The position numbers and the translations under genes were made by a program. DNA of 64,000 nucleotides from Cognatiyoonia koreensis (GTDB lineage: Bacteria > Pseudomonadota > Alphaproteobacteria > Rhodobacterales > Rhodobacteraceae): NCBI RefSeq assembly GCF_900109295.1, contig NZ_FOIZ01000001.1, forward strand, positions 1,674,001 to 1,738,000, read 5' to 3'. Shown piece by piece: positions 1-64,000 of this stretch. Below the pieces are notes generated by a model. It ran no database searches. It was not told the origin of the DNA and saw only the letters and a list, made by a program, of their open reading frames with translations. The stretch's first letter is position 1; each line of letters opens with the position of its first letter.

Positions 1-6
1 GACGCT

Positions 7-1017
7 TTATCCGTCGCTGACCCCTGCTTCGGCGAAGGTTGCCATGCCGGAATGGCACGCGACCGCAGCTTGCAGAATTCCAATCGCCAAAGCTGCACCG
101 GACCCCTCGCCAAGGCGCAGGCCGAAGTTCAGCAGTGGTTCCTTGCCCAGCTCTTTCAACAGACGCCTGTGCGCGCCTTCTGCGGAAAGATGCCCCGCGA
201 CCGTATGATCAAGCGCACCATCGCAGGCCTTGAACAGGACAGCGGCAGCGGATGTGCAGATGAAGCCATCCAAGATGACGGGGATGCGATGCGTTCGCGC
301 CGCAGCAATCGCACCGACGATCCCGGCAAGCTCGCGACCGCCGACGCAGCGCAAAGCTTCGAGTGGGTCAGACGTGTCATGCAGCATAAGCGCCTTGGCG
401 ACCGCCTCTGTCTTGCGGGCCAGGCCAGCGTCATCAACGCCAGTGCCACGCCCCGTCCAATCCGCCGCGTTGCCGCCAAGAAGGGCGCAGGCCAACGCAG
501 CAGCGGCTGTCGTGTTGCCGATACCCATTTCGCCGGCAACAAGCAGATCTGACTCAGGATCAACCGCGTTCCAGCCGGTTTGCAGAGCCGTGACAACCTC
601 TGCCTCGGTCATGGCGGGGGCGGTCGTGAAATCGGCGGTGGGCGTATCAAGCGCCATTGCGTAGACGGTCATCTTCGCGCCAAAGGTTTTGGACAGCTGA
701 TTGATCGCGGCACCGCCATGTTCGAAATTGGCAACCATCTGTGCTGTGACTTCTGCAGGAAATGCGGAAACGCCTTGCGCACAAACGCCGTGGTTGCCTG
801 CAAAAATGACGACCTGCGGATGTTCAAGGGTCGGCTTCGGATTGCCGCGCCAGCCCGCATACCATATCGCGAGATCCTCAAGGCGTCCAAGTGCCCCCGG
901 CGGTTTGGTCAGTTGGCCATTGCGCTGGTTCGCACCGGCGATTGCGTCGCTGTCTACCACCGTCTGCGCGGCAAGGATGGTGCGAAATGAATCAAGGGTA
1001 TCGAAAGCGGCCGTCAT
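7..1017 (-). CDS. cobT: Nicotinate-nucleotide--dimethylbenzimidazole phosphoribosyltransferase
   Basis: 336 aa, the usual CobT length. It transfers phosphoribose from nicotinate mononucleotide to 5,6-dimethylbenzimidazole, giving alpha-ribazole phosphate for the lower ligand of cobalamin; the enzyme is cytoplasmic. Visible family features are the N-terminal [12 protein letters not shown] segment, the [14 protein letters not shown] phosphate-binding stretch in the middle, and [15 protein letters not shown] near the C-terminus, whose Glu corresponds to the catalytic base of the family. The ATG is preceded by GAGGACA about 6 nt upstream. It diverges from cobS, so the two last steps of cobalamin assembly share one short intergenic region of about 75 bp. 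Confidence 0.96.
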
Positions 1018-1091
1018 CTATGTCCTCGTTGCAGAAGTCCTTGCACCTGTCTAACGATGAAGTTTGGGAAGAAAAGGACAACAACGACCAC

Positions 1092-1877
1092 ATGGGACAA
1101 AAACCCGCAACGCCCGTTTGGGTCCACGATATCGCGACTGCCTTCGGTCTTCTGACCCGCGTTCCCGTCGCCTTGGATCCCGATGTCGCCATGGCGCGCA
1201 GTGCCGTGTCGGCCTGGGCCTATCCTGTCGTCGGCTTGATCCTTGGTGGTCTTGGCCTGCTTCTGTTCACGCTTTGCCAAGTTATCGGCTTGCCGCCACT
1301 GGTCGCGTTGATTTTCATGTTGGCTTTCAACGTTGTCGTGACCGGCGCCATGCACGAAGACGGGCTCGCCGATGCCGTTGATGGCCTTTGGGGTGGTTGG
1401 ACAATCGAGCGGCGTCTGGAAATCATGAAAGACAGTCGCATCGGCGTCTACGGTGTTTGCGCGTTACTCTTGGCATTCCTTATCAAGGTTGCGGCTTTGG
1501 CCGAACTTGCCCTGACCCCACTATTTGCGCTGGCGGTTGTTGGTGCAGCAGGATTGTCGCGCGCTGCAATGGTGACGCTGATGCATCATCTGCCCAACGC
1601 GCGCGGTCGCGGGCTAAGCAGAAGCGTCGGACACGTACCGGTCAAATCAATGTGGTTTGCCTTGGCGATTGCGATCAGTGCCACGCTTTTGTTCGGGTTG
1701 CTGGTCGGTCATCCCGCAGCAGCCATCCTTATGGTCATCAGCGTGACTATTGCCGCTGCACTATGTGGCATGATTGCCCGTCGCAAGATCAACGGGCAGA
1801 CCGGCGATATCCTTGGGGCCACACAACAGGTTTGCGAAATTGTCGCGTTGGTCGTCGCAAGCGCGTTTGCTTACTGA
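1092..1877 (+). CDS. cobS: Adenosylcobinamide-GDP ribazoletransferase
   Basis: 261 aa integral membrane protein that joins alpha-ribazole (phosphate) to adenosylcobinamide-GDP, the final step of cobalamin synthesis. The diagnostic motif HEDGLADAVDGLWGG lies near residue 80 and is followed by several hydrophobic membrane segments. The reading frame is open well upstream, but the ATG at 1092 gives a normal N-terminus (MGQKPATPVWVHDIATAFGL) typical of the family, so this start was chosen. The 3' end overlaps the end of the convergent FG-GAP lipoprotein gene by 7 bp. Confidence 0.94.
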   Translation: MGQKPATPVWVHDIATAFGLLTRVPVALDPDVAMARSAVSAWAYPVVGLILGGLGLLLFTLCQVIGLPPLVALIFMLAFNVVVTGAMHEDGLADAVDGLWGGWTIERRLEIMKDSRIGVYGVCALLLAFLIKVAALAELALTPLFALAVVGAAGLSRAAMVTLMHHLPNARGRGLSRSVGHVPVKSMWFALAIAISATLLFGLLVGHPAAAILMVISVTIAAALCGMIARRKINGQTGDILGATQQVCEIVALVVASAFAY

Positions 1878-2664
1878 CAAGCAATCGCGGCAACAAAGGC
1901 AGAGCGGCTGGTGTCCGTTCCAATCTGGCGCGTTTGAAAGCTGCCGTCATAAGTAACCGCGAGAAGTTGGGACCAGTCTGCGCTGGCCACGATCATTTCC
2001 GGTCCTTGCCCGCAGTCGCGCACGCCACCGGCGATGTCGCGCTCTCCGATGCGGTGGTTCGTGACACCTGGCAAAGCAGCCTCTTCAAGCAACTGATCGC
2101 CTTGAATGCTGACGATGCGGAGCGTTTTTGCAAGATGCGGGCGATCCACATACGCGATCTCTATCGTGCCGTCGCCGTCCAGATCGGCTGCACCAATCGG
2201 TGCCAGCCATCTGTTCGCCGTTCCAATATAAGGGGTCGCCGCAACTACGCTCATCATGTCTGGAAAGCCATTTTCCATCGGATCGTTCGGTTCAGCATAT
2301 ACGATCAGCTGCGCACCTTTTGACACACTGCTGCGCACTGCGATCACTTCGGCAACCCCGTCACCGTCCATGTCGGCAAGACGTGGAGCCGTATCCTCGT
2401 ACACGTGGTCTTCGCCAGCCCATGCAAAGAAGACTCCACAGGTGTTCCATGTGCGGCTGGAGCGCAGCCGGATGCGCGTTCCCTCGATCGCATCGCCAAG
2501 AACGCCGTGCTGATATGCATCGCTTGGATCGGCATACCACACCAGCGCCTCGGTCCCGTCGGCGTTGTAGGTCGCGCCAAGAAGCGGATCAGGTTCAGGG
2601 AAGATCGCGCAGGCAGAAATCGGGCCAGCCATCGCAGTAAGCGAAATGGCCAGCGCGATCCGCA

Positions 2665-2665
<1 letters not shown>
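1871..2665 (-). CDS. FG-GAP/VCBS-repeat lipoprotein
   Basis: 264 aa. The N-terminus is a lipoprotein signal with lipobox I-S-A-C, Cys at residue 19, so the mature protein is probably membrane anchored. The body contains two clear DxDGDG calcium-binding type loops (ADMDGDGVAEVIAV and ADLDGDGTIEIAYV), as found in FG-GAP/VCBS beta-propeller repeats. No catalytic motif is visible. It lies directly downstream of the ferredoxin gene on the same strand (ferredoxin stop and this start touch at 2665), so the two are probably co-transcribed, though no functional link is obvious. Substrate and role unknown. Confidence 0.82.
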
Positions 2666-3150
<485 letters not shown>

Positions 3151-3170
3151 CTATGGTGGCCGAGCAGACC

Positions 3171-3698
3171 ATGACCGCAAAATATATCAGTGTTCTGGGC
3201 GTGATTGCCCTGACGGCCTGTGGCCCGCAGCCCGGCGTCGAGCAGCCCACACAAAGCAGCGCAGACGAGGTTATCACGCTTGGTGCGATTGAAACCTCGA
3301 CCTCTGGCGCGTGCTTTGCAAAGACCGCAGGACCAACCGAAACAGTCGTGATCGAGGAATTGCTTGAAGTTGCGCCGGCGGTCAAAGATCGCAACGGCGT
3401 CGTGGTGTCACCTGCCGTCTTCCGCAATGTGTCGCGACCCGCGACCAATACCGTGGGTGACGGTGAACGGTTTGAAACCGTCTGCCCCCCTGCATTGACC
3501 CCTGCCTTTGTCGCAACGCTGCAAAGAGCAATGATCACGCGACGCGCCTACAGCGGCGCGGTAAATGGACAGTATGACACTGCTACGGGCCTTGCCGTGC
3601 AGCGGTTCCAGCGGGAACAAGGCATCGACAGCCCCTATCTTGCCGTCAGCACAGCGCGACAGCTTGGCGTGCTTGCCGTGGAGCGCGACAGCCTCTAG
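3171..3698 (+). CDS. Peptidoglycan-binding domain lipoprotein
   Basis: 175 aa. The lipoprotein signal peptide (TAKYISVLGVIALTAC) has lipobox L-T-A-C. The C-terminal about 60 residues resemble a PG_binding_1 domain: a helix, the segment YSGAVNGQYDTATGLAVQRFQ, and a closing helix. It is therefore probably an envelope protein attached to the membrane and contacting peptidoglycan. An in-frame ATG at 3153 would add an acidic six-residue extension before the signal, so 3171 is preferred; neither has a strong ribosome-binding site. A strong intrinsic terminator follows immediately. Precise role unknown. Confidence 0.8.
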   Translation: MTAKYISVLGVIALTACGPQPGVEQPTQSSADEVITLGAIETSTSGACFAKTAGPTETVVIEELLEVAPAVKDRNGVVVSPAVFRNVSRPATNTVGDGERFETVCPPALTPAFVATLQRAMITRRAYSGAVNGQYDTATGLAVQRFQREQGIDSPYLAVSTARQLGVLAVERDSL

Positions 3699-3707
3699 TC
3701 CCAAGGG

Positions 3708-3742
3708 AAAAGGCGCGTCCCGAAGGTCGCGCCTTTTGTTTG
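3708..3742 (+). terminator. Rho-independent terminator of the PG-binding lipoprotein gene
   Basis: A perfect 10-bp stem (AAAAGGCGCG at 3708-3717 with CGCGCCTTTT at 3728-3737) with a 10-nt loop, followed by GTTTGT. It begins 10 nt after the stop codon of the lipoprotein gene. The A-rich 5' arm could also let it act for the convergent protease gene. Confidence 0.85.
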
Positions 3743-3757
3743 TGTTGTGAGGTGGGC

Positions 3758-5239
3758 TTATTCTTCGAGAACAAGCGCCACGAAGCGCGGGTCTCCGCCA
3801 CGGCGCACCAGCAACAAGAGCGACTTGCGACCAGCGTCCCGTGCTTCCTCGATGCGGGCCTCGAAATCCTCGACAGAGGTAATCTTCTGCTGGCCGGCTT
3901 CGGTGATCAGATCACCTTCGAGAAGGCCTTTGGATGCCGCTTCGGAGTCCGGATCAATTGACGTGATGACCAGACCTTCATCAGCGGAAAGCCCGTACTG
4001 CTCGGTCAGCTCTTCCGTTATCGGTGACAACGTCAGGCCAAGGATTTCCGCTTCTTCAGGGGACTCCGTTGACTCATCGGATGCCGGAAAGGCAACCGCT
4101 TCGGATGTTTCACGGCGACCCAGAACCACGGTCAGCGCTTCCGTTTCACCGTCACGTAGAACGATGACGGGGACTTCTTTACCGACCGGCGAATTGCCGA
4201 CGATGCGCACCAGTTCGCGGGTGTCTTCGATTTCAATCTCGTCAAAGGTCGTGATCACGTCACCGGCAAGCATGCCCGCATCAAGCGCTGGACCTGCTGG
4301 GACATCAGTGACCAATGCGCCACGTGCGGATTCCAGTCCTTCAATGGCATCGACCATATCAGGCGTCACATCCTGAATACGAACACCAAGCCAGCCCCGG
4401 CGGGTTTCACCGAACTCGATCAGCTGGTCGACAACGTTTGTCACAACGGCAGAGGACATCGCGAAGCCGATGCCGATGGAACCACCGTTCGGAGACAGGA
4501 TTGCCGTGTTCACGCCAATGACTTCACCATCCATATTGAACAGCGGGCCGCCGGAGTTACCGCGGTTGATCGCGGCATCCGTCTGGATGTAGTCGTCATA
4601 AGTGCCTTGCAGCGACCGGTTGCGGGCCGAGACGATGCCTGCGGATACAGAAAAGCCCTGCCCCAGCGGGTTGCCCATGGCCATGACCCAGTCACCAACG
4701 CGGGCACCTTCGGAATTGCTGTCTCCGAACTCCACATATGGCAGGTCTTCCAGATCAACCTTCAGCACGGCGATATCGGTGTTGGGATCGGTTCCGACCA
4801 ATTCGGCAGGCACAGCTTCTTCGCCACCCGGAAAGAATTCGATCAGGATTTCGTCAGCACCCTCGATCACGTGATTGTTGGTGACGATATAGCCGTCAGC
4901 GGAAATGACGAAACCGGAGCCAAGCGCGGATGAGCGGCGCTGGCGATCACCGTCACCGCGATCAAGGTCGTTGAAGAAATCCTCGAACGGAGATCCTTCG
5001 GGGACAATGCCTTGCGGGCCGGTGCGACCTGCAACAGTAGTCGAGGTCGTGATATTGACCACGGCCGGGCTAATCTGCTCGGCCAGATCGGCGAATGTTT
5101 CGGGGCGCTGTTGCGCGTAACCCGGCATGGCTTGGGCGAACAGAAGTGCAAGTGCCAGCGTGAGGGCAGCCAGCAGGCTTGCAAGTGGCCCGGTGCTGTC
5201 AGCGGGTCGTGATTGAAGTGCGATTGCCTGGGATTTCAC
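3758..5239 (-). CDS. Do/DegP-type periplasmic serine endoprotease
   Basis: 493 aa HtrA family protease/chaperone acting on misfolded envelope proteins. Residues 20-42 form a signal peptide ending PGYAQQ. The trypsin-like domain shows the triad His123 (TNNHVIEG), Asp155 (NTDIAVLKV) and Ser229 (GNSGGPLF). Two PDZ domains follow (about 283-360 and 400-480). The start is GTG at 5239 with AAGGAG about 8 nt upstream. It is the last gene of the hflK-hflC-DUF2065-protease run, so membrane and periplasmic proteolysis are grouped. DegP and DegQ/MucD types cannot be separated by eye, hence no symbol. Confidence 0.95.
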   Translation of the reverse strand: MKSQAIALQSRPADSTGPLASLLAALTLALALLFAQAMPGYAQQRPETFADLAEQISPAVVNITTSTTVAGRTGPQGIVPEGSPFEDFFNDLDRGDGDRQRRSSALGSGFVISADGYIVTNNHVIEGADEILIEFFPGGEEAVPAELVGTDPNTDIAVLKVDLEDLPYVEFGDSNSEGARVGDWVMAMGNPLGQGFSVSAGIVSARNRSLQGTYDDYIQTDAAINRGNSGGPLFNMDGEVIGVNTAILSPNGGSIGIGFAMSSAVVTNVVDQLIEFGETRRGWLGVRIQDVTPDMVDAIEGLESARGALVTDVPAGPALDAGMLAGDVITTFDEIEIEDTRELVRIVGNSPVGKEVPVIVLRDGETEALTVVLGRRETSEAVAFPASDESTESPEEAEILGLTLSPITEELTEQYGLSADEGLVITSIDPDSEAASKGLLEGDLITEAGQQKITSVEDFEARIEEARDAGRKSLLLLVRRGGDPRFVALVLEE

Positions 5240-5374
5240 GGCAAGCTCCTTTGGATTTCAGTGATTTCCTGAAAGTGAATGTAGGACGACAAAGACGCAA
5301 CTCAAACCTCGTTCAAGCCCGCGTGAATGATATGTGCATTCTTCGTGACATGACGCAGGGGTATTTAACCTGAT

Positions 5375-5581
5375 TTATATGCCCGGGAGGACTGTCGCCG
5401 CAATCCAAACCAGCGCCACACCGCTGGCCAAGGCGACGACTCCGACGATCCGACGTTGTTCAAGGCTCAGGTTGCGAAGTGCTGCAAGCAGATCTTCGAC
5501 AAGCGAAGGGGCCAGTGCGTACACCAGCCCCTCGACGATCAAGACCAACCCGAGGGCCAGAATGATGTAACCTATGATCAT
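5375..5581 (-). CDS. DUF2065 (YjeT-like) small membrane protein
   Basis: 68 aa with two hydrophobic segments (residues 2-26 and 45-66) separated by a short charged loop containing SLEQRRIVG, the pattern of DUF2065. Members commonly sit beside hflC. Its ATG overlaps the hflC stop codon by 4 bp (ATGA), which points to translational coupling. Biochemical role unknown; a small accessory of the HflKC complex is an inference from position only. Confidence 0.88.
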   Translation of the reverse strand: MIIGYIILALGLVLIVEGLVYALAPSLVEDLLAALRNLSLEQRRIVGVVALASGVALVWIAATVLPGI

Positions 5582-6459
5582 TCAGATGCAGCGAGTCCCT
5601 GATCAGATTTCAGATAATTGAAGAATTCACTATCTGGTGAAAGGACCATCGTGGAGTTTCCGGGGGTCAATGATTTGCCGTAAGCTTCCATCGACCGGTA
5701 GAATTCAAAGAATTCCGGGTCCGCACCGAAGGAATCTGCAAAAATCCGGTTTCGTTCCGCATCTGCCTCACCACGAATGATCAGCGACTGACGATTCGCA
5801 TCAGATTCAAGTTCGACCACGGTCCTGTCAGCGGCAGCCTGAATGGCCTGCTGGGCCTCACGACCACGCGCGCGCAAATCTGCGGCTTCCTCGTCCCGTT
5901 CAGCGATCATACGGGCAAATGTTGCCGTTTGGTTTTCCTGCGGCAGGTCGGTGCGCTTCAGACGGACGTCGATGATGGTCAGACCAAGGTTTTCGGCCCG
6001 CGCATCCGCACGATCACGAATACGGTTCATCAGCGTCACACGATCGACCGACAGGATGTCGTTTGACGTCACCGAACCCAGCACCTCACGGATACTGTCG
6101 TCCAGAACCAGATCAAGCGAGCGTTCAGCGTTCTGCTGACCGCCGGCACCGACGGCCTGACGGAACTTGGTGACATTTTCGATGCGATAACGCGCGAAAG
6201 CATCAACGATCAGGATGCGCTGGTCTTCCGGCGTAACCCGGATCGGATCGGGGTCACGGGACAAGATCAGGTCGGAATACCGCACGACTTCGTCGATAAA
6301 CGGTGCCTTGAAGGCAAGGCCCGGCTCTTCCTGCACCTGAACGACACGACCAAAGCGCAATACCAGCGCCTTTTCACGTTCGTCCACGATGAACAGGGAT
6401 GACAAGCCCACGAAGATCAGAATTGCCAGAAGTGGCAGAAGTAGAAGTGAGCGGTTCAT
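5578..6459 (-). CDS. hflC: FtsH protease modulator HflC
   Basis: 293 aa SPFH/band-7 protein with one N-terminal membrane anchor (residues 4-26), a band-7 domain (about 25-200) and an alanine/glutamate-rich coiled coil with ARGREAQQAIQAAADR. With HflK it forms a large periplasm-facing cage around FtsH that tunes turnover of membrane substrates. Start overlaps the hflK stop by one base (TGATG) and the stop overlaps the DUF2065 start by four, a tightly coupled operon. Length is normal for alphaproteobacterial HflC. Confidence 0.96.
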   Translation of the reverse strand: MNRSLLLLPLLAILIFVGLSSLFIVDEREKALVLRFGRVVQVQEEPGLAFKAPFIDEVVRYSDLILSRDPDPIRVTPEDQRILIVDAFARYRIENVTKFRQAVGAGGQQNAERSLDLVLDDSIREVLGSVTSNDILSVDRVTLMNRIRDRADARAENLGLTIIDVRLKRTDLPQENQTATFARMIAERDEEAADLRARGREAQQAIQAAADRTVVELESDANRQSLIIRGEADAERNRIFADSFGADPEFFEFYRSMEAYGKSLTPGNSTMVLSPDSEFFNYLKSDQGLAASE

Positions 6460-7652
6460 CAGTTCGACCCTCCGGAGCGGCGTAGTTCGTTAAGCGGGAG
6501 GTATGGCACGACGCTCTGGCTTCCCTCGCCGCCTGTTTCATCAAGCAGGATCAGATCGACGCCGCCCAGGACACGTTCCATCGTCTCAAGGTAAATCCGC
6601 TTGCGCGTTACCTCAGGGGCCAGTTCATACTGTTCAAGTACGGCCGAGAAACGCGAGGCTTCACCCAATGCATTGTTGACCACCTCAGCGCGATATCCTT
6701 CGGCTTCTTCAAGAATGGCCGCAGCTTCACCGCGGGCTTCGGCAACGACCCGGTTGGCATATGCGTCAGCGACGTTTTGTAAACGGACGCGTTCCTGTTG
6801 GGCGTTCTGTACTTCACGGAACGCATCAAAGGGAGAGCGGCGCATGGTGACCATATCGCCACTGTCATTCATGGCAGTGACTTCTACCTGAATGTCAGGC
6901 GCTTCCGCCTTGTTGAAGTTCACGCGGACGATGTTCACGCCGCTATCGTATTCATCAAGTGTCGATTGGATGAGCGATTGCAGCCGTTCAGCGATCGCAC
7001 CACGGTTGGTGTTCAGAATTGGCGTCAGCTCTGATTGGGCGATAATTTCGCGCATGGCAGATTCAGACACGGCACGGATCGTGCGTTCCGGATCGGCCAG
7101 CGTGAACCGGTACCGCGCGGGATCGATAATGTTCCACACGACCTGAAAGTCGATATCCACGATGTTTTCATCGCCCGTCAGCATCAGACCGGCGTCCTGC
7201 CCGGTGGTGGACGTACCGATGTCGATCCGTTGTTCCTGCGTGACCGGAACTTTTTCGTAGGTCACGACGGGCCAAGGCGCAAAGTTAAGGCCAGGTTCCC
7301 CAACTTCGGAAAACTCACCGAAGAACAGCTCTACCGAGCGTTCTTCCGGGTTCACGCGGTAGAACGAGTTCCACGCCCAGAATAACAAGAGCAATATAAG
7401 ACCACCGAAGACGACCATCTTCGTCGGGAATGGCGGTTCGCTTCCTGCACCAGCGCCGCCGCCTTTGCCGCCGCCCATCAGGACGCGCAACTGTTCGCGA
7501 CCCTTGTTTACAAGATCGTCGATCTCGGGGATCTGAGGTCCGTCGTTACCGCCGCCGGGACGACCCGGCGGGCGCCGCCGATCATCATCATCGCCACGAT
7601 TTCCGCCGTTGTTTCCGCCGCCCCCCCAGGGGCCACCGTTATTACCTGCCAT
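6459..7652 (-). CDS. hflK: FtsH protease modulator HflK
   Basis: 397 aa. The first about 75 residues are a Gly/Asn/Asp/Pro-rich low-complexity tail in the cytoplasm, followed by a single membrane span (FPTKMVVFGGLILLLLFWAW), the SPFH/band-7 domain and a coiled coil rich in AEARGEAAAI. It pairs with HflC. The ATG at 7652 is followed by MAGNNGGPWGGGGNNGG, as usual for the family in this order. It lies about 75 bp downstream of the glutathione reductase stop, so it may have its own promoter or be read through. Confidence 0.96.
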   Translation of the reverse strand: MAGNNGGPWGGGGNNGGNRGDDDDRRRPPGRPGGGNDGPQIPEIDDLVNKGREQLRVLMGGGKGGGAGAGSEPPFPTKMVVFGGLILLLLFWAWNSFYRVNPEERSVELFFGEFSEVGEPGLNFAPWPVVTYEKVPVTQEQRIDIGTSTTGQDAGLMLTGDENIVDIDFQVVWNIIDPARYRFTLADPERTIRAVSESAMREIIAQSELTPILNTNRGAIAERLQSLIQSTLDEYDSGVNIVRVNFNKAEAPDIQVEVTAMNDSGDMVTMRRSPFDAFREVQNAQQERVRLQNVADAYANRVVAEARGEAAAILEEAEGYRAEVVNNALGEASRFSAVLEQYELAPEVTRKRIYLETMERVLGGVDLILLDETGGEGSQSVVPYLPLNELRRSGGSN

Positions 7653-7726
7653 CTGTCAGTCAATTCCTTACTGAATTGCCCCGGACGGGGCCGTCATGAT
7701 TCAAAATGTGCCCTGAAGCCGCTTTT

Positions 7727-9193
7727 TCAAGCGGTTCGCATGGGTTCTTTCATCGTCACAAGTTCTTCTGCCATTGTGGGGTGAACTGCAACCACTGCGT
7801 CAAAGTCTTCTTTAGTTGCACCCATCTTGACTGCGATGCCAGCGAGCTGAATCATTTCTCCCGCGTGCTCTGCGACGATATGACAGCCAAGCACCTTGCG
7901 GGTGTCCTGGCAAACGATGAGTTTCATCAGTACGCGATCACTGCGACCGGCAAACGCCTGCTGCATCGGCTTGAAGCTGGTACAATAGACCTCTATCGGG
8001 CCTTCGTCGCGGGCTTGCTCCTCTGTTTTTCCGATTGTGCCAAGTTCGGGCTGCGTGAACACGGCAGACGGGATCAGGTCGTGATCAATCGGTGTCGGGT
8101 TGCCCTTGAACACGGTTTCCACGAATGCCATCGCTTCGCGGATCGCGACCGGAGTAAGCTGCACACGGTTTGTGACGTCTCCGATGGCATAGATCGATGG
8201 CACCTTGCTCTGGCTGTATTCATCGACGACAACCTCGCCACCCCGCCCCAGTTCGACGCCTGCTTCCTCCAGTCCCATGTTGCCGGTGTTTGGTGCCCGA
8301 CCTGTGGCGAACAGCACGTGGTCGAAGACTCGCTCTGTTCCGTTGGTGGCCTTGACCCAGATCGGGCCTTTGGCCTTTTCGCGGGTGTCACTTTTCGGGT
8401 TTTCAGAGATGTCTTTGGCATGTTGCGCACTTGCGCCCATCGTCGCATCCGATCCTGTCGGAGTCGGGTCGTCGTTGCGCTCATCTGCGGGGGCCATTTC
8501 GACGATATCTGTTCCAAGGTGCACATCGATGCCATGCGCGTTCATCGACTCTGCCAGAAGTCCGCGCGCTTCGTCGTCAAAGCCGCGCAGGATCTGGGCC
8601 CCGCGATAGTATTGCGTCACTTCCACGCCAAGCCCGTTGAGAATGCACGCAAATTCACACGCGATGTAACCGCCGCCGATGATCAGAATTGATTTTGGCT
8701 TTTCCTCCATCAGGAAGATGTCGTTGGACACGATCCCCAAATCAGCGTTTGGCAGATCGGGTCGCACCGGATGACCACCGGTTGCAACCAATACGTGCTT
8801 GGCAGTGACCGTCTTGTCGCCGACCTGCACGGTATGCGCATCTTTCAGCGTCGCGCGGGCATCGAAAATCTCGACATCGGAACTGTTCAGAAGTTTGCGA
8901 TAGACCCCTTCGAGCCGGTCAAGTTCATCATGCAGTTTCGATCGGAATGCGGGCCAGTCAAAATTACCGATGCTGGCATCCCAACCAAATGCCTGCGCAT
9001 CTTCGACCGCTGCGGGATAGCCGCTGGCAAAAACCATCAGCTTCTTGGGCACGCAGCCCCGGATCACGCAGGTGCCGCCCATGCGGTATTCTTCGGCAAG
9101 TGCGACCTTTGCCCCACCCGAGGATGCGACTCGCGCCGCTCTTACTCCGCCGGAACCGCCACCGATGACAAAAAGGTCGTAGTCAAAAGCCAT
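7727..9193 (-). CDS. gor: Glutathione-disulfide reductase
   Basis: 488 aa FAD/NADPH disulfide reductase that keeps glutathione reduced in the cytoplasm. The FAD fold is GGGSGGVRAARVA (residues 11-23), the redox pair is Cys42/Cys47 in GGTCVIRGCVPKKL, the NADPH fold is IIGGGYIACEFA, and the C-terminal dimer interface contains VVAVHPTMAEEL, which supplies the active-site His. Odd feature: roughly residues 236-275 (8369-8488) form a polar, repeat-free insertion rich in Asp, Thr, Ser and Lys where the family normally has a short turn, making the protein about 35 residues longer than most. All catalytic motifs are intact. Confidence 0.94.
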   Translation of the reverse strand: MAFDYDLFVIGGGSGGVRAARVASSGGAKVALAEEYRMGGTCVIRGCVPKKLMVFASGYPAAVEDAQAFGWDASIGNFDWPAFRSKLHDELDRLEGVYRKLLNSSDVEIFDARATLKDAHTVQVGDKTVTAKHVLVATGGHPVRPDLPNADLGIVSNDIFLMEEKPKSILIIGGGYIACEFACILNGLGVEVTQYYRGAQILRGFDDEARGLLAESMNAHGIDVHLGTDIVEMAPADERNDDPTPTGSDATMGASAQHAKDISENPKSDTREKAKGPIWVKATNGTERVFDHVLFATGRAPNTGNMGLEEAGVELGRGGEVVVDEYSQSKVPSIYAIGDVTNRVQLTPVAIREAMAFVETVFKGNPTPIDHDLIPSAVFTQPELGTIGKTEEQARDEGPIEVYCTSFKPMQQAFAGRSDRVLMKLIVCQDTRKVLGCHIVAEHAGEMIQLAGIAVKMGATKEDFDAVVAVHPTMAEELVTMKEPMRTA

Positions 9194-9294
9194 GTCGCGA
9201 TTCCAGTCCTGTCGGTGTTCTGTCGGGGCAACTTAGTCACCACGCCACAGAACAACAACGGCATGTCACGAAATCTTTGAACGCACTGCGACTG

Positions 9295-11001
9295 CTAGAG
9301 AATGAAATCGTCGGTTTGCAACGTGCCCATATGGGTTACTTCGATAATGTGGTCCGTTCGGCCGTTACCATTGTTGTCGATCTTCAGGAAACCGTCGTCA
9401 AAACGCACCTGCGCGATTCCGTTGCCGTAGAAGTCGGCGTTCCCGATGAACCCGAGGTTATCGAACGCGCTGAGGTCGATTTTGTCGGTTCCGCTTTGAA
9501 AGCCTTTGATGACATCACGTTCATCACGCGATACGCCAGTATCGCCAGGACGGAACACGAAGGTATCGCGATGTTCACCGCTTTCCCAACCTTGTAGCGT
9601 GTCGGCACCCTCACCGCCGTAAAAGACGTCCCGACCGCTGCCACCCGTCAGCGTATCATCGCCCGTCCCGCCATACATGCGGTCATTACCGTCGCCCCCG
9701 TGAAGTTCGTCATGGTTCGTGTTGCCCGCCATCCTGTCGTGACCGTTGCCACCGAAAAGTTCGTCGCGACCTATTTCGCCGACGATCCGGTCGTCGCCGT
9801 CATCCCCGTGGAGCGAGTCATTGCCGCGACCGCCTTCGATGTCATCGAAGCCATCGCCACCGCCGGCGCGATCATTGCCTTCGCCGCCACGGATCATGTC
9901 TTCTGAGTCACCACCGTAAAGTTCGTCATGTCCGTCGCCGCCATAGATCCGGTCGCGACCCGTGTCGCCGCCGATCACGTCGTCGCCGTCCTTGCCAGCA
10001 AGGATGTCACTCCCCTCTCCGCCGCCGATCCGGTCATCCCCGTCGCCACCGGCAATCCGGTCACGGCCTTCTTCGCCCCAAAGGCTGTCGTTCCCGCTGC
10101 CGCCGTCTAAATAGTCGTCACCCTGACCCCCGGCGACCTTGTCATGCGCTGTTCCGCCATAAAGGCGATCATCGCCCCAACCACCATAGACTTCATCCGA
10201 ATTGCCACCGCCATAAACGCGGTCATCGCCATCACCGCCGGAAACCGTATCAAGGCCGGTGCCGCCATAGACCTTGTCGTTATCGTCTTCGCCATTGAAT
10301 TTGTCGTTGCCAGACCCGCCATACATCAGGTCGTTGCCATCCCCGCCCCCAGACTGGTCATGGCCTTCGTCGCCGCGCACGGTGTCACGGCCGTCACCTG
10401 CCCAGATCTTGTCATTGCCGTCACCGCCCTTGAATACTTCGTTGCGGGCATCAGCAAACACTTCGGAGTAGTCGCCGGATTTCAAGGTGTCATCACCGGA
10501 CCCTCCCCAGACAACGTTCTTTCCATTCAAAAAGTAATTCAGCCATCCCGCGACATCGGCGACACGTTCGTTTTCATCACCATCCTCGTTGCGAAACCGG
10601 CCATTCGCGATGGCAAAGCCGAAGTGATAGATCGCATCAGCTGTCGTATTGATGAACTGGCGGCCCTGAAAGCGCAGCGACCCGCCATCACCCTGCACAA
10701 GGTGAAATCCGGTTTCCTCATTGCCTTCGTCGTCGCCGTGCCCGTCTACGAAAAGATCGTACAGGTCTGAATTGGCACGCACGTAGTCGCTTATCTTGCG
10801 CAGATCACCCGGCGACAAAAGACCGTCGTCGTTCACGCCCGTGGCCTCGATCGCATCCACGATCACGCCATTCATCAGAATTGCCGCGTCCTGCCCGCCT
10901 TGCAGGTCTGCATTGGTGACAGAATCCGTTAGTCCTGTGTCTTGCGCCAGATAGTCGGCAATCGATTCAAGGTTGGACAGCATTTCTGAACGGGTTGGCA
11001 T
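9295..11001 (-). CDS. RTX calcium-binding protein, probably type I secreted
   Basis: 568 aa, very Asp/Gly rich. Residues 1 to about 160 form a non-repeat domain with no Sec signal peptide and an EF-hand-like stretch (GVNDDGLLSPGDL). About 32 consecutive GGxGxDxUx nonapeptides follow (roughly 165-465), then a C-terminal about 90-residue module with DVIKGFQSGTDKIDLSAF, like the M10 peptidase C-terminal/type I export signal. Such proteins fold on calcium binding outside the cell. No protease, lipase or other catalytic motif is visible, and no type I ABC exporter is in the window. The start has AGGAG about 9 nt upstream. It separates rpiA from gor. Confidence 0.9.
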   Translation of the reverse strand: MPTRSEMLSNLESIADYLAQDTGLTDSVTNADLQGGQDAAILMNGVIVDAIEATGVNDDGLLSPGDLRKISDYVRANSDLYDLFVDGHGDDEGNEETGFHLVQGDGGSLRFQGRQFINTTADAIYHFGFAIANGRFRNEDGDENERVADVAGWLNYFLNGKNVVWGGSGDDTLKSGDYSEVFADARNEVFKGGDGNDKIWAGDGRDTVRGDEGHDQSGGGDGNDLMYGGSGNDKFNGEDDNDKVYGGTGLDTVSGGDGDDRVYGGGNSDEVYGGWGDDRLYGGTAHDKVAGGQGDDYLDGGSGNDSLWGEEGRDRIAGGDGDDRIGGGEGSDILAGKDGDDVIGGDTGRDRIYGGDGHDELYGGDSEDMIRGGEGNDRAGGGDGFDDIEGGRGNDSLHGDDGDDRIVGEIGRDELFGGNGHDRMAGNTNHDELHGGDGNDRMYGGTGDDTLTGGSGRDVFYGGEGADTLQGWESGEHRDTFVFRPGDTGVSRDERDVIKGFQSGTDKIDLSAFDNLGFIGNADFYGNGIAQVRFDDGFLKIDNNGNGRTDHIIEVTHMGTLQTDDFIL

Positions 11002-11046
11002 TGGGCATTCTCCTGGCAGGAATTTCTGTGTTCTTGTCAGGGTTAA

Positions 11047-11074
11047 CTAGCAATTCTGGTCAGAATTTGGCTAG
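11047..11074. promoter_or_regulatory. Interrupted palindrome upstream of the RTX gene
   Basis: AATTCTG-GT-CAGAATT (11052-11067) is a perfect 7-bp dyad. It is flanked by CTAGC (11047-11051) and GCTAG (11070-11074), extending the symmetry with a 2-nt offset. It lies 46-73 bp upstream of the RTX start codon and about 180 bp from the rpiA stop. No T-run follows, so a terminator is unlikely; an operator for the RTX gene is the simplest reading. The cognate regulator is unknown. Confidence 0.45.
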
Positions 11075-11250
11075 CTCACGGCAATCGCTATCGGCGGATA
11101 AGCGTTTGTGAAACAAGCAGAAAGCCGCCAACTTGCAACGCTAGCGTGTGGTCATAACTGAACAATGACGGGGGATGCCGCGGATTGTTCTGAAATCCGC
11201 TTACCTATGGGCAAGTCCTTGCCGCATCCCTTTGTTACGGCCCCGTTGGA

Positions 11251-12039
11251 TCAATCAGCGATATCGGAAAAGAGGTTGTCTTCGTCCAGAAAGTCGAAGG
11301 TCTTTTCGTCCGTCGTTCCATTGGTGATGTCACGCACCTCGACCCGGCCATCGCCATAGCCGATCACGACAGAGTCGCAGATGTCGATAAACAGACCATT
11401 TTCGACGACACCGGGGATCTGGTTTATCACGAGGCTCAGTTGCCGCGCATTTCCGATCCGGTGAAGGTGAAGATCAAGAATATGATTGCCCTCGTCCGTA
11501 ACGAACGGGGTCTCTCCGTTCATTCTCAGGCTGGTAGTGTTGCCCAGCACATCCATCCCGATCAGGGATTCCTCGATCAGCGTCTTCGTGGTCTGCCAGC
11601 CAAATGGAATGACCTCGACAGGCAGCGGAAAGGCACCAAGCGTTTCGACCTGCTTGGATACATCCGCGATCACAACCATCTGGTCGCTGGCCGTTGCGAC
11701 AATTTTTTCCTGCAGCAGTGCACCGCCGCCACCTTTGATCAGGTTTAGATCACCGTCGTATTCGTCAGCCCCGTCAATCGTCAGATCCAGCCACTTGGCT
11801 TCATCAAGCGAGATGACCTCGATCCCCGCGCCGCGGGCAAGTTCAGCCGTGCGTGTCGACGTTGGCACGCCCTTGATCCGCAGCCCTTCGTCGCGCACCA
11901 TTTCGCCAAGACAGCGCACGAGCCATGCGGCTGTCGATCCTGTCCCAAGGCCAACCTTCATGCCCGATTGGACGTAGGTCGTGGCCTGTTTCGCGGCGAC
12001 AAATTTGGCTTTGTCGATGGGTGAAAGATCACTAGGCAT
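11251..12039 (-). CDS. rpiA: Ribose-5-phosphate isomerase A
   Basis: 262 aa. It interconverts ribose-5-phosphate and ribulose-5-phosphate in the pentose phosphate pathway. Family motifs: VGLGTGSTAAWLV (phosphate loop) near residue 30, LTIDGADEYDGDLNLIKGGGGALLQEKIV with the catalytic Asp/Glu/Lys region, and WQTTKTLIEE. The ATG at 12039 (MPSDLSPIDKAKFVAAKQA) has GGAG at a good distance; an ATG at 12054 exists but would add five residues without a better site. It is upstream of the RTX gene on the same strand. Confidence 0.95.
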   Translation of the reverse strand: MPSDLSPIDKAKFVAAKQATTYVQSGMKVGLGTGSTAAWLVRCLGEMVRDEGLRIKGVPTSTRTAELARGAGIEVISLDEAKWLDLTIDGADEYDGDLNLIKGGGGALLQEKIVATASDQMVVIADVSKQVETLGAFPLPVEVIPFGWQTTKTLIEESLIGMDVLGNTTSLRMNGETPFVTDEGNHILDLHLHRIGNARQLSLVINQIPGVVENGLFIDICDSVVIGYGDGRVEVRDITNGTTDEKTFDFLDEDNLFSDIAD

Positions 12040-12184
12040 GTGGCAGCTCCGCAAGGTCTTTGCCGCCTTATAGGCAAGTTCAGGACGTCGTGCGAGGGTC
12101 GATTTTTTGTGACTTTGCGGAATTCATCCCCGATGGGTCGGTTTCCACTCCGGATTTAAAAACGCTGCCCCTTATGTTGCGCGC

Positions 12185-12859
12185 ATGACATCTACATTGC
12201 GCCTTCACTATGCCCCTGACAATGCGTCGCTTTGCGTACGTTTGGCGCTGGAAATGGTATCCGTTCCATATACGACGGTGCTTGTTGACCGCGCCGCCCG
12301 CGCACAGAAAAGCGCGTCATATACCGCGCTGAACCCGAACGGATTGATCCCGACCCTAGAAACATCCAAGGGCGTGATCTTTGAAACCGGGGCCATCCTG
12401 CTTTGGGTCGCAGACCAGACCCCAGGCACGTTATTTCCAAAATCGGATGCGCAGGACCGGGGCGTTGCACTGACGTGGTTGTTCTGGCTTTCAAACACGC
12501 TGCATCCGACCCTGCGGATGCTATTCTATCCGGAACAGTATGCACGCGACCCCATAGCGATTGCGAATATGACACGAGACCGGTTGCAGCAGTTTTTGAC
12601 GCTGGTTGACGGTGTTTGGCCCGACGTCGGAAAGACGCCGGTTCTGCAATGCTACCTTGCCCCGATGCTGCGTTGGTCGGCGCTTTATGGCGGGGACACG
12701 CGCTGGTTTCGGCTGTCCGACTATCCGGCCCTCGCTGCATTCGCACATGAATTCGAGGATCATCCCGCTGCCCGGAAGGCGGCAAGAGCCGAAGGACTTG
12801 GCCCGACACCTTTCAGCGCACCGATTGCGCCAAATCCACCCGAAGGAAGTGCAACTTAG
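12185..12859 (+). CDS. Glutathione S-transferase family protein
   Basis: 224 aa. The N-terminal thioredoxin-like domain (RLHYAPDNASLCVRLALEM) carries a Ser/Cys in the catalytic position of GSTs, and NPNGLIPTLETSKGVIFETGAILLWVAD shows the cis-Pro and the Glu/Thr pair that bind glutathione. The C-terminal half is the all-helical GST domain. The first bases of the next gene follow the stop directly, so it may be co-transcribed with L-serine dehydratase. Substrate unknown. Confidence 0.88.
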   Translation: MTSTLRLHYAPDNASLCVRLALEMVSVPYTTVLVDRAARAQKSASYTALNPNGLIPTLETSKGVIFETGAILLWVADQTPGTLFPKSDAQDRGVALTWLFWLSNTLHPTLRMLFYPEQYARDPIAIANMTRDRLQQFLTLVDGVWPDVGKTPVLQCYLAPMLRWSALYGGDTRWFRLSDYPALAAFAHEFEDHPAARKAARAEGLGPTPFSAPIAPNPPEGSAT

Positions 12860-14233
12860 ATGTTTCTGTCCGTCTTCGATATGTTCAAGGTCGGCATCGG
12901 CCCGTCATCGTCCCATACGATCGGTCCAATGGTCGCGGCATCGCGCTTTCTGGATCATCTACGCGCCCAGCCTTTCAGCGTCGCTGGTGTGTCGGCCAGC
13001 CTACACGGATCGCTGGCCTTCACCGGCGTCGGCCATGCCACAGATCGCGCGGTCGTCCTCGGCCTCGCAGGTCTCGTCGCCCATGACTACGATGCGACCA
13101 AAGCCGACGCCGAACTTGCGCGCATCAAGGACGAACAGACTGTACGCCCGGACGGCCTTGGCACGCTGAAGTTCCACCCCAAGGACGATGTCGTTTTCGA
13201 CTATGGCCCACCCCTTCCCGGCCATGCAAACGGACTGATCCTGCGCGGCCATGATGCGCAGGGCGACGTCATCATTCAGGAAACCTATTATTCTATTGGC
13301 GGCGGTTTCGTTCTGACCGAAAGGGAACTGGCCGCTGGCAAGGACACCGACGACGGCCCGCCTGTCCCTTATCCGTTCAAATCCGCAGCTGAAATGCTGG
13401 AAATGGCCGCGTCTTCGGGTAAATCAATCGCCGATATGAAGCGCGCAAACGAACTGTCACGCCAGCCGCACGAAGCAATCGACCGCGGGCTCAAGCGGAT
13501 CTGGGAGGTCATGAACGATTGCATCGACCGGGGGCTGACCACCGACGGGATCCTGCCCGGCGGCCTGTCCGTGCGTCGCCGCGCCAAAGGCATTTATGAT
13601 GCATTGATGGCTGAACGGGGCATGAACCTGACCGCCCCGCACACCATCAACGACTGGATGAGCACCTATGCCATGGCCGTCAACGAAGAGAACGCGGCGG
13701 GTGGTCAGGTCGTCACCGCCCCCACCAACGGAGCCGCGGGCGTTGTGCCATCAACGATCCGATACTGGCTGGACCATGTGCCCGGCGCGAGCGTTTCCCG
13801 AGTGCCCGAATTCCTTCTGACTGCCGCGGCAATTGGCGGATTGATCAAGTTCAACGCGTCGATTTCTGGTGCGGAATGCGGCTGTCAGGCAGAGGTCGGC
13901 AGTGCTGCAGCCATGGCTGCAGCGGGCCTTGCGGCAGTGCTTGGCGGCACGCCTGAACAGATCGAGAATGCCGCTGAAATCGCGCTTGAACATCACCTTG
14001 GCATGACCTGTGACCCTGTCAAAGGGCTGGTGCAGGTACCTTGCATTGAACGTAACGGGCTGGGCGCGATCAAGGCGGTATCGGCTGCCTCGCTCGCGAT
14101 GCGCGGTGACGGCAAACACTTGGTGCATCTCGACGTCGCCATCGAGACAATGCGTCAAACCGGTGTCGATATGAGCGAGAAATACAAGGAAACCGCGTTG
14201 GGCGGTTTGGCTGTGAACGTTCCGAACTGCTAG
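12860..14233 (+). CDS. sdaA: L-serine ammonia-lyase, iron-sulfur dependent, single chain
   Basis: 457 aa. It deaminates L-serine to pyruvate and ammonia using a [4Fe-4S] cluster. The N-terminal beta domain starts MFLSVFDMFKVGIGPSSSHTIGPM. The alpha domain contains the cluster cysteines in GAECGCQAEVGSAAAMAAAG and in MTCDPVKGLVQVPCIERNG. Length matches the single-polypeptide SdaA type. The start codon follows immediately after the GST stop, so the two genes form one transcription unit. Confidence 0.95.
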   Translation: MFLSVFDMFKVGIGPSSSHTIGPMVAASRFLDHLRAQPFSVAGVSASLHGSLAFTGVGHATDRAVVLGLAGLVAHDYDATKADAELARIKDEQTVRPDGLGTLKFHPKDDVVFDYGPPLPGHANGLILRGHDAQGDVIIQETYYSIGGGFVLTERELAAGKDTDDGPPVPYPFKSAAEMLEMAASSGKSIADMKRANELSRQPHEAIDRGLKRIWEVMNDCIDRGLTTDGILPGGLSVRRRAKGIYDALMAERGMNLTAPHTINDWMSTYAMAVNEENAAGGQVVTAPTNGAAGVVPSTIRYWLDHVPGASVSRVPEFLLTAAAIGGLIKFNASISGAECGCQAEVGSAAAMAAAGLAAVLGGTPEQIENAAEIALEHHLGMTCDPVKGLVQVPCIERNGLGAIKAVSAASLAMRGDGKHLVHLDVAIETMRQTGVDMSEKYKETALGGLAVNVPNC

Positions 14234-14309
14234 GGACTGACAGAAAAGAACTGCTCCTGGCTTCGCTGGCCGAATTGCAACTCTGTGATCTGCCGCCTAA
14301 CGTTTCGCA

Positions 14310-15218
14310 ATGCAGACAGATCGCCCTTTTCTCGGCATACTCCTGATGCTTGGCTTTTGTGTGCTGGCACCGCTTGGTGACAGCATCGGAAAGCTGTTGG
14401 GCGCCGTGATCGGGCTTGGCGTGCTCGTCTTCGTGCGCTTTTCGATTCAGGCGATGATCTTGCTGCCCATCGTACTCTGGCGTGGCGACGGCTTGCGGTT
14501 GCCGCCGGGCACGCTCTGGCTCGTTCTGACGCGCACGGCACTGCATATTTGCGGTATTGCGATGATGTTCATGGGGCTAAGGTATCTGCCGCTTGCCGAT
14601 GCACTGGCCATCGCATTTGTCATGCCGTTCATCATGCTGCTGCTGGGCCATTTCGTGCTGCACGAAGAGGTCGGCTTTCATCGCCTGGCGGCCTGCGCGG
14701 TCGGTTTTGGCGGCACGCTTCTTGTCATCCAGCCGAACTTTGCAGCGGTCGGCGCGCCCGCGCTTTATCCGCTTGGCGTAGCTGTGGTTTTTGCCCTGTT
14801 CATGCTGGTCACACGACAAGTTGCCAAGAAACTGGATCCGATCAAGTTACAGACGATCAGCGGGCTTCAAGCGACGGCGATGCTGTTGCCCTTTTTCCTC
14901 CTTCTGCCGCAGCACCCCGAGTTCGCGGTCGCCATGCCGGATCGCTGGACGGTTTTTCTGCTGATCGCGCTTGGGTTGCTTGGCACTTTTGCGCATCTGA
15001 TGATGACATGGAGCCTGCGCTTTGCACCTTCCGCAACCCTTGCCCCGATGCAGTACCTCGAAATCCCCATCGGGACGCTGATTGGCTGGATGGTGTTCAA
15101 GGATCTGCCCAACGGGCTTGCTGCTCTTGGAATCTGCATCACCGTCGGGGCTGGTCTTTACATTATTCTGCGCGAACAGCGGCTATCGCGGCGTCAAGCT
15201 GCGCCAGCGGCAGAGTAA
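14310..15218 (+). CDS. DMT-family (EamA) permease
   Basis: 302 aa with about ten hydrophobic segments arranged as two EamA repeats (about 8-140 and 150-290), the layout of drug/metabolite exporters of the inner membrane. Substrate cannot be told from sequence; it follows L-serine dehydratase with a 76-bp gap. The final 56 bp overlap the 3' end of the convergent thiamine pyrophosphokinase gene; both reading frames look intact through the overlap. Confidence 0.9.
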   Translation: MQTDRPFLGILLMLGFCVLAPLGDSIGKLLGAVIGLGVLVFVRFSIQAMILLPIVLWRGDGLRLPPGTLWLVLTRTALHICGIAMMFMGLRYLPLADALAIAFVMPFIMLLLGHFVLHEEVGFHRLAACAVGFGGTLLVIQPNFAAVGAPALYPLGVAVVFALFMLVTRQVAKKLDPIKLQTISGLQATAMLLPFFLLLPQHPEFAVAMPDRWTVFLLIALGLLGTFAHLMMTWSLRFAPSATLAPMQYLEIPIGTLIGWMVFKDLPNGLAALGICITVGAGLYIILREQRLSRRQAAPAAE

Positions 15219-15849
15219 TCAACAAGGGGCCGTCCGCCACAACGCTTACCGTATCATCCGCAGCCTCGTTCGACGAACTGACCCAACGCGTTGGATGCAG
15301 GTCCACGCCGTCGAGATTCCAGCGCAGACCGGTCGTTTGGGCTTTTACCGTCGCAAGCGGCAGCAGGCCAATGCGGGTTCCAACGGGCACGGCCAAGCGC
15401 ATCCTTGCAGGTGACAGAAACACAACGTCGGTCGTGCTGAGCAAAATGACCGGTTGATGGGCGTATCGTGCAAGCACGTTCACGACTGCCATCTGATGAT
15501 CCAGACGTCCGCCCAGAAAACCGCACCCTAGGATCAGCGGTGCGCTGATGCGGCTGAGTGTCTTTTCAAAATCCGTGGTATCGCTTTCGGTGACCAGATG
15601 GATCACATCCGCGAATGCGCTGCGTGCTTCTTTCGAAATGCTATCCAAATCGCCAATCACCGCTGCGACGTCGCAGCCATGAGCAAGAGCGTGATCAGCC
15701 CCCCCGTCTGCAGCCACAACACTTGGCGCGTGGTTTAGAGAAATGTTAAGCTCGGTCGTGCCAAGTTCTGCACCACCAAGCACCGTGATTGGAGAAGAAC
15801 TGGAAACAATTGGGCTATGCATGCTGGATTGTCCCGAATTCGTGGACAT
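15163..15849 (-). CDS. Thiamine diphosphokinase
   Basis: 228 aa. It transfers pyrophosphate from ATP to thiamine to make the cofactor TPP. Recognisable family stretches are VVAADGGADHALAHG, VIGDLDSIS and ESDTTDFEKTL (metal and nucleotide binding), then GFLGGRLDHQMAVVNVLA and the C-terminal thiamine-binding beta domain with GLRWNLDGVDL and WVSSSNEA. It is convergent with and overlaps the DMT permease gene by 56 bp. Confidence 0.92.
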   Translation of the reverse strand: MSTNSGQSSMHSPIVSSSSPITVLGGAELGTTELNISLNHAPSVVAADGGADHALAHGCDVAAVIGDLDSISKEARSAFADVIHLVTESDTTDFEKTLSRISAPLILGCGFLGGRLDHQMAVVNVLARYAHQPVILLSTTDVVFLSPARMRLAVPVGTRIGLLPLATVKAQTTGLRWNLDGVDLHPTRWVSSSNEAADDTVSVVADGPLLITLPLAQLDAAIAAVRAE

Positions 15850-15960
15850 TCCTTATTCTCGACACGAAATAATACCGCATATTTCCCCTTCTTGTTCCGG
15901 ATTTAGAACCAATTGATGGTGAATAAGGTGTCACTGGGTTTGGAGAAAGCGAGCAAAATA

Positions 15961-18060
15961 ATGGTTGAGTCGAGCAAGATTCTTACCGTGTCCTATGGCA
16001 CCTTTTCGTGCACGCTGGAAGGTTTCGAAGATTCCTTTGGCACGATGAAGGCGATTGCGGAGTATTTCCGCGATTTGGCACAGGGCGACCGGTACTTCGG
16101 GGCAGAACCCCCCGCACCTGACGCAGAGATGCTGACACGCATTGCGGAAAAAGAGATTGCCCGCCGGGTCGAAGCCCGCGCGGACGAAAGCGGAATCGTG
16201 CTGCGCGCCGTGGATGCCGCACAGGCACCTGCCGCGGCACCGGCCATGCCGCCGGTTGCGACACCACCGACAGAGGTGAAAGTCGCAGCAGTCGCGACAG
16301 CCGCTGTCGCAGATCATGTCGAATCCACCCACGCTGCGACGGCAGACGCGGATGGTGACGTCGCTAGGCCGGAGGCCGGGGAAGTAACTGCCCCAACGCT
16401 CGTGGCCTCCAGCCCGGCGGCGGCTGACGCTGACGACGCGCTTGACGATGACATGGCCGAAGAAATGGACGTCACTGCTCCGGCGGCCAGCTTTGCCGAA
16501 ATGGATGCCGGCCAGATTTCAGAAGTGCCAGCGCATCCGGACGCCGACAGCGTTGCGGCCAAATTGCAGCGCATCCGCGCAGTGGTTGGTCCTGCTGCCG
16601 CCGACGACGACATGCTCGAAGATGAGCAGACCGAATCCTTTGCCGATGACGCCGAGGAAGAGATCGCAGACATGCCACCAGCCAGCGACGATTTCGCCGC
16701 CTTTGCCGCCGAAGACTCCTTCGACGAAGAGGACGAAAACGATTTTGCCGCCGACTTGGATAACATCGACACTGAAGCGCAAGACGATGAGAGTGCAGAC
16801 GACGATATCGCTGAAGCCGAAGAAGACGAGGCCGAACTGGCTGACGATTCGACGGGCGAAGACGATGACGCCGAGGCTGACGCGATGGAAGACGACAGTG
16901 ACGCTGACGTCGCTGCTGATGCCGACATCGACGATGACAGCGCGGCGGAATCATTCGACCAAGACGACGCTGCCGAAGCGGACGAAGCAGAAGCTGAAGT
17001 CGCCGAGGACGCGGAACCCGCTGTCGAAGCCCCAAAGCAGAACTTCCGTGCCCGCATCCTGCGCGTCGCCAAGATACCTGCGCTTTCAGCCCAAGCAGAC
17101 GAAGCAGACGACTTGTCTGAAGACACTGCAGACGCCGTACGCGAAAGCATCGCGGCCCAGTCGGGTGACGATGTGGTTGCAGAGGCTGACGGTGCCTATG
17201 ATGATATCGACGATGCAGACGTCGCCGAACTGGCAGACATTGACGAACCATCAGAAGCCACGCTGTCTGACGAGGACGAAGCAGAACTGCTTGCCGATCT
17301 GGCAGAGGTCGAGCGGGAGATTGAGGAAACGAGCGAAGCGCCCGCCGCTGAAGCCGCGCCCGAAGCCCCCGCAACGCCAACTGGCCGTGACATCCTGCCG
17401 GAAGCTGATGACGCCGCAATGTCGCGCATCATGGATCAGGCGGACGAACAGCTGTCCGAACCCGAAGGCAGCCGCCGCCGCAGCGCAATTGCGCAGCTGA
17501 AAGCAGCCGTCGCCGCGACCGAAGCTGCCCGTCAGCTGGGTGACAAGGGTGAGGACCAGGCTTCCAAGGAAAACGCGTTCCGCGATGATCTGAACCAAGC
17601 CGTACGTCCCCGCAGTGGCGATGAACTGCCACGCACCCAACTGCGCACGGAACGTCCGCGTCCTGCTCCGCTCAAGCTTGTCCCCGCCCAGCGCGTCGAC
17701 GAAGCGGACACCGCAGACAGCGACGCCGCCCCTGTGCTGCCGCGCCGCGTTGCCAGCGATGCAGGCATGGTCGATGCCGGCAACTTTGCCGACTTCGCAG
17801 CAGAAATGGGCGCGACGGAGCTGCCAGATCTGCTGGAAGCCGCTGCTGCCTACACGGCCTATGTCGAAGGTGTCGAGGACTTCTCGCGCCCGCAGATCAT
17901 GAAGAAGGTTCAGGCGTCCGCGACAGAAGAGTTCAGCCGCGAAGATGGCCTGCGCTCTTTCGGCACCTTGCTGCGTCAGGGTCGGATCAGCAAGGTCCGC
18001 AACGGTCGCTTCCAGGTTTCGGACCAGACACGCTTCAAGCCGGAAAAGAAAGCCGGCTGA
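15961..18060 (+). CDS. Large acidic low-complexity protein, conserved ends
   Basis: 699 aa from ATG 15961. The frame is open upstream with TTG/ATG/GTG at 15913-15919, but MVESSKILTVSYGTFSCTLE matches the usual N-terminus of Rhodobacteraceae homologues as I remember them. Residues 1-70 are an ordered domain (ILTVSYGTFSCTLEGFEDSF, AIAEYFRDLAQGDRYFG). Roughly 155-465 is dominated by Asp, Glu and Ala, surely disordered. The last about 110 residues are ordered and basic at the end (MGATELPDLLEAAAAYTAYV, FGTLLRQGRISKVRNGRFQV). No catalytic motif, signal peptide or membrane span is seen. Function unknown; an ordered-disordered-ordered scaffold is an inference. Confidence 0.85.
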   Translation: MVESSKILTVSYGTFSCTLEGFEDSFGTMKAIAEYFRDLAQGDRYFGAEPPAPDAEMLTRIAEKEIARRVEARADESGIVLRAVDAAQAPAAAPAMPPVATPPTEVKVAAVATAAVADHVESTHAATADADGDVARPEAGEVTAPTLVASSPAAADADDALDDDMAEEMDVTAPAASFAEMDAGQISEVPAHPDADSVAAKLQRIRAVVGPAAADDDMLEDEQTESFADDAEEEIADMPPASDDFAAFAAEDSFDEEDENDFAADLDNIDTEAQDDESADDDIAEAEEDEAELADDSTGEDDDAEADAMEDDSDADVAADADIDDDSAAESFDQDDAAEADEAEAEVAEDAEPAVEAPKQNFRARILRVAKIPALSAQADEADDLSEDTADAVRESIAAQSGDDVVAEADGAYDDIDDADVAELADIDEPSEATLSDEDEAELLADLAEVEREIEETSEAPAAEAAPEAPATPTGRDILPEADDAAMSRIMDQADEQLSEPEGSRRRSAIAQLKAAVAATEAARQLGDKGEDQASKENAFRDDLNQAVRPRSGDELPRTQLRTERPRPAPLKLVPAQRVDEADTADSDAAPVLPRRVASDAGMVDAGNFADFAAEMGATELPDLLEAAAAYTAYVEGVEDFSRPQIMKKVQASATEEFSREDGLRSFGTLLRQGRISKVRNGRFQVSDQTRFKPEKKAG

Positions 18061-18081
18061 TCACCGTCACAAGACGCACAA

Positions 18082-18113
18082 ACAACGGCGCAAGGGAAAC
18101 CTTGCGCCGTTGT
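18082..18113. terminator. Perfect 14-bp hairpin with GAAA tetraloop between convergent genes
   Basis: Arms at 18082-18095 and 18100-18113 pair without mismatch (ACAACGGCGCAAGG and its complement) around a GAAA loop. It lies between the stop of the acidic protein and the stop of the cyclooxygenase-like gene, so it probably ends transcription from both sides. There is no clear T-run on either side, so termination may be rho-assisted or the hairpin may mainly stabilise 3' ends. Confidence 0.7.
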
Positions 18114-19697
18114 CTATTCTGGCACCCAGTCTTTCCGGGTCATGCTTATGAACGCGTCGCCCACGCCGCCCGCGACGTTGCGGCCAACCATATCGGCCAG
18201 TGACCGTGTCGACTTGATTGCCGACCAGCCCGGCCCTGAAAACGTTGACCGCCTGAAGACATGTTCCGACAAGAGCGGGTTCGTCAGTGCCTGACTGAAC
18301 GCATCCAACGCGACGAACATCAGCACCAATCCAGGCAACGGGCTGTTCGTCACCCGGTCTTCGCAAAACAGACCAACGTGAAAATCGACATCTCGGGGAT
18401 GGCTGTAGTGGCGCGCCAAAAGTGAAGCCACCGTTGGATCGGATGAAATATCACTGAACCGCTGTGGCCGCTTCTGGCCAAGATAGGCGCAGTAATCCGA
18501 ATAGCTGGCCAGCTGGCAGTGCCGGTCCTGCTTGATCGATTCCCGTTCCACGTTCAGCAGCATCGCACCGGTATTTCGCGGGCCTAGTTCTGCCGCCCGG
18601 TTCGCGCTCATGTCCTTGAATCCCTGGAGCAGCCCGCCGTCGATCAGGATCGCATTGTTCATGAAGGTTTTGCGCGTGGGAAATGTCGTGCCATTCCATG
18701 TGATCTGATCTGGAATCAGCGCGTGCCAGCGATAGAGCAGACTAAATTCAGTCGTGATCCAATTTGGCTTGTTCCAGACTGCACGCCACGCGACGGACGG
18801 GTCAGCGCGCAGATTGAACGGCATTGGAGAGATGTGATTGATGTAATCCTCGACCACGATCTTGATGAACATGACGATCATCGCATTGCGTGTTGTTTCG
18901 AACACCCGTGTGTCGTCCCAATCGGTATGGGCCGCTGCAATTTCAGCCGCCAGACGATTGTGTTCACGCAGTAAAACTGTGTTGATCATGGCGACCTGTG
19001 GTACTGAATTCACCCGGTCACCGCCCACCGCAAAAAGCTTTGCCCGGCGATCCGCTTCAAGGCTGCTAAGTCCCAAAGGTGGATCGAGTGCTGCGAACTC
19101 TGGTTTGACAGCGTCGTTTTCATAAAGAAACGGCGGATATATCTCGCCGTTAATGACCTGAAACTTGAGCTGCCCGCGTTCGTCGCCAACCTCGCTATTC
19201 AGGCGCAGCGCGCGGGTTTGCGCGGTCGTTCGACCGTAAAGCGTGCAGAGGTCGATTTCATGGTTCGAGGTGTTGCGCTTGAACCTGTCAGCCAAGTCCT
19301 CACCTTCGGGCGTCAGGTCTTCGGATTCCGTGCGGATGAAGCCATCTGTCAGATATTGCGCAAATGCCGGGAACAAGCATGTCGACTTCGGGCAAAGCCG
19401 CTGGCTGCCCTCGCCGCGCGCAAAAAGTTCCAACAAGTCATCCACCGCGGGCGGATCATCACGTTTATCCGGCGGCAGATGCCGCCCGCTCCAGCGTCGA
19501 TCCGTCAGGCCGGACCAGGACACGTAATCATGTTTTGTCGACAACGGGTGCGGACGCGCGCGTGCTCGTTTGACCACCCGGTTAACTGCCCACCGGTTGG
19601 CGAAAACGGCCAAAGGCTCGACCGCTTGAACAATGGAAAAGGCGAATGCTTGAAGTCTGTAGGACAAAGTCGGCATGGCGACACTCAATCTATGCAT
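18114..19697 (-). CDS. Cyclooxygenase-like animal-type haem peroxidase family protein
   Basis: 527 aa. Sequence follows prostaglandin G/H synthase almost from end to end, read against remembered COX-1/2 sequences: KHDYVSW near residue 57; IDLCTLYGRTTAQTRALRL; LKFQVINGEIYPPFL; LLREHNRLAAEI; KIVVEDYINHISPMPFNLR; then TEFSLLYRWHALIPD, giving Tyr322 and His325 at the places of COX catalytic Tyr385 and proximal haem His388. The peroxidase distal His (COX His207) appears to be Asp118 in FAQYLTDGF. Arg40 may match Arg120. The N-terminal hydrophobic helices resemble the COX membrane-binding region; no EGF domain or signal peptide is seen. ATG 19697 was chosen over an in-frame TTG two codons earlier. 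It lies downstream of DUF2842 and purA on the same strand. Substrate unknown. Confidence 0.85.
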   Translation of the reverse strand: MHRLSVAMPTLSYRLQAFAFSIVQAVEPLAVFANRWAVNRVVKRARARPHPLSTKHDYVSWSGLTDRRWSGRHLPPDKRDDPPAVDDLLELFARGEGSQRLCPKSTCLFPAFAQYLTDGFIRTESEDLTPEGEDLADRFKRNTSNHEIDLCTLYGRTTAQTRALRLNSEVGDERGQLKFQVINGEIYPPFLYENDAVKPEFAALDPPLGLSSLEADRRAKLFAVGGDRVNSVPQVAMINTVLLREHNRLAAEIAAAHTDWDDTRVFETTRNAMIVMFIKIVVEDYINHISPMPFNLRADPSVAWRAVWNKPNWITTEFSLLYRWHALIPDQITWNGTTFPTRKTFMNNAILIDGGLLQGFKDMSANRAAELGPRNTGAMLLNVERESIKQDRHCQLASYSDYCAYLGQKRPQRFSDISSDPTVASLLARHYSHPRDVDFHVGLFCEDRVTNSPLPGLVLMFVALDAFSQALTNPLLSEHVFRRSTFSGPGWSAIKSTRSLADMVGRNVAGGVGDAFISMTRKDWVPE

Positions 19698-19770
19698 ATT
19701 CAAATGCAGACAGAATGCAGCAGATCCGCCGATCGGGGTAGTCAGGTTTGCCTGACCCTTGCTCAGGAAC

Positions 19771-19983
19771 CTAGTCGGCGTCCGGGTCTGATTGCCCGAT
19801 GCCTTTGAAAACGAATTTTAGTGGAAACACCCATGCGACGCCAAGAACGACGTAGAGTACGAACTGTACCGCCCGCGGCCATTCAGTCGTGTTGCTCATC
19901 AGTGTGACGACCAGCACGATGTAGGCGGGCAACCCGACCACCAGAATGAACAATGACCAGCGCCGGCGGGCTTTGTACGTCAT
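19771..19983 (-). CDS. DUF2842 small membrane protein
   Basis: 70 aa with two membrane segments (SLFILVVGLPAYIVLVVTLM and AVQFVLYVVLGVAWVFPLKF) after a basic start MTYKARRRW, the pattern of DUF2842 proteins found in alphaproteobacteria. It begins 9 bp after the purA stop, as commonly seen in Rhodobacteraceae, so it is in one transcript with purA. Function unknown. Confidence 0.85.
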   Translation of the reverse strand: MTYKARRRWSLFILVVGLPAYIVLVVTLMSNTTEWPRAVQFVLYVVLGVAWVFPLKFVFKGIGQSDPDAD

Positions 19984-19992
19984 GACTGTCCT

Positions 19993-21288
19993 TTAGTCAG
20001 CGAAGGGATCGGTGACGAGGATGGTATCGTCCCGTTCGGGTGAGGTTGAAACTAGTGCAACGGAACACTGGATCAACTCTTCGATCCGGCGCACGTATTT
20101 GATTGCCTGCGCCGGCAGGTCGGCCCAGGACCGCGCCCCTTCGGTGCTTTCCGACCAACCTTCAATTTCCTCATAGACGGGCCTGCAACGCGCCTGCTGA
20201 TCGGCCGCTGTCGGCAGATAGTCCAGTATTTGCCCGTCAAGTTCATAGCCTGTGCAGATTTTCAGCGTTTCAAACCCATCGAGCACATCCAGCTTGGTCA
20301 GTGAAATGCCCGTAACCCCAGACGTCGCGCATGTTTGGCGCACAAGGGCGGCATCAAACCAGCCGCAGCGCCGCTTGCGGCCTGTGACAGTGCCGAATTC
20401 ATGGCCCCGCTCGCCCAGACGCTGCCCGTCTGCATCGTCCAACTCTGTCGGGAACGGGCCTTCGCCGACACGCGTGGTGTAGGCTTTGACAATCCCCAGC
20501 ACATAGTCGATGGCGGTCGGCCCAAGGCCGACACCCGTCGCCGCCTGCCCCGCAATGACGTTTGATGACGTCACAAATGGGTATGTGCCAAAGTCGATAT
20601 CAAGAAGGGCACCCTGCGCGCCTTCGAACAGGATCCGCTTTCCGGATTTGCGCTGTTCGTTCAGCACTTTCCAAACCGGGGCGGCGTATTCGAGGATTGC
20701 GGGTGCAATGTCCTGCAGTTGCGCAACCAATGCGTCGCGATCCACGGGATCAATTCCCAGCCCACGCCGCAATGGGTCATGGTGCTGCAGCGCGCGATCG
20801 ACGCGGGCTTCAAGCGTGGCCGGGTCCGCCAGATCGGCGACCCGCACGGAACGGCGGCCAACCTTGTCTTCGTATGCCGGGCCGATCCCGCGACCGGTCG
20901 TGCCGATCTTTGTGCCCTTGCTTGCAGCCTCTTCCCGGGCACGGTCGAGTTCGCCATGGATCGGTAAGATCAGCGGTGTATTTTCCGCAATCATCAGCGT
21001 TTGGGGCGAAATATCGACACCTTGCTCACGGATCGTCGCGATCTCCTTGACCAGATGCCAAGGATCCAGCACCACACCGTTCCCGATGACAGAGAGCTTG
21101 CCGCCACGCACGACGCCCGATGGCAGCGCGTTCAGCTTGTAGACTTTACCATCAATGACGAGGGTGTGCCCGGCGTTGTGCCCGCCCTGAAAGCGGGCGA
21201 CGACGTCAGCGCGTTCGGACAGCCAATCCACGATCTTGCCTTTGCCTTCGTCGCCCCATTGCGCGCCGACAACCACTACATTCGCCAT
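19993..21288 (-). CDS. purA: Adenylosuccinate synthase
   Basis: 431 aa. It makes adenylosuccinate from IMP, aspartate and GTP, the first committed step to AMP. Motifs: [21 protein letters not shown] (GTP-binding, with catalytic Asp) at the N-terminus, [12 protein letters not shown] with catalytic His, [13 protein letters not shown], and [14 protein letters not shown] segments later ([22 protein letters not shown]). Length normal. Start [18 protein letters not shown] is unambiguous. First gene of purA-DUF2842-(cyclooxygenase-like). Confidence 0.97.
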
Positions 21289-21419
21289 GATCTTCGTCCT
21301 TTCAGGAATCCCGCGTGCTGCTATAGCGACAGCGACCGCGTGATAAAAGGCGCAAAACGATGCTGGACTTGACCACGCTCTGTTGGCAGTTTCGCACGCG
21401 GTAGCGAAGGACGATCAGG

Positions 21420-21815
21420 ATGGGCTTTGTAATTCGGTGGGTATGCGCGTTTATCCTACTTGGCGCGACCTATAACCCGACACAGTGGAATTTCTTTCGC
21501 TGGGTGCAGACGGGTTGGGAAACGCATCTGCCGCTGACCATTTTGTTTTCGCTGATCCTGCTAATCGGATATATCATCTATCTGCGGGCGACGTTGCGAT
21601 CGATCGGCTTCTTTGGCCTGCTGCTGGTACTGGCCGTTGTCGGAACGGCCCTTTGGGTTCTTTTTGATTTCGGTTGGATCAGTCTTGATAATCCGACAGT
21701 CAACACTTGGCTGGCCATTACGCTTTTGTCTTTCGTGCTGGCTGTGGGCCTTGGGTGGTCGATTGTACGGCGGCGTATCTCTGGTCAGGCCGACGTTGAC
21801 GACGTTGACGCATAG
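21420..21815 (+). CDS. DUF6524-like four-span membrane protein
   Basis: 131 aa with four hydrophobic segments (about 3-18, 36-54, 60-82 and 98-118) and a short acidic tail. The start MGFVIRWVCAFILLGATYNPTQWN resembles a small conserved family of proteobacterial inner-membrane proteins that I believe is DUF6524. The ATG has GAAGGACG upstream. It lies 70 bp upstream of secG on the same strand. Function unknown. Confidence 0.8.
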   Translation: MGFVIRWVCAFILLGATYNPTQWNFFRWVQTGWETHLPLTILFSLILLIGYIIYLRATLRSIGFFGLLLVLAVVGTALWVLFDFGWISLDNPTVNTWLAITLLSFVLAVGLGWSIVRRRISGQADVDDVDA

Positions 21816-21885
21816 GGGGCTTGCGAGGCCCAACGCAAAGTCATAGATACCCCCGAACACATCCGAACCGTAGGCCCAGCCCCCC

Positions 21886-22245
21886 ATGGAAAATGTCGTC
21901 CTTGTCGTCCATCTGATCCTGGCACTTGCTTTGATTGGCACCGTGCTGATGCAGCGATCCGAAGGTGGCGGCCTTGGCATCGGCGGTGGTGGTGGTGGCG
22001 CTACCGGTGGACGCGCGCCTGCGACGGCAATGGGCAAATTCACATGGTTGCTGGCAATTGCCTTCATCGGCACATCGATCGCACTTACAATCATTGCGGC
22101 GAATAATGCAGCCAATTCCTCGGTTGTTGATGGTGCCGATTTGCGCGCACCGACCACCGAAGAGGTGACAACACCTGACTTGGGTGACAGTCTTTTGCCG
22201 CCCGGAACAAACGATGACGAGTCGCTGGTTCCTTCCGGTAACTAA
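21886..22245 (+). CDS. secG: Preprotein translocase subunit SecG
   Basis: 119 aa. SecG associates with SecYE in the inner membrane and promotes SecA-driven export. The first span (VVLVVHLILALALIGTVLMQRSEGGGLGIGGGG) carries the hallmark LMQRSEGGGLG, and the second span (FTWLLAIAFIGTSIALTIIA) follows. The acidic C-terminal tail (about 45 residues) is longer than in E. coli, as usual for alphaproteobacteria. It is upstream of pyrG on the same strand, a common alphaproteobacterial order. Confidence 0.95.
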   Translation: MENVVLVVHLILALALIGTVLMQRSEGGGLGIGGGGGGATGGRAPATAMGKFTWLLAIAFIGTSIALTIIAANNAANSSVVDGADLRAPTTEEVTTPDLGDSLLPPGTNDDESLVPSGN

Positions 22246-22416
22246 GCCCTTATAACACCACAACAACTGCCCCTTTTTGTAAATGGGGCAACATCATCTT
22301 GCGTCATGGGTTGTCATTTGGGGCCGAATCCCGGTATTCTCAAACCCCGTGATGATGCGAACTTTCGGGTCCGCGATTTGCACTGAATTCAAGATCTCAC
22401 GGGGGATGCCAGCAGC

Positions 22417-24060
22417 ATGGCGCGTTATATTTTCATTACTGGTGGTGTTGTTTCGTCCCTTGGCAAAGGTCTTGCTTCGGCGGCATTGGGCGCGCTGTTG
22501 CAGGCGCGTGGTTTTTCGGTCCGCCTGCGCAAGCTTGATCCTTACCTGAATGTCGATCCCGGTACGATGTCGCCGTTTGAACATGGCGAGGTGTTCGTCA
22601 CCGACGACGGCGCTGAAACCGATCTGGATCTTGGCCATTATGAACGCTTTACCGGTGTGCCCTGCCGCAAGACGGATTCGGTTTCTTCGGGCTACATCTA
22701 TTCCAGCGTCCTCGAAAAAGAGCGGCGTGGCGATTATCTGGGCAAAACCATTCAGGTCGTTCCGCATGTTACGAATGAGATCAAGGAATTTCTGAAGATC
22801 GGCGAGGATGAGGTCGATTTCATGCTCTGCGAAATCGGCGGCACCGTCGGCGACATCGAAGGTCTGCCCTTTTTCGAGGCCATCCGCCAGTTTTCCCATG
22901 ACAAGCCACGCGGCCAGTGCATCTTCATGCACCTCACCTTGTTGCCCTATCTGGCCGCATCAGGCGAACTGAAGACCAAGCCGACACAACACTCTGTCAA
23001 GGAACTGCAGTCCATCGGGATTGCACCGGACGTGCTTGTTTGCCGGTCCGAGCACCCCATCCCTGAAAAGGAACGCGAGAAGATCGCGCTGTTCTGTAAT
23101 GTGCGCAAGGAATGCGTCGTTGCAGCCTATGATTTGAAATCCATCTATGAAGCTCCGCTGGCCTATCACGAACAAGGTCTGGATCAGGCCGTTTTGGACG
23201 CGTTCGAAATCTCGCCGGCCCCGCAGCCGAACCTGTCTGTCTGGCACGACGTCTATGACCGCATCCACAATCCCGAAGGCACGGTCAAGGTTGCGATTGT
23301 TGGTAAGTATACCCAGTTGGAAGACGCCTATAAGTCGATCGCAGAGGCGCTGACCCATGGCGGCATGGCCAATCGGGTGAAGGTCAAGATCGAATGGGTG
23401 GACGCCGAACAGTTCGACCGCGAAGACGCGACCCCCTATCTTGAAGGGTTCCATGCGATTCTTGTGCCCGGTGGCTTTGGCGAACGCGGCACCGAAGGCA
23501 AGATCAAGGCCGCGCAATTCGCACGTGAAAAGAAGGTGCCTTATCTTGGCATCTGCCTTGGCATGCAGATGGCCGTAATCGAGGCCGCTCGCAACGTCGC
23601 GGGTATCAAGACGGCTGGGTCCGAGGAATTCGACCATGAGGCGGGCGAGAAACGTTTTGAACCTGTGGTCTACCACCTCAAGGAATGGGTGCAGGGCAAT
23701 CACAAAACGACCCGAAAGGCCGATGATGACAAGGGCGGCACGATGCGCCTTGGTGCCTACAATGCGACGCTTCTTGAGGATTCCAAAGTGGCAAAGATCT
23801 ACGGCAGTACTTCTATCGAGGAACGTCACCGCCACCGCTATGAGGTCGATACAAAGTACCGTGATGCGTTGGAAAAGGTCGGGCTTGTGTTTTCGGGCAT
23901 GTCCCCTGACGGCAAACTGCCCGAGATTGTCGAATGGAAGGATCATCCGTGGTTCATCGGCGTTCAGTATCATCCGGAACTGAAGTCGAAACCCTTTGCA
24001 CCGCATCCGCTGTTCGAAGGTTTTGTGAAGGCGGCTGTCGAGAATTCCCGTCTGGTCTGA
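22417..24060 (+). CDS. pyrG: CTP synthase
   Basis: 547 aa. It aminates UTP to CTP with glutamine and ATP. The N-terminal synthetase domain begins [25 protein letters not shown], the P-loop region. The C-terminal class I glutamine amidotransferase domain shows the nucleophile in [21 protein letters not shown], the oxyanion loop [10 protein letters not shown], and His/Glu in [21 protein letters not shown]. Length is normal. It follows secG. Confidence 0.97.
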
Positions 24061-24072
24061 CGCGCTGCCAGA

Positions 24073-24840
24073 TCAGAAGTTGAAACTGATCGAGCGGGTC
24101 ACCACAAGGCTGACATTCAGCTGGTCGCTGCTGCCCTGCTGCACAATCGGGCTGTTTGCTGCGTCATTCAGGAATTCTTCGTAGGTGATTGTTCCCGTGA
24201 CGCCCCAGTCTTCGTTGAAATCATAGCTGGCGCTGGCTTCAAGCCCTCGGCTAAGGACGCCGCCCGTCGCGGCGAAGGCGTCATAACTGCTTGAAGCGGC
24301 CTCGTCCGGGCTTACCCCGAAATAGGTTTCGGCGTAATCGTCGGTGCCGCCGAACAGACGCGGCCCCAAGGTCAATGTCAAATCGTCAGTCGGTGTATAG
24401 ATCAGATCGCTCCCGATTTCGGCGACCCAGGCCTCGTGACCGATCACGCCATATCGCACTTCTGCATATGTTAGCGTGCCCCAGTCTCCGTGTCCCGTCG
24501 GCAGATCAGTATAGGTGATCCCTCCACCCAGTTCGAGCGCGGCATCAATATCGTTCAGGCCCAGCAGTTCATCGTAGTCGTCGCCGGAGCGTTCACCAAT
24601 ATAGCGAAAACCGCCTTTGAAGCCGATCCCGTTGGGATCGCCGTCACCGATGACGACTGATCCGAATGCAAATCTATCTAGCGCAAAACTGCCTGTCGGC
24701 CCGATCACCGTCTCATCCGATCCAAAATAGGCCGGACCGGACTGCGCACCGAGTCCAAGATCGAACGACAATTCATTCCCACTATCCGCCTGTCCAAAAG
24801 CAGGTGTCGCCAGTATGGCAAGAAGTGGGGCAAGGCGCAT
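24073..24840 (-). CDS. MipA/OmpV-like outer membrane protein
   Basis: 255 aa. A short signal peptide (MRLAPLLAILATPAFGQA) is followed by alternating beta-strand sequence with ending aromatic residue (SISFNF), as in outer membrane barrels. The segment GLGAQSGPAYFGSDETVIGPTG is typical of MipA/OmpV family proteins. The ATG at 24840 has GGAGGT 7 nt upstream; upstream open frame is ignored for this reason. MipA proteins have been linked to scaffolding murein enzymes in E. coli, but that role cannot be assumed here. It is convergent with pyrG, 12 bp apart. Confidence 0.83.
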   Translation of the reverse strand: MRLAPLLAILATPAFGQADSGNELSFDLGLGAQSGPAYFGSDETVIGPTGSFALDRFAFGSVVIGDGDPNGIGFKGGFRYIGERSGDDYDELLGLNDIDAALELGGGITYTDLPTGHGDWGTLTYAEVRYGVIGHEAWVAEIGSDLIYTPTDDLTLTLGPRLFGGTDDYAETYFGVSPDEAASSSYDAFAATGGVLSRGLEASASYDFNEDWGVTGTITYEEFLNDAANSPIVQQGSSDQLNVSLVVTRSISFNF

Positions 24841-24925
24841 TTGATCGACCTCCGGTTGCGGTATTCCACACCTAACACACGCCAAGCACTTGGCAAGTCA
24901 ACAACATCCGCGCTAGGTGCTGGGA

Positions 24926-25690
24926 ATGCTGTCTTATCAACATAGCTATCACGCCGGAAATCTGGCTGACGTGCACAAGCACGCACTGCTGGCTTGGATG
25001 CTTGCCTATATGGCGCAAAAGGACAAACCCCTGTCCTATATCGAAACCCACGCCGGACGGGCGGTTTATGATCTGGCGGGGCCAGAGGCTGCAAAGACTG
25101 GCGAAGCCGCGACCGGTATCGGACGGGTTGCAAACTGGTTCAACGATCACCCCTTTGGTCGCGTTCTCGACGCGGCGGCACCGCATTATCCAGGCTCGCC
25201 CCTGATCGCTGGCACTTTGCTGCGCGACAGCGATACATTGGCGCTTGCCGAACTTCATCCGCAGGAAAATACTGCACTGGCAGAAGCGATGCTGCCCTTT
25301 CCGGCTATGGTCAAACAGATCGACGGCTTTCAGCTTGCCATGTCGATCACGCCGCCGTCGCCGCGCCGTGGCCTGCTGTTGTGCGATCCGTCCTACGAGG
25401 TCAAAGCTGATTACGCTGCCATTCCGGATTTTCTGGCCAAAATCCATCGTCGCTGGCCGGTCGGCGTGCTGGTCGTGTGGTATCCCATCCTTGTCGACGC
25501 CCGACACAAGCCGATGATCAAGGCACTCCGCAGCGCGATCCCCGATGGCGACGTGTCCGAAGTAGCCTTTGCACCGGCCCGTCCGGGGCATGGTATGATC
25601 GGATCGGGGCTTTTCGTCGTGAACGCGCCTTACGGCTTTGACGCCGAAGAAAGTCGCCTCTCTAACCTGTTCAAAAAACTGGAGAATTGA
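24926..25690 (+). CDS. rlmJ: 23S rRNA (adenine(2030)-N6)-methyltransferase RlmJ
   Basis: 254 aa. The start MLSYQHSYHAGNLADVHKHALL is the family hallmark, followed by YIETHAGRAVYDL (SAM binding) and LLLCDPSYEVKADY, whose DPSYE is the N6-adenine methyltransferase catalytic motif (DPPY class). It methylates A2030 of 23S rRNA. An in-frame GTG at 24917 would add three residues; ATG 24926 is preferred. It starts a run of four closely spaced plus-strand genes. Confidence 0.94.
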   Translation: MLSYQHSYHAGNLADVHKHALLAWMLAYMAQKDKPLSYIETHAGRAVYDLAGPEAAKTGEAATGIGRVANWFNDHPFGRVLDAAAPHYPGSPLIAGTLLRDSDTLALAELHPQENTALAEAMLPFPAMVKQIDGFQLAMSITPPSPRRGLLLCDPSYEVKADYAAIPDFLAKIHRRWPVGVLVVWYPILVDARHKPMIKALRSAIPDGDVSEVAFAPARPGHGMIGSGLFVVNAPYGFDAEESRLSNLFKKLEN

Positions 25691-25691
25691 G

Positions 25692-25985
25692 ATGCCCAAA
25701 GGATACTGGATCGCCCATGGGACAGTTGATGATCTCGATGCGTATGACGCCTATCGTGCGGCCAATGCAGCCCCCCTTGCCGCATTCGGCGGGCGGTTTC
25801 TGGTCCGTGGCGGGTCGCGCGAACTTGCAGAAGGAACTGCCCGCCCGCGCACTGTCGTCATCGAATTCCCAAGCTATCAGGCGGCAGTCGATTGCTATCA
25901 TTCGGACGCCTATCAAGCGGCCAAGGCGATCCGCGACCCGATCAGCACCGCCGATCTGGTGATCGTGGAAGGCTATGACGGCTAG
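25692..25985 (+). CDS. DUF1330 family protein
   Basis: 97 aa, dimeric alpha-beta barrel (ferredoxin-like) type. Start MPKGYWIAHGTVDDLDAYDAY and the stretches FGGRFLVRGG and RTVVIEFPSYQAAVDCYHSDAYQ fit DUF1330 closely. The ATG at 25692 has GGAG seven bases before it and begins one base after the rlmJ stop, so the two are coupled. Activity unknown. Confidence 0.9.
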   Translation: MPKGYWIAHGTVDDLDAYDAYRAANAAPLAAFGGRFLVRGGSRELAEGTARPRTVVIEFPSYQAAVDCYHSDAYQAAKAIRDPISTADLVIVEGYDG

Positions 25986-26023
25986 GGGTTTTCACCGGCA
26001 AGGTGGCGACCTATGTAGGCACT

Positions 26024-26464
26024 ATGTTTGCTGACCTGATCCGGCGTCTGACCGCCCCCGCCCCTGAACAAATGCCCGACGATGACGCGCGCCTTGCACT
26101 TGGGGCATTGCTTGTCAGGATCGCACGGGCCGATGGCGATTACGCCAACGTTGAAAAAGATACCATCCAGCACGTGCTGTCCAAACGCTACGGCCTGGAT
26201 GATGCCTCTGCCTTGCTTGCGGAATGCGAAGCGCTTGAGGCCGAGGCACCTGATACGGTGCGCTTTACCCGCGCCATCAAAGACGCAGTGGCCTATGAAG
26301 ACAGGCTTGGTGTCGTCGCATCCATGTGGGAGGTCGTGCTGGCAGATGGCGTGCGTGAAGAACATGAGAACCAGCTGATGCGTCTGGTCCCGCCGATGAT
26401 CGGTGTCGAAGATCAGGACAGCCATGCCGCGCGCCGCCGGATCGAAGACCAGCGCAAAGGCTGA
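26024..26464 (+). CDS. TerB-like protein
   Basis: 146 aa. All-helical, with LALGALLVRIARADGDYANVEKDTI and VVLADGVREEHENQLMRLV, the two acidic DGxxxxxE motifs seen in TerB/COG4103 metal-binding domains. An in-frame GTG at 26003 would add seven residues; ATG 26024 gives the usual MFADLIRRL start. No other ter genes are near, so tellurite resistance should not be assumed; COG4103 proteins are common stand-alone genes in alphaproteobacteria. Confidence 0.82.
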   Translation: MFADLIRRLTAPAPEQMPDDDARLALGALLVRIARADGDYANVEKDTIQHVLSKRYGLDDASALLAECEALEAEAPDTVRFTRAIKDAVAYEDRLGVVASMWEVVLADGVREEHENQLMRLVPPMIGVEDQDSHAARRRIEDQRKG

Positions 26465-26467
26465 CAC

Positions 26468-27187
26468 GTGATCGCCAGCTTGCCGATGTATGACCGCCCG
26501 ACCAATGCGGTCGCACATGATCTGTTCTGGTCGTTGATCCGCGATCATTTGCGCGATGATGGCATTGATGCACCCGACCAGCTCGACCGCAGCGTCCTGT
26601 ACCGCGATACCTGGAGCCGTGCCGATCTTGTGCTTGGCCAGATTTGCATCATGCCTTACCGCACGAGTTATGCGAAAGATGTCACTGTCATCGGCTCCAG
26701 TGATTACGGGCTCGAAGGCTGTCCGCCCGGGCATTTTCGTGCGCTTTTCGTCTGTCGCCATGATGATCCGCGCGATCTGAAAGCGCTATCAGGGGCGCGC
26801 TTTGCCGCCAATGCCAAACACTCATTCTCCGGCTACCAATCAGCGCAAGAAAAGCTTGCCGATTTGGGGCTTACCCTTCCTGATCCGCTGATCACGGGCA
26901 GCCACGGCGCAAGCGTCAGGTCTGTCGCCCAAGGCGAAGCGGATTTCGCTTGCATTGATGCCCAGACGTGGCGGATGCAACAAGCTGACATGCCAGAGAC
27001 CCGCCATCTGCGCGTTCTCGGCGCGACCAACACCGCACCCGGACAGACGTTCATCACACGCCAAAGCGATGACCCTGCCCCTTATTTCGCCGCGATAAAG
27101 TCGGCCATTGTGGCACTGCCCCTCGACATTCGCACGACACTGGGTCTGCGGGATGTCGTGGCCCTTCCTGCATCGGCCTATGCCTGA
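26468..27187 (+). CDS. PhnD-like periplasmic-binding-protein fold without signal peptide
   Basis: 239 aa, GTG start. The sequence fits the PhnD/phosphonate-binding family (PF12974 type): IASLPMYDRPTNAVAHDLFW at the N-terminus, LTLPDPLITGSHGASVRSVAQGEADFACIDAQTW in the second lobe, and FITRQSDDPAPYFAAIKSAI. No signal peptide or lipobox precedes the first strand, so the protein is probably cytoplasmic, unlike true transport receptors. It starts 4 bp after the TerB-like stop and 59 bp before the ABC ATPase; it may be unrelated to that transporter. Ligand unknown. Confidence 0.78.
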   Translation: MIASLPMYDRPTNAVAHDLFWSLIRDHLRDDGIDAPDQLDRSVLYRDTWSRADLVLGQICIMPYRTSYAKDVTVIGSSDYGLEGCPPGHFRALFVCRHDDPRDLKALSGARFAANAKHSFSGYQSAQEKLADLGLTLPDPLITGSHGASVRSVAQGEADFACIDAQTWRMQQADMPETRHLRVLGATNTAPGQTFITRQSDDPAPYFAAIKSAIVALPLDIRTTLGLRDVVALPASAYA

Positions 27188-27246
27188 GCCATTGCATTCA
27201 TGTTCATTTTCGGCCCAAAGTCATCCGACCTGAAAGGATGTAGCCC

Positions 27247-28017
27247 GTGACCGCACCTGTCATTGAAATTCGCGACCTGCACAAGTCCTATGGGGCGCTC
27301 GAAGTCCTCAAGGGCGTCGACATTGTCGCGCCAGCCGGAAACGTCGTGTCCCTGATCGGTTCATCTGGATCGGGAAAATCCACCCTATTACGTTGCGCGA
27401 ACCTGCTGGAAGACAGCCAGCAAGGTGACATCCTGTTTGAAGGCGAAGCCGTCAAATGGAAGGGCTCTGGCCTGAACCGCCGCCCGGCAGATCATGCACA
27501 AATGATCCGCATCCGCACAAACCTGTCGATGGTGTTCCAGCAGTTCAACCTGTGGGCGCATATGACGATCCTCCAGAATGTTATGGAAGCCCCGCTGACC
27601 GTATTGAGACGTGACCGAGCCGAGGTTGAGGCGTCGGCACGCAAATACCTCGACAAGGTCGGGATCGGCGACAAGTGCGACGTGTTTCCGGCGCAATTGT
27701 CAGGCGGTCAGCAGCAGCGCGCCGCTATCGCACGCGCGCTTTGCATGGAACCCAAGGCACTGCTATTCGACGAACCGACATCCGCACTTGACCCAGAACT
27801 GGAACAGGAAGTGGTGAAGGTGATCAAGGATCTTGCTGCCGAAGGGCGCACGATGATCATCGTCACGCACGACATGCGCCTTGCAGCCGACGTCAGCGAC
27901 CATGTCGTGTTTCTGCATCAGGGCAAGATCGAGGAAGAAGGCGCACCGGCTGAACTATTCGGCAGCCCGAAGACTGATCGCCTGCAAGGCTTCTTGTCAG
28001 CCACTGTCAGCGCATAG
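27247..28017 (+). CDS. Polar amino acid ABC transporter, ATP-binding protein
   Basis: 256 aa, GTG start with AAAGGATG upstream. Walker A GSSGSGKST, Q-loop MVFQQFNLWAHMTI, signature LSGGQQQRAAIARAL, Walker B ALLFDEPTSALDPE and switch His in IIVTHDMRLA are all intact. The length and the FNLWAHMT segment place it in the PAAT (HisP/GlnQ) subfamily. The matching binding protein and two permeases lie at 28.7-32.3 kb on the same strand, interrupted by two opposite-strand genes. A short GGACGG/CCGTCC hairpin (28033-28048) follows the gene. Confidence 0.93.
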   Translation: MTAPVIEIRDLHKSYGALEVLKGVDIVAPAGNVVSLIGSSGSGKSTLLRCANLLEDSQQGDILFEGEAVKWKGSGLNRRPADHAQMIRIRTNLSMVFQQFNLWAHMTILQNVMEAPLTVLRRDRAEVEASARKYLDKVGIGDKCDVFPAQLSGGQQQRAAIARALCMEPKALLFDEPTSALDPELEQEVVKVIKDLAAEGRTMIIVTHDMRLAADVSDHVVFLHQGKIEEEGAPAELFGSPKTDRLQGFLSATVSA

Positions 28018-28067
28018 GCTGGATACGATGCAGGACGGCCCCCCGTCCATCCTGCTACTATGCTGGC

Positions 28068-28358
28068 TTAGCGTTTCCAGTCAGCCAGAACTTCGAAGGA
28101 ATGCGCCTGCGGCTGCCCTTCAATATAGGACGCGAAATTTGCCCAGAGACCTTTGATCTTTTCTGCGGTCTCGGGCGATGTTTCTGACAGTTCGGTTGTC
28201 GAGACAACATAGCCAGAGCCAGCCTTGTCATCGAGAACGTTCAGAAAGCTGTGTTGGCCCGGCAAAGCCATGATCTGGTCCTTCAGCTTATCCATGATTT
28301 TCATCGCTGCGTCTTTGCTGCCGGGTTTCATTTTGTAAGGCGTGATACGAGCGTACAT
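28068..28358 (-). CDS. ABM-type (antibiotic biosynthesis monooxygenase-like) small protein
   Basis: 96 aa, alpha-beta plait. MYARITPYKMKPGSKDAAMKI, LPGQHSFLNVLDDKAGSGYVVSTTEL and a closing strand SFEVLADWKR fit the ABM/dimeric alpha-beta barrel fold. The ATG is followed by a normal start and preceded by AGGTAGC. It sits on the opposite strand inside the transporter cluster. Such proteins may be monooxygenases or have no known activity; nothing here decides it. Confidence 0.72.
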   Translation of the reverse strand: MYARITPYKMKPGSKDAAMKIMDKLKDQIMALPGQHSFLNVLDDKAGSGYVVSTTELSETSPETAEKIKGLWANFASYIEGQPQAHSFEVLADWKR

Positions 28359-28670
28359 AAGTGCTACCTTTCACTGCGGACGCGCCGAGTTGCGCGTCAG
28401 TTCTCCGCGATTTCTGTCCGCGGAATGATCAAGTATAGCATGGTTTCCGGATTTCGTGGGCATCAATTGGTTCCGCACACGCGTCTCGCCGCTCTGATCA
28501 CACCACATTGACGCTCGTAAATTCAGATGGCCTGTCCCTACGTCAGCTATGCCTGCAACCGAATTTTGATGACGCGTATCGGCCACCCTCTTGCCTTTCC
28601 CGCCGTTTCGCATAACCCTCGCGCGGTCAACGCGGGTGCACTCAAGCCCGCGCATCTAGGGAGACTACAC
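28359..28670. other. 312-bp gene-free stretch before the binding-protein gene
   Basis: This is the leader of the divergent ABM-like and binding-protein genes. A minus-strand open frame (28371-28655) has no ribosome-binding site and non-typical composition, and an in-frame plus-strand extension of the binding protein would bury its signal peptide; both are rejected. I see the ribosome-binding site AGGGAGA near 28658 for the binding protein, and no confident promoter, riboswitch or repeat. Confidence 0.5.
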
Positions 28671-29393
28671 ATGAAAAACCTGATCCTGAGCACTGCGGCT
28701 CTGGCAGTCACTGCAACTTTCGCCGTCGCCGACGCACATTCTGTCGTCCGCATGGGTACTGAAGGCGCATACCCGCCGTATAACTTTCTGAATGACGCTG
28801 GCGAGGTCGACGGCTTCGAACGCGAGTTGGGCGACGAGCTTTGCGCCCGTGCCGAACTGACCTGCGAGTGGGTTACGAACGAATGGGACAGCATCATCCC
28901 GAACCTCGTTTCCGGCAACTATGATGTCATCATGGCCGGTATGTCGATCACGGACGAACGTGACGAAGTTATCGACTTTTCAGAGGCTTACACTCAGCCC
29001 GACCCGTCTGCCTATCTAGCCCTGTCCGCAGATGCCGACATCGCCGGTGGTGTGATCGCCGCGCAGGCCGGTACAATTCAGGCCAGCCATGTTGCATCAT
29101 CCGGTGCCACATTGCTTGAATTCGCGACACCTGACGAAACCGTCGCAGCCGTCAAGAATGGCGAAGCTGATGCGGTTCTTGCCGACAAGTCATTCCTGAT
29201 GCCGATTGCAGATGCTGACCCTGATCTCGTTATGCTTGACCAGCAAGAGCTGATCGGTGGCGGCGTCGGTCTTGGCCTGCGTGAAAGCGATGGCGAACTG
29301 CGCGAAAAGTTCAACGCAGCGATCATGTCCGTCAAAGAAGATGGTACACTGAACGAACTAATCGCAAAGTGGGAAGTCGGCGAACAGTTCTAA
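28671..29393 (+). CDS. Polar amino acid ABC transporter, periplasmic binding protein
   Basis: 240 aa. Signal peptide MKNLILSTAALAVTATFAVADA, then the SBP family 3 core: RMGTEGAYPPYNFLNDAGEV, GFERELGDELCARA, AGMSITDERDEVIDFSEAY and a C-terminal VKEDGTLNELIAKW. The Arg of TDERDEVIDFS and an Asp/Glu region PDETVAAVKNGEADAVLAD correspond to the residues that clamp the alpha-carboxylate and alpha-amino groups in this family, which argues for a ligand with an amino-acid head group. ATG 28671 has AGGGAGA about 8 nt upstream; the longer frame is ignored. A strong terminator follows. Confidence 0.93.
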   Translation: MKNLILSTAALAVTATFAVADAHSVVRMGTEGAYPPYNFLNDAGEVDGFERELGDELCARAELTCEWVTNEWDSIIPNLVSGNYDVIMAGMSITDERDEVIDFSEAYTQPDPSAYLALSADADIAGGVIAAQAGTIQASHVASSGATLLEFATPDETVAAVKNGEADAVLADKSFLMPIADADPDLVMLDQQELIGGGVGLGLRESDGELREKFNAAIMSVKEDGTLNELIAKWEVGEQF

Positions 29394-29411
29394 GCTAAAC
29401 CATAGACTTGC

Positions 29412-29442
29412 AAAGGGCCGTGCTGATGCGCGGCCCTTTTTT
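29412..29442 (+). terminator. Rho-independent terminator of the binding-protein gene
   Basis: A 9-bp stem (AAAGGGCCG at 29412-29420 with CGGCCCTTT at 29431-29439) with a 10-nt loop, followed by TTT, making a six-T run overall. It isolates the highly expressed binding protein from the downstream permeases and lies against the end of the convergent oxidase gene. Confidence 0.85.
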
Positions 29443-30518
29443 CATGTTCTGAACCGATCCGGTCTGTAGGGTGCCAGTCGTTTTGTCGTGGGGTTGGTCG
29501 GCCCGTTCAGTACCTCTGCCCCAATGAGCAGTCCCATCAGTGCACCAAGTGTAATGCCCGAGTGCATACAGGCGACATAGAGCCCTTCCATCACATGCCC
29601 CACGACGGGCAGATTATCTGCTGGGACCGGACGATGGGCGAGTTCGGCCGCGTCCCACCGCAGTGCGACATCAGGCATCAGCGCCTGAAACCGCGCAAGC
29701 GAAATGTCCGCCTCTTTGTCGATGGCGTGCGCCAGCGTTTCGGATGCGTCACGTTGGTGCGAAATCGCGGCGGGCATCATAAGAGAGCCATCAGGCAGTT
29801 GTCGCATCTCGCCCATTTCAGTCACCAGTATGTGCTGGAACAGCGGCGGAAGGGGCTGAGTCTTGAGCATGACGGCGGGGCGTTGTGCGAGTGGGATGTT
29901 TATGCCGACAGAGTTCAGCAGGCTCTGTGTTCCGGTTCCAATGGCAGAAATCACCTGATCAGCTTGCAGCGTGCCTGCGTTGGTGTGCACGCCAACAACT
30001 TTGCCTGCGACGACCTCGAAACCGGTGGCGCTGACCCCTCTTGCGATGCGTGCGCCCGCCGCGAGTGCAGCTTTCAAAAGCCGGTTTGCCAAGGCCCCTG
30101 ACTCAGCTGCGCCCTCTTGCGCGAAAAGTAGGCTGCGTTCGGGTGGGTTTGCTACGCAAGGGGCAAATTGCGCAAAGGTTTTGGCGTCGATCTCCGTGAA
30201 TTCGTAGCCAAGATCGCGCAGTTCAGCGGCTTGTGCGTCCAGCGCATCGCCCTTGTTTTCAAAGCAAAGGCAACCGCACCAGTCGACCGGTAAATCCAAT
30301 GCTGCCGTCAGGTCGCGATAGGCCGCAATTGAATCCGCGCGCAGGTGAAAATGATCATGATCTAGAAAGAAACTGGCGTTGATCCATCCAAACGATGCTT
30401 GGGTTGCGGATGCCCCTCCTGCGTCGATTATCGTGACATCGGCCCCGCCGCTTTGCAGTTGATAGGCGATGTTGGCTCCGATGATTCCAGAGCCGAGTAC
30501 GATGATTTTTTGTGCCAT
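29442..30518 (-). CDS. DAO-family FAD-dependent oxidoreductase
   Basis: 358 aa. The N-terminal Rossmann motif is IIVLGSGIIGANIAYQLQSGGADVTIID, with a further FAD contact in ASATQASFGWINASFF, and a C-terminal flavin segment RPVPADNLPVVGHVMEGLYVACMHSGITLG. This is the glycine oxidase/D-amino-acid oxidase fold, oxidising an amine to an imine. It is on the opposite strand between the binding protein and permease genes, inside the amine cluster, so an amine or amino-acid substrate linked to the importer is likely but not shown. Confidence 0.88.
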   Translation of the reverse strand: MAQKIIVLGSGIIGANIAYQLQSGGADVTIIDAGGASATQASFGWINASFFLDHDHFHLRADSIAAYRDLTAALDLPVDWCGCLCFENKGDALDAQAAELRDLGYEFTEIDAKTFAQFAPCVANPPERSLLFAQEGAAESGALANRLLKAALAAGARIARGVSATGFEVVAGKVVGVHTNAGTLQADQVISAIGTGTQSLLNSVGINIPLAQRPAVMLKTQPLPPLFQHILVTEMGEMRQLPDGSLMMPAAISHQRDASETLAHAIDKEADISLARFQALMPDVALRWDAAELAHRPVPADNLPVVGHVMEGLYVACMHSGITLGALMGLLIGAEVLNGPTNPTTKRLAPYRPDRFRT

Positions 30519-30643
30519 GCCTACCCCGCCGATCTGTTCCGCAGAGTTTCATGTCACGCAGCCCGACTTGCAAGCCGTCTCGTCCGACATTGACACCTTT
30601 GCCGCCATGGGACAGGTGTTAATCACGAGGGAAGACACCGTTT

Positions 30644-31528
30644 ATGTTCAGCTATTGCACCGACCCAAGCACGCTGTCCGGCATCAGCTGGCTGTCGTGT
30701 TATCTGACAACCGCCAAACATATGGGATTGTATTGGTCCCTTGGTACGGTTTTGTTGCTTCTCGCTATTACGGCCCCGACTGCCCTTTTGTTCGGTTTTG
30801 CTGGTGCCACCGCCGCCCGTAGCAATATCCTGCCGTTTCGCTGGTTTGGGAAAACCTACATCTCGATCGTGCGCGGCATCCCTGACATTGCGTTCTTTTT
30901 GTTCTTCGTCATCGCGCTGGACCAGGTGTTCGAATACATTCGCCACCGCATCAAGTGCCCCGATTGGTCCGAACCGGTGCGCCAAGGCAATGACTTTGTT
31001 GTTTGCACGGCGGCCAAACTCCCGCTTGGCAACGCGCCACAGTGGATTCATGAAACATATGGATTTCTTTTGGCTGTTCTCACCTTTGCCATCGTGTTCG
31101 GGGCCTTTGCGGCCAACGTGTTGTTCGGGGCGATGCGCGCCGTGCCCCGCGCACAGATGGAAACGGCAGAGGCTTACGGCATGTCACGCAGACAGGCCAC
31201 ACGTCGCATTCTGATCCCCCAGATGTGGGTCTATGCGCTGCCCGGACTTTCGAACCTCTGGATGGTGCTGATCAAGGCGACGCCCCTTCTTTTTCTGCTG
31301 GGTGTCGAGGATATCGTCTATTGGTCGCGTGAACTTGGCGGCTCAAAAACCCCACAATTCACCGACTACCCCCACCCCGACTGGCGCATGTGGTATTTCT
31401 TCGGACTTCTGGTTTTCTATCTTTGCTTCACCAAAGTCAGTGAAGTTGTGCTTGATCGGATTATGGCGGGGCTCACCAAAGGACAGGCCACTGCCGCCGG
31501 TGAAGCACAGCGCAAGGCTGCGGCATGA
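30644..31528 (+). CDS. Polar amino acid ABC transporter, permease 1
   Basis: 294 aa inner-membrane permease with about five spans. The EAA loop that docks on the ATPase is AEAYGMSRRQATRRILIPQMW. A roughly 60-residue periplasmic insertion (residues about 95-130, including two Cys) lengthens it compared with HisQ. Its stop overlaps the start of permease 2 by 4 bp (ATGA). Together with the ATPase, binding protein and permease 2 it completes a PAAT importer. Confidence 0.92.
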   Translation: MFSYCTDPSTLSGISWLSCYLTTAKHMGLYWSLGTVLLLLAITAPTALLFGFAGATAARSNILPFRWFGKTYISIVRGIPDIAFFLFFVIALDQVFEYIRHRIKCPDWSEPVRQGNDFVVCTAAKLPLGNAPQWIHETYGFLLAVLTFAIVFGAFAANVLFGAMRAVPRAQMETAEAYGMSRRQATRRILIPQMWVYALPGLSNLWMVLIKATPLLFLLGVEDIVYWSRELGGSKTPQFTDYPHPDWRMWYFFGLLVFYLCFTKVSEVVLDRIMAGLTKGQATAAGEAQRKAAA

Positions 31529-32331
31529 GTTGCGCTCAAACCATCATGGACTATGGCCTGCGGGCCATCGGGATCGGCGAACGGCTGCTTCCACGCACTG
31601 ATTTCACCCTGTGTCAGCAATTCACGCTGATCGGGTCGGGGATGATCTGGAACATCTACTTTGGCCTGCTCGCACTTGTCGCCGGGTTCTTCCTTGCGAC
31701 TGCGGTCGCAATGGGAAAGGCTTCAACCAACCGGATCCTGCGCAAGATCAGCGAATGGTTCATTTTCATTTTCCGTGGTTCACCGCTCTTTATCCAGTTC
31801 TTCTTTGCCTATTTTCTGTTCCTCTCGCTCAAGTCGAGCTTTCCGATCTTCAGCCCGCTGACTTCTGCGACCTATGGCGCACTGGTGGTCCTGTTTCTAA
31901 ATACAGCCGCCTACTCGGCCGAAATTTTCTATGGCGCGCTGCAATCCATCCCCAAGGGCGACACCGAAGCTGCTGATGCCTACGGTATTACCGGCTGGTC
32001 AAAATTTCGGCGGATCACCTATCCGACGATGCTGCGCCTTGCATGGCCCGCCTATACGAACGAAGCTATTTTTCTGTTTCACTCGACGACATTGGTTTTC
32101 TTTGCAGGCTTCCCGGCGTTGCAGCAAAAAGGCGACGCCCTTTATTACGCCAATTACTTTGCGGATAAGACGTTCAACCCGTTTGTGCCTTACCCGATCC
32201 TCGCATTCTACTTTATCCTCTTGACGCTGATCGTCATTGGGGTCTTTGGTCTGATAAATACGCGCCTGAACAGACACCTGCCGTCTGACAAGCGCGTCAA
32301 ACTCAAGGTCCGTCCGCAGGTCATCCGATGA
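31525..32331 (+). CDS. Polar amino acid ABC transporter, permease 2
   Basis: 268 aa, HisM/ArtM type. Contains FIFRGSPLFIQFFFAYF, typical of the second helix of PAAT permeases, and the EAA loop AADAYGITGWSKFRRITYPTML. Both ends overlap neighbours by 4 bp, permease 1 upstream and the first glutamine-synthetase-like gene downstream, so uptake and the first ligase are translated from one message. Confidence 0.92.
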   Translation: MSCAQTIMDYGLRAIGIGERLLPRTDFTLCQQFTLIGSGMIWNIYFGLLALVAGFFLATAVAMGKASTNRILRKISEWFIFIFRGSPLFIQFFFAYFLFLSLKSSFPIFSPLTSATYGALVVLFLNTAAYSAEIFYGALQSIPKGDTEAADAYGITGWSKFRRITYPTMLRLAWPAYTNEAIFLFHSTTLVFFAGFPALQQKGDALYYANYFADKTFNPFVPYPILAFYFILLTLIVIGVFGLINTRLNRHLPSDKRVKLKVRPQVIR

Positions 32332-33659
32332 ATTGGCTCGAACAGCACCCAGAGGTGCGCAACGTCCGCTGTGGTGCGGTCGACCTGAACGGTCAGGCCC
32401 GCGGCAAGCGGATGCCCCGGAAATTTGCCGCAAAACTGGAACAGGAAGGCACGCGCTTTCCGCTGTCCGTGTTGAACCTTGATATCTGGGGCGAAGACAT
32501 CGACGACAGCCCGCTTGTTTTTGAAAGCGGCGATCCGGACGGTGTTCTGCTGCCGACGGAACGTGGCTATCTTCCAATGCCATGGCTGTCCGCGCCGACC
32601 GCCCTGCTGCCCCTTTGGTCGTTCCATGAAGACGGCACACCTTTTGCCGGTGATCCGCGTCACGCACTTGCAAATGTGGTGGCGCGCTATCGTGCGCTGG
32701 GGCTGACACCGGTCTGTGCGACCGAGATGGAATTCTATTTGGTTGACGATACCGGGCGCGAGATCCGTCAACCGCTTTCACCCCGTTCCGGCAAACGCCG
32801 TGCCGGAGCCGAAATCCTGAGTCTGCGCGCCCTTGATGCTTTCGATGTTTTCTTCAACGAGCTTTATGATGCTTGCGAAGACATGGATATCCCGGCAGAG
32901 GCCGCCATTTCCGAAGGTGGCGAAGGTCAATTCGAGGTGAACCTTTGCCACGTGCCTGACGCGCTGAAAGCCGCGGACGATGCATGGCTTTTCAAGATGC
33001 TGGTGCGGGGTCTGGCGCGCAATCACAACATGGCGGCCAGTTTCATGGCCAAACCCTATCCCGACTATGCCGGGAACGGGCTGCACACCCACTTCAGCGT
33101 GATTGACGCGGATGGAAAGAACATTTTTGCCGACGGAACCGATGACGGCACTGACACACTGAAACACGCTGTCGCCGGATGTTTGCACGGTATGGCAGAC
33201 CTGTCGCTGATCTTTGCGCCCCACGGCAACAGCTTCGCACGGCTTGTGCCCGGCAGCCATGCGCCGACGTCGATTTGCTGGGGCTATGACAATCGCACGG
33301 CCTCTGTCCGTGTGCCCGGCGGGAACCCAGCGGCCAAACGCGTCGAACATCGCCTTGCCGGGGGGGACGTGAATCCTTACCTCTTCCTTGCCGCCGTGCT
33401 CGGGTCCGCGCTGATCGGGATCGAAGACAAGATGCAAGCGCCCGCACCGATCAAAGGAAACGCTTACGAGCAGAAGCTACCGCAGGTGCCGCACACGTGG
33501 TCTGGTGCGATCGACCGGTTCGAGAAAAGCGATATCGCGCACCGCATTTTCGGGGCGCAACTGGTCGACAACTTCACCCGCACAAAGCGGCAGGAACACT
33601 ATCATTTTCAGGACCTGAGCGATGAAGAACAACTCGCGCTCTATCTCGATACCGTCTAA
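32328..33659 (+). CDS. Glutamine-synthetase-like ligase 1 (gamma-glutamylation type)
   Basis: 443 aa of the GS III/PuuA-like group. Metal and substrate motifs: CATEMEFYLVDD, EGGEGQFEVNL, GLHTHFSVID, ARLVPGSHAPTSICWGYDN with the ATP-binding Arg region, and KRVEHRLAGGDVNPYLFLAAVLG. The NxxxxW adenylylation region of GlnA-I is absent, as in amine-specific ligases. Overlaps permease 2. By family it would join glutamate to an amine with ATP; the acceptor amine is not known. It is paired with a second GS-like gene one gene away. Confidence 0.9.
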   Translation: MNWLEQHPEVRNVRCGAVDLNGQARGKRMPRKFAAKLEQEGTRFPLSVLNLDIWGEDIDDSPLVFESGDPDGVLLPTERGYLPMPWLSAPTALLPLWSFHEDGTPFAGDPRHALANVVARYRALGLTPVCATEMEFYLVDDTGREIRQPLSPRSGKRRAGAEILSLRALDAFDVFFNELYDACEDMDIPAEAAISEGGEGQFEVNLCHVPDALKAADDAWLFKMLVRGLARNHNMAASFMAKPYPDYAGNGLHTHFSVIDADGKNIFADGTDDGTDTLKHAVAGCLHGMADLSLIFAPHGNSFARLVPGSHAPTSICWGYDNRTASVRVPGGNPAAKRVEHRLAGGDVNPYLFLAAVLGSALIGIEDKMQAPAPIKGNAYEQKLPQVPHTWSGAIDRFEKSDIAHRIFGAQLVDNFTRTKRQEHYHFQDLSDEEQLALYLDTV

Positions 33660-33692
33660 TCTGCGCTTAGTGCGAATTCAGTAGGGCACACC

Positions 33693-34376
33693 ATGCACAT
33701 CGGCATTCTTCAAACCGGCCACGCTCCCGATGCTTTGATCGAATCGACAGGCGATTTCGGGGTGCTGTTCCAAAAACTGCTGGCCAACCAGGGTCTGACC
33801 TTCACCGTGTATTCGGTGGTTGATATGGAGTTTCCCGACGGACCAGAGGCAGCCGACGGCTGGCTTATTACCGGTTCGAAACATGGCGCCTACGAAGACC
33901 ATCCGTTCATTCCCCCGCTCGAAGATCTAATCCGCGCGATCTATGCGGCTGACCGACCGCTCGTCGGCATCTGTTTCGGACATCAAATCATCGCACAAGC
34001 CCTTGGCGGAAAGGTCGAAAAGTTCGACAGCGGGTGGGCCGTTGGGCGACAGGTTTATGATTGGCAGGGCCAGCCTGTAACACTCAACGCGTGGCATCAG
34101 GATCAGATCGTGGCGAAACCCGATGACGCAACCGTATGTGCCACGAACGAGTTCTGCGAATACGCCGCACTGATTTACGGCAAGAAGGCATTCACAGTGC
34201 AGGCCCACCCGGAATTCGACAGTACCTTCATCGACCTGCTGGCGACACACCGTGGCCCCGGCGTCGTACCTGATGTCCAGCTTGCCGCGGTCAAGGACGG
34301 GCTCGACAAACCCAATGACAACGCATTGCTGGCTGCGCGCATCGGGCAGTTCTTTCGTGAAAGGTCCATCGCATGA
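33693..34376 (+). CDS. Class I glutamine amidotransferase-like protein
   Basis: 227 aa. Catalytic Cys in LVGICFGHQIIAQALGG and His in FTVQAHPEFDS are intact, so it should be active as an amidase or hydrolase. Free-standing members of this group resemble the GMP synthase amidotransferase domain. In the Puu pathway a class I amidotransferase-like hydrolase (PuuD) removes the gamma-glutamyl group; by position between two GS-like ligases this is the best candidate for that step, an inference. The stop overlaps the next start by 4 bp (ATGA). Confidence 0.87.
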   Translation: MHIGILQTGHAPDALIESTGDFGVLFQKLLANQGLTFTVYSVVDMEFPDGPEAADGWLITGSKHGAYEDHPFIPPLEDLIRAIYAADRPLVGICFGHQIIAQALGGKVEKFDSGWAVGRQVYDWQGQPVTLNAWHQDQIVAKPDDATVCATNEFCEYAALIYGKKAFTVQAHPEFDSTFIDLLATHRGPGVVPDVQLAAVKDGLDKPNDNALLAARIGQFFRERSIA

Positions 34377-35725
34377 GCTGGCAAACGAAAATTCCGCCTG
34401 CAGCACAGGCTTACCTCGAAAGCAACCGTCTGGACGAGGTCGAGTGCGTCATTGCCGATTTGCCCGGCATTGCGCGCGGCAAGGCCGTCCCCGCTGCAAA
34501 GTGGGAAAACCAGGCACATTTCCACTTGCCCAATTCGATCTTCTTTCAGACCATTACCGGCGATTGGGGTGAAGCCGCGGGACCTGATGGTTTTCTTGAA
34601 CCTGATATGATCCTGAAGCCCGATCTTGCGACTGCCACCCCTGCCCCTTGGGCGGATGACGGAACGCTTCAGGTGATCCACGACGCGTTCGATCAGAAAG
34701 GGCGGCCCGTGGGCTGTGCGCCGCGCAACGTGTTGAAACGCGTCTGCGACCTATATGCCAAGGAAGGCTGGACGCCCGTCGTCGCACCCGAAATGGAATT
34801 CTACCTTGTCGGGCGCAATATCGATCCGGCCAAACCGATCGAACCAATGATGGGCCGCACAGGGCGTCCTGCGGCGGGGCGGCAAGCCTATTCGATGTCC
34901 GCCGTCGACGACTACGGCCCCGTCATCGACGACATCTACGAATTCGCCGAAATCCAAGGTATAGAAATCGACGGTATCACGCAGGAAGGCGGGGCTGGCC
35001 AGCTTGAAATCAACCTGCGGCACGGTGATCCCGTCGCACTCGCCGATCAGGTCTTTTATTTCAAACGACTCCTGCGTGAGGCCGCGCTGAGACATGACTG
35101 CTTTGCGACCTTCATGGCAAAACCGATCGAAGGCGAACCGGGCAGCGCGATGCATGTGCATCATTCCGTAATGGATGCAAAAGGCCAGAATATCTTTACC
35201 GGCAAAGGGGGCGGCGAAACCGACGCGTTCTTCCACTTCATTGGCGGCCTGCAGGAACATATGCCCAGCGTCATCGCCGTCATTGCGCCTTATGTGAACA
35301 GCTACCGCCGCTATGTCCGTGACCATGCAGCGCCAATCAATCTGGAATGGGGTCGCGACAACCGCACGACTGGCATCCGTATCCCGATTTCCGATCCCAG
35401 TGCGCGCCGCATCGAAAACCGGCTGGCGGGAATGGACTGCAACCCCTACCTTTGCATCGCTGCTTCGCTGGCTTGCGGTTATCTTGGTATGATGAATGAG
35501 ACCCGCCCGGATAAACGCTGGCGTGGTGATGCCTACGAATCCGAAGATGACATTCCCCAAGGACTTTATGCCGCGTTGGAACTCTTTGACGAAGCAAAAG
35601 AAATGCACCAGGTGCTTGGCGAAGAATTTGCCCGGGTTTATTCCATCGTGAAGCGCACGGAATACGAGGAATTTCTACACGTCATCAGCCCTTGGGAACG
35701 GGAACACCTGCTGCTGAACGTGTGA
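34373..35725 (+). CDS. Glutamine-synthetase-like ligase 2 (PuuA-type)
   Basis: 450 aa. Motifs VAPEMEFYLVG, ITQEGGAGQLEINLRHGD, AMHVHHSVMD, RRYVRDHAAPINLEWGRDNR and RRIENRLAGMDCNPYLCIAAS match the gamma-glutamylpolyamine synthetase group. It is about 30-35 percent-type similar by eye to the first ligase, so the two may act on different amines or at different steps. The start overlaps the amidotransferase stop, and a short gap separates it from the PuuB-like oxidase. Confidence 0.9.
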   Translation: MSWQTKIPPAAQAYLESNRLDEVECVIADLPGIARGKAVPAAKWENQAHFHLPNSIFFQTITGDWGEAAGPDGFLEPDMILKPDLATATPAPWADDGTLQVIHDAFDQKGRPVGCAPRNVLKRVCDLYAKEGWTPVVAPEMEFYLVGRNIDPAKPIEPMMGRTGRPAAGRQAYSMSAVDDYGPVIDDIYEFAEIQGIEIDGITQEGGAGQLEINLRHGDPVALADQVFYFKRLLREAALRHDCFATFMAKPIEGEPGSAMHVHHSVMDAKGQNIFTGKGGGETDAFFHFIGGLQEHMPSVIAVIAPYVNSYRRYVRDHAAPINLEWGRDNRTTGIRIPISDPSARRIENRLAGMDCNPYLCIAASLACGYLGMMNETRPDKRWRGDAYESEDDIPQGLYAALELFDEAKEMHQVLGEEFARVYSIVKRTEYEEFLHVISPWEREHLLLNV

Positions 35726-35743
35726 GACCAACAGAAAGCTTTC

Positions 35744-37039
35744 ATGAACCCTCTTTTCCGCAATGACCGCCGCGGCGAACATGCGCCAAGCTGGTATGCC
35801 GACAGCGCCGATATCCCGCCCCAGCGGCCCGCACTAAAGGGGCAGGAAACAGCCGATGTCTGCGTTGTCGGAGCCGGTTTCACAGGGCTGACAGCAGCAC
35901 TACGTCTTGCAGACCGGGGCATGAAAGTCATCGTCCTCGAAGCACACCGCGCCGGTTTCGGGGCGTCCGGGCGCAATGGTGGTCAGGTCGGATCAGGCTT
36001 TAACCAGTCACAGCAATGGATTGCCCGCAAACTGGGTGACGGACCTGCCCGTGCGCTATGGGAGATGGCAGAGGAAGCGAAGGCCGACCTGCGCACGCTC
36101 GCCCCGCCAGAAGCGCGTTTCACGCCGGGCGTCGCTCATGGTGCCTATACAGAGGCAGAAGTCGATGAGGACAAGGCAGCCGCGGAATACCTTGCTGAGA
36201 CCTACAGATACACACAGATTGCGACGCTCGATAAGACTGCGATACAGGATCTGATCCGTACGAAATCCTATGTCGGCGGGGTGCTTGATATGGGGGCAGG
36301 TCATATCCATCCGCTGCGCTATGTTCTGTCGCTTGCCAAACAAGCCGAAAGTGCGGGCGCGACGATCTTCGAAGGGTCCGACGTGCATCACATTGCCCAG
36401 GGCGATCCGGCCAAGGTGCAAACCGGTCAGGGTCATGTCATTGCGCGGCATGTCATTCTTGCAGGCAACGGCTATCTGCCGAATATCGCCCCGCAGGTGA
36501 ATCAGCGCGTGATGCCGATCAACAGTTTCATTTGCGCGACCGAACCTTTGGGCAAGCGCGCTGCTGAAATCCTTACGCGTGATATTGCCGTTGCTGACAG
36601 CAAATTCGTGGTGAACTACTTTCGTTTGTCCGAAGACAAGCGATTGCTGTTTGGGGGGCGCGAAAGCTATGGGATTGGTTTTCCCAAGGACATCAGCACG
36701 AAACTGGTCTCCCGGATGTGCACGCTTTTCCCGCAACTCAAGGGCGTGCCGATCACGCATGTCTGGGGCGGCACACTTGGGATTACCATGTCGCGCCTGC
36801 CTGCCGTGCAGCGGATCACCCCGAACGTGTTGTCAGCGGCGGGCTTTTCAGGACATGGCGTCGCGCTATCGGGGTTTGCAGGCAAACTCATGGCCGAAGC
36901 GGTGGTGGGTCAGGCTGAACGCTTTGACGTCATGGCAAGCCTGCCGACACCGGCCTTCCCCGGCGGAACGCTGGCGCGCGCCCCACTTCTGACGCTCGCC
37001 ATGACATGGTATGCGATGCGCGACCGCCTTGGTATCTGA
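35744..37039 (+). CDS. PuuB-like gamma-glutamyl amine oxidase (FAD)
   Basis: 431 aa. N-terminal HAPSWYADSADIPPQRPALKG precedes the FAD fold VCVVGAGFTGLTAALRLADRG and the characteristic FGASGRNGGQVGSGF. This order (SWYxxS then GASGRNGGQ) is typical of gamma-glutamylputrescine oxidase PuuB and relatives, which oxidise the free amine end of a glutamylated diamine to an aldehyde with hydrogen peroxide production. It ends one base before the end of the convergent LysR gene. The aldehyde dehydrogenase expected next (PuuC) is not in the window. Confidence 0.88.
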   Translation: MNPLFRNDRRGEHAPSWYADSADIPPQRPALKGQETADVCVVGAGFTGLTAALRLADRGMKVIVLEAHRAGFGASGRNGGQVGSGFNQSQQWIARKLGDGPARALWEMAEEAKADLRTLAPPEARFTPGVAHGAYTEAEVDEDKAAAEYLAETYRYTQIATLDKTAIQDLIRTKSYVGGVLDMGAGHIHPLRYVLSLAKQAESAGATIFEGSDVHHIAQGDPAKVQTGQGHVIARHVILAGNGYLPNIAPQVNQRVMPINSFICATEPLGKRAAEILTRDIAVADSKFVVNYFRLSEDKRLLFGGRESYGIGFPKDISTKLVSRMCTLFPQLKGVPITHVWGGTLGITMSRLPAVQRITPNVLSAAGFSGHGVALSGFAGKLMAEAVVGQAERFDVMASLPTPAFPGGTLARAPLLTLAMTWYAMRDRLGI

Positions 37040-37996
37040 TCACAACAGTTGCATGTCGTCCTTGAGCCATGGCAGTGCTTTCACAGCCGGATCAACGATC
37101 ATCGACTGAAGTTGCGGACGCAGGCGCTCAGCAATGCCAGCTGGCATCGTGCCCAGAACGTCCCGACGGGCAATCAGCGAAATGGTGCGCGACAGCGGTG
37201 CGAATGGCAAAGGCATCACATCGACCTGCGCGCGGAACCGGTCGGCACGCATCCAGCCAAGCGGGGTCATGATTGTCCACCCCGCCCCCTGCGCGACCAT
37301 CGCCATGATCGCGTGATAGCTATCCAGCTCGAAACGGCGGGTCAGGTTCAGGTTCTGTTGGGCCAGATGATCGGCAATCATGCGTCCCATGTACTGTCGG
37401 GTGGAATAATGGATAAGGGACATGCGGCGTAACTGCTTGGCGCGATCTCCGTCCTTCAGCGCCCCGTGCGGCACCACAGCCACAAACGGTTCGGTCATCA
37501 GGGGATGGCGTTCGACCGTGTCTTTGCCCGGCCCTACATCGGCGGCGACTACGACATCCAGCGCACGCGCATCGAGCAGATCGACCAACTGGTGTGACGC
37601 GCCTGTTTCCAGCAGAAAGCGGCAGTTTTTCAGTTCTGTCGCCATTTGGGCAAGCAAGGCCGGCGTGACGTCGGCGTCAAAATCCTCGATCATGCCAAGT
37701 CGAAAGCGGGTCATACGTGACAGGTCAGCAAGTTTCAGATCGGCTTGCGCCTGTTCGGCCTCGTTCAGGATCGTATTGGCGCGGCGCAGAAACATCTCGC
37801 CCGCTGGCGTCAGGGTGACTGGGCGTGCACTGCGATCCATAAGCGACGTGCCAACAGCGCCTTCAAGGTTCGTGATCTGCTGGCTGACAGTAGCGGCAGA
37901 CGCTCCTAGACGGCGGGCGGCGGCCGTGATCGAAGCTTCTTCCGCGGTCGCCACAAAGACCTCTATTCCCCACAAGGTGATCTTGGTTTGGCTCAT
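37040..37996 (-). CDS. LysR-family transcriptional regulator
   Basis: 318 aa. The N-terminal winged helix-turn-helix (EEASITAAARRLGASAATVSQQITNLEGAVGTSLMDRS) is followed by the effector-binding periplasmic-type domain. Start ATG at 37996 has GGAGACGAAG upstream. It diverges from the class III aminotransferase with about 100 bp between them and converges with the PuuB-like oxidase, so it probably controls the amine cluster; the inducer is unknown. Confidence 0.93.
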   Translation of the reverse strand: MSQTKITLWGIEVFVATAEEASITAAARRLGASAATVSQQITNLEGAVGTSLMDRSARPVTLTPAGEMFLRRANTILNEAEQAQADLKLADLSRMTRFRLGMIEDFDADVTPALLAQMATELKNCRFLLETGASHQLVDLLDARALDVVVAADVGPGKDTVERHPLMTEPFVAVVPHGALKDGDRAKQLRRMSLIHYSTRQYMGRMIADHLAQQNLNLTRRFELDSYHAIMAMVAQGAGWTIMTPLGWMRADRFRAQVDVMPLPFAPLSRTISLIARRDVLGTMPAGIAERLRPQLQSMIVDPAVKALPWLKDDMQLL

Positions 37997-38097
37997 CTTC
38001 GTCTCCCGCTCCCCGGTTTAACGCTAGCCGATATTTGGCGGATTGTAAGGGCAATCGGGCAAGCATAGTGTGATCGCAAGACTCACAGGAGAGCACC

Positions 38098-39465
38098 ATG
38101 AACACCCAAACCCCACAAAGCTGGGAAGCCCGCGCCGATGCCCATTCCTTCTATGGTTTCACGGATCTGCCCACCGTTGCAGACCGCGGCACGATCGTTC
38201 TGACCCATGGCAAGGGGCCTTACGTTTATGACGTGCACGGGCGTGAATACCTTGATGGCAATTCGGGGCTCTGGAACATGGTGGCCGGATTTGACCACAA
38301 AGGCCTGACCGAAGCGGCAAAGGCGCAGTATGACAAATTTCCCGGATATCATGCGTTCTTTGGCCGGATGTCCGATCAGACGGTTATGCTGTCCGAAAAG
38401 CTGATCGAGGTGTCACCGTTCAACCGGGGCAAGGTGTTCTATACCAACTCAGGCTCTGAAGCGAACGACACGATGGTCAAGATGCTTTGGTTCCTCTGGG
38501 CAAGCGAAGGCCAACCGCAACGGCGCAAGATCCTGACCCGCGAAAACGGGTATCACGGGGTCACGGTCGTGTCGGCCTCGATGACCGGCAAACCCTATAA
38601 CAGCGTTTTCGGTTTGCCACTTGATGGCTTCATCCACCTGTCCTGCCCGCACTACTGGCGTTTTGGCAAAGAGGGGGAAAGTGAGGCGCAGTTCACGAAG
38701 CGTATGGCCAAGGAACTGGAGGACACCATCAAGAAGGAGGGTCCAGAAACAATTGCCGGATTCTTTGCAGAACCGGTGATGGGCGCTGGCGGTGTCATTC
38801 CGCCATCAAAGGGATATTTCCAAGCGATCCAACCGATACTGAAGAGATACAACATCCCGCTGATCGCGGACGAGGTGATTACCGGTTTTGGCCGCACGGG
38901 TGAAACATGGGGCTGCGAAACCTATGATTTTGTGCCTGACGCGATTATCTCTTCCAAGAACCTGACTGCGGGCTTTTTCCCGATGGGTGCTGTCCTGCTT
39001 GGCCCCGACCTGACCGACCGTTTGCAAAAAGCCGCCGAAGAGATCGAGGAGTTTCCCCACGGGTTTACTGCGTCGGGCCATCCCGTTGGCTGTGCCATCG
39101 CGTTAAAAGCGATCGACGTTGTGCTGAACGAAGGCTTGCTCGACAATGTGCGCAAACTGACGCCCTTGTTCGAAGAAGGCATGGCACGGCTTGCAGAAAA
39201 GAAGAACATCGGCGAATGGCGCGGCAAGGGGCTGATGGGCGCGTTAGAGGCAGTGAAGGACAAGGATACCAAAACACCCTTTGACGGGTCGCTGTCCGTA
39301 TCCGAACGCATTGCCAATGCCTGCACCGATCACGGGCTGATCTGCCGCCCGCTTGGCCAGGCGGTGGTGCTTTGCCCCGCATTCATCATGACACCGGCGC
39401 ATATGGATGAGATGTTCAGCAAACTGGATAGCGCCCTCGACAAGGTCTTTGCAGAAGTCGGCTGA
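38098..39465 (+). CDS. Class III aminotransferase (omega-amino acid/amine type)
   Basis: 455 aa PLP enzyme. Markers: GPYVYDVHGREYLDGNSGLWN near the start, FYTNSGSEANDTMVKMLWFL for the phosphate-binding loop, LIADEVITGFGRTGETWG with the cofactor Asp, and IISSKNLTAGFFPMGAVLL with the PLP-binding Lys. This group (SpuC, pyruvate-dependent) transfers terminal amino groups of putrescine, beta-alanine and similar compounds. It is set apart from the other amine genes by the divergent LysR gene and has AGGAGAG upstream. Exact substrate unknown. Confidence 0.92.
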   Translation: MNTQTPQSWEARADAHSFYGFTDLPTVADRGTIVLTHGKGPYVYDVHGREYLDGNSGLWNMVAGFDHKGLTEAAKAQYDKFPGYHAFFGRMSDQTVMLSEKLIEVSPFNRGKVFYTNSGSEANDTMVKMLWFLWASEGQPQRRKILTRENGYHGVTVVSASMTGKPYNSVFGLPLDGFIHLSCPHYWRFGKEGESEAQFTKRMAKELEDTIKKEGPETIAGFFAEPVMGAGGVIPPSKGYFQAIQPILKRYNIPLIADEVITGFGRTGETWGCETYDFVPDAIISSKNLTAGFFPMGAVLLGPDLTDRLQKAAEEIEEFPHGFTASGHPVGCAIALKAIDVVLNEGLLDNVRKLTPLFEEGMARLAEKKNIGEWRGKGLMGALEAVKDKDTKTPFDGSLSVSERIANACTDHGLICRPLGQAVVLCPAFIMTPAHMDEMFSKLDSALDKVFAEVG

Positions 39466-39478
39466 TCATGTGCAACAC

Positions 39479-39508
39479 GACCGGGCACGGTGAAAACCCT
39501 GTCCGGTC
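39479..39508. terminator. Hairpin between aminotransferase and phaR
   Basis: Arms GACCGGGCA (39479-39487) and TGTCCGGTC (39500-39508) pair with one G-T wobble. It lies between the convergent ends of the aminotransferase and phaR genes. No T-run follows. Confidence 0.5.
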
Positions 39509-39520
39509 CGACGTAATCGG

Positions 39521-40063
39521 CTACTTGCCCATTTTGTTCAGTTTTTCCTGCAATGAAGCGAGCTGATCCTTGATATCGGTCAGATCGTCGCCCCCACCCT
39601 TTTTGGGCTCAGCACCAGGAGCACTGATGATCCCACCGGTCATCGCTTTGAAAAAAGCTTCCTGTTGGGCACGCATTGCTTCGAAACCTGGCATGGCAGC
39701 CATCGGGTTCGCCTTCGTCATGTTTTCCATCGCCTTGGACTGACCGTCGCGGAGCATCTCGAAACTGGCCTGCAGGAACTGCGGCACAACGCTTGCAGCC
39801 TGACTGGTGTAGCTGCGGACAAGATCCGTGAGCACATCCACCGGCAAAACGCTTTCGCCACGGCTTTCGTGTTCGGCAATGATCTGCAACAGGTATTGGC
39901 GGGTCAGATCGTCGCCAGACTTCAGATCAACAATCTGCACTTCGCGCCCTTCCCGGATAAAGGCGGCTATATCCTCTAGCGTGACGTAATCAGATGTCTC
40001 GGTATTATAGAGACGACGGCTGGCGTAGCGCTTGATCAGCAGTGGTTTGTCGGTTCCGGCCAC
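39521..40063 (-). CDS. phaR: Polyhydroxyalkanoate synthesis repressor PhaR
   Basis: 180 aa from a GTG at 40063, which has GGGAGG at 7 nt; an upstream in-frame TTG at 40078 overlaps that ribosome-binding site and is rejected. The N-terminal PHB/PHA accumulation regulator domain is PLLIKRYASRRLYNTETSDYVTLEDIAAFI, which binds DNA and PHB. The segment QASFEMLRDGQSKAMENM continues into an amphipathic C-terminal tail that resembles phasins. It represses phaP and itself when no PHB granules are present. A TTGC-AGT-GCAG site lies 22-32 bp before its start. Confidence 0.95.
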   Translation of the reverse strand: MAGTDKPLLIKRYASRRLYNTETSDYVTLEDIAAFIREGREVQIVDLKSGDDLTRQYLLQIIAEHESRGESVLPVDVLTDLVRSYTSQAASVVPQFLQASFEMLRDGQSKAMENMTKANPMAAMPGFEAMRAQQEAFFKAMTGGIISAPGAEPKKGGGDDLTDIKDQLASLQEKLNKMGK

Positions 40064-40084
40064 GTGCGTCCCTCCCAAGACATA

Positions 40085-40095
40085 TTGCAGTGCAG
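40085..40095. promoter_or_regulatory. Putative PhaR operator upstream of phaR
   Basis: TTGC-AGT-GCAG, one mismatch from the CTGC-N3-GCAG recognition sequence reported for Paracoccus and Rhodobacter PhaR (from memory). It lies 22-32 bp upstream of the phaR start codon, in keeping with autoregulation. Confidence 0.6.
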
Positions 40096-40227
40096 AGAAA
40101 GCCTATGCCGCGAATGCACAAAAGGAAAGGGAAACCGTGCCGCCGAATGTGCTGTCAATGGACCATATATTTCGGCGATACGTTTAGATTCAGTGCAAAT
40201 TTGCGATGTGATGGGGCAAACAGGCGG

Positions 40228-40719
40228 TCATGACGGAAGGGCCAGCAGCTTGAATGTCCGTGAACGGACCCACAGCACAGCAAAGAAAAGTGCCGGTATG
40301 AGTGGCCAAAGCAGCAGGAAGATCGCGCTACCGTCAGGTCGTGCCAAGGTGTATCCGACCGCCTCAAAATAGCCTGCATGCGCATCCCATGGAAGGTTAC
40401 GTTGAACGAACCCGTTGAAGACAAACGCGTTCACTCCGAAGATCAGCGTGAATATAGCGGACCACCCGAGATAGCCGCCGACACGCGCAGCGCTTTCGCG
40501 GTAGATTGCATACCAGATCGGTACCATGATTGCTGTCAACACAAGCAGGGCAAGCGCGCCGAAGATGGCAAAGAACGGACCCAAATCAATCATGCCTGTC
40601 TGGTGGGGCAGCTCGATCGCGACTAGCAGGGTAAAGGCGATGATAAACGCCCCCAGCGGTGCAGCGAGTGCCGAAAGAATAACGAAAATGAAGTGTGCTT
40701 TGGGGCGTTGTTGTTGCAT
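40228..40719 (-). CDS. Four-to-five-span membrane protein of unknown function
   Basis: 163 aa. After a basic MQQQRPKAHF head there are about four to five hydrophobic segments (about 10-34, 46-70, 83-105, 130-155). No family is recognised. The ATG at 40719 has AGGATC just upstream and was preferred over an in-frame ATG at 40779 lying inside the operator. It interrupts the phaR-phaP pair and has its own promoter with tandem palindromic operators, so it is probably a regulated, foreign element of the PHA locus rather than part of it. Confidence 0.72.
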   Translation of the reverse strand: MQQQRPKAHFIFVILSALAAPLGAFIIAFTLLVAIELPHQTGMIDLGPFFAIFGALALLVLTAIMVPIWYAIYRESAARVGGYLGWSAIFTLIFGVNAFVFNGFVQRNLPWDAHAGYFEAVGYTLARPDGSAIFLLLWPLIPALFFAVLWVRSRTFKLLALPS

Positions 40720-40739
40720 GATCCTGTTCCATTGTGAGG

Positions 40740-40801
40740 CTACAGGATCGGATATACTAAAATCATGAACAACGTTCAATATCTATTATGAACGACGTTC
40801 A
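40740..40801 (-). promoter_or_regulatory. Promoter with tandem TGAAC-N3-GTTCA operators
   Basis: Two perfect palindromes, TGAACAACGTTCA (40766-40778) and TGAACGACGTTCA (40789-40801), lie 23 bp apart centre to centre. On the minus strand a TTGAAC -35 element sits over the proximal palindrome, with TATATC 17 bp further on as a -10. A repressor bound there would block RNA polymerase. The pattern is like TetR-family operators; no such regulator is adjacent. Confidence 0.62.
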
Positions 40802-40812
40802 GTTACACTACG

Positions 40813-40848
40813 TCAAAAGAAAACGGGCCGCCAGATGGGCGACCCGTT
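40813..40848 (-). terminator. Rho-independent terminator of phaP
   Basis: On the minus strand, AACGGGTCGCC (40838-40848) pairs with GGCGGCCCGTT (40822-40832) with one mismatch and a 5-nt loop, followed by TTCTTTTG. It lies about 40 bp after the phasin stop. Confidence 0.7.
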
Positions 40849-40885
40849 GAAAGCGAGGTTCTGAGGGAGGGCAGAACCGATCAGC

Positions 40886-41332
40886 TTACTTTACTGTTGT
40901 TGCTTTCTTAGCAGCAGCAGTCACTTCTTCCGTTGCCTTCTTGGCAGCTTTGGTTGCTTCTTCGGACATGTCCTTGCCAGCAGCCATCATCAGTTCCATT
41001 GTCTGGGTCTGAACTTTTTTCGCGATCTCAGCGAAAGCAGCCATGTGCTCAGCAGCGGACTCAGCAGAAGCAGATGCGAAATCTGTGACGGACTTTGCGT
41101 AGTCTGCTGGCTCTGCTTTGGCCTTTGTCAGGTCCTGCATTTTCGTCAGCGTGTCAGCGGCCCACTTTGCGGACAGGTCTGTCGACTGCTGTGCGGCGCT
41201 GATGGAAACTGCGGACATTTTCTCAGCCAGAGTTGTCTGGGATTTGAAAGCGTCTTCCATTGCTTTCGTGTCAACTGGGAATGCACCCATGACGTCTTTG
41301 AAAGCAGCTGTGAAATCTTGTGTCTTAGCCAT
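40886..41332 (-). CDS. phaP: Phasin
   Basis: 148 aa, almost wholly helical and alanine/lysine rich, with no membrane segments. The stretch FTAAFKDVMGAFPVDTKAMEDAFKSQTTLAEKM and the repeated AKKATEEVTAAAKKAT tail are typical of granule-coating phasins. Start ATG 41332 has GAAGGAA upstream; the longer open frame runs through the operator and is discarded. It coats PHB granules and controls their size. The gene is preceded by a perfect dyad containing PhaR-type sites. Confidence 0.93.
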   Translation of the reverse strand: MAKTQDFTAAFKDVMGAFPVDTKAMEDAFKSQTTLAEKMSAVSISAAQQSTDLSAKWAADTLTKMQDLTKAKAEPADYAKSVTDFASASAESAAEHMAAFAEIAKKVQTQTMELMMAAGKDMSEEATKAAKKATEEVTAAAKKATTVK

Positions 41333-41760
41333 TGTCTTGTTCCTTCGGGTTGTAAGTTGCGGCAGGGAGGCACCGCTATTTCGTCTTGACCCTAAGTTAG
41401 ATGCTGCAGTGCGGCATTTCAAGTATTTTCTGCACTGCAGCATAACTTTTTTCTGCATTTGCATAATGGCCTGATTTGATTGGTATATTCAACCATGCAA
41501 CTGTCATGGGCGTTAGGAATAACGGCATTTGGCACTGAACCAAATCATCGGCCAGCGCTGGAATCAGGCATAGGCTGAGTCGGTGGAGCCTCGAAATGAC
41601 AGCGATCTGGCATGTCTGGGCATCGTCGTTATTGTGCTGGCATCTGCATCACACCCTACCCGAGCCTTCCCGCTTTGTGACGGCATCTTGTAAAGACTGA
41701 TGTTCGCGATCAGCTTATCTGGGTCCGGTAAAACTGTCCGCCGCACACCGATCGCTTGCG
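41333..41760. other. 428-bp gene-free stretch between phaP and phaC
   Basis: The phaP-proximal 130 bp hold the ribosome-binding site, presumed promoter and PhaR dyad. From about 41465 to the phaC stop at 41761 I see no convincing gene: short open frames on both strands (for example 41564-41746 minus) lack ribosome-binding sites and family resemblance. No T-run terminator for phaC was found. Confidence 0.5.
41401..41443. promoter_or_regulatory. Dyad with two PhaR-type sites upstream of phaP
   Basis: A perfect 12-bp inverted repeat: ATGCTGCAGTGC (41401-41412) and GCACTGCAGCAT (41432-41443), 19 bp apart. It contains CTGC-ACT-GCAG (41430-41440), an exact CTGC-N3-GCAG, and CTGC-AGT-GCGG (41404-41414), one mismatch. 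The sites lie 72-108 bp before the phasin ATG. A further CTGC-ATTT-GCAT is at 41453-41464. Known PhaR binding in relatives makes this the expected phaP operator. Confidence 0.72.
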
Positions 41761-43563
41761 TTACCGCTTGGGCAATACGTAGGTGCCAGGCGCAGGCCCA
41801 AGCACCGGATGATCTGCGTCACCCGGTTCGCGTGCTGCAACCTGCTTGCCTGACTTATTCTTCAGCCAGCTTTCCCAACGCGGCCACCACGACCCTTCAT
41901 GCTTGTCCGCATCAGCCTGCCAGTCCTCGGGAGACAGCCCCATTTCGGGGTTGGTGTAGTGACCGTATTTCACTTTTGTCGGTGGATTGATGATCCCGGC
42001 GATATGACCGCTTTCTGACAGGATGAATGTTTTTTCCTTGCTCCCCATCTTCTGAACGCCACGATAGCTGCTTTTCCAAGCGGCGATGTGGTCAGTTTCG
42101 CACGCAATCGCGCAGACGGGGACTGTCACATCTTTCAGATGAACCGTCGTGCCACAGACATCAAACCCCTCACCGCTTGCCAGCTTGTCGGCCTGACACA
42201 GCCCGCGCAGATATTCGACCGACATCTTGGCCGGCAGGTTTGTCCCATCCCCGTTCCAATAAAGCAGATCGAATGCGGGGGGAGCTTTGCCCATCATGTA
42301 GCTTTTGATCGCAGGGCCATAGATCAGGTCGTTCGAACGTAAAAAGCTGAAGGTCCGCGACATGTAATAGCTGTCGAGGATACCGTTGGCTTCCACCTCG
42401 GCCTCGATCCCGTCAACAAAATCGTCATCAAGGAAAACACCCACCTCGCCGCGATCCGAGAAATCGGTCAGCGTCGTGAAGAATGTCGCCGAATTGATCG
42501 ATGTATCCTTGCGCTGCTTCATCAAGGCAAGCGTGATGTTCAGGGTGGTCCCGGCAATGCAATAGCCGACAGCATTCACCTTCTTGACGCCACAGATGTT
42601 CTTCACCTCGCGGATCGCTGTCAGATATCCGTCCTCGACGTATTCGCTCATGCCGGTCCCGCGATAGCTTGCATCCGGGTTGACCCAGGACACAATGAAC
42701 AGCGTATATCCCTGATCCACGATCCATTTGATCAGCGAATTCTGCGGCTTCAGGTCCATGATGTAGAACTTGTTGATCCACGGCGGAAAGATGATCAGCG
42801 GCGTCTCGTGCACCTTTCCGGTTGTCGGCGCATACTGGATCAACTCGAACATGTGGTTGCGAAAGACCACGCTACCTTCGGTCGTGGCAAGATTTTCGCC
42901 CACCTTGAAGGCATCCCGGTCTGCGAGGGTCACAACCAGATCGCCGTCGTTCGCTTCCAGATCGGCAACAAGGTTTTCCAAACCCTTCACAAGGCTTTCG
43001 CCGTCGGTTTCGGCGGCGAGCGCCAGCGCTTCGGGATTGGTCGGCAGGAAATTCGTCGGGCTAAACATATCAACGATCTGCTGGCTGAAGTATTCCAGAC
43101 GCTTCTTTTCGCCCGGTTCCAGATCATCAAGCTTTTCCACGGCGTCTTTCATCGCAGCGGCGTTCATGAGGTATTGCTGTTTGATGAAGTTGAAATAGGG
43201 GTTCGTGTCCCACAACTCGTGCGAAAACCGGCGATCCTTCGGGGTTTCGTCCGATGCAGGTTCCAGTTTGCCCTGGGCCAGCAAGTGCTGGGCCTCAACA
43301 TAATGTTTGACCGATTTGGTCCAGTAACCCAGCTGATGTTCCAGCAATTTTGCCGGATTATTCATCATTCCGGCCCAATACGCGCCCGCGGCCTTGGCAT
43401 AAAGTTCGCTGGACGGCCCCTGCAATGATGCAGGCACAGCACGCCCTTTGCCCATTGCGGTCAAAAGACGTTGGGTCAATTCCTCCACATGGGCAAGATT
43501 TGCCTCAAGTTTGGCAAGGTTTTTACCAGATGTTGCGTCTTTCGTGACATCATCGGTTGCCAT
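41761..43563 (-). CDS. phaC: Class I polyhydroxyalkanoate synthase
   Basis: 600 aa. It polymerises 3-hydroxyacyl-CoA into PHB at the granule surface. The lipase-like box GYCIAGTTL holds catalytic Cys335; the Asp lies in ACETDHIAAWKSSYRG and the His in LSESGHIAGIINPPTK. WDTNPYFNFIKQQYLM and FPPWINKFYIMDLKPQNSLI are family landmarks. Length around 600 with no PhaE partner marks it as class I. It diverges from phaZ, with PhaR-type half sites between them. Confidence 0.96.
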   Translation of the reverse strand: MATDDVTKDATSGKNLAKLEANLAHVEELTQRLLTAMGKGRAVPASLQGPSSELYAKAAGAYWAGMMNNPAKLLEHQLGYWTKSVKHYVEAQHLLAQGKLEPASDETPKDRRFSHELWDTNPYFNFIKQQYLMNAAAMKDAVEKLDDLEPGEKKRLEYFSQQIVDMFSPTNFLPTNPEALALAAETDGESLVKGLENLVADLEANDGDLVVTLADRDAFKVGENLATTEGSVVFRNHMFELIQYAPTTGKVHETPLIIFPPWINKFYIMDLKPQNSLIKWIVDQGYTLFIVSWVNPDASYRGTGMSEYVEDGYLTAIREVKNICGVKKVNAVGYCIAGTTLNITLALMKQRKDTSINSATFFTTLTDFSDRGEVGVFLDDDFVDGIEAEVEANGILDSYYMSRTFSFLRSNDLIYGPAIKSYMMGKAPPAFDLLYWNGDGTNLPAKMSVEYLRGLCQADKLASGEGFDVCGTTVHLKDVTVPVCAIACETDHIAAWKSSYRGVQKMGSKEKTFILSESGHIAGIINPPTKVKYGHYTNPEMGLSPEDWQADADKHEGSWWPRWESWLKNKSGKQVAAREPGDADHPVLGPAPGTYVLPKR

Positions 43564-43583
43564 AATGGAATCCTCGGCCTAGT

Positions 43584-43610
43584 TTGCAGGTGCAGCATTT
43601 TGTCTGCACT
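43584..43610. promoter_or_regulatory. PhaR-type sites between phaC and phaZ
   Basis: TTGC-AGGT-GCAG (43584-43595) matches the CTGC-N4-GCAG variant with one mismatch, and CTGCACT (43604-43610) is an inverted half site, together forming GTGCAG...CTGCAC. It lies in the 71-bp region between the phaC and phaZ start codons, so one bound PhaR could affect both. Confidence 0.55.
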
Positions 43611-43634
43611 TGTCCCATCGGGAGACGAAATACA

Positions 43635-44915
43635 ATGAAGTATATGCTAACCTACGACCTGATGGAAAGTATGCGCAATACTAACCAATGGTTGGGGGCC
43701 ACCGCACGCGCCTACGCAAGCTATCCAATAATGTCTTGGGGCGCGAACCCCACGATTGACTGGCTCAAGGCGTGGGGCGAGGTGACAGAGCGCACTTTCA
43801 GCCGCATGGTCGTCAAGCCGGACTGGGGCATCCCGTCTGTTTCTATGGAAGATGGTAAAGACCACGACGTAAAGGTCGAGATGGTTCTGGAACGCGACTT
43901 CGGTGATCTGATCCATTTCAAGGTCGTCGGACGTCAGCCTATGGCACGCCGCGTGCTTTTGGTCGCACCGATGTCGGGCCACTACGCTACACTGCTGCGC
44001 AAAACAGTGATGAGCCTCCTGCCCGACTGCGACGTGTTTATCACCGATTGGCACAATGCCCGTGACATCCCGGTCAGCGCTGGCAAGTTCGACGTTGAGG
44101 ACTACACACTTTATCTTGTCGACTTCATGAAAAAGCTCGGCAGTGATATTCACGTGGTCGCCGTCTGCCAGCCTGTCCCTCTCGCTTTGGCCGCCACGGC
44201 ATATCTTGCCGAAGAAGACCCGACCGCTCAGCCCCGTTCATTGACGTTGATCGGCGGACCGGTCGACCCAGAGGCGAACCACACCGAAGTCACAGACTTT
44301 GGCCGGTCAGTCACCATGGGCCAGCTGGAAGAAACAATGATTCAGCGCGTCGGCTTCAAATACGCAGGCGTCGGCCGGATGGTCTATCCGGGGCTGCTAC
44401 AGCTTGCATCATTCATTTCGATGAATGGCGAAACGCACGCCAACGCGTTCCGTGACCAGATCATCCGCACCGCCAAGGGCGAAGCCGCGGATCATGACAA
44501 GCACAACACCTTTTACGACGAATACCTTGCGGTCATGGACATGACGGCGGAGTTCTATCTTTCGACGGTGCAGCGCATTTTCAAAGACCGCGATATTGCG
44601 CGCAACGCTTTCGTCGTCGACGGCCGTCCCGTCGACATTTCAAAGATCACGACTGTCGCAGTCAAGATCGTCGAAGGCGAAAAAGATGATATCTCAGCCC
44701 CGGGCCAATGCCTTGCAGCACTTGGGCTGCTGACCGGCCTGCCGGAAAGCAAGAAAGCCGCACACCTTGAACCGGGTGCGGGTCACTACGGTATCTTTGC
44801 TGGTGGTAAGTGGCGCCGCAACATCCGCCCGCTGGTGCTCGACTTCATCGACGCCAACAGCGATGTGCCCAAACCGGCACGCCGCAAAAGCGGCAAGGTC
44901 GTCGCACTGAAATAG
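43635..44915 (+). CDS. phaZ: Intracellular polyhydroxybutyrate depolymerase
   Basis: 426 aa. It mobilises stored PHB. Catalytic Cys is in VVAVCQPVPLALAATAYL, and RVLLVAPMSGHYATLLRKTVMSLL plus FITDWHNARDIP are typical of the PhaZ1 group. A His in LEPGAGHYGIFAGGKWR completes the triad. The ATG at 43635 has GGGAG about 10 nt upstream; the open frame before it passes through the operator. It diverges from phaC. A 9-bp hairpin overlaps the stop codon. Confidence 0.94.
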   Translation: MKYMLTYDLMESMRNTNQWLGATARAYASYPIMSWGANPTIDWLKAWGEVTERTFSRMVVKPDWGIPSVSMEDGKDHDVKVEMVLERDFGDLIHFKVVGRQPMARRVLLVAPMSGHYATLLRKTVMSLLPDCDVFITDWHNARDIPVSAGKFDVEDYTLYLVDFMKKLGSDIHVVAVCQPVPLALAATAYLAEEDPTAQPRSLTLIGGPVDPEANHTEVTDFGRSVTMGQLEETMIQRVGFKYAGVGRMVYPGLLQLASFISMNGETHANAFRDQIIRTAKGEAADHDKHNTFYDEYLAVMDMTAEFYLSTVQRIFKDRDIARNAFVVDGRPVDISKITTVAVKIVEGEKDDISAPGQCLAALGLLTGLPESKKAAHLEPGAGHYGIFAGGKWRRNIRPLVLDFIDANSDVPKPARRKSGKVVALK

Positions 44916-44935
44916 GACGCGCAGCCGCGCGTCCT
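44914..44935. terminator. Hairpin at the phaZ stop codon
   Basis: AGGACGCGC (44914-44922) and GCGCGTCCT (44927-44935) pair perfectly around AGCC. The first arm includes the last two bases of the stop codon. It lies between convergent phaZ and hydrolase genes. No T-run. Confidence 0.55.
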
Positions 44936-44952
44936 GCCCCAAACAGATTGAC

Positions 44953-45666
44953 CTACCGCAGCACCAGCGGTTGACGCATCCATGTTCGCAGGACGTGGTT
45001 GGTCAGCTCTGGCTGTTCCAGCGTTGGCAGATGCCCTGCGCCCGGAATAATCTCCAGCTTGGCGTAAGGCACGAGTTCGGCCAGAAACTCGTGACGGCGG
45101 GGCGGCAGCAAGCTGTCCTCTGCCCCGCAGACGACAAGTGTGGGCTGTTTGACGTTGCGCAGGGTACTTTGCTGATCTTTGCGTTTTTGCATGGCACGCG
45201 CCTGGCGCACGTAACCCTCGGCGCTGACGGCCTGCCCCATCGACGTTATCAGATTGGTGATACGCACGCGCTCTGGTCCTTCGGCCAGCCAATTGGGATT
45301 CATTTCCTGGTGGATCACATCACCAAAACGCCCCGACCGCGCCGCAACGATCAATGGCTCTCGGGCAGAGGCAGCTTGCGGGGTCTCTCCTTGGGCCGAC
45401 GCGGAAATCAGTGCGATGCGGGTGATGCGGTCCGGTTGGCGGCGCAGCATTTCAAGCGCGACAGCCCCGCCCATTGACATGCCCGCGAGCGCGAATTTCG
45501 CGGGTGCGGCCCCGAGTATGTTGCTGGCAATCTCTTCGATCCGCTCGCCCGTGGATGTAGGTGCAAACATAACCGGCGTATCAAGTGACAGGTCTTCGAA
45601 TTGGGGGGCGAACACGCGTGCGTCGCATAGCATCGGGGGTATCAGAACCAGTGGTTCATTGCTCAT
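44953..45666 (-). CDS. Alpha/beta hydrolase
   Basis: 237 aa. Nucleophile elbow FALAGMSMGGAVALEML (Ser in GMSMGG), acid Asp in LVVCGAEDSLLPPRR and His in IIPGAGHLPTLEQPE form the triad. The ATG at 45666 starts MSNEPLVLIPPMLCDARVFAPQ; the frame upstream is discarded as it overlaps the neighbouring transporter end. Substrate unknown; closeness to phaZ suggests but does not show a hydroxyacid ester role. Confidence 0.87.
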   Translation of the reverse strand: MSNEPLVLIPPMLCDARVFAPQFEDLSLDTPVMFAPTSTGERIEEIASNILGAAPAKFALAGMSMGGAVALEMLRRQPDRITRIALISASAQGETPQAASAREPLIVAARSGRFGDVIHQEMNPNWLAEGPERVRITNLITSMGQAVSAEGYVRQARAMQKRKDQQSTLRNVKQPTLVVCGAEDSLLPPRRHEFLAELVPYAKLEIIPGAGHLPTLEQPELTNHVLRTWMRQPLVLR

Positions 45667-45724
45667 GTTCTGCCTCTGCTCTTTTTCCCCGCAGATTACA
45701 GAGACAGCCCTTGCGTGCAAGGCA

Positions 45725-47071
45725 TCATGTCGCGAATTGGGCCAAGACTCGCCGCTGCATGGGAAGATAAACCAGCGCCAGTGCCGCGAGTGACACGAGC
45801 AGGATGAGCACTGGCAGGAGCGTGATAGCCCACTGCAACTGCCCCAATGCCTCTGGCGTCTGTATCGCCTGTCCTTCGGTGGTTTCCTGCCAACCCGCTG
45901 CGGCAAGGATCAGCCCCAAAAGCGCCGGTGCGATCGCATTGGCAAGCTTCTGCCCGAACAGCCAGATTGCGGAAAACGCGCCTTCGATTGCGGCGCCAGT
46001 TCTCGCGCGGGTGACGTCCATCAGGTCGGGGTAAATCGCCCAGGGGATTTGTTGATAGGATCCATTTGTCATGCCTGCCAGCACGAACAGCCCCGCGATG
46101 GCCGTCACGTTCACGGACGGTAGGCTGGCATTCAGGAAATAAAGCAGAACAGCATAAAGCCCGAGCCCGACCAGCAGCGCGTTCACCTTGCCAATTCGAT
46201 GGGACAAAAGCACCCAGATTGCCTGACTAAGGATAGAGCCCAGCACAAAGGCCGCAAACATCAGGCTCAGCGTGCTCAACGCTCCAGCTGCACCGGACAA
46301 CATCGTATCACCGCTATCGACGATCAGGTAAGTCGCTGCAAACGGCAGCCCCGCCGTGATGAGCGCAATCGCAAGCGTCATCAAACCATAAAGCAAAGCC
46401 AATACGATAAAGGGCTTGTTCGAGAACACCAACGCAAACATGCCGCCAAGGCTTTCACCGCTGGCTTCAGCACGAGGCGCGTTGCGCGTGGCAAACAGCG
46501 ACAGCCAGATCGCCCCGACAATCAACGGGCAAACTATCAGTGCTGCCATCGCATAACCCAATGACCCGGCAAAGGCAGGGATCATCGCCCCACCGATAAG
46601 AATGCCAAGACTGGCGAAACCCATCCGCCAGCCGGTCATCGTAGATCGTTCGCGGCGGTCCTGTGTGATTTCGCCTGCTTGCGCACTGTAGGGGATGGCA
46701 ACCATCGTAAAACCGATGGTGGCAAGCCCGAAAAACGCAATCACCCAAATCAGGTTTCCGGCCATACCGTATCCCGCAGGCACGGCAAAAAGACCTACCA
46801 TCCCCGCACACATCACCAGCGCACCAAAGAACATCCAAGGCGCACGGCGGCCATGCCTGCTGATGGTGCGATCGCTAAAGTAGCCAATCAGAGGATCGGT
46901 GATCATATCAAAAACAAGCACACCGGTTGTCACAAAACCTGCGATGCCAACCGGCACGCCAAGGTAAGCTGTCAGGTAATTCAGGATCAAAAGCTGTTTG
47001 ACCACGACAAAGACAACAATGCCCATGTCCGCAAGGCCCCAGCCCGCCTTCTGCCCTAGAGAAAGTGCCAT
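45725..47071 (-). CDS. MFS transporter of the GPH (glycoside-pentoside-hexuronide:cation) type
   Basis: 448 aa with about twelve membrane spans. The segment DMITDPLIGYFSDRTISRHGRRAPWMFFGAL is the GPH/MelB loop 2-3 signature (D...DPxxGxxSD...GRRxPW), and SAQAGEITQDRRERSTMTGWRMGFASLG is the matching motif in the middle of the protein. It would import a sugar or glycoside with a cation. Start ATG has GGGGGG upstream. Substrate unknown; no catabolic sugar genes are adjacent. Confidence 0.9.
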   Translation of the reverse strand: MALSLGQKAGWGLADMGIVVFVVVKQLLILNYLTAYLGVPVGIAGFVTTGVLVFDMITDPLIGYFSDRTISRHGRRAPWMFFGALVMCAGMVGLFAVPAGYGMAGNLIWVIAFFGLATIGFTMVAIPYSAQAGEITQDRRERSTMTGWRMGFASLGILIGGAMIPAFAGSLGYAMAALIVCPLIVGAIWLSLFATRNAPRAEASGESLGGMFALVFSNKPFIVLALLYGLMTLAIALITAGLPFAATYLIVDSGDTMLSGAAGALSTLSLMFAAFVLGSILSQAIWVLLSHRIGKVNALLVGLGLYAVLLYFLNASLPSVNVTAIAGLFVLAGMTNGSYQQIPWAIYPDLMDVTRARTGAAIEGAFSAIWLFGQKLANAIAPALLGLILAAAGWQETTEGQAIQTPEALGQLQWAITLLPVLILLVSLAALALVYLPMQRRVLAQFAT

Positions 47072-47137
47072 GCGTGTCCCCCCGCTTTTGGCGGACGTTA
47101 AAGGGCAACCAACAATTTCAGAAAGCGAAACGTCGCG

Positions 47138-47647
47138 TCAGACGCAATTCGCATACTGATACGAAAACATGACCCAGCCGATGGTGACATAAGCCTGCGT
47201 CGCCAGTCCCACGGTCAGCGCCACGATCGGTATCACACGGCGGGCGCGAAAAAAGAACAGCATCAGCGCCACGATCAGGCATATCGCTGCAAACAGGAAC
47301 GTCACACCGAAATAGCCGGCAGCAAGCAACCATTGCCCATTGTAGTCGAACACCAGTTGCGGGTCGTAAATGCGCATTGCAACCACGGCCATCCACGCCA
47401 GAACGCAAAACAACGCCCCGCCAGTTGCCCACATCGCGTTTCTTCGCGAGGCGCGCAGCCTTAAGGCGATTGCAATCAGCGCCAGTGCAGCGAGACACAA
47501 AGCTACAGTCGTCCAATCAAAACCGGGCATCGTCGGAAAATCAGAAGGTGGGAAGATGTCATCTGGAAAGGGCGACTCTCTCGACCCTGTGTCACCACAG
47601 TTCAGCACATCAATTGGCATGAACTGCCGCAATAGCGCTGCCGTCAT
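47138..47647 (-). CDS. Four-span membrane protein, unknown function
   Basis: 169 aa. Four hydrophobic segments lie after a periplasmic-looking N-terminus rich in Pro, Asp and Ser (GDTGSRESPFPDDIFPPSDF). Its ATG at 47647 overlaps the stop of the upstream membrane gene by 4 bp (ATGA), so both are made together, likely as partners. No family recognised. Confidence 0.72.
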   Translation of the reverse strand: MTAALLRQFMPIDVLNCGDTGSRESPFPDDIFPPSDFPTMPGFDWTTVALCLAALALIAIALRLRASRRNAMWATGGALFCVLAWMAVVAMRIYDPQLVFDYNGQWLLAAGYFGVTFLFAAICLIVALMLFFFRARRVIPIVALTVGLATQAYVTIGWVMFSYQYANCV

Positions 47648-48159
47648 AGGCACTGCCAGACAGCCGCACTGAAAAAGGTCCAGCAAACCGCCATGACGGT
47701 TACGCTGCCGGTGGACAGCAACATCAGGTTACGCTCTGTCTCCCAGCCGACTTCCCGCCAAACAAGGATGAAAGACACAAACAACATCGCAAAGACGCCC
47801 AGCAGATAGAAACTGAATTCGCCCACTGCGATGAAGTAGTTTCCGCCGTTCAGGAAGGTCTCGAAACTGGGTGTGTTCTGATAGACGTCGTTGGCCTGAT
47901 AGCCCAGAAACGCTGTAACACAGACGAAAGACACCGCGATCAGCATCATGGGGACGGTCTTCGCAACCTCGCGCCACCAAAGCACCGTCGCCATTAGCAT
48001 CGACGCGGCGGCCATGCAGATCAGGAACAGCGGAATTGTAACCGGACGCACCTCTTGCAAGGTATCCTGACGCGCCCAAGGGTCAGCAAGCAGCCCCGGC
48101 GCATGACATCCCTGAAATGCGAACAACAGGAACGTCGGAACTGTATCGGTGGCTTCCAT
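47644..48159 (-). CDS. Four-span membrane protein, unknown function
   Basis: 171 aa. The N-terminal about 40 residues are hydrophilic with two Cys-containing turns (FQGCHAPGLLADPW) and are followed by four hydrophobic segments. It begins 7 bp after the end of the upstream hydrolase gene and is translationally coupled to the next membrane gene by a 4-bp overlap. The set hydrolase-membrane-membrane forms one operon with the MFS gene upstream. No family recognised. Confidence 0.7.
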   Translation of the reverse strand: MEATDTVPTFLLFAFQGCHAPGLLADPWARQDTLQEVRPVTIPLFLICMAAASMLMATVLWWREVAKTVPMMLIAVSFVCVTAFLGYQANDVYQNTPSFETFLNGGNYFIAVGEFSFYLLGVFAMLFVSFILVWREVGWETERNLMLLSTGSVTVMAVCWTFFSAAVWQCL

Positions 48160-48165
48160 GGGTTG

Positions 48166-48906
48166 TCAGGTCCGGGCTATGACCTCTTCTACCGAGGCCG
48201 TGATCAATGCCAAACATGTATCATCTGAAAACCGGTGGTCAGCCCCATCGACCAGTGTCAGGCGCATATCGGGACTTTCGGCGTGTTCCAAAAGCCGCAA
48301 TGCCACAGTCATTTTCACATCCTCATCCGCCGTTCCCTGCAAAAAGCGCACAGGGAAATCCAATGTCAGCGGCGCGCGCAAGACAAGCCGGTCGCGCCCT
48401 TCTTCGATCAGACGCCGCGTGATGATGTAGGGATCGCCGTAATCGGATGGCAGCGCGATCTGCCCGTCGTCCATCAACTGGCGACGCTGCTCATCGCTTG
48501 CATCTGCCCACATGCTGTCTTCGGTGAAATCGGGGGCAGCAGCAATCGTGACAAGGCCTGCAATCCTCTCAGGCATCTCGCGTGCCACCAGAAGCGAGAT
48601 CCAACCGCCCATGGACGAGCCGACCAGAATGATTGGCCCGGCAAGCAATCCAATGGCAGCACAGGCGTCCTCGAACCAGTCACCGATGGACCCGTCCACA
48701 AAGGCTTCACTGCTTTCGCCGTGACCTGAATAGTCGAATCGCAGAAATGCACGGCCCGATTTCTGCGCCCAGTCTTCCAGATAGACCGCTTTCGTGCCGC
48801 CCATGTCGGATTTGAACCCGCCCAGAAAGACGACAGCAGGCCCCGTCCCGTCCGTCAGATGATAAGCAATCTTGCGCCCCTGTGGCGTGTTAAGAAATTC
48901 AGCCAT
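48166..48906 (-). CDS. Alpha/beta hydrolase
   Basis: 246 aa. Nucleophile elbow VGSSMGGWISLL (Ser in GSSMGG), acid Asp in FLQGTADEDVKM and His in DGADHRFSD. The overall form (FLGGFKSDMGGTKAVYLEDW, FDYSGHGESS) is like ABHD10/palmitoyl-thioesterase-type hydrolases in alphaproteobacteria. Start ATG 48906 overlaps the MFS gene end by 8 bp, so the two are coupled. Substrate unknown. Confidence 0.88.
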   Translation of the reverse strand: MAEFLNTPQGRKIAYHLTDGTGPAVVFLGGFKSDMGGTKAVYLEDWAQKSGRAFLRFDYSGHGESSEAFVDGSIGDWFEDACAAIGLLAGPIILVGSSMGGWISLLVAREMPERIAGLVTIAAAPDFTEDSMWADASDEQRRQLMDDGQIALPSDYGDPYIITRRLIEEGRDRLVLRAPLTLDFPVRFLQGTADEDVKMTVALRLLEHAESPDMRLTLVDGADHRFSDDTCLALITASVEEVIART

Positions 48907-50173
48907 CCTGTACCTCGTCCAGACCACGGGCCAACCCCGCACCGCCAAGACACATCACAGCAAACACCCCGATGACAAGGGGGACATTGATCGTGGCCAG
49001 ACTGGCAAATGCAGCCCCTGCCGCGATCAGAGCCAGCCCGACCAGCGTATTTGACACAGCAGTAAAGGCGGCGCGCTGGTCTTCGGGGGCCATGTCGACC
49101 AAATGGGTGGACCGACCCTGCCGAACCCCGTGATAAGAGATCATCAGTCCGAACAAGAGAGCTGGCACCAAAAACGGCGTATTCGCCCAGTCGAGCAGAC
49201 CGACGAGGGCCACTGCCGAAAGGATGGCCCCACCCGCGAGACCGGACAGTTGCAAAACCACGCGCGACGAGCGGTCCGACAAACGCCCCCAGACATAGGA
49301 GGATAGAAAAGACGCCGCAGACGAGGCCAGAACCATGACCCCCAACGCACCAAGCGCACCCTGCCCTTGCAGCATCACCAGATACGGCGGTGCCAGCGCC
49401 GTACCGACCAGCAAACTGCGCACGATGATAAAGCGGGTCAGCTGCGGATATTCACGCAACAATGCAAACTGCGCAGCACTTCCATCAGGTTCGGCTGGAT
49501 TATCTTCCTCGACCAAAGTCGCGAATATCGCTGACGCCATGATCCAGAACAGTGCGGCACAAAAGATTGCGCCGATGACCAAAACATAGCGATCGACCCA
49601 GCCAGTGATCAGCAACAGCGCGAACAGGATCACACCGGCGGATGCGACAGAACTTGCCGTCCCAGTGGCAGTGCCACGGCGCGCGGTGGCGACAGTCTTG
49701 CCCAGCACGTCCTTGTAGCTGGCTGAGCACACGGAACGCGCCAGTGCCAAAACGGCAAGCAATGCAACAACGACGATCCCCGCGGTGCGGCCTGACAGCG
49801 TCAGTCCTGCAACCGCGATACCAGCGGCACAGATGCCCTGCACAGCTACCCCACCGGCCCAAGCCCACTTGCGGCGATGCATCCGTGCGATTCGCGGTGC
49901 GGTGAAAATTTGCGGTAAAAGTGCAAGCGATTCCCGAACCGGGACAAGTAATCCAGTCCAGAATGCCCCTGCACCAAGGTGGGTCAGCAGCCATGACAGA
50001 ACGAGCTTGGGATCGATCAAGCCGTCTGCGATCTTGCTGCCGCTCAGGCTTAGAATATGTCGGATGAAATTCAGTGGTTCGGCCTTGATCGCCTTATCAG
50101 AAAGGCCTTTCGCCTGATCCGGGGTCTCAGTCAGCCCCTCGAATACCGCATCTGCAATCTTGGTCGATGACAT
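48899..50173 (-). CDS. MFS transporter
   Basis: 424 aa with a soluble N-terminal about 55 residues (DAVFEGLTETPDQAKGLSDKAIKAE) before some ten to twelve membrane spans. The extra N-terminal domain is unusual for MFS carriers. Motif-like loops RIARMHRRKWAWAGG and GRLSDRSSRVVLQLSG are consistent with the superfamily. Its start lies 101 bp from the divergent ArsR-SRPBCC regulator gene, so it is a likely target of that regulator. Substrate unknown. Confidence 0.85.
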   Translation of the reverse strand: MSSTKIADAVFEGLTETPDQAKGLSDKAIKAEPLNFIRHILSLSGSKIADGLIDPKLVLSWLLTHLGAGAFWTGLLVPVRESLALLPQIFTAPRIARMHRRKWAWAGGVAVQGICAAGIAVAGLTLSGRTAGIVVVALLAVLALARSVCSASYKDVLGKTVATARRGTATGTASSVASAGVILFALLLITGWVDRYVLVIGAIFCAALFWIMASAIFATLVEEDNPAEPDGSAAQFALLREYPQLTRFIIVRSLLVGTALAPPYLVMLQGQGALGALGVMVLASSAASFLSSYVWGRLSDRSSRVVLQLSGLAGGAILSAVALVGLLDWANTPFLVPALLFGLMISYHGVRQGRSTHLVDMAPEDQRAAFTAVSNTLVGLALIAAGAAFASLATINVPLVIGVFAVMCLGGAGLARGLDEVQDG

Positions 50174-50223
50174 GGAAAATCCCCTCTGGTCGTGATCAGG
50201 AACCTAGAGGCAATGTCCAGCTT

Positions 50224-50267
50224 GTCACGTTACCCTATTGTCACGTGACTACAAAGTCACCTATAGT
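50224..50267 (+). promoter_or_regulatory. Promoter with three GTCAC repeats at 16-bp spacing
   Basis: GTCAC occurs at 50224, 50240 (within the palindrome GTCACGTGAC) and 50256, spaced exactly 16 bp apart. A -35 TTGTCA (50238-50243) and -10 TATAGT (50262-50267) with an 18-bp spacer lie among them. Transcription would start at or next to the A of the ATG at 50275, giving a leaderless message. The likely binder is the ArsR-type protein encoded downstream; the MFS gene diverges from the same region. Confidence 0.68.
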
Positions 50268-50274
50268 GATCCGC

Positions 50275-51018
50275 ATGGATGCAATTTTCAAAGCCCTCAA
50301 CGATCCCGCCCGTCGCGACCTGCTCGACAGTTTGCGTCGAAAGGACGGGCAATCGCTTTCGGACCTCGAAACCGTGCTGTCGATGTCGCGCTTTGGCGTG
50401 ATGAAGCACCTCAAGGTCCTGGAAGAGGCCGGTCTGGTCCTTACCCGCAAGGAGGGCCGGTTCAAATACCACTATCTCAACATCGTTCCCTTGCAGGACG
50501 TTATGGACCGGTGGGCCGCACCATTTCTTCAGCGCCAAGCCCGCGCACTGACCGAATTGAAACAGAAACTAGAAAGAGACACGCATATGGGAAAACCTGA
50601 TTTCATGATGCAGACCTTCATCGGATGCACGCAGGACGCGCTTTGGGCGGCCTTGACCGAAGCCGACAAAATGGCCGCATATCACTTTGCCTGCAATGTG
50701 GTCGAAGGTAACGCGCTGGTCGATGAGGCCACGACATTCATCCGCCCGGATGGCAGCGCGATGCTGCGGCAGGTGACAACGGCGGTTGACCCGAAAACCC
50801 GGATCGCAATGACGTTTGAGCCACTTTTCATGGGCCCCGACGCCCCTGCGTCACACATGGTCTATCTCATCGAACCGCAGGGCGACATGTGCAAGCTGAC
50901 GATCGAACACTACGACATGGCCCCCGGTCAGGAAGGCTTTGCCGAAGGCTGGGCCCGTCTGGCGTCGTCACTGAAAACCTATCTCGAAACCGGAACCGGC
51001 CTCAAAGCCGCGATGTAA
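50275..51018 (+). CDS. ArsR-type winged-helix regulator fused to an SRPBCC (AHSA1-like) domain
   Basis: 247 aa. Residues 1-95 are an ArsR-like HTH (AIFKALNDPARRDLLDSLRR, MSRFGVMKHLKVLEEAGLV). Residues about 115-245 are a START-like SRPBCC/AHSA1 domain (FIGCTQDALWAALTEADKMA, HMVYLIEPQGDMCKLTIEHY). The fusion may sense a small hydrophobic ligand in the SRPBCC cavity. No metal-binding Cys pattern is seen in the HTH. The ATG at 50275 has no ribosome-binding site but sits 7 bp after a -10 box, implying a leaderless transcript. Followed by a MAPEG protein gene 17 bp on. Confidence 0.86.
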   Translation: MDAIFKALNDPARRDLLDSLRRKDGQSLSDLETVLSMSRFGVMKHLKVLEEAGLVLTRKEGRFKYHYLNIVPLQDVMDRWAAPFLQRQARALTELKQKLERDTHMGKPDFMMQTFIGCTQDALWAALTEADKMAAYHFACNVVEGNALVDEATTFIRPDGSAMLRQVTTAVDPKTRIAMTFEPLFMGPDAPASHMVYLIEPQGDMCKLTIEHYDMAPGQEGFAEGWARLASSLKTYLETGTGLKAAM

Positions 51019-51035
51019 TGTAAGGAGTTGATCCC

Positions 51036-51461
51036 ATGGATATTTTTCCAACCGAACTTGGCATTCTGACCTGCCTCGGCCTCTTGGCCGCATCGCTTTG
51101 GATTCCGTATATCGCAGGCGCGGCCAGTGCGAATTTGCCCGCCGATGCGCCTGACGGATTCACCCGGATCGCCAATCCGTTGCTGCACAAACCCTGGGTA
51201 CAGCGGGCCTATCGCGCCCACCTCAACCTGTTGGAACAACTCGTGCCATTTGCTCTGCTCGTCCTCCTTGTGGATCGGGTCAACGGGTTCAGCGCCCTGA
51301 CCTACTGGACCGCCATCGCCTTTTTCTGGCTGCGGGTCGCGCACGCGGTCGGCTACATCACAGGCTGGGCCGGTTTTCCGATCCGCCCCATAATTTTTAC
51401 ACTGGGATGGGTCTGCTGTTTGCTGATGGGATATGCGGTCTTTGCCGCACGGCTAGCCTGA
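51036..51461 (+). CDS. MAPEG-family membrane protein
   Basis: 141 aa with four predicted spans. LLHKPWVQRAYRAHLNLLEQLVPFALLVLLV shows the Arg-x-x-x-Asn/Glu pattern of MAPEG proteins, which in eukaryotes act in eicosanoid and glutathione metabolism; bacterial members mostly have unknown function. It follows the ArsR-SRPBCC gene by 17 bp with AAGGAG upstream, so the two are probably co-expressed. Confidence 0.85.
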   Translation: MDIFPTELGILTCLGLLAASLWIPYIAGAASANLPADAPDGFTRIANPLLHKPWVQRAYRAHLNLLEQLVPFALLVLLVDRVNGFSALTYWTAIAFFWLRVAHAVGYITGWAGFPIRPIIFTLGWVCCLLMGYAVFAARLA

Positions 51462-51511
51462 TCACATCAATAGCCACCGCCGGATGTCCAGCGGTGGCTT
51501 TGCATCTCAAG

Positions 51512-52204
51512 TTATTTGTCGCCAATCGCAGTGATGCTGACGAAGCCAGTCTCGGCATTGTCTAGCTGCAACGTATCGGCCGCGAAAATTTCGACAATAT
51601 CTTCGTCAGGACCAAAGAATTCCGCTTCACCTGCCAGGTTTTGCAATGTCAGTGTGTTCCCGGCCTGATCGCTCAGGTGACCAGAGATGCCGACTGCAAG
51701 CAAATCTGAAAAAACCGGATCTGGACCACGCGCCTCGAAATCAAGCGTGCCGGAAACCGCCCCCCCGCTTTCAATCTGCTTGATGTCAAAGTCGTCTTCG
51801 TCGGTATCGATACCAAATATCTCAGACGCATTCGCGATCTCGATAAAATCCGTCGCAGAACCGTTCAGTTCGCCACGCTGAAAATCGACATCTGCCTCGA
51901 ACGACCCAACGGCGATCGAGTCAACGGACGTGTCTGCGCCCTCGTCAGAAGGATCACCTGTTCCGACCACGACCAGCGACACCCCGGAGTAGCTCGCGTC
52001 GCCGTTATCCGGTAACGCGCCAAATTCGTCATCGTTGATGAATGTCTCGATCCGGTCAGAGATATCTTCACCGGTTGTCAGGAACGCCTGCAATTGCGCC
52101 GTCTGCTCAGGTGTTCCGGCATTGGTGTTCGAATTGGTCGAAGATCCACCACAGGCTGCGGTGAAAGCGATCGCGCCAAGCGGCAAAATTGTCGCAAGTT
52201 TCAT
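51512..52204 (-). CDS. TbpB-like small surface-type lipoprotein
   Basis: 230 aa. Signal MKLATILPLGAIAFTAAC with lipobox A-A-C, Cys18. A Ser/Asn-rich linker follows, then acidic beta-rich sequence with DASYSGVSLVVVG, FQRGELNGSATDFI, GGAVSGTLDFEARGPDP and GHLSDQAGNTLTLQNLAGEAEF. The order of short G-x-x-x-G/A strands with YSG and GxLxG motifs resembles the barrel lobe of transferrin-binding-protein-like lipoproteins. It is paralogous to the lipoprotein at 52712-53278. Ligand unknown. Confidence 0.78.
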   Translation of the reverse strand: MKLATILPLGAIAFTAACGGSSTNSNTNAGTPEQTAQLQAFLTTGEDISDRIETFINDDEFGALPDNGDASYSGVSLVVVGTGDPSDEGADTSVDSIAVGSFEADVDFQRGELNGSATDFIEIANASEIFGIDTDEDDFDIKQIESGGAVSGTLDFEARGPDPVFSDLLAVGISGHLSDQAGNTLTLQNLAGEAEFFGPDEDIVEIFAADTLQLDNAETGFVSITAIGDK

Positions 52205-52360
52205 AGGTCGTCCTTTTGTAGAATGAATGCAGCATACTAGAACAGCACGCGCGATTTCAGACTAAGCAAAGGGACGTTCGGGTCAACCTGATAGTGACGT
52301 AAAATCAATGTGTTACCAGAGAGCCACGCCAAATGGATGCGGCGAAGCAACAGGCGTCTT

Positions 52361-52666
52361 TCAGCCGCCGACGTAAACGTTCGCCTGCGGCCGATAGAAT
52401 ATCTTCTGGTGGTGCAAACGACCAAGAAGTTCCTCGTTCTCGCGTTGGTCCTGTTCGATTACACGGATGCTTTCGAAGTGGGCCGGATTCTGGTCTGACA
52501 AGGCAAGCCGCATGTTCGACAACTCCCGTCCGCGCGCGCGCAGCGCCTCTTCAATCAAGTCAACGTCATGAAGGCTTAGATCAAAAGAACGGTTGTAGCG
52601 CGGCATATCAATCCCCAGTTTTGCGACGTTTCCGATTGGAAACCTGATGTCGTATTTAAACGCCAT
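52361..52666 (-). CDS. Conserved small protein, unknown function
   Basis: 101 aa, hydrophilic and mainly helical: DLSLHDVDLIEEALRARGRELSN and FESIRVIEQDQRENEELLGRLHHQK look like a helical hairpin or short coiled coil. A Tyr/Arg-rich end (IFYRPQANVYVGG) follows. No signal peptide or membrane segment. It lies between two related lipoprotein genes on the same strand. No family is recognised, but codon use matches neighbours, so it is probably real. Confidence 0.7.
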   Translation of the reverse strand: MAFKYDIRFPIGNVAKLGIDMPRYNRSFDLSLHDVDLIEEALRARGRELSNMRLALSDQNPAHFESIRVIEQDQRENEELLGRLHHQKIFYRPQANVYVGG

Positions 52667-52711
52667 CAGGTCGCAGTCAACGTATATCTGGGTATACCGC
52701 GCAAGGGCACT

Positions 52712-53278
52712 TTAGTCTTCGACGATCCAGACACCTTCGAACCCGACCGCGCTGGCACCCGAACGGGTTGCGTCGCCGCCGACAATTCCGGTCATCAGCT
52801 CACCGTCATCTCCGGCAAATGTCGCAACTGCGATACCGTCAATTGTCCGGCGGCCAGATTCGAATTGGGCGCTGCCGCTGACCTCTGCAATACCGATCAC
52901 TTCTTCATCGCCGTCGAACCGTCCATCGCTGATTGTGACGCTCCCTGATGCACGTTGTTGGGACAGATTGTAGAAGTTGTCCGCCTTCCCCGAGAATGTG
53001 TTGCTGCGAAAGTTCACGTCTATCCTTGCGTCACCAAGCACACCGTCCGGGCGGTCTGTATCAAGAATAATGCCAAACACACCGTCGTACGTGCTGCTGC
53101 CTGATGGCAGGTCAGCCATTGGCGTCGGGTCTGCGCGGTCAAGTTTCTGCGCGAGCGTCTCTGCCCGGCTTTCAATTGAACTGAAGCTTGACCCTCCCGA
53201 ACCGGACCCACCACACGCGGCCAGGGCAACAAGTGAAACGAAAGCAACAAAGTGATGAGGGCGTGTTGAGAATGTCAT
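52712..53278 (-). CDS. TbpB-like small surface-type lipoprotein
   Basis: 188 aa from ATG 53278; the frame upstream is open but would put the signal peptide inside. Lipobox L-A-A-C at Cys22 (VAFVSLVALAACGG). The body repeats the paralogue pattern: STYDGVFGIILDT, NTFSGKADNFYN, ASGSVTISDGRFDG and GDDGELMTGIVGGDATRSGASAVG. The ending VGFEGVWIVED resembles the final strand of TbpB-like barrels. It probably sits on the outer membrane. Ligand unknown. Confidence 0.78.
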   Translation of the reverse strand: MTFSTRPHHFVAFVSLVALAACGGSGSGGSSFSSIESRAETLAQKLDRADPTPMADLPSGSSTYDGVFGIILDTDRPDGVLGDARIDVNFRSNTFSGKADNFYNLSQQRASGSVTISDGRFDGDEEVIGIAEVSGSAQFESGRRTIDGIAVATFAGDDGELMTGIVGGDATRSGASAVGFEGVWIVED

Positions 53279-53466
53279 ACGAAAGATACTGTCCTTGAGA
53301 GGGGCGCGTGCGCCTGTTTTTTTGATTGAGCGCAACCCTTGCCATTTTCGCCCAATGGTTGCAACGCGAGGTCCGCGTTGACAGGCCCATTCCCCTTTGC
53401 CATTACGCATCAACACCACACCCGCAACCCGGCGTTTCGTAGGCGCCAAACCGACGAGGAGCCGAC

Positions 53467-55413
53467 ATGGCCCAAATTTCCCTGACATTTCCCGATGGCA
53501 ATGCGCGTCAATATGACGCTGGCATCACTGCCGCCGATGTCGCTGCCGATATCTCTTCAAGCTTACGCAAGAAAGCAATCAGCGCGACCGTGAACGGTCA
53601 GCACTGGGATCTGCAATGGCCAATCGAAACAGACGCGACCATCGCGCTGCACACCATGAAGGACGACGAGCAGGCGCTCGAACTCGTTCGTCACGATCTG
53701 GCGCACATCATGGCCCGCGCAGTGCAGGAAATCTGGCCTGACGTGCAGGTCACTATCGGCCCGGTCATCAAGGACGGCTGGTATTACGATTTTGATCGCA
53801 AGGAACCGTTTGTTCCCGAAGACCTCGCGCTGATCGAAAAGAAGATGAAGGAAATCATCAACAAGCGCGATGCGGTAAAGACGGAAATCTGGGATCGTGA
53901 AAAGGCTATTGCCTATTACAAGGACCGCGGTGAGCCCTACAAGGTCGAGCTGATCGAAAGCATTCCCGGCGACGAACCGCTGCGCATGTATTGGCACGGC
54001 GAATGGCAAGACTTGTGCCGCGGCCCGCACTTGCAGAACACAGGCCAGATCGCTGGTGATTGCTTCAAGCTGATGTCGATTGCCGGTGCCTATTGGCGTG
54101 GCGATTCAAGCCGCCCGATGCTGCAGCGCATCTACGGATCTGCCTTCACCAACAAGGAAGGGCTAAAAGCACACCTTCACATGCTCGAAGAAGCCGCCAA
54201 GCGCGATCACCGCAAGCTCGGACGCGAGATGGATCTTTTCCATATGCAGGAAGAGGCCCCGGGTCAGGTGTTCTGGCACCCGAATGGCTGGACAGTCTAC
54301 ACCGAACTGCAGGACTACATGCGCCGCCGCCAACGGGCTGGTGGCTATGTCGAAGTGAACACACCGCAGGTTGTGGATCGCAAGCTTTGGGAAGCCTCGG
54401 GTCATTGGGAGAAGTATCAGGACAACATGTTCATCGTCGAAGTGGACGAAGAACACGCCCGTGAAAAAGCAGTCAACGCCCTGAAACCGATGAACTGCCC
54501 CTGCCACGTGCAGATCTTCAATCAAGGCCTGAAATCATACCGCGACCTGCCGTTGCGGATGGCTGAATTCGGGTCGTGCAACCGTTATGAACCCTCGGGT
54601 GCGTTGCACGGCATCATGCGGGTGCGCGGGTTTACGCAAGACGATGGCCACATCTTTTGCCGTGAAGACCAGATCGAAGAAGAAACAGCCGTCTTCATCG
54701 ACTTTCTTTCCGCGATCTACAAAGACCTTGGCTTTGAAAACTTCAGCGTCAAGTTCTCGGATCGCCCGGAAACGCGCGCTGGCAGCGATGCCGTCTGGGA
54801 CAAGGCCGAAGAGGCATTGTTGTCCGCGACACGTGCTGCAGGGATCGAGCCCGAGATCAATCCCGGCGAAGGCGCGTTCTACGGCCCAAAGCTGGAATTC
54901 GTGCTGACAGATGCCATCGGGCGGGACTGGCAGTGTGGCACGCACCAGGTTGATTTCGTGCTGCCTGAACGGCTAGACGCAACCTACATCGGGTCGGACG
55001 GCGAAAAACACCGTCCAGTCATGCTGCACCGTGCGACGCTTGGATCGTTTGAACGGTTCATCGGCATCCTGATCGAAGAACACGCGGGCAAACTGCCGTT
55101 CTGGCTGGCACCGCGTCAGGTGGTTGTCGCAACAATCGTGTCAGACGCGGATGATTACGCGCGCGAAGTTGTCACCGCACTCAAGGCCGCGGGCGTGCGC
55201 GCCGAAGCGGACCTTCGCAATGAAAAGATCAACTACAAGGTGCGTGAACACAGCCACGGCAAGGTGCCGATCATCCTTGCCATTGGCGCGCGGGAAATTG
55301 ATGAGCGAACTGTCACAGTACGGCGGCTTGGTGAAAACAAGACAGCCACAATGGCGCTGGACGCGATTGTCACTGAATTGCAAGGCACGGCTACACCGCC
55401 TGATCTGCGCTAA
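53467..55413 (+). CDS. thrS: Threonyl-tRNA synthetase
   Basis: 648 aa class II synthetase charging tRNA-Thr. N-terminal TGS domain ([17 protein letters not shown]), editing domain with [17 protein letters not shown], catalytic core with [55 protein letters not shown] motifs and zinc ligands Cys/His, and C-terminal anticodon-binding domain. Length normal. ATG has GAGGAG upstream. No leader regulatory element is recognised. Confidence 0.97.
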
Positions 55414-55422
55414 GGGAAACCT

Positions 55423-55445
55423 CGTCCCGGATCCGCTCCGGGACG
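55423..55445. terminator. Hairpin between thrS and a convergent membrane gene
   Basis: CGTCCCGGA (55423-55431) and TCCGGGACG (55437-55445) pair perfectly around TCCGC, 10 bp after the thrS stop and 8 bp before the convergent gene end. No T-run on either strand. Confidence 0.55.
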
Positions 55446-55452
55446 CGGAAAG

Positions 55453-55818
55453 CTAGTGGGCCACTGGCGCGTCCGGTTTGCGCGCCGCAATCGCCAAAAC
55501 GCCTGCAAGGCCGACGAAACCGATCGGGAACAGTGTCGCCACGTTAAAGCCGAACCCGATATAAAACGCCCCTGCCCCGAGGATCATCGCGATACCGCCC
55601 CACAAGGCCCGATCGCGCGACATTGCAGCACCACCAATGGCCAGCAAAGGCGCAAAGAAACTCGCGGCTTTTACCACGCCGGGATTGTCGAACAGGCCAA
55701 AGGTGCGCGCCAGTTCAGGCTGAGCTTCGGCAAAACTGGTGTAACCCCAGCCGAACAGGCTGACCAGAATGCCGATAAGTCCGCCGATCATGCCAAGTGT
55801 GAATGCTGCATTGCGCAT
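55453..55818 (-). CDS. Four-span small membrane protein, unknown function
   Basis: 121 aa from ATG 55818, with AAAGGAG 8 nt upstream; an earlier in-frame ATG at 55845 lacks this. Four hydrophobic segments (FTLGMIGGLIGILVSLFGWG, AASFFAPLLAIGGAAM, GGIAMILGAGAFYIGFGF, TLFPIGFVGLAGVLAIAA) are joined by short loops, with a hydrophilic turn SFAEAQPELARTFGLFDNPG. Family not recognised; a DUF4064-like arrangement is possible. Confidence 0.72.
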   Translation of the reverse strand: MRNAAFTLGMIGGLIGILVSLFGWGYTSFAEAQPELARTFGLFDNPGVVKAASFFAPLLAIGGAAMSRDRALWGGIAMILGAGAFYIGFGFNVATLFPIGFVGLAGVLAIAARKPDAPVAH

Positions 55819-55860
55819 CGGGTTTCTCCTTTTGTCGTCCTCCACATAGGAAGGGAAACC

Positions 55861-56190
55861 TCACCCGCCAAGGACCGATTTTTGGACGTCAGGACTCCAG
55901 CCGATGGTCCAGACGCCATCCTTCTCGATCACTGGTCGCTTCAGCAAGGTGGGATGGGTGGACAACAGGTCCGCCGGGCTAAGCGCCTTTTCGGCATCGC
56001 TTAGCCCGCGCCAGGTCGTTGAAGCCCGGTTCAATGATTTTTCGCCAAACGCCTCCACGATCCGCGCCTGATCTCGGGATGCGATACCGTCGGCGCGCAC
56101 GTCGGTCACTGTTACGTCAAGCCCATTTTCCCGGATCGCTTTCAACGCCTTGCGACACGTGTCACAGGATTTCAGCCCAAAAAACCGCAT
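55861..56190 (-). CDS. ArsC/Spx-family reductase-like protein
   Basis: 109 aa thioredoxin-fold protein. The N-terminal FGLKSCDTCRKALKAI has a CxxC, and DVRADGIASRDQARIVEAFG, NRASTTWRGLSDAE and HPTLLKRPVIEKDGVWTIGWSP match the ArsC/YffB group. Free-standing ArsC-family proteins like this are often not arsenate reductases; no ars genes flank it. ATG has AAGGAGG upstream. Confidence 0.87.
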   Translation of the reverse strand: MRFFGLKSCDTCRKALKAIRENGLDVTVTDVRADGIASRDQARIVEAFGEKSLNRASTTWRGLSDAEKALSPADLLSTHPTLLKRPVIEKDGVWTIGWSPDVQKSVLGG

Positions 56191-56360
56191 GTTGCCTCCT
56201 TTTTAGGCAAGTGATCGCCAGAAGCCGATAATTGGGCATTCTAACGCGTATGTCATTTGATTTTTACAATGAGGCGCACATCTTTGACGACAAGGCCAGA
56301 ATTACGACCGCCTCTGCGGCGCTATCAAGACTGGCGTTGTGACAAGAAAGGGAGGCGTTC

Positions 56361-56567
56361 ATGCCCACAGGTACAGTCAAGTGGTTCAACACCACCAAAG
56401 GTTTCGGTTTCATCGCACCCGATGACGGCGGTTCTGATATTTTTGTGCACATCTCAGCTGTCGAGGCTGCTGGCATGACGGGCCTTGCCGACGACCAGAA
56501 AGTTTCGTTCGACCTGGTTGAGGGCCGTGACGGACGAAAGATGGCCGGGAATTTGGCTGCGGGCTAA
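56361..56567 (+). CDS. Cold-shock domain protein (CspA family)
   Basis: 68 aa single CSD that binds single-stranded nucleic acid. RNP1 KGFGFIAPDD and RNP2 DIFVHISAV are intact. Length is typical of CspA proteins. The ATG has GAAAGGGAGG upstream. An upstream gap of about 170 bp may hold a regulatory 5' leader, but I could not identify a cold-box. Confidence 0.93.
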   Translation: MPTGTVKWFNTTKGFGFIAPDDGGSDIFVHISAVEAAGMTGLADDQKVSFDLVEGRDGRKMAGNLAAG

Positions 56568-56623
56568 CGCCGGTTATCACCCGGCGCATGACCTGAAACC
56601 GGGTCAGTTTTCAAAAAACCCTA

Positions 56624-56788
56624 CTAGGACCGATCCCGCACGAGTGAAGCTTGTTGGTGGACCTCTTTCCAATCCACCTGCTGCGGCTGCATCGTGCGCT
56701 CCTCGGCCTCTTTGACCAGTCGGTTAACCATATCAGACTCAATAGTTGGAAACGTGTTACGCGATTTCCCAGTAGCTTCATTCTGCAT
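56624..56788 (-). CDS. Possible small hydrophilic protein
   Basis: 54 aa from ATG 56788, with AGGGGTG 7 nt upstream; in-frame ATG 56821 gives 65 aa. Sequence (QNEATGKSRNTFPTIESDMVNRLVKEAEERT and a Gln/Asp-rich end) is amphipathic and plausible, and codon use is acceptable. No family is recognised and no neighbour on this strand supports it. Could be a chance frame. Confidence 0.45.
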   Translation of the reverse strand: MQNEATGKSRNTFPTIESDMVNRLVKEAEERTMQPQQVDWKEVHQQASLVRDRS

Positions 56789-57037
56789 CTTGGCACCCCT
56801 ATCGAGACAAGTTGATAGCAACGAAATCTAAGAGATTTGCCTTTCGATTAATGGGAAGCGGCACCCAGAATTCCCCAGACGCCACGTCATTCCTGAAATT
56901 TCCCATATATATCAGAGAACTAAGGTTTTCATCGACCGAACGCCGCGCGATGCAAACGCTGAAACAGTCACTGTCCATAATTCAAACTGTTGCGCGAGCG
57001 TGAACAGCAGCTCGAATTCTGAGACCTCCGCTTGAGG

Positions 57038-57520
57038 TTAACCCATCCGGCGAAGCAACTCCAGGGCCCGGCATTCTGGCTCCGCATCCCGCAAAACGCT
57101 CTCACCGACCACGCGCCACGCATCATCATTGATTTGAGGGAACCAAGTGTCAGCCCCGGCAACATCAATTCCCACCTCGGTGATCAGCAGCCGATGGGCG
57201 ATGCCCAGCATCTCTTTATAAATCCCTGCCCCGCCAATCCCATAGACGCGGCGATGGCCGTGCGCTTCGGCCAAGGCGACGGCCTCTGTCACCGAACGAA
57301 CCACGTGCTCAGCATCTACATCTTGCGAAGACACCACGATGTTCAGTCGGTTCTTGAGCGGTTTGAACGGCAGGCTGTCCCACGTGTTGCGTCCCATGAC
57401 AATCGCCCCGCCCACCGTCTCGCGCTGGAAGAACTTAAGATCTTCTGGGGCGTGCCAAGGTATATCGCCATCCTTGCCGATCGCACCGTTGCGGTCGCGG
57501 GCAACGATCAGGGTAATCAT
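57038..57520 (-). CDS. folA: Dihydrofolate reductase
   Basis: 160 aa. NADPH-dependent reduction of dihydrofolate. Motifs: [28 protein letters not shown] (with catalytic Asp/Glu region near residue 27), [12 protein letters not shown] and [14 protein letters not shown]. Start overlaps the thyA stop by 4 bp (ATGA), the usual thyA-folA coupling that links dTMP synthesis with folate recycling. Confidence 0.95.
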
Positions 57521-58350
57521 ACGGCCACCGGCGCGCGGATTGCCGGATCGGGGTCATAGCCGATGATCTCGAAGTCATCATAGGTAAAGTCGAAAATGCT
57601 GCCGACCTGCCGTTTGATGCGCAGTAGCGGCAACGCTTTGGGCGTGCGCGAAAGCTGCAGTTTCACTTGATCCATGTGGTTGGAATAGATATGTGCATCG
57701 CCCAGCGTGTGGACAAAATCCCCCGGTTCGTATCCGGTCACATGCGCCAACATGTGCAGCAGCAGCGCGTATGATGCGATATTGAACGGCACGCCAAGAA
57801 ACATGTCGGCAGACCGCTGATATAATTGCAGGTGGAGCTTTCCGCCCAACACCCGCACTTGCCACATCGTATGGCACGGTGGGAGCGCCATATGGGGCAC
57901 ATCCGCCGGGTTCCACGCCGATACAATCAGACGACGGCTGTCTGGCGTTGCCTTGATCGCCGTTACCAGGTCTTCGATCTGATCGACGCTGTCGGCAAAA
58001 TAAAGCGGCTGGCCGTCATAGACCTGACCGGACGGCAAGGCCTTGGGGAACTTGCGCCACTGATAGCCATAGACCGGACCAAGATCGCCATTCTCATCCG
58101 CCCACTCATCCCAGATCGATACACCATTGGCCTTGAGATAGCCGATGTTCGTATCGCCCGAGATGAACCATAGAAGTTCGTGGATAATGGATTTCAGGTG
58201 AAGCTTTTTCGTTGTGACCAGCGGAAATCCATCAGCCATGCGATAGCGGGCCTGCATCCCGAAGGTCGATATCGTGCCAGTGCCGGTGCGGTCATCCGAC
58301 GACTCGCCCTCGTCAAGGATGCGTTGCAAAAGTGCGTGATACTGCTCCAT
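57517..58350 (-). CDS. thyA: Thymidylate synthase
   Basis: 277 aa. It methylates dUMP using methylene-tetrahydrofolate. Landmarks: [18 protein letters not shown] with the phosphate-binding Arg, [31 protein letters not shown] with the catalytic Cys, and [25 protein letters not shown] 58350 has GGGGGAAGAG upstream; an ATG at 58383 would add 11 residues without that site. Confidence 0.95.
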
Positions 58351-58583
58351 CTCTTCCCCCTTGGCGGATATCGCGGGTCTCATGGGTAACGACGATTCCC
58401 CGGCCCGCCAAGTAGCAAGAGTGGAACAAAGTGCGAAAATTTAACTATATATTGCGATTCACCATGCTAAGGCGTCGATATGCGGAAAAGAATCCCGTTT
58501 TCCGTGCCAATGCGCATTGACTCATGCCATGCGCAACAGGATTAATGCGTTAACTTTGAATTTGAGGATGGGGACCTGCTGCT

Positions 58584-59609
58584 ATGATGCGTTCACTCAC
58601 TGCCATCTCGGCGATGGCACTACTAACTGCGTGTGGCGACGGTCAGCCTTTCTACGATGTCGACGAAGAAGGCGAAGTGCCTGACGTCCAGATCGAGCTG
58701 GATGGCACCGACAATCCGAACGCGAACCGCAGCATCATCCGGATCGAACCTGGCGACGGTGACGGCAACGCGAACGAAAAAGGTGGGGGCCTTGTTCGCG
58801 GCGCTACCTATAACGAAGATGACGATGTCTACGTCTTCGACAACCTCGCCTTCGATGGCGAAAACCAATACGAGCCCGATGAAGTGTTCACGACGCTTGG
58901 TGGTTACGGGGTCTACGCGGCAGATGAAACGGTGCCCGACCTTCTGACCGGCGGCCCGGTTGACCAGATCGTACCCTACCGCGCAATCACCGGACGCAGT
59001 GGCATCCTCACCGAGGACGGCGATCCACGCACAACATTCGCGATCGTGCGGACGGGCGGATATTCCAGCTACGGCTTTGGCGGTTTCGTTTATGCGCGCA
59101 ACGGCGACGTCACGCTTCCGACCTCTGGTCAGGCTCAGTGGGAAGGTGAATACGCCGGTATCCGCGTTTTCGACCCGCTCGCGATCTTTGAATACACAGT
59201 CGGCGATGTTGCAATCGCGATCGACTTTGACGACTTCAATTCAAACGACGGTGTAAAAGGGACTGTCTCGAACCGTCGCGCCTTTACGCCGGAAGGGGCA
59301 CAGGTCGATCTGTTCGTTGGCAATCAATTGCTGCTGCCTGATTTGCCGTTTGTCATCCAGCAGGGGATTGATACGCTTCTGCCAACCGGTGAACTTTCCG
59401 GCGAATTGCGGAATACACGGGTCAATAACAATGGTGAACTCGAAATCTACGAAGATGGAAAATACTATGCCATCATCGCAGGTGACGCGACAGCGGGTGA
59501 CGGCGGCGAACTCGTTGGTGTCTTTGTTGTCGACAGCGAAGATCCGCGGGTCAATGACCTGTTCGTGCAGGAAACCGGTGGCTTCATTCTTGATCGCGCA
59601 CAGCCCTAA
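58584..59609 (+). CDS. TbpB-like lipoprotein, likely partner of the next gene
   Basis: 341 aa. Signal MMRSLTAISAMALLTAC with lipobox L-T-A-C at Cys17, then an acidic linker with DDD/EDD runs and a beta-rich C-terminal half. GGYSSYGFGGFVYARNGDVTLP, GQAQWEGEYAGI, TGELSGELRNTRVN and GDATAGDGGELVGVFVVDSED resemble the barrel of TbpB-type, Slam-dependent surface lipoproteins. It is followed 9 bp later by the Slam-like gene, the order known for such pairs. Ligand unknown. Confidence 0.72.
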   Translation: MMRSLTAISAMALLTACGDGQPFYDVDEEGEVPDVQIELDGTDNPNANRSIIRIEPGDGDGNANEKGGGLVRGATYNEDDDVYVFDNLAFDGENQYEPDEVFTTLGGYGVYAADETVPDLLTGGPVDQIVPYRAITGRSGILTEDGDPRTTFAIVRTGGYSSYGFGGFVYARNGDVTLPTSGQAQWEGEYAGIRVFDPLAIFEYTVGDVAIAIDFDDFNSNDGVKGTVSNRRAFTPEGAQVDLFVGNQLLLPDLPFVIQQGIDTLLPTGELSGELRNTRVNNNGELEIYEDGKYYAIIAGDATAGDGGELVGVFVVDSEDPRVNDLFVQETGGFILDRAQP

Positions 59610-59618
59610 GGCACAGGC

Positions 59619-61148
59619 ATGAAAAACTGGATGGCACTGGCCCTGGTCGCCCTTTTGGCGACTCCGGCCACAGCCCAACAAGCCAGATTGACACCTGATG
59701 AAGTCCGCGCCGCAAGCGCGGGCTTCCTTGCAGATGGGCGGCCGGAAGTCGCGGCTGAACTTGCGGATCTCCTGCTTGCGGAAAACCCGAACGATACGGA
59801 CGCACTGATTGTGCGGGCGCGTGCCGCGCTTGATCTGTCGGATTTCGACACGGCCGCCACGGTGGCCAAGCGGGCCTATCGCAGCACGTCGAACCCCACG
59901 GTAAAGTACGTGACTGCACGGCTTGCGGCACTGGCCCACGCCGAACAGCGCGAAGATACATTTGCGCAACTCTGGCTACGGCGGGCCCGGCAGTTTGCGC
60001 CGGACGCTGCCAATGCAGAACAGGTCGCGCGGGACTATCGCTTTCTTGCAGAACGCAACCCTTGGTCAACCAGACTGCAATTCGGGATCACACCCTCCAG
60101 CAACGTGAACAACGGATCCTCCGAAGACACGCTCTTTATCCCGTCACTTGGCGGCTCGTCCGTGCTATCGCTGGACGCACGTGCGCTGCCCGGGCTGGAA
60201 ATCTTCGGCGGGTTCAGTTCGAACTATCGACTTTCGCTGAACCAGAAATCGGCGACTTTTCTCAATTTCTCCGGCAATTTCCGCACCGCGGTCCTGCAGC
60301 AAAGCGCGATCGATGATGAAAACGCAAAAGAACGGGAACGGGTCGAAAATCAAGCTGCCGCCGCAGCGATCCGGCGGGACGAGCTGTTGGCACAAGCAGA
60401 GCTTTTGCCGATCGGCGCGGAACGCCAGAACATCCTGTTCGAGGCCCTCATTCAGGACAGCATTTCGCAACGAACGTTCGAGGCGCAGGACGTGTCAGGC
60501 AGTGATTTCTCTTCGATCGTGCTGGGCACCGGCGTGACGCACCGCCGTATTTTGTTTGAAGGCTGGGACCCGACAACCTTCCGCCTGAATACAGGATACA
60601 CCTGGTATGCGGGTGATCCGCTTTCGTGGAAATACGGCGGCAGCGTGTCACAGAATTACGATGTGGCCGATAATATCGAACTCAGCTTCCAGATTGGCGC
60701 GGAAAAGCGCAACATACTGGAACGCGATGACGATGATCCCTACGGCGTCACAAAGATCGACGGGCGCGTTGCTGCGGCCTTTGCCCTTGCAAACAACGAT
60801 GTCGTTTCTGTCTCATTCGACGTGGCGAAATCCGAGTCGTCGAACGCGAATAGCGATTTTGAGCAAGTCTCGATCTATGCTGATTACGGTTTCGGGCGCT
60901 CCTTTGGTGGAGTGCTGTTCGGGATCGGGGTTGGTTATTCCGAGAAAGACTTCGGGTTTGACGGGCTGTCGCAGCGCAACCGCGTCGATGAAATCATCTC
61001 TGTTAATGCGCGCGCGCGGTTTACCGATTTCGAATTCTACGGCTTCCAGCCCGAGATTTCATTCAACGGCACGACGACAGAATCAGTGAACGCGCGCTAT
61101 GATACCGACACTTTCCGTATTGGGTTTGATCTCCGCTCCTCCTTCTAG
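59619..61148 (+). CDS. Slam-like outer membrane protein (TPR plus beta-barrel)
   Basis: 509 aa. Signal peptide ends TPATAQQ. Residues about 22-145 are helical TPR-like (FLADGRPEVAAELADLLLAENPNDTDAL); from 150 the sequence alternates like a beta-barrel, beginning NPWSTRLQFGITPSSNVNNGS, a recurrent Slam/DUF560 landmark, and ending GFDLRSSF with a terminal Phe. Slam proteins move lipoproteins to the cell surface. Odd feature: residues about 228-292 are a charged helical insertion (KERERVENQAAAAAIRRDEL) inside the barrel, not expected for this family. Expressed with the preceding lipoprotein. Confidence 0.75.
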   Translation: MKNWMALALVALLATPATAQQARLTPDEVRAASAGFLADGRPEVAAELADLLLAENPNDTDALIVRARAALDLSDFDTAATVAKRAYRSTSNPTVKYVTARLAALAHAEQREDTFAQLWLRRARQFAPDAANAEQVARDYRFLAERNPWSTRLQFGITPSSNVNNGSSEDTLFIPSLGGSSVLSLDARALPGLEIFGGFSSNYRLSLNQKSATFLNFSGNFRTAVLQQSAIDDENAKERERVENQAAAAAIRRDELLAQAELLPIGAERQNILFEALIQDSISQRTFEAQDVSGSDFSSIVLGTGVTHRRILFEGWDPTTFRLNTGYTWYAGDPLSWKYGGSVSQNYDVADNIELSFQIGAEKRNILERDDDDPYGVTKIDGRVAAAFALANNDVVSVSFDVAKSESSNANSDFEQVSIYADYGFGRSFGGVLFGIGVGYSEKDFGFDGLSQRNRVDEIISVNARARFTDFEFYGFQPEISFNGTTTESVNARYDTDTFRIGFDLRSSF

Positions 61149-61184
61149 CATGATGCTGCGAATGCACGCAAAGGAGAGCCGGCG

Positions 61185-61613
61185 ATGTCACTGAAATATC
61201 TTCACACGATGGTCAGGGTCAAAGATCTCGACAAGACCAAGGCATTTTTCGAACTGCTTGGGATGCAGGAAATCCGCCGGCATGACAATGAAGGCGGGCG
61301 TTTCAGCCTCGTTTTCATGGCGGCACCAGGGGACGAGGACTGCCCGATCGAAATGACCTACAACTGGGACGGTGACGATGGCCTGCCGTCCGACAGCCGT
61401 CATTTCGGTCACCTCGCTTACCGCACGTCCAATATTTATGACCTGTGCCAGCATCTGATGGACAACGGTGTCACGATCAACCGTCCGCCGCGCGATGGCC
61501 ACATGGCTTTTGTACGCTCGCCCGACAATATCTCGATCGAGCTCTTGCAGGAGGGCGACAGCCTGCCACTGCAAGAGCCGTGGGCAAGCATGGAAAACAC
61601 CGGGCATTGGTAA
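61185..61613 (+). CDS. gloA: Lactoylglutathione lyase (VOC superfamily)
   Basis: 142 aa glyoxalase I. It converts the methylglyoxal-glutathione hemithioacetal to lactoylglutathione. Metal ligands and family motifs are visible: LHTMVRVKDLDKTKAFFELLGM (first His), CPIEMTYNWDGDD with the metal Glu, RHFGHLAYRTSNIY with the second His, and FVRSPDNISIELLQEG with the last Glu. ATG has GGAGAG upstream. Its stop lies inside the start region of the DUF1194 gene. Confidence 0.92.
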   Translation: MSLKYLHTMVRVKDLDKTKAFFELLGMQEIRRHDNEGGRFSLVFMAAPGDEDCPIEMTYNWDGDDGLPSDSRHFGHLAYRTSNIYDLCQHLMDNGVTINRPPRDGHMAFVRSPDNISIELLQEGDSLPLQEPWASMENTGHW

Positions 61614-62314
61614 AGCGTTTCGCTCTCTGTCTGACGTTGCTTTTGATACCGCAGGCCGCGCTGGCCTGTCGGCTCGCACTGGTCCTGGCGATTGATGTAT
61701 CTTCTTCTGTCGACGCAACAGAAGATGCGCTGCAACGCGGTGGACTTGCGCGCGCGCTGCTTGATCCGGACGTGCAGGACGCGTTCTTTGTCAGCCCTGA
61801 ACCCGTGGCATTGATGGTTTTCGAATGGTCAGGGCGGTATAATCAGGTCAACCTGCTTGACTGGACCATGATCGAAAATCAGGCTGATCTGCTCCGCGCA
61901 TCGGGTCGAATCGGGCGCTCGATTCGCAGTCACAATGACTTTCCCACAGCACTTGGCTACGCGTTGGGCTATGCTGCGACCGCGTTGGACGGCGGTCCGG
62001 ATTGCCAGTTCAGCACGATTGATATGTCGGGCGACGGTATCAACAACGATGGCTTTGGTCCCGCCGAAGCCTATGCCGCCTTCCCCTTCGATGGCGTCAC
62101 TGTCAACGGGCTGGTGGTCAACGCCGCCGAATTCACGTCTGAAGTCGATTTGATTGAATTCTACGAAACCGAAGTGATCCGCGGCCCGGGGGCCTTTGTC
62201 GAAATCGCGCAAGGGTTTGAAGATTATGCCCGCGCAATCCGCCGCAAGCTGATCCGCGAACTTTCTGCACAGGTCATCGGTGCCATCGACGCCGGTGTCG
62301 CTGATCCGGGCTGA
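61607..62314 (+). CDS. DUF1194 (von Willebrand A-like) protein, first copy
   Basis: 235 aa from TTG 61607, which overlaps the gloA stop; GTG at 61580 is an alternative. A signal peptide (ALCLTLLLIPQAALA) leads into LVLAIDVSSSVDATEDAL, a MIDAS-type DxSxS motif. FPTALGYALGYAATALDGGPDCQFSTIDMSGDGINNDG and VNGLVVNAAEF are DUF1194 landmarks. The protein is probably exported to the periplasm. Role unknown. It is directly followed by its paralogue. Confidence 0.85.
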   Translation: MVKRFALCLTLLLIPQAALACRLALVLAIDVSSSVDATEDALQRGGLARALLDPDVQDAFFVSPEPVALMVFEWSGRYNQVNLLDWTMIENQADLLRASGRIGRSIRSHNDFPTALGYALGYAATALDGGPDCQFSTIDMSGDGINNDGFGPAEAYAAFPFDGVTVNGLVVNAAEFTSEVDLIEFYETEVIRGPGAFVEIAQGFEDYARAIRRKLIRELSAQVIGAIDAGVADPG

Positions 62315-63018
62315 TGCGTACGACGCTGGCATTCCTGATCTGCCTTTGGGGCGCGCAAGCTTCAGCGCAATGCCGTCAGGCGCTTGCCCTTGGTCTTGAT
62401 GTGTCAGGCTCCGTGAATGCCGAAGAATACAGGCTCCAGATTGATGGTCTGGCCAGCGCGCTGGAAAGCACGGCTGTGCAAAAAGCGCTATTGGGCGGCA
62501 GCAATGCGCCTGTGCGGGTGCTGGTCTATGAATGGGCGGGATCTGATGATTCCACGCTGATCCTGCCATGGCTTACCATCAATTCTGCGGCAGACATCAC
62601 AACTGCCACGACAACGCTCCGCGCCCATCAGCGCGGGCCGCAAAGCCCGACGACGGCTTTGGGAGCCGCACTTCGAACCGGTTTTGCCTATCTGTCAGAA
62701 CAGCCCGATTGTTGGAAACAGACCCTCGATATTTCAGGCGACGGCCCGTCCAATACAGGGCCAAGACCGCAGGACATCGCCCGCCCGGCAGAAATCATCG
62801 TGAACGGGCTGGTGATCGGTGCAGATGATCCCGATATCGGCGACCAGCGGCAGGAAGACATAAAATCGCTGTCATCCTATTACCGGGCGTATGTCATTGG
62901 CGGCCCCGACGCATTTGTCGAAACCGCCGCAGGGTTCAGCAGCTATGCCACCGCGATGGAACGCAAACTGCTACGTGAATTGCAGGCTTTGGCGATCGGC
63001 CAACTTGTCGATCAATAG
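62314..63018 (+). CDS. DUF1194 (von Willebrand A-like) protein, second copy
   Basis: 234 aa. Signal peptide MRTTLAFLICLWGAQASAQ, then LALGLDVSGSVNAEEYRLQIDGLA with a DxSxS MIDAS motif, PTTALGAALRTGFAYLSEQPDCWKQTLDISGDGPSNTG and VNGLVIGADDPD. It resembles the preceding gene throughout and overlaps its stop by one base (TGATG), so it arose by tandem duplication and the pair is coupled. It overlaps the convergent LdtR-type gene by 7 bp. Confidence 0.88.
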   Translation: MRTTLAFLICLWGAQASAQCRQALALGLDVSGSVNAEEYRLQIDGLASALESTAVQKALLGGSNAPVRVLVYEWAGSDDSTLILPWLTINSAADITTATTTLRAHQRGPQSPTTALGAALRTGFAYLSEQPDCWKQTLDISGDGPSNTGPRPQDIARPAEIIVNGLVIGADDPDIGDQRQEDIKSLSSYYRAYVIGGPDAFVETAAGFSSYATAMERKLLRELQALAIGQLVDQ

Positions 63019-63533
63019 ATATAGCGGATCTGTTCGGTCCAATAGCGTTCCACCCGGCGCAGCGATCGCGTGATATCGTCCATCCCCGACTGGTCAAGCA
63101 CACCGCGACTCATCAATCCTTCGGAATGGGTTGCAAACAATTTCGCGACGATCATGCGTATATCGCGGCCCTTCTGCGTCAGCCTCACGCGAACCGAACG
63201 GCGGTCAATCTCGCTGCGTTCGTGGTGCATGTAACCGGAATCCACCAGCTTTTTCAGGTTATAACTGACGTTCGAACCTTGATAGTATCCACGCGATTTC
63301 AATTCGCCCGCGGTCACCTCGTTATCGCCGACATTGAACATCAAAAGCGCCTGCACCGCGTTGATTTCCTGCACGCCGACCCGCTCAAACTCATCCTTGA
63401 TGACATCCAGCAGCAGGCGGTGAAGCCGTTCCACAAGGGTCAGCCCTTCCAGATAGCTTGCCATGAAAGCGGTGCCCGCAGGCGATAGGTCGGGCACGTC
63501 CTTAGTCTTGGCCAGTGACTGATGTATGCTCAT
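63012..63533 (-). CDS. MarR-family regulator of the LdtR type
   Basis: 173 aa winged helix-turn-helix. VERLHRLLLDVIKDEFERVGV, INAVQALLMFNVGDNEVTAGELKSRGYYQGSNVSYNLKKLVDSGYMHHERSEIDRRSVRVRLTQKG match LdtR, a MarR-type regulator of an L,D-transpeptidase gene in Liberibacter and Rhizobiales. The start ATG has GGAG upstream. The target here is not identified; no L,D-transpeptidase gene is in the window. Confidence 0.9.
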   Translation of the reverse strand: MSIHQSLAKTKDVPDLSPAGTAFMASYLEGLTLVERLHRLLLDVIKDEFERVGVQEINAVQALLMFNVGDNEVTAGELKSRGYYQGSNVSYNLKKLVDSGYMHHERSEIDRRSVRVRLTQKGRDIRMIVAKLFATHSEGLMSRGVLDQSGMDDITRSLRRVERYWTEQIRYIY

Positions 63534-63593
63534 CTTCCGTTTCTCCGAAAACCGTCGTTGTGACTGTTTTCAGGGAAAAAGAACAAAATTGGG

Positions 63594-63875
63594 TTAAAGG
63601 CGTATAGCCGGTTTCGTTAGCCCTTCAGCATCAGCCATGATGACTGACATGATCGGCTGATACCGCTCTGGCACCGGCCACTGTTTCGTGATCCAGCCAT
63701 AGATATCATGATCGCTCTCGGACAGAAGCGAGTCGTAGACGTCAAGCTCGTCATCCGACAGGTTCGGCAAATGCCGCGTCGCGTAATCCGTCAGGATCAG
63801 GTCCATCTCCTTGATGCCACGGCGGATGGACCGCATGTGCAGGCGCTTGATCCTGACTTCGCGTGTCTCGCTCAT
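63594..63875 (-). CDS. sdhE: FAD assembly factor SdhE
   Basis: 93 aa. It helps attach FAD covalently to succinate dehydrogenase flavoprotein. RIKRLHMRSIRRGIKEMDLIL contains the RSxRRGxxExD motif with the key RGxxE, and DVYDSLLSESDHDIYGWI follows, both typical. Its ATG overlaps the upstream gene stop by 4 bp (ATGA). No sdhCDAB genes are in the window. Confidence 0.93.
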   Translation of the reverse strand: MSETREVRIKRLHMRSIRRGIKEMDLILTDYATRHLPNLSDDELDVYDSLLSESDHDIYGWITKQWPVPERYQPIMSVIMADAEGLTKPAIRL

Positions 63876-64000
63876 CTTTGCTTTAACGCCTTGCGCAAAC
63901 GCTTTTCCAGCTGGGCCAGTCGTTCACCGGTTTGCGCGATTTCGCCTCGCAGGCCACGCATTTCAGTCAGCAGCAGGTTGATGTCTGAATCCAGCGGTTC
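63872..64000 (-). CDS. C-terminal end of a coiled-coil protein, cut by the window edge
   Basis: The frame is open from the right edge to a TGA at 63872-63874, giving 42 residues: LLLTEMRGLRGEIAQTGERL and LAQLEKRLRKALKQR, an amphipathic helix with heptad spacing. It overlaps the sdhE start by 4 bp, so it lies upstream in the same operon. The N-terminus is outside the window, so identity cannot be told. Confidence 0.7.
   Translation of the reverse strand, partial: EPLDSDINLLLTEMRGLRGEIAQTGERLAQLEKRLRKALKQR

What the first reader, a model, noticed from the sequence alone, without database searches (positions are those of the whole stretch)
18114..19697. Bacterial cyclooxygenase-like protein with catalytic Tyr but apparent loss of the distal haem His
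By eye the 527-aa protein lines up with animal prostaglandin synthase over the whole catalytic domain, including an N-terminal helical region like the COX membrane-binding domain. Tyr322/His325 (LLYRWHALIPD) fall at COX Tyr385/His388, and Arg40 may match Arg120. At the distal position the motif reads FAQYLTDG, so Asp118 replaces His207. A COX-type enzyme without its own peroxidase base would need another way to form the tyrosyl radical, or may do a different fatty-acid oxidation. It sits behind purA-DUF2842, with no lipid genes nearby.
Basis: partly seen in the sequence, partly recalled or inferred. Interest (0 to 1): 0.78.

Follow-up and report, generated by a model that had tools for sequence, protein, structure and literature searches.

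The report
Bacterial COX-like fatty-acid dioxygenase, distal Asp
This bacterium carries a relative of the aspirin-target enzyme cyclooxygenase that most likely adds oxygen to fatty acids; the odd haem-pocket residue is real, but it is the normal signature of a known bacterial enzyme group and not a defect.

The parts
18114..19676 (-). Probable coding sequence of the COX-like haem fatty-acid dioxygenase (520 aa; start at Met8 of the 527-aa frame), stop included
   Evidence: 78 of 120 listed homologues begin at this Met (search); Pfam PF03098 E 1.5e-37
19677..19697 (-).
19572..19661 (-). Two N-terminal helices (residues 13-42 of the 527-aa frame) that superpose on the COX membrane-binding region
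   Evidence: helices 6-18 and 20-35 of the 520-aa model; COX alignments start at model residue 1 = COX residue 89
19356..19358 (-). Gln114 = COX Gln203
   Evidence: 84 of 84 rows
19344..19346 (-). Asp118 at the place of COX distal His207
   Evidence: Ungapped; Asp in 121 of 121 rows and 84 of 84
19014..19016 (-). Arg228 at the place of COX Val291 and of the catalytic Arg of peroxidases (R-x-x-E motif)
   Evidence: 77 Arg, 7 His of 84; Arg in 121 of 121 close rows; aligned with the R of R-x-x-E in 15 of 16 control proteins
18843..18845 (-). Tyr285 = COX Tyr348
   Evidence: 84 of 84
18732..18734 (-). Tyr322 = COX Tyr385, expected radical site (YRWH)
   Evidence: 84 of 84
18723..18725 (-). His325 = COX His388, expected proximal haem ligand
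   Evidence: 84 of 84
18082..18113 (.). 14-bp perfect inverted repeat with 4-base loop between the convergent genes, a likely two-way terminator
   Evidence: Checked; the consensus scan did not list it (short T run)
19771..19983 (-). DUF2842 gene upstream (context only)
   Evidence: PF11003 E 1.4e-18
19993..21288 (-). purA, adenylosuccinate synthetase (context only)
   Evidence: PF00709 E 3.9e-176; start and stop as listed
15913..18060 (+). Convergent 715-aa gene of unknown function (context; marks the empty site in relatives)
   Evidence: (no Pfam family)

Best explanation
A COX-fold haem dioxygenase of the bacterial 10S-DOX type. Ferric haem held by His325 is oxidised by a hydroperoxide; Asp118 (with Arg228 and Gln114) does the proton transfer and O-O cleavage that His207 does in COX; the oxidised haem makes a radical on Tyr322; Tyr322 takes an allylic hydrogen from an unsaturated fatty acid in the channel, O2 adds, and a fatty-acid hydroperoxide leaves. 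Two N-terminal helices put the channel mouth on the membrane face. Shown here: predicted fold, residue set, family-wide invariance. Inferred: haem binding, activity, radical chemistry, substrate (probably 18:1 fatty acids) and the Asp/Arg role.
Against: No partner lyase was found in this genome, so the pathway link comes from relatives only, and 48 of 79 related loci show none in the flank. Identity to the characterised enzyme is 38%, and pocket residues differ (COX Gly526 place: Val462 here, Ile483 in 10S-DOX; COX Ser353 place: Ser290 here, Thr310 there), so the position of oxygenation cannot be transferred. One group has His instead of Arg228 (7 of 84), so the Arg is not strictly required. 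I had no coordinates to measure Asp118-iron distances. Asp118 may be structural, and haem oxidation may be slow and rely on product hydroperoxide.
Confidence: 0.76

Rival explanations
1. Dioxygenase, but the distal Asp is not the acid-base group: haem oxidation is slow or done by other hydroperoxides, and the enzyme is a peroxidase-weak dioxygenase that runs on a long-lived tyrosyl radical, as plant alpha-dioxygenases are thought to do. (This shares the dioxygenase part with the best explanation and differs only in the distal chemistry.)
For: Plant alpha-DOXs keep oxygenase with decreased peroxidase activity (PMC4420034 passage); [quoted passage not shown]
Against: Asp118 and Gln114 are each in 84 of 84 rows, which fits a working distal site better than a relaxed one.
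Confidence: 0.35
2. A peroxidase or other oxidase that only shares the fold, with no fatty-acid oxygenase activity.
For: Named relatives are mostly 'peroxidase family protein' or 'heme peroxidase'; Pfam An_peroxidase.
Against: Tyr385/Tyr348 equivalents and the N-terminal helices are kept; canonical peroxidases read Q-x-x-D-H and (F/Y)R(F/L/V)GH; the closest characterised relative is a dioxygenase.
Confidence: 0.07
3. A true cyclooxygenase making prostaglandin-like endoperoxides.
For: Closest solved structures are all COX-1/COX-2; JGI names some relatives 'prostaglandin-endoperoxide synthase 2'.
Against: Arg120 (Val41), Tyr355 (Met292; though Tyr in 35 of 84 family rows), Ser530 (Ala466) and His207 (Asp118) are not kept in this protein; bacteria of this group are not known to make arachidonate (recalled).
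Confidence: 0.04
4. The distal Asp is a decayed, inactive form particular to this gene.
For: The gene is a patchily distributed accessory gene.
Against: The Asp is invariant across five phyla and present in the active Nostoc enzyme lineage; the frame is intact.
Confidence: 0.02

Closest known systems
Linoleate 10S-dioxygenase (10S-DOX) of Nostoc punctiforme (Brash et al. 2014, paper not held; described in PMC13049297 and PMC9579011)
   Same: Similar length; 38% identity to the N. punctiforme NIES-2108 protein; FTD at the distal site, YRWH, Tyr348 equivalent and Arg at the Val291 place; N-terminal helices like COX
   Different: Several pocket residues differ (Val462 vs Ile483; Ser290 vs Thr310); no catalase-related gene beside it or detected in this genome; product unknown
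Animal cyclooxygenases COX-1/COX-2 (PGHS)
   Same: Fold over the full length from COX residue 89, catalytic Tyr, proximal His, Gln203, Tyr348
   Different: Distal His207 is Asp; Val291 is Arg; Arg120, Tyr355 and Ser530 not kept; no EGF domain (the protein starts at COX residue 89)
Fungal linoleate dioxygenases (DOX domain of LDS/AOS fusions)
   Same: An Arg at the Val291 position is described as conserved in DOXs (PMC13049297 section 6); tyrosyl-radical fatty-acid dioxygenation
   Different: CcDOX1/2 are reported to keep the distal His (PMC9579011 passage), while PMC13049297 lists 8R-DOX among those that differ from COX there; fused to P450 domains; no counterpart of the COX membrane-binding helices in 8R-DOX
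Plant and bacterial alpha-dioxygenases
   Same: Same superfamily; N-terminal helices align
DyP peroxidases (analogy of mechanism only)
   Same: Distal Asp plus Arg over the haem (PMC6153280 abstract)
   Different: Unrelated fold (recalled)

Membership tests
Bacterial 10S-DOX-type haem fatty-acid dioxygenases | Peroxidase-cyclooxygenase superfamily domain (PF03098) | tested here: met
   E 1.5e-37, 129.9 bits, cut-off 25
Bacterial 10S-DOX-type haem fatty-acid dioxygenases | YRWH: catalytic Tyr and proximal His | tested here: met
   Tyr322/His325; 84 of 84 rows
Bacterial 10S-DOX-type haem fatty-acid dioxygenases | Distal FTD-type motif (Asp at His207) and Arg at Val291 | tested here: met
   Asp118, Arg228
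Bacterial 10S-DOX-type haem fatty-acid dioxygenases | Membrane-binding helices aligned with COX | tested here: met
   In the predicted model: residue 1 aligned with COX residue 89
Bacterial 10S-DOX-type haem fatty-acid dioxygenases | Falls inside the bacterial clade on a tree | tested here: met
   Group of 17 rows, support 99, inside the 86-row family, support 99 (quick method, no animal COX in the tree)
Bacterial 10S-DOX-type haem fatty-acid dioxygenases | Catalase-related hydroperoxide lyase partner | tested here: inconclusive
   None detected in this genome (without positive control; with), but such proteins are divergent; relatives have one in the flank in 31 of 79 loci
Bacterial 10S-DOX-type haem fatty-acid dioxygenases | Fatty-acid 10S-dioxygenase activity | not testable with these tools
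   Needs assay
Cyclooxygenase (PGHS) | Distal His207 | tested here: not met
   Asp118
Cyclooxygenase (PGHS) | Arg120 carboxylate anchor | tested here: not met
   Val41 aligned; column 41 has no Arg in 84 rows
Cyclooxygenase (PGHS) | Tyr355 and Ser530 | tested here: not met
   Met292 and Ala466 in this protein; family column 292 is Tyr in 35 of 84, column 466 Ala in 83 of 83 with letters
Canonical bacterial peroxidase of PF03098 | Distal Q-x-x-D-H and (F/Y)R(F/L/V)GH-type proximal motif | tested here: not met
   Query reads QYLTDG and YRWH; of 22 control frames 14 read GQF(I/L)DHD and 18 have the (F/Y)R(F/L/V)GH motif
Alpha-dioxygenase | Closer to alpha-DOX than to COX in sequence or fold | tested here: not met

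The most novel reading that the evidence does not exclude
A whole bacterial branch of COX-fold dioxygenases has replaced the His-based peroxidase site by an Asp/Arg pair of DyP type (with a natural Asp/His version in one group, 7 of 84 rows), so hydroperoxide activation by a carboxylate evolved independently in the COX fold and drives a tyrosyl radical; in Roseobacter-group bacteria this oxidises membrane-type 18:1 fatty acids to new oxylipins.
Probability: 0.35. Interest if true: 0.55.

Novelty: new member of a known kind. Interest (0 to 1): 0.32.

Why it matters
It offers a compact bacterial COX relative in which the question 'how does a COX-fold enzyme start its tyrosyl radical without a distal His?' can be tested by ordinary mutagenesis, and it points to oxylipin synthesis in Roseobacter-group bacteria, where my searches (open-licence papers only) listed no study of such an enzyme. 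The Asp itself is already visible in the published 10S-DOX sequence, which limits the surprise.

Tried and rejected
Arg40 as Arg120: rejected. Distal His elsewhere: in the query the other distal place (228) is Arg; a His occurs there only in the 7 rows L084-L088, L090, L091. A one-residue slip that would make Asp118 an Asp of D-H-D: the family profile does place Asp on Asp with a gap in the two canonical peroxidases (L009, L010) whose distal helix it could align, and leaves the other 14 of 16 unaligned there; that alignment is drawn by the invariant Asp, and the ungapped match with COX (Thr at +3, flanks alike) argues against a slip. Conserved location: no other fetched locus has purA or the convergent gene in the same cluster as the window's (flanks of at most 6 kb). 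NCBIfam gave no family. The first structure (21 rows, pLDDT 83.4) was replaced by a 55-row one (pLDDT 92.1). One tree call failed on a label overlap and was rerun; its outgroup has long branches, so only in-family splits are used. One search used trimmed alignment columns, so its column letters are off; one search replaces them. Papers: searches; no listing showed a study of the distal Asp/Arg pair of these enzymes, but only open-licence papers are searched and I saw listings, passages or sections, not whole texts.

Full report
What is there. The finding's coordinates hold one intact minus-strand frame, ATG 19697 to TAG 18114; the plus strand there is broken by stops. Of the 120 listed homologues 78 begin at Met8 of this frame, 38 before and 4 after it, and 58 are 520 aa long (list), so 19676 is the likelier start. 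Upstream on the same strand are DUF2842 (PF11003) and purA (PF00709); downstream a convergent gene ends at 18060, with a 14-bp perfect inverted repeat between the two ends.

The distal site. In the ungapped COX alignment FAQYLTDGFIRT faces FAQHFTHQFFKT: Gln114 = Gln203, Thr117 = Thr206, Asp118 = His207 (COX numbers partly recalled; His207, Val291, Tyr348, Tyr385, His388 are named). Asp is in 121 of 121 rows made of the window protein and the 120 listed homologues, of which P0001 is the window's own protein again (3416 proteins passed the threshold, only the best 120 are listed). It is in 84 of 84 rows made of the window protein and 83 frames from 82 loci (79 of genome contigs, and three family genomes), about 35-71% identical, from five phyla; frames under 100 bits and the window's own loci were left out there. 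The genome-contig loci were found by peptide words of the query and capped at 80 of 123, so still more distant forms may exist. Weaker PF03098 proteins were looked at apart: of 36 control loci, 22 frames match the family profile (two pairs of rows are from the same gene or contig). Two, L103 and L104, have YRWH, and both read FAQ(W/Y)(F/L)TD. Fourteen read GQF(I/L)DHD and one FGQYFDHG; 18 have an (F/Y)R(F/L/V)GH motif; L102 has YRMH and looks alpha-DOX-like with a His in the distal helix; L119 shows neither motif. So in this sample the Asp travels with YRWH. The window's genome holds both kinds: its second PF03098 gene (L002) reads FLGQFIDHD and AAYRFGH.

A second distal residue. Arg228 faces COX Val291 and the Arg of the peroxidase R-x-x-E motif in 15 of 16 control proteins given (16 of the 22; the exception is L102); PMC4420034 calls that Arg catalytic (passage). 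It is Arg in 77 and His in 7 of 84, and Arg in 121 of 121 close rows; the seven His rows form one group (support 99 in the table, 96 at the drawn fork). PMC13049297 (section 6) states that COX, 8R-DOX and 10S-DOX differ at the His207, Val291 and Gln204 positions, that a conserved Arg at Val291 'may merit investigation', and that little is known of DOX peroxidase activity; it prints F143tdsF for 10S-DOX (passage). So the Asp is in print, and its role is not settled there. A DyP peroxidase uses a distal Asp to deprotonate H2O2 beside an Arg (PMC6153280 abstract); applying this here is my inference.

Characterised relative. L073 of Nostoc punctiforme NIES-2108 is 38% identical over 514 columns and has FTDSF at 143, Tyr305 and Tyr342, the numbers given for 10S-DOX. 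10S-DOX turns oleic and linoleic acid into 10S-hydroperoxides, and a catalase-related lyase of a separate gene acts on the product (also PMC9579011 passages). In L073 a protein with weak Pfam catalase similarity (E 4.9e-8) is the next gene.

Neighbourhoods. A catalase-related gene lies within the fetched flank in 31 of 79 loci (one of them, L034, by a short frame at E 8.6e-15): Nostocales, other cyanobacteria (L049, L051, L052), a Mameliella/Phaeobacter group (L027-L031), Ruegeria haliotis (L019, 69% identical to the query) and Roseovarius (L086). The other 48 show none. On the tree, with L034 and L086 not labelled, the label needs 3 changes, at least 2 forced. A query of the L028 type finds a match in 11 of 197 family genomes, so nearness is unlikely to be chance, though I ran no formal test and that query is less sensitive than the profile. 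Of the Rhodobacteraceae-type neighbours scanned, L019 and L028 have no Pfam match and L086 is below the cut-off, so 'catalase-related' for them rests on clustering with the Nostoc protein. Beside the dioxygenase in L027, L028, L031 and L034 is a gene of one cluster, a RoxA-like cytochrome c by the one member scanned (L028). In the window's genome neither query nor PF00199 finds a catalase-related gene; the first two have no positive control.

Distribution. Strong matches (E below 1e-140) occur in 4 of 198 family genomes including the window's own and in neither of two same-genus genomes. PF03098 of any kind is in 23 of 289 class genomes. Ten relatives were examined for the site: in three (G199 of the same genus, G006, G003) the DUF2842 match and the match of the convergent gene lie 60-103 bases apart with nothing between; in G002 and G009 they are far apart or on different contigs, in G198 on different contigs, in G001 the convergent-gene match is weak and elsewhere, and G078, G101 and G048, which carry the dioxygenase elsewhere, have no convergent-gene match. 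Here the interval is 1710 bases and holds the dioxygenase. So it is an accessory gene gained at, or lost from, this junction. Its GC is 0.569; window 0.572, purA 0.606, convergent gene 0.619.

Arg120 is faced by Val41, and column 40 is Arg in 34 of 84. Tyr355 is Met292 here (Tyr in 35 of 84 rows) and Ser530 is Ala466, so COX-like carboxylate anchoring is not kept in this protein.

Verdict. The residue observation and the comparison with COX are right. What stays open is real but modest: what the Asp/Arg (or Asp/His) pair does, and which fatty acid it oxidises.

Noticed in passing
L084-L088, L090, L091: A group with GLEH: His in place of Arg228 while the distal Asp is kept, a natural Asp/His version of the distal pocket.
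   Followed up: partly
L027:4050-5573, L028:4009-5394, L031:4050-5597, L034:10678-12063: A gene of one cluster (RoxA-like cytochrome c by Pfam on L028) lies beside the dioxygenase; RoxA-like dihaem proteins include rubber oxygenases (recalled).
   Followed up: no
L034:5914-7533 and 8440-10512: Ramlibacter sp. WS9 carries two COX-like dioxygenase genes almost side by side.
   Followed up: no
L073:4834-5841: A Tle1-like phospholipase-type hydrolase gene (PF09994) precedes the dioxygenase in Nostoc; genes of its cluster occur in 18 loci, a possible fatty-acid supplier.
   Followed up: partly
window 18060-19771; G199:C14, G006:C22, G003:C1: The dioxygenase gene fills a junction that is 60-103 bases wide in 3 of 10 relatives examined.
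   Followed up: yes
G000:C1:909415-909996 (L002): The same genome has a second PF03098 gene of canonical peroxidase type with distal DHD.
   Followed up: partly
G000: No PF00199 catalase match in the whole genome, while 5 of 14 control genomes ring.
   Followed up: no
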